35,836 bases of DNA from an uncultured Spartobacteria bacterium (lineage in GTDB: Bacteria; Verrucomicrobiota; Verrucomicrobiia; Chthoniobacterales; Chthoniobacteraceae): the NCBI GenBank assembly GCA_903933715.1, contig CAIZLD010000060.1, positions 1 to 35,836 of the forward strand, written 5' to 3'. Below the pieces are notes generated by a model. The model saw only the letters and a list, made by a program, of their open reading frames with translations. It did no database searches and had not been told where the DNA came from. Below, one piece after another: positions 1 through 35,836 of the stretch (position 1 is the stretch's first letter; each line of letters opens with the position of its first letter). The translations under genes were made by a program, and so were the position numbers.

Positions 1-136
1 GAAACATTTTTTGGAACGCTGGCAGCGAGCCAGGAAAGAGTTCTTCAACTCGCTTCCCCTGCAAAGCCTTGAAATGCGGGCTGCCTGCCATGGCGGGCCA
101 CCCTACATATTGTGGTTGTGTTCGTCAAGCGGATAA
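1..136. other. Flank or junction left of the AT-rich element
   Basis: No gene is supported here. Base composition is richer in G and C than the following gene. Near 90-109 there is a short stem (gcctgccatggcgggc) followed by ccaccctacat, which resembles the hairpin plus ccaaccctacat at 29477-29507 in the host part of the window. This suggests host-type intergenic repeat material. A stop codon at 134-136 closes the Sel1 frame just upstream of repeat-encoding sequence, so a junction may lie near here. Confidence 0.3.
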
Positions 137-1168
137 GCACGCAAGGAACTTGCAAAAAAATGGTTTGAAAAAGCAGCCGAGCAAGGCAATATGGATTCAC
201 AATATAGACTTGGGAAAATGCTATTTAATGGGGATGGGATTGCTGAAAATGCAGAACTGGCAGCGAAATGGTTTGAAAAAGCAGCCATACAAGGGAATGC
301 CCAAGCCCAAAATGAACTCGCTCTTCAGTATCTTGATGGCGTAGGAATTCAAAAGAATGAAGCATTAGCAGCCGAATGGTTTGAAAAAGCAGCTAAACAA
401 GATAACATAGATGCTTCATTAAATCTTGGATTAATGTATAAAAATGGAAGAGGGATTCCATGGAATGAAAACCTTGCTGTGAAGTGGCTTCAAAAGGCGG
501 CAAACTCTCACAATACCAATGCACAATATAATCTCGCTTGCATCTACTTTGAAGGAAAATCGGGAGCAAAAAACATAAATCTTGCACTGCAAATGTTTGA
601 AAAGTCTGCCACTCAAGGAAACGCCGATGCTCAAGCGTATCTTGGTATCATATATTTATTTGGAAGAAATGTCCCAAAAAATGAATCTCTCGCCCTCAAA
701 TTCCTTAACCAAGCAGCCCAACAAGGGCACCCAACAGCACTGAAATGCCTTGCCGACAGACAAAAATCTATTGAACGCCAACAGTTTAAATCAGAACGAG
801 CGGAAATAAATAGAAAACTAAAACATGAAAGAGAGTTGGCATTAGCTGCTTTAATCGAAAAGACTAAAAATGAAATCGAAATACGAATAAATGATTTTAA
901 ATTTAACTACAATCTTTTTTCAGGAGAGCAAAAAATTAATAAAGAACATGAGATAAAAGTTTTTGCTATTAACAAAAAATCTGAAATCGAAAAATTTAAG
1001 ATAAACAACGAGATTAAAGATTATGCCAGCGAAATTGATTTAGACAAATTTGAAGACGACTCATTAATCAAAATATTTTGGAAACAAATATTGCAAATTC
1101 AACAATCAAGCAGTCCCTATGAACAGATGAAGGAACTTAATCAAATGCTTGAAGGAAAGATAAAATAA
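137..1168 (+). pseudogene. Sel1-like repeat protein, 5' truncated
   Basis: The first ATG is at 191 and would give 325 residues. The same frame already encodes a Sel1 repeat end (WFEKAAEQGN) from 137 back to a stop at 134-136, with no start codon in that stretch, so the N-terminus appears to be missing. From the ATG there are about five 36-residue Sel1/TPR-like repeats (for example LAAKWFEKAAIQGNAQAQ) to about residue 180, then a charged, probably coiled-coil region (about 190-290) and a short tail. Sel1 repeats form helical solenoids used as protein-binding scaffolds. No signal peptide is visible. Codon use is AT-rich like the rest of the element. It could still be expressed from ATG 191 as a shortened protein. 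Partner and function are unknown. Confidence 0.7.
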
Positions 1169-1222
1169 TAAATCGAATCACTTTTTGAAAAGCCCCCCTG
1201 CCCCACTGAGGACAATTCGAGC

Positions 1223-1236
1223 AAAATAATTATTTT
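1223..1236. terminator. AT palindrome between convergent genes
   Basis: aaaataattatttt is a perfect 14-base palindrome in the 72-bp gap between the Sel1 gene (plus) and the recombinase gene (minus), which converge here. Its position suits a weak bidirectional terminator, but the stem has no GC pairs, so the assignment is tentative. Confidence 0.25.
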
Positions 1237-1240
1237 CCTA

Positions 1241-1915
1241 TCAGGACGGCTGCTTGACGTTTTCGGCGCGAAACAGAATGTTACTTACTGATTGAGCGAA
1301 GAAGGCGCGCCCTGTGGGCGTCTTGAAACCTCGGGCATTCAAGCAGCTTGCTATCCCTCGGAGCGAAACAACTCCCGAGCGTTGAATTTCCCTGATAACA
1401 AGTAATAAATTCTCGGCAAATGCCTTCGCTCGTTCCCGATTTGCGTTGGTCGCTCGTTCAAGCGAAGCAGCAGGGCGAGGATTCCCCAGCTTTTTTCCCC
1501 TCCGTTTAGCTGCTGCCAATCCGTCCTTTGTGCGTTGGGAAATCATATCCCGTTCCTTCTCCGCAACCAGAGCCATTATGCCGACCGTAAACTTATCCGC
1601 GTGAGGCATATCAACGGCGACAAATTCGACCCCTGAATCGCGTAGATTGAGCAAGAAGGCTGCATTCCGAGCGAGTCGGTCTAACTTGGCAATAATCAGC
1701 TTGGCTTTCTTCGCACGGCAAAGAGCAATCGCCTTCCTGAGTTCTTCGCGCTGATTGTTCTTTCCGCTTTCAACTTCAGCAAATTCAGCAAGCAATTCCC
1801 AATTTCCCCCATTTAGATATTGCATGACTGCATTTTTCTGCGCGGACATCCCCAAGCCAGTGACACCCTGTTTTTGGGTCGAAACTCTGTAGTAAGCCAC
1901 AACTTTTAAGTTCAT
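1241..1915 (-). CDS. Serine recombinase, resolvase/invertase family
   Basis: A 224-residue protein with the resolvase N-terminal catalytic domain. The start YYRVST places the nucleophilic serine at residue 12. The conserved IIAKLDRLARN block lies around residues 75-85 and the EKERDMISQRTKDGL E-helix region around 120-134. The C-terminus (SLRGIASCLNARGFKTPTGR) is a helix-turn-helix typical of small resolvases. Length fits the small resolvase/invertase class, not the large integrases. Such enzymes cut and rejoin DNA at paired short sites through a phosphoserine link. It may resolve multimers or invert a segment of the element. An inverted repeat and promoter immediately upstream (1923-1961) suggest self-regulation. 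The gene is visibly less GC-rich than host genes in this window. Confidence 0.9.
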   Translation of the reverse strand: MNLKVVAYYRVSTQKQGVTGLGMSAQKNAVMQYLNGGNWELLAEFAEVESGKNNQREELRKAIALCRAKKAKLIIAKLDRLARNAAFLLNLRDSGVEFVAVDMPHADKFTVGIMALVAEKERDMISQRTKDGLAAAKRRGKKLGNPRPAASLERATNANRERAKAFAENLLLVIREIQRSGVVSLRGIASCLNARGFKTPTGRAFFAQSVSNILFRAENVKQPS

Positions 1916-1922
1916 GTGAGGG

Positions 1923-1950
1923 ATTTTAGCAGAAATGTAAAGGTACGCAA
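1923..1950 (-). promoter_or_regulatory. Putative promoter of the serine recombinase
   Basis: On the minus strand TTGCGT (1945-1950) is followed after 16 bases by TAAAAT (1923-1928). The expected transcription start falls at or within a base or two of the ATG at 1915, so the mRNA would be leaderless or nearly so. Predicted from consensus match only. Confidence 0.4.
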
Positions 1951-1961
1951 CGTCCGTTACG
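1946..1961. promoter_or_regulatory. Inverted repeat over the recombinase -35
   Basis: cgcaacg-tc-cgttacg has two 7-base arms with one mismatch and overlaps the -35 hexamer of the recombinase promoter. It could be a recombinase binding site or an operator. Seen in sequence; role inferred. Confidence 0.3.
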
Positions 1962-2403
1962 CTTTTTTACATGCAGAGCATTTTTCTTGAATTCTTAAAA
2001 ATCGAGATTTGCCGAAGGTCAGATTTGGAATTTCTCACCACACCTCACAGGAAAAGCAGGAGTTGTTAATTTTAATCATACTATTAAATGATACCCGCCC
2101 CCGTTTTTGAAATTTTTTATATCTTGAATTTTGAGTAGCGGGGGGGATGGGGTAGCTTTCACTCTGTAAAACGCGGAATTACAGAAAAATCAAAATCATT
2201 TAGGGGGAGCAGGGGCTTTCTTTCCCCTACGTCCAATTTTCTAAAGGAGATGAGTCCAGGTGCAACCATGACGCGGGATGAGTGGTGTATTACATAGTAA
2301 TACCTTGCTTTTTTGTCAAAATTTCTAACTTATTTTTATTTTTGTTATTTTTAAAAAGTTTGGAGTCGGATTGAGGACGGCGGCGGCAAAAATACTCTCA
2401 ATT
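1962..2403. other. AT-rich non-coding region with G-runs
   Basis: No gene is supported in the roughly 500 bases between the recombinase and the polymerase. It contains poly-C and poly-G tracts (about 2096-2104, 2140-2155, 2203-2228), long A/T runs (2316-2360) and the inverted repeat at 2287-2303. A position just upstream of a DNA polymerase gene suits a replication origin or control region, but no iteron array is evident. Confidence 0.3.
2287..2303. promoter_or_regulatory. Perfect inverted repeat upstream of polymerase gene
   Basis: gtattac-ata-gtaatac has two perfect 7-base arms around a 3-base centre. It lies about 110-200 bases before the polymerase start, depending on the start codon. 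Its size and symmetry are those of a dimeric repressor operator or replication-protein site. No regulator is assigned. Confidence 0.4.
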
Positions 2404-2432
2404 TTGATAATTTTTGGCAAAAAAACGATATT
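2404..2432 (+). promoter_or_regulatory. Putative promoter for the polymerase gene
   Basis: TTGATA (2404-2409), a 17-base spacer and GATATT (2427-2432) form a plausible promoter. If used, transcription would start near 2440, inside the longest reading frame, which would favour the ATG at 2486 over the TTG at 2414. Confidence 0.3.
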
Positions 2433-3874
2433 TCTTGACTTCTATTAGATTTACTTATAAACTAACGGCGCAAGCCGACAAATATATGAAAAATCTAACA
2501 CGAATTACGACATCCACACACTTTAGAGAATTAACCCAAAAGACATTCCCTGGGCTTAATAGAAATCCAAAATATTGGAGATTTTTAAGGTATCTGGTTT
2601 TTGGGACGTTTTTTGACCGCGACGCCAACAACCAAAATCTGGTGATTGATAAGGGCACCATCTGCGCTCTTGCTGAAAAAGACCCTGCAAATTATTCGGC
2701 GGAAAATTTCCTTACTGCCTTCCAACGAGATGTCATGACCGAGGACACATTCCAGTGGTCCGAACATGACGCACTAAAAGGAAGAGCGCGCACGGTTAAG
2801 CTCTTAAAATTCCCAGCAGAATTCGATAAGGCTCTCCAAGCGGAACTGAAGAATACCTGGCGCAATCTCGGTCGAGTCTATTTCTGCGACGGAACGAAAT
2901 TTAGTGCGGCGAAACAAAGGAAAGAAAGAAACAGAGAAAAAAATTTTGTGAATCAGGAGCGGCACAAACCGTATTCCAAGGAAGGGCAGGAAATCAAAGA
3001 TTACATGAATGGGTTATCTGTAAATTTGTTTACAAAAATTGTGGAAAAGAACTTTGCAGCCGCGCAAATGGAGGCAGATGCCATTGCGGATTCAAAAGTG
3101 CGCAAAATTCAGCTGATATACCTGCATCGGATTTTTGACCAACCTCAACCCTTTTACGCAGCATCTGCAAACACAGACCGCATTTTCGGCTTAGGCGGGT
3201 CAATCCCTTCACTTCAGAAAGATGTTCGTCGGGCACTCACATCAGGCTGGGATGAGGCAGACCTAAAAAATGCCCAACTCGCTATCTGCGCCTCACTCTG
3301 GAAGATTGATGAAATCAATGAATACTTAACTACCGGACAAAGTATTTGGGAGCATCTTTTTGAGTTTTTCCCAGTTCCAACGTCACAGCAGAAAATAGTC
3401 AAACCAATCCTCAAAAACGCCCTGTACAGCCTCTGCTATGGAATGAAGGTGAGTAACATTAAAGGTGAAATTTCAAAAAAATTAAAGTTTCATGGAATTC
3501 AAATGCGGGGCGAGCAGTTTTTTCAATCGGATTTGATGCAAATCCTTGAGCGAGGACGGGAGAAGGAACTCGCCAGAATTGAATCTAACGGAGCGACAAC
3601 TTGTTTTGGAAAAAAACTAATCATCACAAAAACAATTACCGCCCGAAAAATTCTGGCTCAGATTGCTCAAGCTGTGGAAGTAAAGCTTATGAGCCACGTA
3701 ATTAGATTTGCCAGTAAAACCGATGAATTCAAAGTAACGCTGTGGCAGCACGATGGATTCTGCGCGAAATTCAAACGTTCCGAATATTCGGAACCATGGA
3801 AGAAAAAAATTAGCGACGTAGTAAATGGAGCGGCGGCTGAGAATGGAATCATAACCTATCTTGAATGGAAATAA
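2414..3874 (+). CDS. Divergent minimal family-A DNA polymerase
   Basis: The longest frame starts at TTG 2414 (486 residues, numbering used here). ATG 2486 (residue 25) is an alternative and neither has a clear ribosome binding site. The C-terminal half shows the three palm/finger motifs of family-A polymerases in order. Motif A is WDEADLKNAQLAI with D280. Motif B, the O-helix, is K330-x3-K334-x3-Y338-x3-Y342-G343, spaced exactly as the R-K-F-YG residues of Taq polymerase (R659, K663, F667, Y671). Motif C is LWQHDG with H446-D447. The Phe position carries Tyr, as in T7 polymerase, and the usual HDE is HDG. The N-terminal about 250 residues match no 3'-5' exonuclease I can recognise. The protein is much shorter than Pol I. 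It probably replicates or primes the element. The family assignment rests on motifs I read by eye. Confidence 0.65.
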   Translation: MAKKRYFLTSIRFTYKLTAQADKYMKNLTRITTSTHFRELTQKTFPGLNRNPKYWRFLRYLVFGTFFDRDANNQNLVIDKGTICALAEKDPANYSAENFLTAFQRDVMTEDTFQWSEHDALKGRARTVKLLKFPAEFDKALQAELKNTWRNLGRVYFCDGTKFSAAKQRKERNREKNFVNQERHKPYSKEGQEIKDYMNGLSVNLFTKIVEKNFAAAQMEADAIADSKVRKIQLIYLHRIFDQPQPFYAASANTDRIFGLGGSIPSLQKDVRRALTSGWDEADLKNAQLAICASLWKIDEINEYLTTGQSIWEHLFEFFPVPTSQQKIVKPILKNALYSLCYGMKVSNIKGEISKKLKFHGIQMRGEQFFQSDLMQILERGREKELARIESNGATTCFGKKLIITKTITARKILAQIAQAVEVKLMSHVIRFASKTDEFKVTLWQHDGFCAKFKRSEYSEPWKKKISDVVNGAAAENGIITYLEWK

Positions 3875-4137
3875 AGAATTATCAAACAAATTTCCACACT
3901 TCCTCTTATTGTCCTCCTAATCTTCCTCCTAATTATCCATCCCCCTATAGATTCATGTTCTCCAATGTAGAGTAAAGCATTGCTATGTTATTAGAGTAAT
4001 TTGAGATATTTAGTTTTCAAGAAATTACAATTATACCAAGAAACTACACAACATTCGAAATAATTTCCTCGCCGACGATTTATTAACCATTAAACAAAAA
4101 CATCTTCACACACCTTGCGGATAAAAATGGTTTCGTC
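3875..4137. other. AT-rich non-coding region after the polymerase gene
   Basis: No gene is supported between the polymerase and the next promoter. The plus strand is pyrimidine-rich at 3897-3935 and contains two direct copies of tcctcctaat (3912-3921 and 3924-3933, 12-base period). The rest is AT-rich with no strong hairpin. Confidence 0.35.
3912..3933. repeat. Direct repeat tcctcctaat, two copies
   Basis: Two identical 10-base copies with a 12-base period lie just after the polymerase stop codon. They could be short iterons. As RNA, the plus strand carries CCUCCU twice, the anti-Shine-Dalgarno core. The function is unknown. Confidence 0.4.
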
Positions 4138-4168
4138 TTGACTTATTGCTCCATTTTTTATATATAAT
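4138..4168 (+). promoter_or_regulatory. Promoter of the ART-like/HTH gene pair
   Basis: TTGACT (4138-4143) is followed by a 17-base spacer and TATATA (4161-4166), or by 19 bases and TATAAT (4163-4168). Transcription would start near 4175, giving a leader of about 35 bases without a Shine-Dalgarno sequence. This is the best promoter match in the element. Confidence 0.55.
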
Positions 4169-4210
4169 AGTAACTCCCAAAAAGGGATAACACACAACAA
4201 ACAAATCAAT

Positions 4211-4909
4211 ATGAATATAGAAAGAATCAAAATACATAGGGAAAGGGATTTATTCTCACTGCTCAAAAGTCACTGCATCAACGGAAGTGCCGTTGTTTCA
4301 GAAATTCTAGAAGAAGCAAAATCGAATCGGGACTGGGATGTCTATTTTGAGTTATTATCATCACATGTTCCATTAAACAGCACCTCACCAAGGCACGAGC
4401 GATTGCGCCAATTAAAAATACAAAGGAATTTACTGACAGATGAAGAATATTGGCGGCAAGTAGGGAAAGCATGCCTTTATAATGGATGTTCTAGTGAGAA
4501 TGATGGATTATACCGAGAATTACTTCTCAGCAAACGAACAAAACGGGAGAAGATAATGCTGCTATCAGAAAGAAAGACCTTAAAATCGCTTGCCTCTAAA
4601 ATCAACGTTTATCGCGGTTTTAATCATCCGAGCCTTGCAAATGGGTGGTCATGGTCACTAAAAGAAGATGTTGCAAAACATTATTCATTAAATGATACGT
4701 GTGGTCTTATCACGCAAGGTCTTTGCCTCAAAAAGAACGTGATTGCCTATTTTGAAAACGGAAACTCCTACGAAAACACGCAAGAGATTCTCATTCCACC
4801 CGAGCACGTAAATATTATTTCTTGGCGAAACTCTTTTTCAGACGAGGTGAAGGATGGCAAGCAAATCTGGCATCCAAGGCGTACTTTACCGAAGGCGGAG
4901 GAAGAATAA
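4211..4909 (+). CDS. Putative ADP-ribosyltransferase-fold protein
   Basis: A 232-residue protein without signal peptide or membrane segment. The N-terminal about 125 residues are helical and unrecognised. The C-terminal part has the layout of R-S-E ADP-ribosyltransferases of the type found in phages. INVYRGF supplies R135. GWSWSLKEDVAKHYS supplies the S-x-S strand (S147, S149). CLKKNVIAYFENGNSYENTQEILIPPEHV supplies E192. In known relatives, the equivalent pattern (YRG, G-x-SWT, AYF, E-E-[IV]) surrounds the NAD pocket. Only one acidic residue is seen where arginine-specific enzymes have ExE. The stop codon is immediately followed by the ATG of the HTH gene, so the two are co-transcribed. Possible roles are modifying a host protein or acting as a toxin or defence effector. 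Activity is not demonstrated, and the call rests on motif order alone. Confidence 0.45.
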   Translation: MNIERIKIHRERDLFSLLKSHCINGSAVVSEILEEAKSNRDWDVYFELLSSHVPLNSTSPRHERLRQLKIQRNLLTDEEYWRQVGKACLYNGCSSENDGLYRELLLSKRTKREKIMLLSERKTLKSLASKINVYRGFNHPSLANGWSWSLKEDVAKHYSLNDTCGLITQGLCLKKNVIAYFENGNSYENTQEILIPPEHVNIISWRNSFSDEVKDGKQIWHPRRTLPKAEEE

Positions 4910-5209
4910 ATGGAAGAACAACAGAATAAAATCCTTCCCTTTCCAACACAAGAAGCAGATTTATTTCGTCTGCTTTTGAACGAGATAAAAGCACTGAAAA
5001 AAGAACTTCTGAGTCAAGTCGATTGCTGGATGGATAAAAAGGCGGCAGCCAAATATATGGGCATTGGTTTATCTTCTTTCGACAAATACCGATATAATAC
5101 GAATCCAAAAATAAAGGGTTACAGTCTCGACGGAAAAACACTCTACAAGAAATCAGACATCGATACCTTTATTCGGCTCTATGCCTTGAAGGCTGACATG
5201 GCAGCTTAA
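4910..5209 (+). CDS. Excisionase-like HTH DNA-binding protein
   Basis: A 99-residue protein that starts at the base after the previous stop codon. Residues about 40-90 (CWMDKKAAAKYMGIGLSSFDKYRYN, then GKTLYKKSDIDTFIRLY) have the winged-helix pattern of MerR/AlpA/excisionase-like HTH_17 proteins: an instruction to an AAxYMG helix, a recognition helix, and a wing ending in YKKSDIDTFI. The N-terminal about 35 residues are probably helical. Such proteins direct excision or repress element genes. Its 3' end overlaps by 57 bases the 3' end of the convergent integrase frame, which supports an integrase/excisionase module. No symbol is given because the family contains both regulators and excisionases. 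Confidence 0.7.
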   Translation: MEEQQNKILPFPTQEADLFRLLLNEIKALKKELLSQVDCWMDKKAAAKYMGIGLSSFDKYRYNTNPKIKGYSLDGKTLYKKSDIDTFIRLYALKADMAA

Positions 5210-6486
5210 GGCGGCTTTGATTGTTTCGGTGTAACCCTCTGGCGGCATAACGGCAAACCAAGATTCTGCTTCCTTGTCTGAGACATTGCGCTTGTAGCTG
5301 TCGATAATCTCTGAGGGGCTGTTCCCCATCTCGGCGGCAAGTTCCACCAAATCGCCTTTTAATTGGCGATAGCGATAAGATGCAAGGAATGGCGGTATCC
5401 ATCGTCAATCCCTTTAATTCCTGCCTTCTTCCGTAATGCCCCCATTTTCTTTTCGTGGTTTGCTTTGTGAGTCCAAATACCAGCTTGCAATCCCTTGAAG
5501 GGCTCTAGCCACGCCTTAACCGCATCATTTAAAGGAATATCTCTTGTGGCCTTTGAGCGAATTTTCTGGCCAATGACGTGGAGTTGATTATCAGTCCAAT
5601 TGAAAGCCTCCCACTTGAGCGGGCCTCTTTCCAAACCCTCCCCGTGAATTTCAAAGGGTCGTAACCCCAAAAAACAGCCAATCGCAATGACTGGAATTAA
5701 ATCAGCGAATTTTATGTCGGTCGCGGTTGCGAGCAACTTTCCAAGCTGTTCTGGTGTGTAAATTTCAACCGGTTGTTTAACGCCGTCTTTCGAAGTTCGG
5801 ACTTTTTGAAACTCGGTTTTCCCATTTTCAGGAATAGCCTTTAGAATCTCTTGCGCAAAAAGTGAAAGTGTTACCAAAGAGCCTCTGACACTCCTTTTTG
5901 TTTTCGCACTCCAAAGTTTCCCGCTTCCTTCATCCGTTCTGGTTCCCAGCCAGTTGGTGATTTCCAAGGAGGTAATTTCGTGAATACGGCAACACCCGAA
6001 ATCCTTTTCAAAACGGCGAAAATGCTTTTGAAGGGTTTTGATATGAATCCCCGTAGCATTGGCAGTTTTTCTGTCTTGGATGAACGGCTCAATGCACTCC
6101 GAAAAGGTTTTTGGTTGGAGTCTCTTGATTTTGGAATTATCGAGGAAAAAACGAACGGCATCCCGCAGGCTCGTTCCGTCGCTCCGTTCGGCTAAAAGCT
6201 GTTCCAATTCAAAAATTTCTTTGGCTTTGGCCCGGATGGGAAAAAGGGTTTGGCTTTCATCTTGTGCGGTATCGAGTCTCAAAAACTCGTCTTCAAGATA
6301 GTCCACGGCGGCTTCAACCGTGGCGAAAGTGTTTTGACGGGGTTTGCCTGCGAATTGGAAATGGGTCTTAAAACGTCCGTTCGCCGTCTTGTAAATCTTG
6401 CCGGTTCTGCCGTTTTTTTCAAACTTCACCGGAAACTGTTTTTTTTGGCTCTTAGCGGGGCGTTTTGGCACCCCTTCCATATACAA
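5153..6486 (-). pseudogene. Tyrosine integrase, frameshifted
   Basis: The reading frame from ATG 6486 (MYMEG) runs 375 residues and ends at 5359 right after YRHS. It has an N-terminal arm/SAM-like domain (about 105-215) and a catalytic domain with R276 (CFLGLRPFEI), a lysine near 308-312 and R365-H366. The tail reappears in another frame from about 5383 to 5153 as ASYRYRQLKGDLVELAAEMG then NSPSEIIDSYKR. That stretch contains the missing helix and the catalytic tyrosine. A single missing base near 5383-5386 explains the break: restoring it gives RHS-x-ASYR, the standard integrase sequence, and a protein of about 444 residues. The start lies about 140 bases from the ssrA 3' end, as expected for an ssrA-specific integrase. 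Either it is inactivated and locks the element in place, or the deletion is a sequencing error. Confidence 0.85.
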
Positions 6487-6581
6487 GATATACAGAAATG
6501 CGCAAGTTTCTTTGGGGTTGTTTTGGGTTCTGGAAACCTGCGCCTCATTCAGGAGGCTCGATGGAAACGCCTAATAAACAA

Positions 6582-6610
6582 TGCTTTGCGGTCGCTTTAC
6601 CGTTGCTTTG
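6582..6610. repeat. Short repeats beside the attachment site, possible arm sites
   Basis: tgctttg occurs at 6582-6588 and 6604-6610, 22 bases apart, with a gcttt core between them at 6594-6598. They lie between the integrase start and ssrA. Tyrosine integrases often bind short repeated arm sites here. Inferred from position. Confidence 0.35.
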
Positions 6611-6615
6611 TGAAT

Positions 6616-6655
6616 ACGTAAAAACTGGAGGCGAGGGGAGTTGAACCCCTGTCCT
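6616..6655. other. Probable attachment site (element/ssrA junction)
   Basis: The AT-rich element meets the ssrA acceptor and T-arm here. Integrases beside tmRNA genes typically recombine within this 3' segment and restore it. No second direct copy of ggaggcgaggggagttgaac is seen elsewhere in the window, so the exact core cannot be set. Confidence 0.5.
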
Positions 6656-6979
6656 TCAGGCTAAAGCCGCCCGCTTCTACATGCTTGTCTGGCCTACTAT
6701 TTAGGATGCCGACTGCGGGCCAACGCGCGTTCGGAATCCGATTGGCCACGAAATGATCTCGCCCTCGGACGCGGTCAACCCGCCCTTAGGCCAGCCTGCT
6801 GTCGTCGTCTCCGGCTGTAGCAGGCGTCCCGCCGGAAACGTCACGGTCAATTAAGCCGCGAGAGCTAGTTCTTCAGACTCAGCATTTATTTTTTTTGATC
6901 CGGATTTTAACGAGGCCAACGAATCATCCTCGGCATGCGACGTGCGTCTCAAACTTGGAGTCGAGACCAGTACGCCCCC
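6626..6979 (-). ncRNA. ssrA: tmRNA (transfer-messenger RNA)
   Basis: The 5' end GGGGGCG (6979-6973), followed by the conserved GTCTCGACTCC-type sequence, pairs with the 3' CGCCTCC (6633-6627), with one G-U pair. The T-arm GGGGTTCAACTCCCC precedes it. Mature length is about 354 nt with discriminator A at 6626, and CCA is not encoded. The internal tag frame ends at a TAA (6853-6851) and reads ...AESEELALAA, with the usual ALAA degradation signal. The resume codon may be the GCT at 6883. tmRNA with SmpB rescues stalled ribosomes and tags the nascent peptide for proteolysis. Its 3' end is the integration target of the element to the left. Confidence 0.95.
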
Positions 6980-6993
6980 TTCTTAACGTTGCC

Positions 6994-7021
6994 AATATAT
7001 CGGATTTCCCGCCAAAAGCAA
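6994..7021 (-). promoter_or_regulatory. Promoter of ssrA
   Basis: On the minus strand TTGCTT (7021-7016), a 16-base spacer and TATATT (6999-6994) lie 15 bases before the mature tmRNA 5' end. This leaves a short leader for RNase P to remove. Confidence 0.5.
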
Positions 7022-7111
7022 GGGCCACCGGTTTCGGACTTCCGCGGGATCAAACCTGCCCGAACCACCCGGAGTTGGAACCGTTCCACATGGCCTTCTA
7101 ATTGGATTTCC

Positions 7112-7423
7112 CTATAGACCTTTTTTGGGTGCTCCGCGATCCAGCGTGGTGTGGTAGCCCGGGTCATTGAAAAATGCGCCACCCGTGGATTGGACCGCTG
7201 GCGCCGCAGTTGGCGCAGTATAGCGCGGAGTCGGCCGGGGTGTCAGTCTCTGGACGGCGGCGGACACCGGTTTAGGGGTCGGGGCGGGCGATTCTGCCGC
7301 CACTTTCTCGGTCGATTTTTCTTCGCTCCGGCCGGTTAACCGGTCAAAACGGGATTTGAAGGTTTCGTTCCACCCGCCAATAAGGAGCAGGACGATCAAC
7401 AGGTAAGGGAGCGGTCTTTCCAT
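7112..7423 (-). CDS. Small membrane-anchored proline-rich protein
   Basis: 103 residues from ATG 7423 (MERPLPYLLI). The frame is open further upstream, but that part looks non-coding and the hydrophobic segment starts right after this methionine. Residues 5-18 (LPYLLIVLLLIGGW) form one membrane segment or uncleaved signal. A charged stretch, a Pro/Thr/Ala-rich linker (about 45-80) and a conserved-looking tail (FFNDPGYHTTLDRGAPKKGL) follow. The tail may be the functional part. I do not recognise a named family. The protein is probably anchored in the inner membrane with the rest in the periplasm. It ends about 90 bases before the tmRNA promoter and is transcribed in the same direction. Confidence 0.65.
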   Translation of the reverse strand: MERPLPYLLIVLLLIGGWNETFKSRFDRLTGRSEEKSTEKVAAESPAPTPKPVSAAVQRLTPRPTPRYTAPTAAPAVQSTGGAFFNDPGYHTTLDRGAPKKGL

Positions 7424-7568
7424 AGAATCGCGAGCTAATGATTTTGCCGCATGAAAGTCAAGGGAGGCGGCTTCCCGCCAAATTATTTTTGAAACGAATA
7501 AACATATATTGTTGTTGCATGAACAAATTTTGCTTTGCTTTGTCTCAATTTTGAAATAAAAAACCGAT

Positions 7569-8198
7569 ATGGCATACCAATTACCAGCACTCCAGTATCC
7601 CTTTAACGCCCTCGAACCGAGCATTGATGCGCGGACGATGGAGATCCATCACGACAAGCACCACGCCGCTTACGTTGCCAACCTCAATAATGCGATCAAA
7701 GATTATCCCGATCTCGAGGCCAAGACGGTGGGCGATCTCTTATCCGATCTCGCCTCGGTGCCGGAAGCGATCCGCACGGCGGTCCGCAATAACGGCGGCG
7801 GGGTTTGGAACCATTCGTTTTTTTGGCGGATCATGGCTCCTGAAGCGGGCGGGCGGCCCTCGGGGGCTCTTGCGGCGGCCATTGACGCCACGTTCGGGAG
7901 TTTCGAAGCGTTCCAGGAGAAGTTCCAGCAAGCGGCGGTGACGCGTTTTGGCAGCGGTTGGGCCTGGCTTTCGGTGAAGGCCGACAAGTCGCTCTGCATC
8001 TGCTCAACGCCCAACCAGGACAGCCCGATCATGAAAGGGGTGGTGGAATGCGCCGGCGAGCCGATTCTCTGCGTCGATGTGTGGGAGCACGCCTATTATT
8101 TGAATTACCAGAACCGCCGTCCCGACTACGTCAAGGCGTGGTGGAATGTCGTCAACTGGCCCGCGGTCGAAGCGCTCTACGCGGCCGCGATGAAATAA
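7569..8198 (+). CDS. sodA: Superoxide dismutase, Mn-type of the Fe/Mn family
   Basis: 209 residues, standard length. Metal ligands are H27 (EIHHDKHH), H82 (WNHSFFW), D170 and H174 ([11 protein letters not shown]). The C-terminal pattern [15 protein letters not shown] is typical. Gln150 in the TPNQDSP loop together with glycines at 76-78 is the arrangement of Mn enzymes, where the active-site Gln comes from the C-terminal half. Metal choice is inferred. The enzyme converts superoxide to hydrogen peroxide and oxygen. No signal peptide is present, so it is cytoplasmic. It is transcribed alone, diverging from the small membrane-protein gene, and ends at a strong hairpin (8241-8272). No clear Shine-Dalgarno sequence precedes the ATG. 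Confidence 0.97.
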
Positions 8199-8240
8199 TT
8201 GAGTTGCGCCGGGCAGAAACTGGCGCATTGGACGATAACT

Positions 8241-8272
8241 ATGGGCCGGACATTTCAGGGTGTCCGGCCCAT
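8241..8272. terminator. Bidirectional hairpin between sodA and the lipoprotein gene
   Basis: atgggccggaca - 8-base loop - tgtccggcccat is a perfect 12-base stem placed between two converging genes, 42 bases after the sodA stop and 3 bases before the other stop. No long T-tract follows on either strand, so termination may be imperfect. Confidence 0.7.
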
Positions 8273-8275
8273 CCA

Positions 8276-8761
8276 TTACTGAGGCGAATCTGCCGACGGA
8301 GGGGCGGAGACGAAGTAGACGAATCGCCAGCTTCCGTTGACCAGTTGCAGCCCGGCCCGATACCCTTTGTAATCCGGATCAAAAGTGACCTCCGGCGGGG
8401 CCGCCATGTAATTGCCGCTGGGGACAAATTTCTCCCCCAGCACCAGCTCAAGTTCCGGCCACAAATTGTTGCGGCTCCAGTATTCGAACACCCCCGCCCC
8501 TTCGCCGCCGGGTTCCCAGCTATAGCCGAAGTTGGAGGTCATCATCGAGGCAAGCATTTGCACATCCCGCTTGGATACCGCTTTGCGCAACCGGTTTTGA
8601 AATGCCCGGAACGAGGTGTCCCCGCTCTGGTCGGCCATGTCGTGGGCAGATGGCTTGATGATCTTCGGTTTTTTCTTCAGGGAACTGCATCCGCTGACTC
8701 CTCCCGCCGAGAGGGCCAGTGCGCTGGTCAAAAGCAAGATCCAGAGGGGGCGTAATTTCAT
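8276..8761 (-). CDS. Lipoprotein of unknown function
   Basis: 161 residues from ATG 8761 (MKLRPLWILL). A TTG nine bases upstream is a less likely start. The N-terminus is a lipoprotein signal peptide: basic residues, a hydrophobic core (LWILLLTSALALSAGG) and a lipobox ending VSGC, so Cys is the probable lipidated residue. The mature part has a helical region (FRAFQNRLRKAVSKRDVQML) and a C-terminal half rich in W, Y and F (GYSWEPGGEG, YWSRNNLWPELE, GSWRFVYFVSA), which looks like a small beta-rich domain. I do not recognise a specific family. It is probably exported and membrane-anchored, and converges with sodA. Confidence 0.75.
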   Translation of the reverse strand: MKLRPLWILLLTSALALSAGGVSGCSSLKKKPKIIKPSAHDMADQSGDTSFRAFQNRLRKAVSKRDVQMLASMMTSNFGYSWEPGGEGAGVFEYWSRNNLWPELELVLGEKFVPSGNYMAAPPEVTFDPDYKGYRAGLQLVNGSWRFVYFVSAPPSADSPQ

Positions 8762-8886
8762 AAAGAGCAATTAAAGCCGGTTTGAGAGGTTGGAAAGAGG
8801 AAAAAGCGACGGAACGGGCTCTCGACCTTTTTTTGAGGGGATTTGACTTGCGCAAAAATACGAAACCCATTCATTCTGCCGGCGCT

Positions 8887-9309
8887 ATGTCCTCCAAACA
8901 AATTGTTCCCACCCTTCAGGCTTCCGTCATCTGTGAAGATGTGCGGCAGGAAAACAACGGCATGCAGTCGCTTATCGGCGTGCTCAGCGTCATTCCGGCA
9001 GCCCAAGTTCCCGTCGGTGTTCTCAAGCTGGCGCTCTGGACCCGCTGGGTCGGTGGCGTGGGCTCGTTTAAACAAAGCGCGCGCATTCTCGCCCCGGATG
9101 GGAAGACGGTAATCGGAGAAGCCACCGTCGATTTTGAATTGAAAGACGTGATCGGCCAGGCCACCAACGTGAACTTCTTTGCCGGGGTTCAGTTCAACGA
9201 GTTTGGAACCTACACGGTCGAGATTTCGCTGGGCCAAAAGGTCGTGATTCACTACCCGTTCCACGTACTCCAGATCCAGCAACCAGCCGCGCCCGCTCCG
9301 GCCGCTTAG
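8887..9309 (+). CDS. DUF6941-like protein
   Basis: 140 residues from ATG 8887 (MSSKQIVPTLQASVICEDV). The frame is open upstream, but this start fits the family. The sequence alternates short strands (LQASVICEDVRQ, LKLALWTRW, ARILAPDGKTVIGEATVDFE, GTYTVEISLGQKVVIHYPF). It resembles small beta-sandwich proteins of the DUF6941 type, which typically begin with a statement-like VICDDVR motif and include the conserved GxYTVEI strand. The function is unknown. No signal peptide is seen, and the tail is Ala/Pro-rich (QQPAAPAPAA). It stands alone and is followed by a long REP-like palindrome. Confidence 0.7.
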   Translation: MSSKQIVPTLQASVICEDVRQENNGMQSLIGVLSVIPAAQVPVGVLKLALWTRWVGGVGSFKQSARILAPDGKTVIGEATVDFELKDVIGQATNVNFFAGVQFNEFGTYTVEISLGQKVVIHYPFHVLQIQQPAAPAPAA

Positions 9310-9583
9310 GTCTAAGGCTGAATCGATATTCAAAAGCCGCCGCAACCCGAAGGGTTGCGAGCGAATAGCCGGTGGTTGAGCGGAGCGACACCACCGGTTC
9401 AATGCAAAACCGGCCTCACCCCAAAGGGGTGGCAGAAAACGAGGCGATGGCTCTGCCACCCCTTTTGGGGTGAATCCTTTCCAACACCTCATCCGGTGGT
9501 GTCGCTAACGCTCAACCACCGGCTATGGGCTTCAAACCCTTTGGGTTTGGGGCTCGATCTGAATGTCGATTGAGCCTAAGGCC
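9310..9583. repeat. REP-like compound palindrome
   Basis: Almost the whole gap before the PBP gene is one imperfect inverted repeat. The outer ends (aaggctgaatcgatattc near 9314-9331, gaatgtcgattgagcc 9561-9576) face each other. Inside are nested stems: gcaacccgaagggttgc; ccggtggttgagcg/cgacaccaccgg on each side; and a central accccaaaggggtggcaga pairing with tctgccaccccttttggggt. Its right half (9449-9577) recurs, inverted, at 35711-35836 with about 90% identity by eye. This is the layout of REP/BIME elements mobilised by IS200/IS605-like (RAYT) transposases. No transposase is present in the window. Confidence 0.85.
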
Positions 9584-9610
9584 CAGCCAACCGGCTCTCT
9601 TTTTTATTAA

Positions 9611-11674
9611 TTAATCGCCGCCGCCAAAGAGGTGGCGGAAGGAGTTCAATAGCCGTCCCGGAAACGGCTTTTTGCGCGTGCCGGATGGATTCGCCTCGGA
9701 CGGGATTTCCGAGACATCGAACGGTTGCGCTGCGTAACGGTTGCTCGCCGCGTTCATCACATCACACCAGACGGGGAGCGAAAGCGCCGCGCCGTAGCCG
9801 CGCGCCACGATGGTAGCCGGATCGTCGAGCCCCACCCACACGCCGCAAGTAAGGCTGCGCGTATAGCCAATAAACCAAGCGTCCTTGTAATCATTGGTCG
9901 TTCCGGTCTTGCCCGCCGCCGGTTGATGGAAATCCGCCGAAGCGCCGGTGCCGCGTTGCATCACTTTTTGCAGTCCGCTGGTGACCATGGAGCAGACGCT
10001 TGGGGGCAGAACCGGGTATTCCAGCGAGGGAGCGCGATAAATCACGTTCCCCTTGGCGTCCTCCACGTGCTCGATGAGATAAGGCTGACGCCGCACGCCG
10101 CCGTTGGGGAAAACCGTGTAGGCGGAAACCATATCGCGAAGCCGCGACTCGAAGCTGCCCAGGAAAATCGAGGGAAAACTCGGCACCGAGCCCAAACCGG
10201 CATCCTCGGCAACCTTGCGGACTGCGTCGAGTCCGGCCCGGTCGCCCACCCGGACGCTCATGGTGTTGCGGGACAGGATCAGCCCCTCCTCGGCGGACAT
10301 GACGCCGCGGAAAGTGCCATCGGAATTGCCCGGCGACCAGTTCGAACTGCTGTGGAGTTCCCGAGGCGCAATCGGGCCGTCGCTGATCGGGGTCGCCGGA
10401 GTGACCGCCCCCGTGGCGTAGGCCGCCGCGTAAACGAACGGCTTGAAGGTGGAGCCGACCTGCCGCTTTGCATAAACCCGGTTGTAGTTGCTCTCCGCGT
10501 AGTTGCGCCCGCCGACAATCGCCCGAATCCCGCCGGTTTGATTGTCGAGGACCAGCACCGCCCCTTGCAGGTAGGGAGTTTTTGCGGGGCCGTCCGGGTG
10601 GAAGTCGGCCCGCCGGGGATGGGCATACCCGGGGCGTTCCTCCACTTTGGTTAACTCGGCGTCGAGCGCGGCTTCGGCGGTTTTCTGCAACGCGGGGTCG
10701 AGCGTGGTGTAGACGCGCAAGCCCCCTTCGGCGAGTTGATCGGAGTCGAGGTTGAGGCTCAAATCGTCCTCGATCAAGTCGATCGCGTAGCCGTCTCCGG
10801 CACCTGGAGGCCGGCTATTGCTGACGGTGACCGGCTGCGCCTTGGCTTGGTCGGCTTGCGCTTGCGAGATCATCCCGAGGGAGGCCATCCGGTCGAGCAC
10901 GGTGTCCCGCTGCTTGAGCGAGCCTTCCAGGTTTTTGAACGGTGAAAACCGGTTGGGGCTTCGGATCAGCCCGGCCAGGACCGCCGCTTCCCCGAGCGTG
11001 AGCCGGGCGCTCGGTTTGCCAAAGTAGGCGCGGCTGGCCGTATCGACCCCAAAGAGCCCGGAGCCGAAGTAAATCCGGTTCACATAACTCTCCAGAATCT
11101 GCCCCTTGGCGCAGTTGCGCTCGATCCGCAATGCCAGGAACGCTTCGAGCAGCTTGCGGTGAAGATTGCGCCCGCCCAGGTCAAACGAATTCCGGGCGAG
11201 TTGCTGGGTGATCGTGCTGGCCCCTTCCCGGGCGTGGAGGTGGATCACGTTGCGGAAAATGGCGCGCGCGATGCCCACCGGATCGACCCCGTGATGTTTG
11301 TAAAAGCGGGAATCTTCGCGGGCGAGCAAGGCATTGATGAAATGCTTAGAGACTTTGTCGATCGGCGTAATGACGCGGTCCTCCCCGGCCCGGCGGCTGA
11401 ACGGCTTCCCCTGGTAATCGTAAATCCAGGTGCGCTGGGGCATCACGTTGAGCTGGTGCAGATCGTAAAGACCGGCCCAGGGGGCGTAGATCGCGCAAAC
11501 GGCGGCCCCGGCGAGCAGCATCAGGAACATCGCCCGGGTTTTCCAACTCCGAGACCGGGACGCGCCAGAGCCTTTGGAACTTCGCGATTTCCTGGGCTTG
11601 GAGGCTGTTTTGGCGTGGAATTTGAACACTTTGGAAAAAAGAGAGCGTCCATTACTAAACAAATTCCGGGCCAA
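9611..11674 (-). CDS. Class A penicillin-binding protein (PBP1A type)
   Basis: 687 residues. A basic cytoplasmic tail (1-47) is followed by a membrane anchor (about 48-66). The glycosyltransferase-51 domain shows the catalytic motif REDSRFYKHHGVD with E120, then GASTITQQLARN (151-162). The transpeptidase domain has S408-x-x-K411 (GSTFKP), S468-R469-N470 and K589-T-G-T. All active-site residues are present, so the enzyme should polymerise lipid II glycan strands and cross-link the peptides in the periplasm. The C-terminal extension is short, with no PASTA or other domain. It is transcribed away from trmD, with 59 bases between the two start codons. An mrcA/ponA name would be reasonable, but I cannot tell which paralogue this is. 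Confidence 0.95.
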   Translation of the reverse strand: MARNLFSNGRSLFSKVFKFHAKTASKPRKSRSSKGSGASRSRSWKTRAMFLMLLAGAAVCAIYAPWAGLYDLHQLNVMPQRTWIYDYQGKPFSRRAGEDRVITPIDKVSKHFINALLAREDSRFYKHHGVDPVGIARAIFRNVIHLHAREGASTITQQLARNSFDLGGRNLHRKLLEAFLALRIERNCAKGQILESYVNRIYFGSGLFGVDTASRAYFGKPSARLTLGEAAVLAGLIRSPNRFSPFKNLEGSLKQRDTVLDRMASLGMISQAQADQAKAQPVTVSNSRPPGAGDGYAIDLIEDDLSLNLDSDQLAEGGLRVYTTLDPALQKTAEAALDAELTKVEERPGYAHPRRADFHPDGPAKTPYLQGAVLVLDNQTGGIRAIVGGRNYAESNYNRVYAKRQVGSTFKPFVYAAAYATGAVTPATPISDGPIAPRELHSSSNWSPGNSDGTFRGVMSAEEGLILSRNTMSVRVGDRAGLDAVRKVAEDAGLGSVPSFPSIFLGSFESRLRDMVSAYTVFPNGGVRRQPYLIEHVEDAKGNVIYRAPSLEYPVLPPSVCSMVTSGLQKVMQRGTGASADFHQPAAGKTGTTNDYKDAWFIGYTRSLTCGVWVGLDDPATIVARGYGAALSLPVWCDVMNAASNRYAAQPFDVSEIPSEANPSGTRKKPFPGRLLNSFRHLFGGGD

Positions 11675-11733
11675 ACGAAGGAGAATTGTTTCCCGCTTTG
11701 CGGCCGATTTTTCCTCTGTTACGTTGAGTCCCT

Positions 11734-12408
11734 GTGCAAATCGACATCCTCACTCTTTTTCCCAAAATCTGCGAAGGGGCGCTGGCCGAGAGCATCATGA
11801 AGCGCGCCCGGGAGAAACGGCTCGCGGAGGTGCGCGTCCACAACATCCGGGATTGGGCGACCGGCAAACATCTGGTGGCCGACGACACTCCCTACGGCGG
11901 CGGGCAGGGGATGGTGATGAAATGCGAGCCGATCTTCGCCGCCGTCGAAGCGTTGCGCACCCCGGAAAGCAAAGTAATCCTCATGACGCCTGCCGGACGG
12001 AGATTCCAGCAATGCGATGCCGCCCGGTTCGCCCTCGATTCGCACTTGATTCTGCTCTGCGGGCATTATGAAGGGATCGACCAGCGGGTGATCGATCATC
12101 TCGTGGACGAGGAACTTTCCATTGGGGATTACGTACTGACCAACGGGGCCATCGCCGCACTCGTCGTCACCGACGCCGTCGTGCGCCTGATTCCGGGCGT
12201 TTTGGGAGATGAGCAGAGCGCGGCGGACGATTCGTTTTCCGACGGGCTCCTGGAATATCCGCATTACACGCGCCCGGTGGAGTTCCGGGGCTGGCGCGTG
12301 CCGGACGTGCTTTTAAGCGGGCACCACGGCGAGATTGCCAAATGGCGGCGGCAGAAAGCGCTCAAAAAAACAGAAAAGAACCGCCCGGATCTGTTGGACG
12401 GAAAGTAG
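11734..12408 (+). CDS. trmD: tRNA (guanine37-N1)-methyltransferase
   Basis: 224 residues from GTG 11734 ([10 protein letters not shown]). The SPOUT knot signatures are present: [14 protein letters not shown] (about 50-63), [12 protein letters not shown] (about 108-119), [10 protein letters not shown] (about 130-139) and the C-terminal [23 protein letters not shown]. The family usually has TGGE where this protein has TNGA, a mild variation near the S-adenosylmethionine pocket. The C-terminal helix [11 protein letters not shown] is typical. The enzyme methylates G37 next to the anticodon and so prevents +1 frameshifting. Here it stands alone, divergent from the PBP gene and convergent with a tRNA-Pro(GGG) gene, one of its expected substrates. 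The usual rimM/rplS neighbours are absent. Confidence 0.96.
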
Positions 12409-12454
12409 GGCTCCACGGCTGGCGGGGATCCCCGTGGAGAGAGAGGGAAGAAAA

Positions 12455-12528
12455 TCGGGCCGACAAGATTCGAACTTGCGACCTCTTGAACCCCATTCAA
12501 GCGCACTACCAAGCTGTGCTACGGCCCG
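12455..12528 (-). tRNA. tRNA-Pro (anticodon GGG)
   Basis: 74 nt. Acceptor CGGGCCG (12528-12522) pairs with CGGCCCG (12462-12456), with discriminator A at 12455 and no encoded CCA. The anticodon arm is CTTGA-ATGGGGT-TCAAG, so positions 34-36 are GGG and position 37 is G. The T-arm contains GTTCGAATC. It should read CCC and CCU codons. G36-G37 makes it a classic TrmD substrate, and trmD ends 46 bases away on the other strand. Confidence 0.95.
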
Positions 12529-12620
12529 ATTTAAGAGTCGCGTATCTTCGCCGCTCGGGATCATTTGTCAATCGCAAAAGCCACCACCCCGGATTGACGA
12601 ATTTTCCCCCTCGCTTCACG

Positions 12621-12649
12621 CCCGGCGCAATCCCGCTGATTGCGCCGGG
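12621..12649 (-). terminator. Hairpin after the three-gene cluster
   Basis: cccggcgcaat - 7-base loop - attgcgccggg forms a perfect 11-base stem 8 bases past the stop of the last gene. No T-tract follows on the minus strand, so it may act with Rho or protect the mRNA 3' end. Confidence 0.55.
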
Positions 12650-12657
12650 GAGTGAGC

Positions 12658-13035
12658 TTATTTCTTGGTCAAATCCCGCAACCGCAGCCGTTCCATCAAC
12701 ACCGGGCTGACCGCTTCCACTCGCTTGGCCAGTTCCACAGGGTCGGCCAGCTCCAAGGCATTCAAATCCCGAGTTTCCTCCACGTCCAGACCGTCGAGAC
12801 GCGCCAGCCTTTCGAGCACCTTGAGCACAAACGCCCCGGCCTTGAATCCGGCCTCCAACGGCTCCTCATCTATGACCGGGCCGCTCCGCCCTTCCTTGCG
12901 CACGGCGAGTTGTGGCGAGGTGGCCACCGGAACCCAGCGTTGGAGCAGTTCAATGCAAATTTGGCGATGGCGCTCCCGGCTCATTGTATGTTTGCGGCGG
13001 GGAGCGGTCTTTTTTTTGCTTTGCCGTAACGTCAT
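12658..13035 (-). CDS. Unknown basic protein, third gene of cluster
   Basis: 125 residues from ATG 13035, which overlaps the stop of the upstream gene as ATGA. This start was preferred because the longer frame would run fully across the neighbour. The N-terminus is very basic (RQSKKKTAPRRKHTMSRERHR), then an amphipathic helix (QICIELLQRWVPV) and two more helical blocks (FKAGAFVLKVLERLARLDG, ADPVELAKRVEAVSPVLMERL). The size and basic N-terminus recall small nucleic-acid-binding proteins, including some phage terminase small subunits, but no family is recognised. The 4-base overlap implies translational coupling. Confidence 0.6.
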   Translation of the reverse strand: MTLRQSKKKTAPRRKHTMSRERHRQICIELLQRWVPVATSPQLAVRKEGRSGPVIDEEPLEAGFKAGAFVLKVLERLARLDGLDVEETRDLNALELADPVELAKRVEAVSPVLMERLRLRDLTKK

Positions 13036-13310
13036 GGCTGGTCGCCTCCGGTTGGGGAATTGAACGCAAGCGGTTCGCCGTGCCAGATGAGGCGGAATCC
13101 GGCCGGATTCCAGAGCGACCCGGAAACCTGCCAGATGCGAGCCGACCGCAGCGTGATGGCTTCCCAAGTAAATTCGCGAGCCCAGGCGGGGTGAATCCAC
13201 GTCACCCCGTCGATGCGCGTCACCGGAGCGTAAAAGATCACACCGCCTTTCCCCCAGCACTCGCAAACAAACTCCCGGCTCTCTGCAATGATGCGATCAA
13301 GCGTTTTCAT
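13032..13310 (-). CDS. Unknown protein, second gene of cluster
   Basis: 92 residues, ATG at 13310 overlapping the preceding stop (ATGA), and its own stop overlapping the next start. After a short N-terminal helix (MKTLDRIIAESREFVCECW) the protein is mostly beta-like and rich in tryptophan (eight in 92 residues: for example GVTWIHPAWAREFTWEAI, ARIWQVSGSLWNPAGFRLIWHG). No signal peptide, membrane segment or catalytic motif is seen. The family is not recognised. Tight coupling on both sides suggests the three products act together. Confidence 0.6.
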   Translation of the reverse strand: MKTLDRIIAESREFVCECWGKGGVIFYAPVTRIDGVTWIHPAWAREFTWEAITLRSARIWQVSGSLWNPAGFRLIWHGEPLAFNSPTGGDQP

Positions 13311-13660
13311 GCGAGCGCGGCAACCGGAGCGGATTCGTGGGTCGTGACCTCGTCTTCCGAACTGTCTTCGTCCACCTCGTCTTCCAGGAGCGGTTGCTCG
13401 TCCTCCGGCAAAAGGAGCAAGCGGCTCTTGGGCCGGTAAACCGTGATTTGATACCGGCCCGTGGCCACCAGCAGCGCGTCCGGAACCCGTTCGACCCAGT
13501 CGGCGAGCAGCTTGCCCTCGCCGTGTTCAAAAATCGTGGAGACCGGCGCGTGGGTTCCTTCTTTTTCCCAGGAATCGATCAATCCGGCTTGTTTGGCTTC
13601 GTGAATCCCGTGGCAGCGAAAGGTGTAAACGGGTCCCCTGAGTGTGACATCGTGTGGCAT
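13307..13660 (-). CDS. Unknown acidic-tailed protein, first gene of cluster
   Basis: 117 residues from ATG 13660 (MPHDVTLRGPVYTF). This start is chosen because AAGGAAG lies 8 bases upstream on the minus strand. The longer frame to 13702 has no such site. The N-terminal part (FRCHGIHEAKQAGLIDSW, then FEHGEGKLLADWVERVPDAL and ATGRYQITVYRPKSRLLLL) looks like a small alpha/beta domain. The C-terminus is strongly acidic (EDEQPLLEDEVDEDSSEDE). The acidic tail contrasts with the basic N-terminus of the third gene product, which could bind it. The function is unknown. A promoter with a palindromic operator candidate lies upstream (13768-13799). Confidence 0.65.
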   Translation of the reverse strand: MPHDVTLRGPVYTFRCHGIHEAKQAGLIDSWEKEGTHAPVSTIFEHGEGKLLADWVERVPDALLVATGRYQITVYRPKSRLLLLPEDEQPLLEDEVDEDSSEDEVTTHESAPVAALA

Positions 13661-13767
13661 ATAAGTTCTTCCTTGTTTTAAAAAGCGCGAGCGAAGGCTC
13701 ATGGTTTGAACTCGGCAACCGGCCCCATGCCAGTCCCGCTGTTTGCGTCTCCTCGCGCCTATTTACG

Positions 13768-13799
13768 TTATCTATGGTGTATTACACCAAGCGCAAGGA
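13768..13799 (-). promoter_or_regulatory. Candidate promoter with palindromic operator
   Basis: ggtgta-t-tacacc (13776-13788) is a perfect palindrome with 6-base arms. On the minus strand it falls between a possible -35 (TTGCGC, about 13789-13797) and a -10-like TAGATA just after it. An operator between promoter elements is typical for repression. The leader to the first gene is about 100 bases. The rest of 13661-13954 shows no gene. Confidence 0.4.
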
Positions 13800-13954
13800 A
13801 AATGTTTGAAAATTTTTGATCCGGGCAGCGCGCCCGCTTCAAACACGCTGTTGTGCATTGCAGCCTTCGCCTTTTTCCAAATCATTCGCGGAGCTGGCCG
13901 ATCCCACGGCGTTTTCAGCGCGGGAGCGGGGCGGCAGCCGAAACTATTGATGCC

Positions 13955-14407
13955 ATGAGTACCGTGATTATTGTCGCCAACTTAGGTCACCTCAAAGCCT
14001 TTCGAGTGGCCGAAACTCCGATGGGAACCAAAAAGCTGGAATTGATCATAGAGATCGAGTTCCCGGAAGCGCATGGACGCATTCAGGACAAAGTCACTGA
14101 TATGGCTGGCCGTTTCCCGGTTGCCGACGGCACCGGAGTCGCCATGGCTCATGGGGAGGCGTTGAAAGCCGAACTTGAAGTGGAGCGGCGGCTCGTCAAG
14201 CTCGTGGGGGAACAAATCGAGGAGGTTCTCAACACCGAGCGCCCGGAATACTGGCATCTGGCCGCGACATCGGAAATCCACCAAGCGCTTTTGAACGAGC
14301 TGCCCGCCGAACTTCGGCAACGGGTGATCCGCCATCTCCATGCGGATTTGACCAATGTGCCGGTGCCGGAATTGCTGGAACGCTTTGCACGGGTGAAAGC
14401 GGCTTAA
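13955..14407 (+). CDS. Host_attach / baeRF-like protein
   Basis: 150 residues from ATG 13955 (MSTVIIVANLGHLKAFRV). The upstream open frame looks non-coding. The N-terminal strand and the C-terminal half (WHLAATSEIHQALLNELPAE, then LRQRVIRHLHADLTNVPVPE) match the pattern of the Host_attach family, now grouped with bacterial release-factor-like baeRF domains: a strand, a helix around a putative ribosome-facing loop, then LRxRVxxxxxxDLTxxPxxEL. These proteins are widespread and thought to act at ribosomes or in stress responses. The old name comes from an Agrobacterium attachment locus. Cytoplasmic. It precedes icd by 84 bases on the same strand but may have its own promoter. Confidence 0.65.
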   Translation: MSTVIIVANLGHLKAFRVAETPMGTKKLELIIEIEFPEAHGRIQDKVTDMAGRFPVADGTGVAMAHGEALKAELEVERRLVKLVGEQIEEVLNTERPEYWHLAATSEIHQALLNELPAELRQRVIRHLHADLTNVPVPELLERFARVKAA

Positions 14408-14491
14408 AGGCGGTGTCGTCATGACAAAATCATTCGACCCGGCGGGGAGCTTCTGTTCTAATCGCGCCAGCTTTCAACCTTATCAGATATT

Positions 14492-15760
<1,269 letters not shown>

Positions 15761-15765
15761 CCCTT

Positions 15766-16932
15766 ATGGGAACCCCCTACCCGAAGGTCTATCCGACTCC
15801 CTGGCAGAAGAAAATTCTATGGGGAGCGCTGACCGCGTTGGCGATCGCCTTTATTGGCGCGCTGGCGGCTTATTTGATTATCGGGACCGGCCGGGTGCTT
15901 GGGTTTCTTCAACCGCTGCTCATACCGGTGGCGGTGGCCGGCATTTTTGCTTACCTGCTCAATCCGCTGGTTGAAAAATTGATCCGGTGGGGAATGCCCC
16001 GGGTCAGTGCCGTGTTGACCATCTTCGCCCTGGTCTGTGTTTTCATGGCCCTTGTCGGGTTGTGGGTTGCGCCGGAAATCTATCAACAAAGCAAAGATTT
16101 TGCCGAAAAACTTCCCGAATACATCGGCAAAAGCCGCGACGTGGTCACCGGGGAAGTGAATCGCATCGTGGACTGGCTTAAGTGGCGCTTTCCCAACACC
16201 CCCATTCTCGCGCAGGGGACCGAATGGGCGCAGAAGCAGCTTCCGGAGATTCCGCTCAAGGCGTGGAAGTTCATCAGTGGCGGCGTGCAGGGATTTCTCG
16301 GCATCGCCGGTTTTTTGTTGGGGCTGGTTTTAGTCCCGATTTACCTCTATTATTTCCTGATGAACTCGGAGCCGATCTCGAAGCGCTGGGGCGATTACCT
16401 CCCGTTGCGCGCTTCCCCGTTCAAAGACGAAGTGGTCGATTGCCTCAACGAGATCAACAGCTATCTGATCGCATTTTTCCGGGGGCAGATTTTCGTGACG
16501 CTGATCGACGGCACCTTGATCAGCATTGCGCTCTTGATCCTGGGGCTCAACTTCGCCCTGCTCATCGGGTTGATGGTCGCCGTGCTCCAGTTGATCCCTT
16601 ATCTGGGGGCGGTGCTTTGCTGGATTCCGGCCGTGCTGATCGCCTTTGCCCAATGGCAGGATTGGCAACACCCGGCGATTGTGACGGCGATTTTCTTTGC
16701 GGTTTTTCAGTTTGAGGGATTTGTGCTGGGCCCGCGGATTGTTGGGAAATCGGTCGGGCTGCATCCGATGACGATTATCGTTTCCATGTTTGCCTGGAGC
16801 TTGCTGGTGGGCGGGTTGCTCGGGGCGCTCTTGGCGGTGCCGCTGACGGCGACGCTCAAAGTGCTTTTGCGCCGTTACGTTTGGCGAAAACGGTTTGAAA
16901 AAGCGCCGGTGCTGGAGGAGCCTGCTGATTAA
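15766..16932 (+). CDS. AI-2E family transporter (PerM-like)
   Basis: 388 residues. Hydrophobic segments lie near residues 22-44, 47-65, 75-100, 185-205, and four or more between 245 and 365. Between the first and second halves is a soluble helical stretch (about 100-170) rich in charged residues (YQQSKDFAEKLPEYIGKSRD). The typical AI-2E features are LLIPVAVAGIFAYLLNPLVEKL near the start and PYLGAVLCWIPAVLIAF and the EGFVLGPRIVGKSVGLHP block late in the protein. The family comprises inner-membrane exporters or sodium/proton exchangers. Signal export is shown only for a few. The substrate here is unknown. It is probably co-transcribed with icd and with the small membrane-protein gene downstream. 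Confidence 0.9.
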   Translation: MGTPYPKVYPTPWQKKILWGALTALAIAFIGALAAYLIIGTGRVLGFLQPLLIPVAVAGIFAYLLNPLVEKLIRWGMPRVSAVLTIFALVCVFMALVGLWVAPEIYQQSKDFAEKLPEYIGKSRDVVTGEVNRIVDWLKWRFPNTPILAQGTEWAQKQLPEIPLKAWKFISGGVQGFLGIAGFLLGLVLVPIYLYYFLMNSEPISKRWGDYLPLRASPFKDEVVDCLNEINSYLIAFFRGQIFVTLIDGTLISIALLILGLNFALLIGLMVAVLQLIPYLGAVLCWIPAVLIAFAQWQDWQHPAIVTAIFFAVFQFEGFVLGPRIVGKSVGLHPMTIIVSMFAWSLLVGGLLGALLAVPLTATLKVLLRRYVWRKRFEKAPVLEEPAD

Positions 16933-16944
16933 CAAGCCTGTTAA

Positions 16945-17289
16945 ATGAGTAATCCTTACGTTGTCCCCAGCACCACCCGCCGCGATCTGCTCGTCGGACT
17001 GGCCATTGCGGCGGTGTTTTTGGCGCTGATCGTTTTTGCCATTAAGACGCTCTCCGGCGGCGTCTCTTCGAGCACAATCGACGGCAGGATCGTGAAGAAA
17101 AGTTTTACCCCTTATCATGAAGAGCAGGTGACGTTTGGCCGAGGCGGCGTTCAGGCTCGCAAGCGGGACGGCGAATACCTGTTCGAATGCGAGGCCGAGG
17201 GGCGGATTTACTTAGTCGAAGTCGAGAAATCGACTTATCAAACCCGCAACGTGGGCGACCATCACCTGTTCGGGCGGCCCCGGAAATAA
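16945..17289 (+). CDS. Small membrane protein, unknown
   Basis: 114 residues, starting 12 bases after the transporter stop. One hydrophobic segment (about 14-38, LLVGLAIAAVFLALIVFAI) anchors a soluble domain of about 75 residues with regular strands (STIDGRIVKKSFTPYHEEQV, EYLFECEAEGRIYLVEVEKS). The N-terminal tail carries an Arg-Arg-Asp, so the domain is probably outside the cytoplasm. It is reminiscent of small OB- or SH3-like anchored domains, but no family is recognised. It is likely the last gene of the icd operon. Confidence 0.7.
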   Translation: MSNPYVVPSTTRRDLLVGLAIAAVFLALIVFAIKTLSGGVSSSTIDGRIVKKSFTPYHEEQVTFGRGGVQARKRDGEYLFECEAEGRIYLVEVEKSTYQTRNVGDHHLFGRPRK

Positions 17290-17317
17290 GAGTAGTATCT
17301 CGGTTTTTTTCGGAAGA

Positions 17318-17440
17318 AGAGAATCCGCAGATTGTCGCAGATGAACGCAGATTTATACGGAAATAATCGGCGAAAATCTGCGCAATCTGCGGATAATTCT
17401 GTAATCCTGGTAATCTCCTTAATCCTGACAATCCTGTTAA
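17318..17440. repeat. Dispersed intergenic repeat sequence
   Basis: The spacer is built from repeated words: atccgcagatt, gtcgcagatgaacgcagatt and, inverted, aatctgcgcaatctgcgga. A pairable stem runs between about 17320-17355 and 17370-17393. Then comes a run of aatcctg/gtaatct words (17401-17436). Similar strings are common intergenic repeats in several bacterial phyla. No gene is supported. Confidence 0.6.
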
Positions 17441-17516
17441 AACTTCAACGCTTTCGAGTTTCAACAAACGCGCCTCATCATCATTTCTACCAGAATTGGT
17501 ATTACCTAGATTAGGA

Positions 17517-17858
17517 TCAGTTGCGGAAGATGAAATAAATCGCGCCGAGGATGCAGATCCCGGCATAGACAAAATCCATCTTCAACGGGGTTCCCATGTA
17601 GAAAATGGCGAACGGGATGAACACCGTCAGCGTAATCGCTTCCTGCATGATCTTGAGCTGGGGGAGCGACATCACGGTAATCCCGATCCGGTTGGCCGGA
17701 ATCATGAAGAGGTATTCGAGCCCGGCCACAAGCCAACTGGCGACGGCGGCGATCAACCACGGCTTGGTCGAGAGATTCCGCAAATGACCATACCAGGCGA
17801 AAGTCATAAAGATGTTGGAGGCGACCAGGAGCAGCGGGCTGAGGATGAACGGCTTCAC
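17517..17858 (-). CDS. DMT/DUF486 family membrane protein
   Basis: 113 residues with four hydrophobic helices. The sequence SNIFMTFAWYGHLRN, WLVAGLEYLFMIPANRIG and MSLPQLKIMQEAITLTVF fits the DUF486 (DMT-superfamily) pattern. The C-terminal helix is DFVYAGICILGAIYFIFRN. Four-helix DMT relatives work as dimers and include small multidrug transporters, but DUF486 proteins have no proven substrate. Start ATG 17858 (MKPFILSPLLL) is the first methionine before the first helix. The gene faces away from the peptidoglycan-binding gene and stands alone. Confidence 0.9.
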   Translation of the reverse strand: MKPFILSPLLLVASNIFMTFAWYGHLRNLSTKPWLIAAVASWLVAGLEYLFMIPANRIGITVMSLPQLKIMQEAITLTVFIPFAIFYMGTPLKMDFVYAGICILGAIYFIFRN

Positions 17859-17949
17859 AAGGCAGGATCATACCTAAAAATGCCGGAGAATTGCGCATTT
17901 TTTTGGAGTGCCCCTTTTTTTCAAGGCCGGGGGGTGCTAAATAGATTTC

Positions 17950-18627
17950 ATGAGAAGATTTTGTGCCTGTTCCGCGATGGCGCTCTTTTTGGCGCTGAAC
18001 TCCCAGGCCGATGAAGCGGTTCGCTCGGCCCAGACGGCCCTTAAATCGGCAGGTTATTACACCGGCGAGGCGACGGGGGAACTCACATCAGACACCAAAG
18101 CCGCCTTGCGCCGTTATCAGATTCGCAATCAGCTGGAACCGGCCGGAGAGCTGACCCCGGAGACGGTTGCGGCTCTCAACCAGGAAGGCGCGCCGGAAAC
18201 GAATCCCACGCCCACGGTTGTGCCGCCTCCTCCATCTGCCGTAACGCCTGCGGTTGCGCCGACCCCGTATTCGCCGCCTCCGGCTCCCCCCGCCGCCGCC
18301 CGTCCGAGCGAACCGTCGCTGGATTACTCGGCTCTATACGCCCGTACCCCGTATGCCAATGCCCCGATAGAGGTGCAACGCGAGACGTTGCGCAAGGCTC
18401 AGATTCTTTTGGCCCAGCGCGGTTTATATAAAGGTCCGGCCAATGGATTTCCGAGCCCGCAGACCGAGGAAGCATTGTTGAGATTGCAAACCACGCGGGA
18501 TTTGCCCCGGACTGGCGCGCTCGACATCGACACGTTGGCCGAACTCCACTTATTGCCGGTTTCAAAACGTCCCGTTCGGGTGCCAACTGGGCCGCAGAGG
18601 GCGGTTCGCGGCGTGCCGCTGGATTAA
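17950..18627 (+). CDS. Secreted protein with two peptidoglycan-binding domains
   Basis: 225 residues. The signal peptide is MRRFCACSAMALFLALNSQADE, with cleavage probably after NSQA. Two PG_binding_1-type repeats follow. The first is about 22-77 (VRSAQTALKSAGYYTGEATG then LTSDTKAALRRYQ). The second is about 140-200 (RKAQILLAQRGLYKGPANG then TEEALLRLQ). A Pro-rich linker of about 50 residues (PPPPSAVTPAVAPTPY) separates them. There is no catalytic domain. It probably holds to the cell wall in the periplasm and may tether or position other factors. The stop lies 3 bases from the batE stop on the other strand, so the two converge. Confidence 0.88.
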   Translation: MRRFCACSAMALFLALNSQADEAVRSAQTALKSAGYYTGEATGELTSDTKAALRRYQIRNQLEPAGELTPETVAALNQEGAPETNPTPTVVPPPPSAVTPAVAPTPYSPPPAPPAAARPSEPSLDYSALYARTPYANAPIEVQRETLRKAQILLAQRGLYKGPANGFPSPQTEEALLRLQTTRDLPRTGALDIDTLAELHLLPVSKRPVRVPTGPQRAVRGVPLD

Positions 18628-18630
18628 GGC

Positions 18631-19518
18631 TTACGGCTTGCTTCTCCCCAACCGGACCGGCTTCACCGCGTCGGCGCTGATCCACGCTTTGGACGCGTCG
18701 GGAAGTTGAATGTGCAACCACGCTCCGCGCTCTTGCAGCAGCCGGACCTGGCTGCCCATCGGCAAGATTGCCGCTGCCGGGGAGCTGTCGGCGGGGGTGG
18801 TCCGGGCGGTAGCGTGGTCGCTGGTGACGATCCACGTTTCGCCCCGGCTTTGATCCCATGCCAGCACCGCCGCGCTCCACGCGAGCGCCAAGGCGCAGAA
18901 AATGGCCGGGCTGGCGAAAATGCGGCCGTTCCAGGTTTTCGGGAGCAGGCTCAAGGCGAGCCCAAAGAAGGTTGCTGCCGCGATCCACGCCGCCGCATTG
19001 GCAGAGGGCCATCCGAGGGCTCGCTGCTGCCACGAAATCGGGGGGAGTTTCGCGCCGGTTTGATCCCTCAGAAAACGAAGGTTGGCTTGAGCCTCCGGCT
19101 GTCCCGGTTCCAGAGCCAAAGATCGTTCGTAGGCGAGGAACGCGGCGGCTTTATCCCCCTGCCGGAAGGCGGCGTTGCCGAGGTTGTAAAAAAGATTGGC
19201 GCTCCAGGTGCCCGACTCGACCAGCCCTTCGTAAATCGCCTGCGCGCCTTTGAAATCCCCTTTGTCGTAGAGGGCATTGGCCGCGTTGAATGGGGCGTCG
19301 GCGGGATGGGCCGCGAAAGCGCTGCTGCAAAAAAGCAGCATCAAAACGGGAAGAAGAGTCTCTCGCAAAGACGCAAAGGCGCAAAGAAGAGGATGAATTA
19401 GGAAACCGGAAAGCCAGGAAGTGAACGAAAGAGGCACAGGAGCTTCGGCGAGGCTCTCTACCCTTTGCGCCTTTGCGTCTTTGCGAAAAATCAACTCCGG
19501 TGCATTTTTTCTAAACAT
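18631..19518 (-). CDS. batE: BatE-like TPR/SH3 protein
   Basis: 295 residues from ATG 19518, which overlaps the end of batD by 8 bases. A TTG 12 bases upstream is less likely. After an unusual N-terminus comes a signal-like stretch (LLPVLMLLFCSSAFAAHPAD, about 56-75). TPR repeats follow (FNAANALYDKGDFKGAQAIY, LFYNLGNAAFRQGDKAAAFL, to about 145), then two membrane helices (about 175-235) and a C-terminal SH3-like domain (ARTTPADSSPAAAILPMGSQ to WISADAVKPVRL). This is the BatE layout: a periplasmic or membrane partner of the Bat aerotolerance complex. A 23-base perfect inverted repeat (arms 19364-19386 and 19463-19485) lies inside the first 50 codons and lengthens the N-terminus. Confidence 0.85.
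   Translation of the reverse strand: MFRKNAPELIFRKDAKAQRVESLAEAPVPLSFTSWLSGFLIHPLLCAFASLRETLLPVLMLLFCSSAFAAHPADAPFNAANALYDKGDFKGAQAIYEGLVESGTWSANLFYNLGNAAFRQGDKAAAFLAYERSLALEPGQPEAQANLRFLRDQTGAKLPPISWQQRALGWPSANAAAWIAAATFFGLALSLLPKTWNGRIFASPAIFCALALAWSAAVLAWDQSRGETWIVTSDHATARTTPADSSPAAAILPMGSQVRLLQERGAWLHIQLPDASKAWISADAVKPVRLGRSKP
19364..19485. repeat. Inverted repeat inside the batE 5' end
   Basis: The arm at 19364-19386 (cgcaaagacgcaaaggc, then gcaaag) is the perfect reverse complement of 19463-19485, with 76 bases between. Each arm is built from cgcaaag units. The same unit, three times, lies at 21352-21376 in batD. Such cgcaaagacgcaaag repeats are dispersed in many genomes. Here one is read through as coding sequence. 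Confidence 0.85.
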
Positions 19519-21406
19519 GGCTCTTCTCAAATTGTTGCAATGTTTCTAACGCTTGCTGGCGTTGATCCGGGTAGATCGCAGGGGCTTCATTTCCCGACCC
19601 GACCCCGGCATAGCGCCATTGGTCGTGCGTGGCAAAGAGCCGCCGGACCGCTTCGGCGGTTTCATAATCGAGCGAACGGCAGGCGGTTTCGGCATCGACG
19701 GTGGACGGTTCCCGCAACGTGCCATCCCGCAGCACGGTCTCGATTTGCAAGACCCGGATAACCGCGTCGTAAAAATCGCCGGTCGGGATTTTTTCCCGGC
19801 TCAAGGCGTTCAAGGCGATTTGCCTGGCCCGTCGCAGGCTGGCCCCGCGCCGGGCCGCCTCGCCAGTTCCTTTTGTCCGCCACCATTGCCAGCCGCCCAG
19901 CCCCAGCAAGGCCGAGAGCGGGAGGAGTTGGACGAGCCAAAAACGGCGGGTGCGCCAGACCGGTTCAAAGCTGGCCCCCCAAGTGCCGGGATCGAGTTGA
20001 ATGTATTGGATGTCGCTGGGTTGGGGCGTTGCGGCAGGGGTGGGCGTCGCCACGGTCGCCGCTGCCACGAGGGCGGGAGTGGGCGACGGTGCCGCCGCCC
20101 CTTCAACCGTTAATGCCAGCCGGTCACCCCGGAGGGTTTCGTATTTTTCGGTGGACGGATTGAAGAACGAGAATTCCACCGGGGGAATCTCGGTTTGAGG
20201 CGATTCGGCGATCACGGCGGCTTCAAAAGTTTTCGCGCCCGAAATGCCAACCGTGTCGTCGGCTTTGAATTTGGCGCTGGGTAGGTAGGCGCGCCAGCCT
20301 GGGCCTTCGCCGATGAGCGGAGCGCCCATCCGTTCGAAGCTGCCGACGCCGGTAATCGTGGCGGTTACCGTCACCGGATCGCCGATGCGGACCCGCTGGG
20401 GCGCGGCTTTGGTTTCGAGCGTGAATTGCCCCACGGCTCCCGAAAAACTCCGGGGCCGATCGGCTTTGGGCAGCTCTTTGATTTCCATCTCCACCGGGTC
20501 GGGCCGGATCACGACTTGCTGCTGGGCGTTGAAGGCACCGGCAAAGAAAGGGTCGTTGAAAAAATCGTCCATTCCTGACATGCCGCGCGGCGTCCGTGGG
20601 CGCTTGGCCGGGAGGACGGCGATGGCGTTGATTTCGGCGGCAGGGATGGTCAATTTACCCGGTTTTACAGGGGTGATCGCGGTTTTGAAAATCACGAGGA
20701 CCACGGCGCGCCCGTCTTTGGTGATTTGCCGCTGTTGCGGCTGGTTGAATTTTTGCGCGGTGAAGCCGTCGCCGGAGAAAATGGGCATCTGCGACAACTG
20801 GCATTGGACGCGCTGGTCAACATAGAGCCGCAGTTCCGCCGGGAGCGCCTCGCCCACGTAAGCGGTGGTCTTGGGCAACACCCACTCGGCGTAGGCGAAC
20901 TTGGCATTGGGCTGATCGGCGGTCGCGCTGCCGGAGGTGGAGCCCGTGCCGCCGGGCGGGCTGGCCACGGTGAGCTTCAGCGGCGAGGTGGAGAGTTTCT
21001 TGCCGTCCACCTCCACGGTGACCGCCGGGATCGTGAACGTCCCGAGCTTTTGCGGAACCACGACATAGGTGTGTTTGACGCTCTGGGTCACGTTGAAATT
21101 GTTCATCTGGACCTGCGTGGATGCGCCTGAGTAACGGATATCAAGTCCTTCGACCTGGAGCTGCGGCGGGTTCGATTTCCGGCTTCCGTGGATGGTGATT
21201 TGCAGTTCCACGGTTTCATCCAGTGTCGTGCTGTCGCTGGAGAGCGTGGCGGAGGCGGACGGTTCCTCGGCTCGTGCCAAGCTGGTCAATGCCAGGATGA
21301 AAATAAAGAGGATCGCGCAAACGCGCCGCGCAAAAGAAAGCGGGCTCCTCTCTTTGCGTCTTTGCGTCTTTGCGTGAAAAAAATCCAAACGGTCCATGCG
21401 TTTCAT
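19511..21406 (-). CDS. batD: BatD family protein (oxygen tolerance)
   Basis: 631 residues from ATG 21406, which shares one base with the batB/C stop (TGATG). TTG and GTG codons 6 and 3 bases upstream are less likely. Signal sequence is about 20-45 (VCAILFIFILALTSLARAEE). The long periplasmic part starts with a Bat-type sandwich domain (SDSTTLDETVELQITIHGSR, LRYVDQRVQC-like second domain) and includes TAQKFNQPQQRQITKDGRAV. A Pro/Thr/Ala linker leads to a membrane helix (about 475-495, FWLVQLLPLSALLGLGGWQW) and a helical cytoplasmic tail. This order is that of BatD. Known relatives are needed for aerotolerance in Bacteroides and act with BatA, B, C and E. The first 15 codons include a dispersed repeat (21352-21376). 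Confidence 0.93.
   Translation of the reverse strand: MKRMDRLDFFHAKTQRRKERSPLSFARRVCAILFIFILALTSLARAEEPSASATLSSDSTTLDETVELQITIHGSRKSNPPQLQVEGLDIRYSGASTQVQMNNFNVTQSVKHTYVVVPQKLGTFTIPAVTVEVDGKKLSTSPLKLTVASPPGGTGSTSGSATADQPNAKFAYAEWVLPKTTAYVGEALPAELRLYVDQRVQCQLSQMPIFSGDGFTAQKFNQPQQRQITKDGRAVVLVIFKTAITPVKPGKLTIPAAEINAIAVLPAKRPRTPRGMSGMDDFFNDPFFAGAFNAQQQVVIRPDPVEMEIKELPKADRPRSFSGAVGQFTLETKAAPQRVRIGDPVTVTATITGVGSFERMGAPLIGEGPGWRAYLPSAKFKADDTVGISGAKTFEAAVIAESPQTEIPPVEFSFFNPSTEKYETLRGDRLALTVEGAAAPSPTPALVAAATVATPTPAATPQPSDIQYIQLDPGTWGASFEPVWRTRRFWLVQLLPLSALLGLGGWQWWRTKGTGEAARRGASLRRARQIALNALSREKIPTGDFYDAVIRVLQIETVLRDGTLREPSTVDAETACRSLDYETAEAVRRLFATHDQWRYAGVGSGNEAPAIYPDQRQQALETLQQFEKSHV
21352..21376. 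repeat. cgcaaaga repeat in the batD 5' end
   Basis: Three tandem copies of ctttgcgt on the plus strand are read on the minus strand as FHAKTQRRKE near residue 11-20 of BatD. They belong to the same unit as the batE arms. The translation HAK[AT]QRRKE is a known read-through of this dispersed repeat. Confidence 0.8.
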
Positions 21407-23412
21407 CACCAATCTTTTAAGACAGGAGCCTCGCTTCTTTGTTCAACTTTGAAAGGGTGTTCATCTTCGCCTTTGAGGGAATCGAGAACGGCCCGCGCTT
21501 GGTTCGGTGACATTTCGCCCGGCGCGACGGGGAGTTCGGCCCCGTCCTGCTTCTCCTCGGGTTTAGAATCGTTTGCCTTGATCTCGCCGGAAAGTTTTTT
21601 TTCACCCTCGGCTGGAGATGGCGTGCTGGAAGGCTGTGGCTGTTGCCCTTTGGACTGCTGATCCTTGGATTGCTGATCCTTGGATTGCTGATCTTTGGAT
21701 TGCTGATCTTTGGATTGTTGATCTTTGGATTGCTGATCCTTGGATTGCTGATCCTTGGATTGCTGATCCTTGGATTGCTGATCCTTGGATTGCTGATCCT
21801 TGGATTGCTGATCCTTGGATTGCTGATCCTTGGATTGCTGATCCTTGGGCCGCTGGTCTTTGGATTGCTGGTCCTTGTTATCCTTCTTCTCGTCTTTTTT
21901 GTCGTCCTGCTTTTGGTCTTGTTGGGGCGGCGGCGTGGGTTTCGGTTTCGCGAGTTCCTTCTTGGCGATCTCCAGGTTCCTCTTCGCTTGCTCCACGATG
22001 GGTTGGTTCAACTTGATCGCCTCGCCGAGATGCTGCTCGGCGTTTTTTAAATCGATATCGCGTTTCGGATCGTTTTCTTTTTGGAGCGCCCGCTTGAGCA
22101 AGGTGGTTCCGAGATTGTATTCCGATTTCCCGCGCAGTTGCGGATCGGAGGAACTCAGCGCGTTGCTGAATTCGGCAATCGCGTTTTCGTAATCCCCCAA
22201 TTGGTATAGAGCCGTCCCTTTATTGAAATGCAGCTCCGGGGAGTTGGGCTGGCGTTTTAAGTCGCAGTCGAATTTCTGGAGTGCTTCTTCGTAATGATTC
22301 CGGTTGAAAAGCTCCACGCCGGTTTCCGCTTGGGCGATGCGCGGCGTCCAGGCCGTGAGCGCGAGCAGCAAAGCCCCCAGGGCTCCCGCTCCACGGGTCC
22401 GGCGTTCGTTGATGAGCAGGGAAAGCGAGAGGAGCGCGATCCCGAGTCCCAGCGGCCATTGGTAGCGTTCAATTGGGCGATGGGAAAACCGGGCATCGAT
22501 CTCCCCTTCCTTGAGTTTGCTTAAGCCTTCTTTTGCAATGCGCTGCATGTCGGCGGGGCCGTTTTGCAGGCGGGTGTAGAAGCCGCCGGTTGCCGCCGCG
22601 ATTTCCGCGAGCTTTTTTTCGTCCAGACGCGATTTTACGAACTGGCCGTTTGGGTCTTTGATAAATTCCGTGCCGCCGTTTTCCACGGGGACCGGAATGA
22701 GTGAACCGTCCGGCGATCCGATCCCGACGGTGAAGATCCGCATCGTCCCCGCCGCTTTTTGGGCCGCTTCCAGAGCCCGGGCATCAAGGTCTTCGCCGTC
22801 GGTAAAAAGCACCAGGGCACGGCTTTCGCTTTCCCCTTTGCCAAACGCATCGGCGGCCATGCGGATCGCCTCGGCGATGTTCGTGCCGCCCAACGGGATC
22901 ACGTTCGTGTCGAGTTCGTTGAGCGCGGAAAACACGGCCGTGTAATCGACCGTGAGCGGCGCTTGCAGGAAGGCGGACCCGGCGAACGCGATCAACCCGA
23001 GGCGGTCTCCCTCCAGGACGTTGGCAAGATCTTGTGCCGCGAATTTTGCGCGTTCAAGCCGGTTGGGAGCGACGTCGGTCGCCAGCATGGAGCGCGAGGT
23101 GTCCACCGCGAAGATCAGGTCGCGCCCTTTGCGTTTGGACTCCTCCACGGTGTAGCCGTAACGCGGCTGGGCGAGCGCGACAAAGAAGCAAGCCAGCGCG
23201 CCGAGGATGAGCGCGAATTGCAGACGCCGCTTGCGGAGACTCAGGTTGCCTGCAAGGGCAGGTTGCAGGCGGGCGGCCACGAGGCGTTGCAACAGTTGGC
23301 GGCGGCGGTGTTCCCCCCACGCGAAAAACCCGGCCAGCACGGGGAGAAGCGCGAGCGCCCCAAACCAGAGCGGCGCGCCCCAGGTCACCCAATTGGACGG
23401 ATCGGCGTTCAC
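21406..23412 (-). CDS. BatB/BatC fusion: VWA and TPR protein
   Basis: 668 residues from GTG 23412, whose GTGA overlaps the batA stop. The BatB part has two N-terminal membrane helices (14-32, 64-82), then a von Willebrand A domain with the MIDAS D104-x-S106-x-S108 (FAVDTSRSM), a Thr in GGTNIAEAI and TDGED. A further membrane helix follows (about 320-337). The BatC part is TPR-rich (VELFNRNHYEEALQKFDCDL, LHFNKGTALYQLGDYENAIA). The tail is a Lys/Gln/Asp-rich low-complexity region of 15 pentapeptides (mostly QQSKD), then a charged C-terminus. BatB and BatC are separate genes in many genomes. The intact MIDAS implies metal-dependent binding of a partner. Confidence 0.93.
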   Translation of the reverse strand: MNADPSNWVTWGAPLWFGALALLPVLAGFFAWGEHRRRQLLQRLVAARLQPALAGNLSLRKRRLQFALILGALACFFVALAQPRYGYTVEESKRKGRDLIFAVDTSRSMLATDVAPNRLERAKFAAQDLANVLEGDRLGLIAFAGSAFLQAPLTVDYTAVFSALNELDTNVIPLGGTNIAEAIRMAADAFGKGESESRALVLFTDGEDLDARALEAAQKAAGTMRIFTVGIGSPDGSLIPVPVENGGTEFIKDPNGQFVKSRLDEKKLAEIAAATGGFYTRLQNGPADMQRIAKEGLSKLKEGEIDARFSHRPIERYQWPLGLGIALLSLSLLINERRTRGAGALGALLLALTAWTPRIAQAETGVELFNRNHYEEALQKFDCDLKRQPNSPELHFNKGTALYQLGDYENAIAEFSNALSSSDPQLRGKSEYNLGTTLLKRALQKENDPKRDIDLKNAEQHLGEAIKLNQPIVEQAKRNLEIAKKELAKPKPTPPPQQDQKQDDKKDEKKDNKDQQSKDQRPKDQQSKDQQSKDQQSKDQQSKDQQSKDQQSKDQQSKDQQSKDQQSKDQQSKDQQSKDQQSKDQQSKGQQPQPSSTPSPAEGEKKLSGEIKANDSKPEEKQDGAELPVAPGEMSPNQARAVLDSLKGEDEHPFKVEQRSEAPVLKDW
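21646..21870. repeat. 15-bp coding minisatellite in batB/C
   Basis: About 15 tandem 15-base units (atccttggattgctg on the plus strand) encode QQSKD on the minus strand. From 21661 to 21840 twelve units differ only at a C/T position (atcctt or atcttt). The outer units are degenerate (QQSKG, QRPKD, QQSKD). The near-identity suggests recent expansion or active slippage. Confidence 0.93.
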
Positions 23413-24434
23413 GGCAGCCTCCTTTTAACGGTTTGCGATAGCCCGACGTGCGCCAGCAAAATCAGCGAGCCCGCCGCCACAAACCACGGGAAGAGGTCGC
23501 GATATTGACGGTATTGTTTCATTTGGAACGACGATTTTTCAAGCTGGTCGATCTGCTTGTAGACGGCCTCCAGAGAGCGCGTATCGGTGGCTCGGAAAAA
23601 CTGGCCGTTGCCGGTTTCGGCGATCTGCTTGAGCGCGGTGGCATTGAGCGGCGGGATCTCTTGATAGATCATTTGCCCAAAGAAATCGCGCTGACCGGTG
23701 GGCATCCGGGCGTTGCCGTCGCTGCCCGCGCCGATAGCGTAAATTTTTGCCCCGATGGCTTTGGCGGCTTCGGCGGCGGTCGCGGGGGAGATTTTGCCCG
23801 CGTTGTTTTCACCGTCGGTTAGGAGAATGATGACACGGCTCTTGGCGGTTTTGTCGCCCCGGAGCCGGTTGGCAGCGGAAGCGATCGCGCTCCCGATGGC
23901 GGTGCCGTCTTCAACCAGCCCGATCTTCACGCGGTCCATGTTTTGCAAAAGCCATGGGTGGTCTAACGTGAGCGGGCTGACCAGGTAAGGCCGTCCGGCA
24001 AACGCGACGATGCCGAGCCGGTCGTTGGGCCGGGCCTCTATGAATTGCTCGGTCACTTTTTTAACCACGGCGATGCGGCTGGCGGCTTGGCTGCCGATGG
24101 TGAAGTCTTCGGCTTTCATGGAACCGGAGACGTCGAGCACGAGCATGATGTCGATGCCGCTCGCCTCCACCTGGTTGAGGGTGTGGCCTTTTTGCGGACG
24201 GGCCAGCGCGACAATCAAGAGCGCCAGGGCGAGAAAGAGGAGGCTCGTCAAAAAGTTGCCCGTGCGGCTTTGGACCCGTTTGCCCAAGGTGCGGAGCGCG
24301 TCGGTGCTGGAAAAGATGACTGTCGGCGAGCCGCCCGCCTGCCCCCGTAGGAACGAGAGGAGCGGGACCAACGCCAGCAATAAAAGCAGCCACGGGTGGG
24401 CAAACGTAATGCCAAAATCGGCAAACGGGTTCAT
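23409..24434 (-). CDS. batA: BatA-like VWA protein
   Basis: 341 residues from ATG 24434, overlapping the stop of the DUF4381 gene as ATGA. Membrane helices flank the domain: about 13-30 and 60-78 before it, and one near the C-terminus (FPWFVAAGSLILLAHVGL). The von Willebrand A domain begins with D101-x-S103-x-S105 (LVLDVSGSM), continues with the MIDAS threonine in EDGTAIGSAIAS and TDGEN. A periplasmic or membrane-facing location is expected. In the operon it would pair with BatB through VWA domains and depend on the MoxR ATPase for assembly. All MIDAS residues are present. Confidence 0.92.
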   Translation of the reverse strand: MNPFADFGITFAHPWLLLLLALVPLLSFLRGQAGGSPTVIFSSTDALRTLGKRVQSRTGNFLTSLLFLALALLIVALARPQKGHTLNQVEASGIDIMLVLDVSGSMKAEDFTIGSQAASRIAVVKKVTEQFIEARPNDRLGIVAFAGRPYLVSPLTLDHPWLLQNMDRVKIGLVEDGTAIGSAIASAANRLRGDKTAKSRVIILLTDGENNAGKISPATAAEAAKAIGAKIYAIGAGSDGNARMPTGQRDFFGQMIYQEIPPLNATALKQIAETGNGQFFRATDTRSLEAVYKQIDQLEKSSFQMKQYRQYRDLFPWFVAAGSLILLAHVGLSQTVKRRLP

Positions 24435-25060
24435 GCGGGCTGCCCTCCCTTCACAAAACGGCGGGCTTGCTCAAGGAGTGTTTCGCTATCGGTAGTGCTG
24501 GCTTGAGCCCGGGCGAATTTGATGAGATCGACCTTTTCAAGAAATGCCGCGAGGAGCGATTTATCCCCTTCGGTGAACCGGGGACTGGCCGCCGCCGCGT
24601 TGAGAAACTCTGGCGAGGTTTGGCGGGTCGCCGCAACGCGAAATTCGTCCATGACAAACGTGCGCAGAACGCCGGAAACTTCGATGCTGAACGGGTAGGG
24701 ATCGAGTTCCGAGATCCGGGTTTGCAACGCTTCGAGAGCCGCAAGCGCGAGTTCGCGAGGGGCGGGCTGCGACGGTTGCGGACGGTTTTTAATATGCCGG
24801 ACGATCGCCCAGATGATCGCTGAAATCAGGATCAGCGCGATTCCGGCTGCGGTAATGACCATCCATGCGGGATAAGGAAACACCGGGACCGGCGGGGCGA
24901 TGGGAGCCAGCTCCGGCGTGGGCGAAGACGTCGGCTGGGGTGCTTGCGGCATCAGGAGTTGCGCATGCGCGGAGAGGCCGGAAACAAGGAAGAGAGTGAT
25001 GGCTTGCCCAGCCCATCGCGCCCGGAGGTCGCGATCCACCCTATTCCGCAATTCGTTCAT
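24431..25060 (-). CDS. DUF4381-type membrane protein of the Bat operon
   Basis: 209 residues from ATG 25060, whose ATGA overlaps the DUF58 stop. The longer open frame would lie inside that gene. Signal-like or anchor region: AITLFLVSGLSAHAQ (about 21-35), then a Pro-rich linker and a membrane helix (about 68-88, WMVITAAGIALILISAIIWA). The cytoplasmic tail is helical: ELALAALEALQTRISELD, YPFSIEVSGVLRTFVMDEF and LLAAFLEKVDLIKFAR. This fits DUF4381, commonly encoded between DUF58 and batA. Function within the complex is unknown. The N-terminal NRVDRDLRARW is encoded by a 26-base dispersed repeat (25015-25040). Confidence 0.82.
   Translation of the reverse strand: MNELRNRVDRDLRARWAGQAITLFLVSGLSAHAQLLMPQAPQPTSSPTPELAPIAPPVPVFPYPAWMVITAAGIALILISAIIWAIVRHIKNRPQPSQPAPRELALAALEALQTRISELDPYPFSIEVSGVLRTFVMDEFRVAATRQTSPEFLNAAAASPRFTEGDKSLLAAFLEKVDLIKFARAQASTTDSETLLEQARRFVKGGQPA
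25015..25040. repeat. 26-bp repeat, copy inside the DUF4381 gene
   Basis: atcgcgcccggaggtcgcga followed by tccacc is identical to 27222-27247. It forms a short stem (tcgcg...cgcga). The minus strand reads RVDRDLRARW in the protein. The other copy lies in the moxR upstream region. Confidence 0.85.
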
Positions 25061-25938
25061 CTCCGCCTCCTTTCGCGGGTGCGGAAGAATTCGCGCAGGC
25101 CGGGCAGGTAATCTTCGTCGGTGGTCAGCGCGATGGAGTCGATCCGTTTGCGGCGGAACGTCCGGTTCCACGCCTCACGCCGCCGCGTGACCAGATGCGC
25201 GTAGGCGGCGCGCACCGAGGCATCGCCGGTATCGACCTCGATCTGCTCCCCGCTTTCGGCATCTTCGAACACAACAATCCCGGCATCCGGCAGCGCGTTT
25301 TCGCGGGGATCAATGACCGGCAGCGCAATCAAATCGTGCCGGCGCGAGGTGATCCCGAGTTCCCGCTCGAAAGGAGGCGTCTGGAAATCGGAAAGCAGGA
25401 ACACGACCGCTTTGCGCGTGAGTACGCGGTTTAAATAATGGAGCGCTTGCGCCGGGTCGGTGCCGCGGCCTTGCGGCTCGAAGAAGAGGATTTCACGGAT
25501 CAGGCGAAGCGTGTGGATGCGCCCTTTTTTGGGCGGGATGAACAGCTCGACGTGATCGGAAAAAAGCATGAGCCCGACTTTGTCGTTGTTGCGGATCGCG
25601 CTGAAAGCCAGCACGCAAGCCACTTCGGCCGCCAGTTCGCGCTTGGAAAGTTCCACACTTCCAAAAGCGCCCGATGCGCTCACATCGACAACGAGCATCA
25701 CCGTCATCTCCCGTTCCTCGGTGAATTTCTTCACGTAAGGATGCCCGAGCCGCGCGGTGACGTTCCAGTCGATCGTGCGCACCTCGTCGCCCGGCTGGTA
25801 TTCGCGGACCTCCTCGAAGTTCATGCCGCGTCCCTTGAACACGCTGCGGTATTGGCCCGCGAAGGCCGCTTCGACGAGCCCCCGCGTTTTCAATTCCAGC
25901 CGACGGATCTTGGATAGGATGCGCTTGGCGTCGTTCAT
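25057..25938 (-). CDS. DUF58 domain protein
   Basis: 293 residues. The family signature is FEEVREYQPGDEVRTIDWNV (41-60) with the following TARLGHPYVKKFTEEREM. A VWA-like fold follows, with D85-x-S87-x-S89 (VVDVSASG) in place of the usual DxSxS metal site. LLSDFQTP and a C-terminal basic tail (RKRIDSIALTTDEDYLPGLR) complete it. No membrane segment is seen, so it is cytoplasmic. DUF58 proteins are constant partners of MoxR ATPases. Here moxR lies 133 bases upstream on the same strand, and the DUF4381 gene overlaps the stop. Confidence 0.95.
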   Translation of the reverse strand: MNDAKRILSKIRRLELKTRGLVEAAFAGQYRSVFKGRGMNFEEVREYQPGDEVRTIDWNVTARLGHPYVKKFTEEREMTVMLVVDVSASGAFGSVELSKRELAAEVACVLAFSAIRNNDKVGLMLFSDHVELFIPPKKGRIHTLRLIREILFFEPQGRGTDPAQALHYLNRVLTRKAVVFLLSDFQTPPFERELGITSRRHDLIALPVIDPRENALPDAGIVVFEDAESGEQIEVDTGDASVRAAYAHLVTRRREAWNRTFRRKRIDSIALTTDEDYLPGLREFFRTRERRRR

Positions 25939-26071
25939 GAGACTGGATGATAGAATATAGATGATAGACTATAGAGATTTTGAGATGGGAGAGACGCCTC
26001 TATTTCCTTGCGACCCCTGCCACTACGGGCGTCTATGATCTATCGTCTCCCCCCTCTATCGTCTTTCCTCC
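25939..26071. repeat. Spacer with inverted atagatgatag-type words
   Basis: The moxR-DUF58 gap holds tgatagaatatagatgatag then actatagag, and facing them ctatgatctatcgtctcc and ctctatcgtctttcc. These can pair into an irregular hairpin. No gene is present. It may tune expression between moxR and the rest of the operon. Confidence 0.4.
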
Positions 26072-27070
26072 TTAAGGCACCGGCAGCCCGGCGAAGATCC
26101 GTTCGATGATTTTCTCGCTGGTGACTTCCTCGGCTTCGGCCTCGTAGCTGACGATGATGCGGTGGCGCAAGACATCCTGGCCGACGCTCTTGACGTCCTG
26201 CGGGGTCACATACCCCCGGCCTTGCAGGAAGGCGCGGGCGCGGGCGGCCAGCGTGAGCGCGATGGTGGCCCGCGGCGAGGCTCCGTAGCGGATCATCCCT
26301 TCGAGCGGGATTTTGTAACTGCCCGGTTCGCGCGTGGCAAAGACGACGTCCACAATGTAATCCTTCACCCGGTCATCGACATAGATCTCGTTGACGATTG
26401 CGCGGGCTTGAACGATAAGGCACGGATCGACCACCGCATTGACTTCCGGATTCGGGGCGGAGGTGGCCATCAAATCGAGGATTTGGCGTTCTTCGCTTTT
26501 CGTCGGATAGCCGACGCGCAACTTGAGCATAAACCGGTCAAGCTGGGCCTCGGGAAGCTGGTAGGTTCCCTCCTGTTCGAGCGGGTTCTGGGTGGCGAGC
26601 ACCAGGAACGGATCGGATAATTTATGGGTCTGCTCGCCGATGGTGACTTGCCGCTCCTGCATCGCTTCGAGCAGCGCGCTTTGGACCTTGGCCGGGGCGC
26701 GGTTGATCTCGTCGGCGAGAATCAGGTTGGAAAAGAGCGGGCCGCGTTTGACGGTGAAATCGCCCGAGCGCGGGTTGTAGATGAGCGTTCCGATCAAGTC
26801 GGCCGGAAGCAGGTCGGGCGTGAACTGGATGCGCTGGAACCCGGTCTGGATTCCGGCAGCCAGCGTCTTGACGGTGAGCGTTTTGGCGAGGCCTGGAACG
26901 CCTTCGAGCAGGACGTGACCGTTGGTGAGGAGACCGGTCAGAAGACCGTCCACCAGGTATTTTTGCCCCACGACCACGCGGGCGACTTCAGCTTGCAATG
27001 GGGCGATCCATCGGCCCGCGTGCCGGACTTCTGCCGTGATTTCTTCTGTCGTTTTCGTCATGTGCGTCAT
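26072..27070 (-). CDS. MoxR family AAA+ ATPase
   Basis: 332 residues from ATG 27070; a second ATG 9 bases downstream is also possible. Walker A is GVPGLAKT (57-64), and Walker B with the MoxR signature is LILADEINRAPAKVQ (116-130). Sensor 1 is LATQNP and the lid domain includes GASPRATIALTLAARA. Domain order and length are those of MoxR proteins, which act as chaperones that load metals or assemble VWA partners. It is the first gene of the Bat operon, and the DUF58 and VWA genes downstream are its expected clients. Confidence 0.96.
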   Translation of the reverse strand: MTHMTKTTEEITAEVRHAGRWIAPLQAEVARVVVGQKYLVDGLLTGLLTNGHVLLEGVPGLAKTLTVKTLAAGIQTGFQRIQFTPDLLPADLIGTLIYNPRSGDFTVKRGPLFSNLILADEINRAPAKVQSALLEAMQERQVTIGEQTHKLSDPFLVLATQNPLEQEGTYQLPEAQLDRFMLKLRVGYPTKSEERQILDLMATSAPNPEVNAVVDPCLIVQARAIVNEIYVDDRVKDYIVDVVFATREPGSYKIPLEGMIRYGASPRATIALTLAARARAFLQGRGYVTPQDVKSVGQDVLRHRIIVSYEAEAEEVTSEKIIERIFAGLPVP

Positions 27071-27271
27071 TGAAAGTCTCTCACGGGGGGATGCCCGGCG
27101 AGTATGGTTTCAGACAACGGCAAAGCTCCGGCGTTCGATCAAAATTGAGAAAAGTGGATCGGCCACTCCGGGAACCATTGGGAATGGCGCAGAGATTTGG
27201 GAAATGGCAGGCGCAATCCCAATCGCGCCCGGAGGTCGCGATCCACCTTCGCGATCCACCTTGCGATCAAG
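27071..27271. promoter_or_regulatory. Upstream region of the moxR-bat operon
   Basis: 200 bases without a supported gene. It holds the second copy of the 26-base repeat (27222-27247), extended by ttcgcgatccaccttgcgatc, a partial tandem copy. The operon promoter should be here, but no clear -10/-35 pair stands out. Confidence 0.35.
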
Positions 27272-27943
27272 CTATTGACGTTCTTCGAGCAGGCGGCGCG
27301 CTTCGGCGACGGCCGCAGTGCGGCTTTCGACATTGAGTTTGCCAAAAACGTGCTCGATGTGCTTGGCCACGGTTCGCGGAGAGCTGGAGAGGATCGTGGC
27401 GATGTCGCTGTTGGATTTGCCTTGGGCGACCCACGCCATCACCTCGGCTTCCCGTCGGGTAAGCCCCAGGGTTTGCAGCCGCTCCTGGGTCAGCGCGCCC
27501 GCTCCGGCATTGCCCTGTGCCGCTTCCAGTGCGCCGTTGAGCTGATGGATCGTCTCGAGCGCCCGGCTTTGCATTTCGTGCTGGTTTAGGGCGATTGCCA
27601 TGGCCGACTTGAGCTGAAGCCCGCTAAACGGCTTGATAAGAAAGGCCTGGATGTTGAGGTCGCGGATGCTTTCCAGCGCGGCGGCATCGGTGCGGCCGGT
27701 GCTGATGATCAGCGGAACGCTCCGCTCTTCAAGAATTTTGCGGGCGGCGGTCGCCCCGTTCATCTGGGGGAGATCCATGTCCATGATCACCAGGTCGGGG
27801 AGGAGTTCGCGTGCCATTGAGACGGCTTTCAAGCCGTCGCTGGCAACCGCCACCACCTTGTGACCGAACGCGACGAGGATGGATGAGAGATAGCGGGCAA
27901 CGGCTTCGTCATCTTCGGTCAATAAAATGGAAAGCTCAGACAT
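27272..27943 (-). CDS. LuxR-type response regulator
   Basis: 223 residues from ATG 27943 (MSELSILLTED). A methionine 12 bases upstream would add four residues. The receiver domain (1-120) has acidic residues E10-D11-D12, phospho-acceptor D55 (LVIMDMDLP), the switch Ser/Thr in STGRTD and K104 in IKPF. A linker of about 30 residues leads to a LuxR-type HTH (about 155-215: LGLTRREAEVMAWVAQGKSN, AKHIEHVFGKLNVESRTAAV). It binds DNA as a dimer after phosphorylation. The start lies 8 bases inside the 3' end of the hybrid kinase gene, so the kinase is its likely donor. Confidence 0.93.
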   Translation of the reverse strand: MSELSILLTEDDEAVARYLSSILVAFGHKVVAVASDGLKAVSMARELLPDLVIMDMDLPQMNGATAARKILEERSVPLIISTGRTDAAALESIRDLNIQAFLIKPFSGLQLKSAMAIALNQHEMQSRALETIHQLNGALEAAQGNAGAGALTQERLQTLGLTRREAEVMAWVAQGKSNSDIATILSSSPRTVAKHIEHVFGKLNVESRTAAVAEARRLLEERQ

Positions 27944-29468
27944 CGAGAAATTCACGGATTTTGTGCGCCAGGACGCTCAGGGAAAATGGCTTGGCTATAA
28001 AGAAAAGCGGTTGCAAATGGGAACTGGTTATTTCCTGGAGTGAAGAGGCGTATCCCGAAACCAGGACGATCGGCAGAACGGACTTTCGATCGCGTAGTTT
28101 CTGAGCAAGCTCCACCCCGCCCATTATTGGCATAATCCAATCGGAAATGACGAGCGCAATTTCAGGTTCTTTTTCCAGCCGCCGCAGCGCCTCTTCCCCG
28201 TGGCTGGCGCAGGAGACCCGGTATCCGAGCTGGCGCAACGAAGCGGCCAGTACCTTGCGGGGGGCCGCGCCGTCCTCGACAATCAAGATTTTCTCGCTGC
28301 CCCGGGGCAGCCCGGTTTTTGCGGTCGGGGCCGCTTTGGGAATCTGCATCGGCTCCACTCGCGGGAAAAACAGATGGAAGGCGCTCCCCTTCCCCGGTTT
28401 GCTTTCGACGGTAATCCTGCCGCCGATCGATTCCATGATCCCGAGGCAAACGGGCAATCCCAGCCCGGACCCGCATCCGGGCGGTTTGGTGGTGAAATAG
28501 GGCTCGAAAATCTTGCTCGCCACCTCTTTTTCCATGCCGAGACCGGTATCGGTAAGGGTGAGGCGGAGATAGGGACCGGGTTTCCAGCCAGCCTGAACCC
28601 TGCGATCATTACGACGGATAACCACGGGGGCAAGGGTCAATCCCAGATGCCCGCCGTTGGGCATCGCGGCACAGGCGTTGAGTACCAGGTTAAGACAGAG
28701 TGTCTCGATTTCGCGGGGAGCCGCCGCGACCCACCCGGTTTCGTCGAGGAGGGTCGCCTCCCATTCGATACGCTCGCCTGCAATGCGCCGCAGGAAGCGG
28801 CACAATTCGAGCAGGTGCGGTCCCAGCCGGGTCGGCCCGGGCGGGGCGGGGTGAATGTGACCAAAGTGAAGGAGTTGCGAAGTGAGGCCGCGAGCCCGTT
28901 CCACCGCAATCGCCATTTCTTTAAGATAGCCGGCCGTTGAATCTCCCGGCTTGGTTTGCTCCTGGAGGATTTCGGTGTAGCCGTTGAAAATCGTCAACAG
29001 ATTGTTGAAATCGTGCGCGATGACCCCGGCCAGTTCTCCGAGGAGTTGCTTTTTTTGGAGGTGCTGGAGCTCTATCCAGAGGTTGCGCTCCCGCGTGATC
29101 TCCTGGAGCGTGCCGACCCGCAGATCGGGATGGCCGGGTTGTTTCCGCAAGCAACGGGTATCCCGCAACCAGATCACGGCACCATCTTTGCGGATTACCC
29201 GGTATTCCAGGCGGAGCGGTTCATCGTGGCAGGAGTCCAAAAGATGGCGGTCGTCGGGATGGAGCCGCTCTTTCCATGGTTTCCGCTCCAACTCGGCTGC
29301 TGTGAAGCCGAGAAGCCGTTCCACATTCCCCTCAAAATGAAACGTGCCCCCGCGCGGGTCGCCTCGATAAATGACTTGCCCCAGCGCAACCAAAAGCAGC
29401 CCGGACTCTTGTCCATCAGCGTGGTTGTGAGTTGATTTCAGCGATTTGTCTCTGGCTCGAGGGGACAT
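27936..29468 (-). CDS. Soluble hybrid histidine kinase (PAS-HisKA-HATPase-REC)
   Basis: 510 residues, no membrane segment. PAS domain about 30-128 (VERLLGFTAAELERKPWKER, YRVIRKDGAVIWLRDTR). Dimerisation helix with H152 (GVIAHDFNNLLTI). The ATPase domain shows the N-box LNLVLNACAAMP (259-270), G1 DTGLGM (307-312), F-box FEPYFTTK and G2 GSGLGL. The C-terminal receiver has E398-D399, phospho-acceptor D443 (LVISDWIMP) and K493 (IAKPF). The IAHDFNNLL type is common in hybrid kinases of soil bacteria. The terminal receiver is followed by the LuxR regulator with an 8-base overlap. Phosphate flow between the attached and separate receivers cannot be settled from sequence. The signal sensed by PAS is unknown. 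Confidence 0.95.
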   Translation of the reverse strand: MSPRARDKSLKSTHNHADGQESGLLLVALGQVIYRGDPRGGTFHFEGNVERLLGFTAAELERKPWKERLHPDDRHLLDSCHDEPLRLEYRVIRKDGAVIWLRDTRCLRKQPGHPDLRVGTLQEITRERNLWIELQHLQKKQLLGELAGVIAHDFNNLLTIFNGYTEILQEQTKPGDSTAGYLKEMAIAVERARGLTSQLLHFGHIHPAPPGPTRLGPHLLELCRFLRRIAGERIEWEATLLDETGWVAAAPREIETLCLNLVLNACAAMPNGGHLGLTLAPVVIRRNDRRVQAGWKPGPYLRLTLTDTGLGMEKEVASKIFEPYFTTKPPGCGSGLGLPVCLGIMESIGGRITVESKPGKGSAFHLFFPRVEPMQIPKAAPTAKTGLPRGSEKILIVEDGAAPRKVLAASLRQLGYRVSCASHGEEALRRLEKEPEIALVISDWIMPIMGGVELAQKLRDRKSVLPIVLVSGYASSLQEITSSHLQPLFFIAKPFSLSVLAHKIREFLDV

Positions 29469-29476
29469 TTAAAAAA

Positions 29477-29497
29477 GCGTCAGGGAAAACCTGACGC
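29477..29497. repeat. Hairpin repeat with ccaaccctacat tail
   Basis: gcgtcagg-gaaaa-cctgacgc is a perfect 8-base stem, followed by caaccctacat. It lies just upstream of the hybrid kinase start. A similar tail is found near position 99-109. It is probably a dispersed host repeat. Confidence 0.5.
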
Positions 29498-29623
29498 CAA
29501 CCCTACATTTCTCATATCGAGGGCTTCCATGCAAAGCCTGATTTCGTCCGGGTTTGCGAATTTTTGGCTGTAGCCGTGGAAAACAGGTTGCGCTGACTCG
29601 CTATTGCCACGATTGGGATATGC

Positions 29624-29652
29624 TTGACCTTTGGACCCATCCGCCCGATTTT
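29624..29652 (+). promoter_or_regulatory. Possible promoter of tRNA-Ser
   Basis: TTGACC (29624-29629), a 17-base spacer and GATTTT (29647-29652) lie 35 bases before the tRNA. The -10 is weak. Nothing else is supported in 29498-29687. Confidence 0.25.
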
Positions 29653-29687
29653 CTGGCCCGGATTTTGTGACCAATCGCATTCAACAG

Positions 29688-29775
29688 GGAGGGGTGGTAG
29701 AGTGGTCTATTGCACCGGTCTTGAAAACCGGCATGCCGCAAGGCATCGTGGGTTCGAATCCCACCCCCTCCGCCA
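29688..29775 (+). tRNA. tRNA-Ser (anticodon UGA)
   Basis: 88 nt including encoded CCA (29773-29775). Acceptor GGAGGGG pairs with CCCCTCC, discriminator G. The anticodon arm CCGGT-CTTGAAA-ACCGG gives UGA. The long variable arm (ATGCCGCAAGGCAT) is typical of serine tRNAs. The T-arm is GTGGGTTCGAATCCCAC. It reads UCA and, by wobble, other UCN codons. The histidine kinase gene starts 16 bases downstream. Confidence 0.97.
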
Positions 29776-29791
29776 TTGTGAATTTTAGATT

Positions 29792-31591
29792 GTGAATCCC
29801 GGAACTTTTCCACCTCTATCGATCCGAGTGTTGCTCGGTTTTGGGCTGGCGATTGTTGCCGTGGTTGTCCTCGCGACGCTTTCGCTCCAAAGCACCCGCT
29901 CTTTCATCAATACCGCCCAGTGGGTTTCCCGCACGCATCAGGTTTTGGAAACGCACGAAGCGCTGTTGCGGCATTTGATGGAGGCCGAGAGCGCCACGCG
30001 CGGTTACGTGATCACCGGGGACGGGCTGATTCTCGATTTTTTTGAGCAAGCGGCCGCCGAGGGGGAAAAAAGCGCCGACGATTTGCGGCAAATGGTGGCC
30101 GAAGACCCGGAACAACTCGCGCGGCTGGGAACGATTCGCAAACGGATGGACCGCAAACTGGCGGCATTGCGCGACTTGATCGAACTGCGCCGGACGCAGG
30201 GGGATGCGGCGGCGCTCAAGAAATTCTCCGCAATGGGGCAGGAGGGGTCGATGCTGGAAATCCGGGCGCTGATGGCCGAGTTCAAGCTGGGGGAACAGCA
30301 CCGCCTGGCTGACCGCTCCCGTCTGACGATGCGCAACGGCAACCGGACGCTTTCAATGCTCTGGCTCGGTTCGGGGATCAGCCTCCTGCTGCTTTTGGTT
30401 GCGGTGGCGCTCATTTTGCGCGATGTCGCCGCTCGCCAGCATGCCGAAGATCAGCTCGCCCAGGAGCGCAACCTTTTGCGCAGTTTGATCGACGCCATCC
30501 CGGACCCGATCTACATCAAAGATTTGGAGGGGCATTATCTCCTCGATAACGTGGCTCATCGCCAATTTCTTCACCTCGACAGTCTCGAAGCATTGAGCGG
30601 ACGCACGGTGATGGACCTTTTCCCGCCGGAGATGGCCGCAACCTATGCCAGGGACGACCGCAGCGTGATCGAAACCTCCCAGCCGCTCCTCAACCGGGAG
30701 GAGCCCAGCGTGACTCGCGACGGGCAGATCGTCTGGCTCTCCACGACCAAAGTGCCGCTGCACAATCTCAAGGGAGACCTGATCGGCCTGGTCTGTGTGA
30801 GCCGCGATGTGAGCGATCGGAAACGTTCGGAAGAGCAGCTCCGCGCCTTCACGGCCCAGTTGGAGCGGAGTAACGACGAGCTGCGCGGCTTTGCCAGCGT
30901 CGCTTCCCACGATTTGCAGGAACCGTTGCGCAAGATCCGGGCTTTTGCCGACCGGCTCGCCCTCAAATACGCCAACGTGCTCGACCCCCAGGGGCTCGAC
31001 TACCTCGACCGGGTGCAAAACGCGGCCGGCCGGATGCAGACGCTCATCCAGGATTTGCTGACCCTTTCGCATGTGACCAGCCGGGCGCAACCGTACGTGC
31101 CGGTCGATCTGGGAGCGGTTGTCGCGGGGGTTCTCTCCGACATGGAGGTCGGTATCGAGGAGACGCAGGCCAAAATCGAAGTCGGCATCCTGCCCATCAT
31201 TGAGGCCGACCCGGTCCAAATGCGCCAGCTCTTCCAAAACCTGCTTGGCAATGCGTTGAAATTCCATAAGCCGGGCCAACCCCCGGAGGTGACGATCAGC
31301 GGGCGAATCCTCCCCTCCCACGATGTCGCGGGAGCCGCTCCCGGGGCCGAGATTTGTCAGATTGTGGTGGCCGACAACGGCATCGGGTTCGATTCTCAGT
31401 TTGCCGAACAGATCTTTACGCTTTTCCAGCGCCTGCACAGCCGCCAGGAATACGAAGGGACGGGGATCGGGCTGGCCGTGTGCCGAAAGATTGCACATCG
31501 CCACGGCGGGAGTATTGTGGCTAAGAGTGAAGAAGGTCAGGGGGCGACGTTCATTATCAAGCTGCCCGTACAACAAACTACCAAATCATGA
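29792..31591 (+). CDS. CHASE3-PAS sensor histidine kinase
   Basis: 599 residues from GTG 29792. Membrane helices at about 11-31 and 188-209 enclose a periplasmic helical CHASE3 domain (HQVLETHEALLRHLMEAESA, TRGYVITGDG). A PAS domain follows (about 226-345, LLRSLIDAIPDPIYIKDLEG, VSRDVSDRKRSEEQL). The HisKA helix carries H373 (ASHDLQEPLRKI). The ATPase domain has N-box LFQNLLGNALKFH, DNGIGFD, a FQRLHSR F-box and GTGIGLAVC. This kinase architecture is usually linked to a small Rcp1-like receiver, and the next gene encodes one with an ATGA overlap. CHASE3 senses an unknown external signal. Its start is 16 bases after tRNA-Ser, so it may share that transcript. Confidence 0.95.
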   Translation: MNPGTFPPLSIRVLLGFGLAIVAVVVLATLSLQSTRSFINTAQWVSRTHQVLETHEALLRHLMEAESATRGYVITGDGLILDFFEQAAAEGEKSADDLRQMVAEDPEQLARLGTIRKRMDRKLAALRDLIELRRTQGDAAALKKFSAMGQEGSMLEIRALMAEFKLGEQHRLADRSRLTMRNGNRTLSMLWLGSGISLLLLLVAVALILRDVAARQHAEDQLAQERNLLRSLIDAIPDPIYIKDLEGHYLLDNVAHRQFLHLDSLEALSGRTVMDLFPPEMAATYARDDRSVIETSQPLLNREEPSVTRDGQIVWLSTTKVPLHNLKGDLIGLVCVSRDVSDRKRSEEQLRAFTAQLERSNDELRGFASVASHDLQEPLRKIRAFADRLALKYANVLDPQGLDYLDRVQNAAGRMQTLIQDLLTLSHVTSRAQPYVPVDLGAVVAGVLSDMEVGIEETQAKIEVGILPIIEADPVQMRQLFQNLLGNALKFHKPGQPPEVTISGRILPSHDVAGAAPGAEICQIVVADNGIGFDSQFAEQIFTLFQRLHSRQEYEGTGIGLAVCRKIAHRHGGSIVAKSEEGQGATFIIKLPVQQTTKS

Positions 31592-32040
31592 ACAAACACG
31601 GTAAAGCGATCACCATTCTCATGGCCGACGACGACGACGATGACCGTCGTTTAACCCGGGAAGCGCTCCTGGAAGGACGGCTTGCCAACGATTTGCGGTT
31701 TGTTGAAAACGGCGAGGAATTGATGGAATACCTGCGGCATCAGGGGAAGTTTGCCGGGGCGGATGCTCCCCGCCCGGGGCTGATTCTCCTTGATTTGAAT
31801 ATGCCGCGCAAAGACGGGCGCACCGTGCTCAAAGAAATCAAGAGCGACCCGGAGTTGCGGCAGATCCCGGTGGTGGTGCTGACCACTTCGCAAGCCGACG
31901 AGGACATTTTCAAATCGTACGATCTCGGGGTGAATTCGTATATCGTCAAGCCGGTCACTTTCGACGCGTTGGTTGATATTTTGCAGACGCTGGAGAAATA
32001 CTGGTTCGAAATCGTCGAGCTGCCGCCCGAATGCCGGTAA
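31588..32040 (+). CDS. Rcp1-like single-domain response regulator
   Basis: 150 residues, ATG 31588 overlapping the kinase stop (ATGA). A receiver only: an acidic cluster DDDDDD (14-19), phospho-acceptor D69 (LILLDLNMPRKDGR), T99/T100 (VVVLTTS) and K121 (YIVKPVTF). The longer loop between strand 2 and helix 3 and the SDPELRQIPVVVLTTSQADE block are those of Rcp1-type receivers that pair with phytochrome-like and CHASE3 kinases. There is no output domain, so it acts by protein contact or as a phosphorelay intermediate. Confidence 0.95.
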   Translation: MNKHGKAITILMADDDDDDRRLTREALLEGRLANDLRFVENGEELMEYLRHQGKFAGADAPRPGLILLDLNMPRKDGRTVLKEIKSDPELRQIPVVVLTTSQADEDIFKSYDLGVNSYIVKPVTFDALVDILQTLEKYWFEIVELPPECR

Positions 32041-32100
32041 GTGCCGCCGAACTTAGAAATTCCCTCTCGCGGGCGTTCGTGCTAATCGTGGCGGTTGACG

Positions 32101-32871
32101 ATGACGTTTTTTTCCGAACTCCTCAACGGGCTGCCGATCATTTTGTCCCTCATCATCATTGAGGGGCTGCTTTCGGTGGATAACGCGCTGGCGATTGCCG
32201 CGATGGCTTCGGAGTTGCCGGGAAAACAGAAAAAGCTCGCGCTCAAGCTGGGCATCATCGGGGCTTACGTGTTCCGGGGCGTGGCGCTGGCGTTTGCCGG
32301 ATGGATCATGGCCAACCCGTGGATCAAGACGGCGGGCGCGGCTTATCTCATTTACCTGATGTGCGCCCACCTCACCCATGCGGAACAGCGCAAGGAGAAT
32401 CCCGGGCACCACAAAAAGCGCGGGTTTTGGATGACGGTTGCCTCGATTGAGTTGATGGATTTGAGTTTGAGCGTCGACAATGTCGTGGCGGCGGTCGCGT
32501 TGAGCCCAAAGTTGTGGCTGGTGTGCACGGGTGTTTTTATCGGGATTCTCGCGCTGCGGTTTTTGGCTGGAGCCTGTATCGGGCTGCTCGAAAGATACCC
32601 GATTCTTTCGTACACAGCGTTCCTGCTGGTCGGGTATGTCGGGGCGTTGCTGCTGTTCGAAATTTTCACCGGGCTGGAGATCGGCTCCGTGGTCAAGTTC
32701 GGCGGCATTGCCCTGATTATCGGGGCGACGCTCGCCTATGAAAAGAATGCCCGGATCAAGCAGTTTTTCGGACCGGCCCTCCGGGTGATTTTGATTCCGA
32801 TGCGGCTCTATTCCGGCGCGGTGGAGTTTGTTTTCTGGCCGTTGCGCCTCTTGTTTACGCTGGCCCGATAA
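32101..32871 (+). CDS. TerC family integral membrane protein
   Basis: 256 residues from ATG 32101 (MTFFSELLNG); a TTG 6 bases upstream is less likely. Seven or so membrane helices. The family motifs are IIEGLLSVDNALAIAAMA (near 16-33) and IELMDLSLSVDNVVAAVAL (near 116-134), each with an acidic residue and the SVDN motif inside the membrane, probably metal-binding. TerC relatives export manganese or help metalate exported proteins. No Mn riboswitch is seen in the 60 bases upstream. It is followed by a hairpin (32916-32935). Confidence 0.92.
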   Translation: MTFFSELLNGLPIILSLIIIEGLLSVDNALAIAAMASELPGKQKKLALKLGIIGAYVFRGVALAFAGWIMANPWIKTAGAAYLIYLMCAHLTHAEQRKENPGHHKKRGFWMTVASIELMDLSLSVDNVVAAVALSPKLWLVCTGVFIGILALRFLAGACIGLLERYPILSYTAFLLVGYVGALLLFEIFTGLEIGSVVKFGGIALIIGATLAYEKNARIKQFFGPALRVILIPMRLYSGAVEFVFWPLRLLFTLAR

Positions 32872-32915
32872 AAAAATGAACCGTTGGGCGGTTGCGTGGG
32901 TCTGAGGAAGAGCAA

Positions 32916-32935
32916 GGGTCGGAGCCATCCGACCC
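32916..32935 (+). terminator. Hairpin after the TerC gene
   Basis: gggtcgga-gcca-tccgaccc is a perfect 8-base stem with a 4-base loop, 45 bases after the stop. Only gttcggttt follows, so as an intrinsic terminator it is weak. Confidence 0.45.
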
Positions 32936-32966
32936 GTTCGGTTTAAACGATTAAAGGAAAGCATTT

Positions 32967-33449
32967 ATGAAATTCTCTCGCTTGCTGTTTTGTACCTACG
33001 ATTCATTTGGGCCTTTGGTCATGCGGCTTGGGCTGGCGGCGGCTCTTTTCCCCCACGGTGCCCAGAAAGTGCTCGGCTGGTTTGGGGGGAACGGTTTTGA
33101 GGGGACGATGAATTTTTTTACCGGCACGATGCACATCCCGGCGCTGTTTGCATTTTTTGCCATTGCAACGGAATTTGCCGCGCCGATCGCTTTGGTCCTG
33201 GGTCTGTTCACCCGGCTGGCGGGGTTGGTGATTGCGATCCACATCACGGTGGCGGCGATCCTGGGCGGCCATTATATGAACGGCTTTTTCATGAACTGGA
33301 TGGGCTCTCAAAAAGGGGAAGGGGTGGAATACCACCTCCTCATGGCAACGCTCGGTTTGGGGCTCTTTTTCCTGGGAGGTGGAAAATGGTCGCTCGATGC
33401 GCTGATAGCCCGTACGCTACCCCGCGGCGTTGATACGAACCTGAAGTAA
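32967..33449 (+). CDS. DoxX family membrane protein
   Basis: 160 residues, ATG 32967 preceded by AAAGGAAAGC, a good ribosome binding site. Four membrane helices. The family pattern is LVMRLGLAAALFPHGAQKVL (17-36), FFAIATEFAAPIALVLGLFT (63-82) and LVIAIHITVAAILGGHYMNG. DoxX-like proteins are found in thiosulfate:quinone oxidoreductases and in redox and stress operons. The role here is unassigned. It is followed by an intergenic gap of 86 bases. Confidence 0.9.
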   Translation: MKFSRLLFCTYDSFGPLVMRLGLAAALFPHGAQKVLGWFGGNGFEGTMNFFTGTMHIPALFAFFAIATEFAAPIALVLGLFTRLAGLVIAIHITVAAILGGHYMNGFFMNWMGSQKGEGVEYHLLMATLGLGLFFLGGGKWSLDALIARTLPRGVDTNLK

Positions 33450-33535
33450 TTCCCCCGTAAAAAGAGAGGGGATTCAACGCTTGTTGTATTTTTTTACGAC
33501 AGGGGGAAGCAGGAGGCGCGAATGGGGGGTGGTAT

Positions 33536-34555
33536 ATGAGTATTCCCTTCCCTCTGACCGCTCTGACTCAAAGCCGGAGGATCCGCGCCACGATGGCGGC
33601 TGCGGTGCTCGTCAAACCCGGCTGTTTTGAATTTCGCGAAGCCCCCATTCCCGTTCCCGGCCCCGGCCAGGTTTGCATCCGGCTGGAAGGCTGCGGCGTC
33701 GATGCCGCCAGCGTAGCCGCCTGGAAAGGGGGCGACGCATTCGAATATCCGCTCGGGCCTGGCGCTCCGGGAGGTGAAGCTTGGGGGCGGATTTGCGAAA
33801 CCGGGGAAGGCGTCTCCGGCTTAGCGCCGGGGGATCGCGTGGCGGTTTTGACGCAAACCGGATTTGCCCAATACACCGTGGCGGATGCTTCGCGGGTGCT
33901 GGCGCTTCCGGATTCGCTCGACGAGCTGCCGTTCCCCTCCTGGCCTTTGGCCGGGGCCGTGAACGTGTTCCGGCGCAGTTTTATTGAAAAAGGGGATACC
34001 GTGGCCGTGGTGGGATTTGGGTTTCTCGGCGCGCTGATTACGGAACTCGCGGTGCTTGCCGAGGCGAAGGTGGTTGCGGTGGGCCGCCGCCCGTATGCGC
34101 TGCGGCTGGCGAAGCAACTCGGAGCCTCCATGGCGGTGGTTTGCAAGGACGCGCCGGAGGCCGCCCGGACGGTGGAGGTGATCCGGGAAATGAATCGCGG
34201 GGCTTTATGCGACGTCGTCATCGAAGCCGCCGGGAACAGCGATACCCTTGACCTGGCGGCGCAACTGACCCGTGAACGGGGCCGCCTGGTGCTTGCGGGA
34301 ACGCATCGCGACGGCTCCCGCCGGGTCGATATGGATTTATGGAACCGGCGCGGATTTGACGTCATCAATGCGCACGAGGTTTCGACGGAGATTTTGCGCG
34401 AAGGGTTGAACGAGGCGGCCAGCGCGCTAGATTGCGGCTTGATCGATCCGCGCCCGCTCTACACGCATCGCTTTTCGCTGGCGCGGCTGGATGATGCGCT
34501 GCGGCTCGCCGCCGAGCGCCCGCCCGGTTTCATGAAAGCCCTGGTTTATTTTTAA
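33536..34555 (+). CDS. MDR-family dehydrogenase lacking the catalytic zinc Cys
   Basis: 339 residues from ATG 33536; ATG 33593 (MAAAVLVKPG) is at least as likely, since the first 19 residues are not typical. The GroES-like N-domain reads EGCGVDAASVAAWKG where zinc MDR enzymes have GCGVCHTD, so the first zinc Cys is absent. A Rossmann domain follows with VAVVGFGFLGALITELAVLA (about 152-171), an Arg-Arg after strand 2 (VAVGRRPYAL) that suggests NADP, and EAAGNSDTLDLA. A metal-free or zinc-less reductase/dehydrogenase is implied. The substrate is unknown. The glycosyltransferase gene begins 1 base after the stop, so the two are co-transcribed. Confidence 0.82.
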   Translation: MSIPFPLTALTQSRRIRATMAAAVLVKPGCFEFREAPIPVPGPGQVCIRLEGCGVDAASVAAWKGGDAFEYPLGPGAPGGEAWGRICETGEGVSGLAPGDRVAVLTQTGFAQYTVADASRVLALPDSLDELPFPSWPLAGAVNVFRRSFIEKGDTVAVVGFGFLGALITELAVLAEAKVVAVGRRPYALRLAKQLGASMAVVCKDAPEAARTVEVIREMNRGALCDVVIEAAGNSDTLDLAAQLTRERGRLVLAGTHRDGSRRVDMDLWNRRGFDVINAHEVSTEILREGLNEAASALDCGLIDPRPLYTHRFSLARLDDALRLAAERPPGFMKALVYF

Positions 34556-34556
34556 A

Positions 34557-35711
34557 ATGAATACCTGCGCTTACCCGGGGGAGGCTCGGCCGCTGATGCG
34601 GATTTTGATGACGGCCGACGCCAGCGAGGGGGTATGGAGATATGTCATGGAACTGGCCCGGGCGTTGCGCCCGAGGGAGGTCGAAATTCTGATTGCGGTG
34701 ATGGGCCCGGCGCTTTCGTGCGCCCAGCGCGAGGAGGCGGCCCGGCTTGGGCACGTCGGGTTGTCCGAAAAACCGTTTGCTTTGGAATGGATGAAAGACC
34801 CGTGGCGCGAGGTGACTTCCGCCGGGGATTGGTTGCTTGGTCTGGAGGAGCGGTTCGAGCCGCAGGTGATCCACCTTAATCATTACTGCCACGGCTCGCT
34901 GCCGTGGAGCGCGCCGGTCGTCATTACGGCGCATGGTTGCGTTCTCTCGTGGTGGCAGGCGGTGCATGGGGAACAGTCGCCGCATTCCTGGAGTCGTTAT
35001 CACGCAGAAGTCGCAGCCGGGCTGCGCGGGGCGAATCTCGTGATCGCTTCGACCCGCTCGATGCTCGACGGATTGACCCGGCTTTACGCTCCGATCCCCC
35101 GGCTGATGCAATATCAAAACGCCCCGCGTTTTCCGGCGTTCCGCACGGTGCCCCACGGACGGGATGCGTCGCTTTTTCACTCTTTGGAGAAGCGAAACGA
35201 AATATTGTGCGTGAGCGCTCCGGGCGATGATGCGCAGAATCTTTTATTTTTTAAGCGGATGGCCCAAGACCTGCCCTGGCCGGTCTATTTGATTGGAAGA
35301 GATGATCTTGAGGGAGCGGATGGTTTTGATTCGCTCGGGATCCTGGACGAACCCGGGCGAGCCGAGCGGATGGGAGCCGCCGCGATTTTTGCTTTGCCAA
35401 CGCGCTATGAGCCGTTTGGGTTTTCGGTGTTGGAGGCGGCGATATCCGGGTGTGCGTTGGTGCTGGGTAATATTCCCTGTCTGCGCGAGACCTGGGGGGA
35501 GGCGGCGATATTTGCTCCGCCTGATGACAGCCAGGCGTTTCAATCCGCTATCGCGGCTTTGATCGAGGATAACGGGTTGCGTGAAGAAATGGCAGGGCGG
35601 GCTCGGGCAAGGGCGCTGGCGTTCACGCCGGAGCAGATGGCCGAATCGGTTTTCGATGCGTATCGAAGCGTGATTGCCCCGAGGCTGCTGGCAGCGCAAG
35701 AGGTCGGTTAA
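34557..35711 (+). CDS. GT4 family glycosyltransferase
   Basis: 384 residues from ATG 34557; ATG 34596 (MRILMTADASEGVWRY) may be the true start, as it opens with the first Rossmann strand. GT-B fold. The N-domain has HLNHYCHG and ITAHGCVLSWW. The C-domain has the donor-binding signature LPTRYEPFGFSVLEAAISGC, in which E-x7-E is present as EPFGFSVLE. It should transfer a sugar from a nucleotide donor, probably to an envelope glycan or a metabolite. The acceptor is unknown. It is coupled with the MDR dehydrogenase gene. Its stop overlaps the start of the REP-like element. Confidence 0.9.
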   Translation: MNTCAYPGEARPLMRILMTADASEGVWRYVMELARALRPREVEILIAVMGPALSCAQREEAARLGHVGLSEKPFALEWMKDPWREVTSAGDWLLGLEERFEPQVIHLNHYCHGSLPWSAPVVITAHGCVLSWWQAVHGEQSPHSWSRYHAEVAAGLRGANLVIASTRSMLDGLTRLYAPIPRLMQYQNAPRFPAFRTVPHGRDASLFHSLEKRNEILCVSAPGDDAQNLLFFKRMAQDLPWPVYLIGRDDLEGADGFDSLGILDEPGRAERMGAAAIFALPTRYEPFGFSVLEAAISGCALVLGNIPCLRETWGEAAIFAPPDDSQAFQSAIAALIEDNGLREEMAGRARARALAFTPEQMAESVFDAYRSVIAPRLLAAQEVG

Positions 35712-35836
35712 GCTGAATCGACATTCGAATCGGAGCCAAACCCAAAGGGTTTGAAGCCCATAGCCGGTGGTTGAGCGCTAGCGACACCACCGGATGAGGT
35801 GTTTGAAAGAATTCACCCCAACGGGGTGGCAGAGAC
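35711..35836. repeat. REP-like element, inverted copy of 9449-9577
   Basis: From agctgaatcgacattc onward, the sequence matches the reverse complement of 9449-9577 at about 90% by eye, including ccggtggttgagcg/cgacaccaccgg and accccaacggggtggcaga. It runs off the window end, so the other half of the palindrome may lie beyond. Confidence 0.85.

Follow-up and report, generated by a model that had tools for sequence, protein, structure and literature searches.

The window, a stretch of 35,836 nucleotides from an uncultured Spartobacteria bacterium, comprises two parts of different composition: GC content is 0.33-0.51 left of about position 6600 and 0.53-0.66 beyond. The left part belongs to an island integrated at the 3' end of the tmRNA gene ssrA (Table 1), whose genes run in the order HTH gene, Sel1 gene, serine recombinase, polymerase, phrog_4776-like protein, small HTH protein and integrase. 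The integrase frame stops before the expected catalytic Tyr and looks frameshifted; this copy of the element may therefore be decayed or immobile. No helicase was recognised in the window island, nor any polymerase-SSB-helicase arrangement, and no iterons were found near the polymerase gene. The phrog_4776-like protein contains a stretch (YRG...GWSWS) that recalls ADP-ribosyltransferases.

The copy of the att repeat elsewhere in the same genome stands 1.2 kb from the end of contig C58. The right end of C58 and the start of the window carry the two ends of one insertion sequence inside a Sel1-repeat gene, together with an 8-bp duplication, CAAGGAAC (near window 142-149, flanking the end repeat near 104-141). 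The assembly breaks at this insertion sequence, and the two contigs are very probably neighbours, in which case the island measures about 7.9 kb (roughly 8 kb) plus the insertion sequence. On C58 (locus L075) this copy, at 50116-50139, is one of two ssrA-end-like copies; the other stands 6.5 kb away, at 43574-43597. They enclose a TolC/MFP/RND efflux operon, and the region may be a further island inserted in tandem at ssrA.

Table 1. Features of the ssrA island in the window (residues numbered from ATG 2486).
Feature	Position	Strand	Evidence
Right part of integrated island	1..6649	.	GC drop, att copy, ssrA
Sel1-repeat gene of island, interrupted by insertion sequence at contig junction	1..1168	+	end repeat near 104-141
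Small serine recombinase (resolvase/invertase type), divergent from polymerase gene	1241..1915	-	Pfam Resolvase 8e-29
TV-Pol-type polymerase gene, 462 aa (probable start)	2486..3874	+	homologue starts, profile matches, conserved residues
N-terminal half, without recognised domain	2486..3100	+	branch-conserved FR...P....YWR.L, RVxFxxG, YxNG
Motif A, D259-L-K-N-A-Q264, Gln at steric-gate Glu position	3260..3277	+	family alignment, PDB profile alignment
Motif B / O-helix, K306...K310...Y314...Y318-G319	3401..3442	+	family alignment, PDB profile alignment
Q395..E398 motif (helix Q region)	3668..3679	+	invariant in window branch and TV-Pols
Motif C, H422-D423-G424	3749..3757	+	family alignment, PDB profile alignment
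Hypothetical protein, phrog_4776-like	4211..4909	+	PHROGs match E 6e-20
Small HTH protein (HTH_17 / excisionase-like)	4910..5209	+	Pfam and PHROGs
Tyrosine integrase-like gene adjoining ssrA 3' end	5359..6486	-	phrog_1 integrase 8e-12
attR, the ssrA 3' end TGGAGGCGAGGGGAGTTGAACCCC	6626..6649	+	copy with 1 mismatch in own genome, C58:50116-50139
tmRNA gene ssrA, integration site	6626..6979	-	tmRNA gene detection

The polymerase gene and its relatives

The open reading frame at 2414-3874 (+) exists as the sequence-only reading had described it, with polymerase A motifs A, B and C in order. That reading began the frame at TTG 2414; since homologues begin at the point occupied by ATG 2486 (MKNLTRITTSTHFREL / MKFYDRTVSGEFREEL / MNYYKQYNRTVSKEFREL), the real start is probably this ATG, which would give a protein of 462 aa, and residues are numbered from it here (the earlier numbers minus 24). 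The gene is single-copy in its own genome. Comparisons of related pairs show purifying selection, with dN/dS of about 0.14 and 0.23, although dS is saturated.

Single-sequence searches with the window protein (Pfam, PHROGs, NCBIfam, PDB, phages) gave nothing useful, and viral contigs yielded no relative either, whether scanned with the protein, pairs or motif patterns. A weak match to a Caulobacter phage Pol I was dropped as evidence, its motif A being out of register, and matches to AcrE1 in the PDB were short chance alignments. A tblastn search of plasmids yielded a single homologue, carried by megaplasmid pDEIPE01 of Deinococcus peraridilitoris (27% identity, 95% coverage, 3e-29). Two motifs shared by the window and Deinococcus proteins (Q..E.K and W.HDG) were then combined in a DNA pattern, which hit 10 loci in genome contigs. 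One of these was a true relative and became the third member of the family; it belongs to a MAG of Armatimonadota (profile E 1e-45). A search of Armatimonadota gave matches in 14 of 291 genomes. Altogether 14 relatives were gathered, from the Deinococcus megaplasmid and from Armatimonadota. In the window's own class the search gave essentially the window gene alone, apart from one short match at 5e-4. So scattered a distribution is what a mobile gene would be expected to show.

Alignment of 15 proteins (19-31% identity to the window) leaves 11 positions invariant: G136, Y224, R232, R248, D259, K310, G319, Q395, E398, D423 and G424. The motif B proposed earlier (K330/K334/Y338/Y342, here K306/K310/Y314/Y318) is recovered: position 306 is K in 13 proteins and R in two, and Tyr occupies position 314 in all but one of the 15. 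So is motif C, in which the former D447 is the invariant D423; HDG stands in 13 of the 15 proteins, FDG or YDG in the other two. The assignment of the motif A Asp has to be corrected: D280 (now D256) is not conserved, and the true residue is D283 (now D259, in DLKNAQ). At the steric gate the Glu of Taq (E615) and Klenow (E710) is replaced by Gln in 14 of the 15 and by His in one.

The gene does not always keep pace with its surroundings. In one pair of relatives the polymerases (L060:8995-10356 and L061:8983-10353) are 51% identical and their neighbours 79-98% identical; this difference suggests that divergence or exchange is more rapid for the polymerase gene than for the remainder of that island.

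A diverged branch of the TV-Pol group

A match to the DNA polymerase I family, which the sequence-only reading had put forward as a check, was obtained by one route and not by the other. PF00476 gave no match for the window protein, and three of 15 relatives match it singly, below cut-off (best 21.9 bits against a gathering cut-off of 34.3). A profile built from 11 family members, with no Pol I included, did match Pol I-type enzymes in the PDB: Pol nu (1e-7), Taq (5e-7), Pol theta (6e-5) and T7 DNA polymerase (0.01). These alignments follow the palm and fingers colinearly and take in motifs A, B and C, and the invariant metal-binding pair D259 and D423 aligns with that of Taq and Pol nu. Structure prediction added little: two AlphaFold models from two-row alignments (window and L029) had pLDDT of 44 and 50, too low for use, and a Foldseek search with the second ranked Taq, Klenow and Bacillus Pol I at the top by weak matches (E about 0.08-0.24, rmsd near 16 A).

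The protein shares with DNA polymerase I (PF00476; Taq, Klenow) the order and spacing of motifs, both Asp residues, the O-helix K and the YG pair, whereas it has no exonuclease domains – Pfam, PHROGs and NCBIfam searches bear out the earlier reading on this point – and carries Gln for Glu at the gate and HDG for HDE in motif C. In these residues it departs from a typical Pol I. Tyr at the O-helix position of Taq F667 is a likeness to T7 DNA polymerase, yet the T7 profile match is weak and Tyr alone is no proof of kinship; T7-like ancestry was rejected, the fit to TV-Pol profiles being far better.

TV-Pols are minimal superfamily A polymerases of 400-600 residues found in mobile elements with a resolvase, integrase or D5 helicase (Iyer, Abhiman and Aravind 2008, PMC2579912). 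A subset has an all-helical N-terminal domain, with resolvase and integrase among the neighbours and restriction-modification operons nearby; their characteristics are two metal-binding Asp in an RRM-like palm, an absolutely conserved Arg in the beta-hairpin before motif A, in the fingers both RxxxK and a conserved Asp, and no nuclease, either as a domain or linked to the gene, and they were predicted to be the primase-polymerases of transposons and small viruses (PMC2579912). We assigned gp030 of the Microcystis phage Ma-LMM01 as the TV-Pol of that paper by its motifs and its position beside transposases, and from it located further TV-Pols on Polaromonas and Calothrix plasmids.

By hhalign, in a small comparison set, the family profile scored 98.9% against TV-Pols (E 3e-17) and 97.5% against Synechococcus plasmid proteins (5e-12); profile-profile comparison with a small Pol I set gave 33% (4.5e-4). 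A TV-Pol profile matched the window ORF at 2e-9, and a profile from the Armatimonadota relatives alone matched it at 1.6e-104: in each case it was the sole significant ORF in 35.8 kb. The two profiles are independent, and the reading of this ORF is not due to chance. TV-Pols and the window family have in common HDG, Q..E and H/Q at the gate, and R232, before motif A, is invariant in the 15 proteins and likewise in every TV-Pol and Synechococcus sequence of the comparison. The hhalign scores (98.9% vs 33% for Pol I), the 2e-9 match and the common motifs place the core, at the level of sequence, in the TV-Pol group.

Within that group the family is a separate diverged branch. It forms its own branch in the tree, where deep support is weak. 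Its fingers read (K/R)xxxK, of which TV-Pols keep only the second K in the alignment, and position 286, aligned near the TV-Pol fingers Asp, is mostly Ser. The N-terminal half showed no detectable similarity to those of four TV-Pols and none to any domain searched, in keeping with the earlier impression that it looks novel; we take it to be specific to the branch. The sequence-only reading suggested a fused priming or origin-binding domain; the sole hint of a DNA-binding domain joined to the core comes from a distant relative (L044:1390-2841), which has a winged-helix (TrmB/IclR-like) N-terminus. Together, the retained catalytic residues, the PDB profile matches and the TV-Pol kinship uphold the earlier description of a minimal polymerase of family A type.

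Islands and plasmids that carry relatives

The earlier reading asked whether homologues track mobile elements, and they do. In three other genomes relatives lie between tRNA-end repeats that are perfect or nearly so: of 46 bp, 18.9 kb apart (G747), of 47 bp, 23.7 kb apart (G733), and with one mismatch in 40, 5.5 kb apart (G687). The last of these islands (L067, G687:C15:3580-9147) is bounded by tRNA-Ala and has an integrase and a mere 224-aa C-terminal fragment of the polymerase. Tyrosine or large serine recombinases are found near relatives, and the cargo consists of type I restriction-modification or SNF2/DISARM-like genes. The small serine recombinase of the window is itself 29% identical to those adjoining TV-Pols on two Polaromonas plasmids. 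D5_N helicase was found on none of the island contigs examined, which sets the branch apart from TV-Pols; residence in mobile elements with resolvase or integrase, near restriction-modification operons, it shares with them.

On three of the four Synechococcus plasmids examined a relative adjoins parA-parB. Two of these, of 24 kb, have no other recognised Rep, and the third (31.6 kb) also carries CyRepA1; RepA is likewise present on the two TV-Pol plasmids of Polaromonas. Among the Synechococcus elongatus plasmids (L054, L070, L071), those of 24 kb hold whole CRISPR-Cas loci of differing types on the same backbone, and the 31.6-kb plasmid holds DISARM genes.

The sequence-only reading had proposed an undescribed replication protein of small mobile elements. 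The island and the relatives support the mobile-element part of this proposal; "undescribed" does not stand, the TV-Pol group having been described in 2008.

Role of the polymerase

We consider it probable that the protein is a diverged TV-Pol-type polymerase on a small integrative element at the 3' end of ssrA, which copies its element and likely primes its own synthesis. A site-specific recombinase would excise the element from ssrA, the polymerase would copy the excised circle or an incoming strand, and the copied element would then reintegrate. Synthesis would probably be started by the polymerase itself, as in CcPol-MP; the N-terminal half may recognise element DNA or a partner, which is a guess. 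RepA on the Polaromonas TV-Pol plasmids speaks against an initiator role common to all such polymerases, and with CyRepA1 on one Synechococcus plasmid it indicates that initiation does not have to fall to the polymerase.

The analogy for self-priming comes from CcPol-MP, for which self-priming synthesis is reported, and CcPol of SCCmec is counted among proteins of TV-Pol kind (PMC7581432, PMC10061031). CcPol-MP and PolA-SSB systems resemble the window in having an A-family core without a working nuclease, on a genomic island with a serine recombinase, some of the elements being inserted at ssrA (PMC7581432, PMC10061031). They differ in that a gene for an OB-fold SSB lies between polymerase and helicase, whereas the window island has neither a helicase nor a recognised OB-fold SSB, and, compared by description, BLAST reaches Pol I from CcPol and not from the window family. 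Against a replicative role, then, stand the lack of an island helicase and of an identified OB-fold partner, since primases with demonstrated activity need a partner.

Islands without a helicase or a recognised initiator would also suit a repair or gap-filling (or second-strand) polymerase that aids integration or establishment after transfer and serves neither replication nor priming of the element; second-strand synthesis has been raised as an alternative role in SCC elements (PMC10061031). We regard this as unlikely, for the polymerase has no linked nuclease or ligase, adjoins parAB on the 24-kb plasmids and has TV-Pol kin whose context favours replication. Small HNH-like ORFs do directly adjoin the polymerase gene in Deinococcus (L002:13738-14070) and Armatimonadota (L029:6862-7401), so that linkage to a nuclease is not wholly absent among relatives. 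The type I restriction-modification and SNF2/DISARM-like genes around relatives, and the CRISPR-Cas or DISARM loci of the plasmids, could instead suggest a component of an anti-phage defence system; we give this little credence, because no defence gene was recognised in the island of the window and because cargo varies between islands while polymerase and recombinase recur, which makes the polymerase look like backbone. That the protein is a pseudoenzyme or non-working relic, as the broken-looking integrase frame and the short G687 fragment might imply, is slightly less credible again: the frame is full-length with every catalytic residue retained, and related pairs show purifying selection.

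Returning to a polymerase that copies its own element, the protein is, by its sequence, ordinary in kind and new as a branch. TV-Pol-like polymerases are extended to a branch that general databases miss, in Armatimonadota, Deinococcota, Cyanobacteria and the window's own lineage, on islands bounded by tRNA genes and ssrA and beside parAB on plasmids. The boldest reading, a doubtful one, is that one protein combines origin recognition by its N-terminal half with self-primed family-A synthesis, and so replicates a minimal element or plasmid that itself encodes neither helicase nor SSB nor primase. If it is true that the polymerase primes and replicates without a helicase, it would rank with the smallest known modules for DNA replication, and the primase-polymerase role predicted for TV-Pols in 2008 would become testable in a one-gene system.
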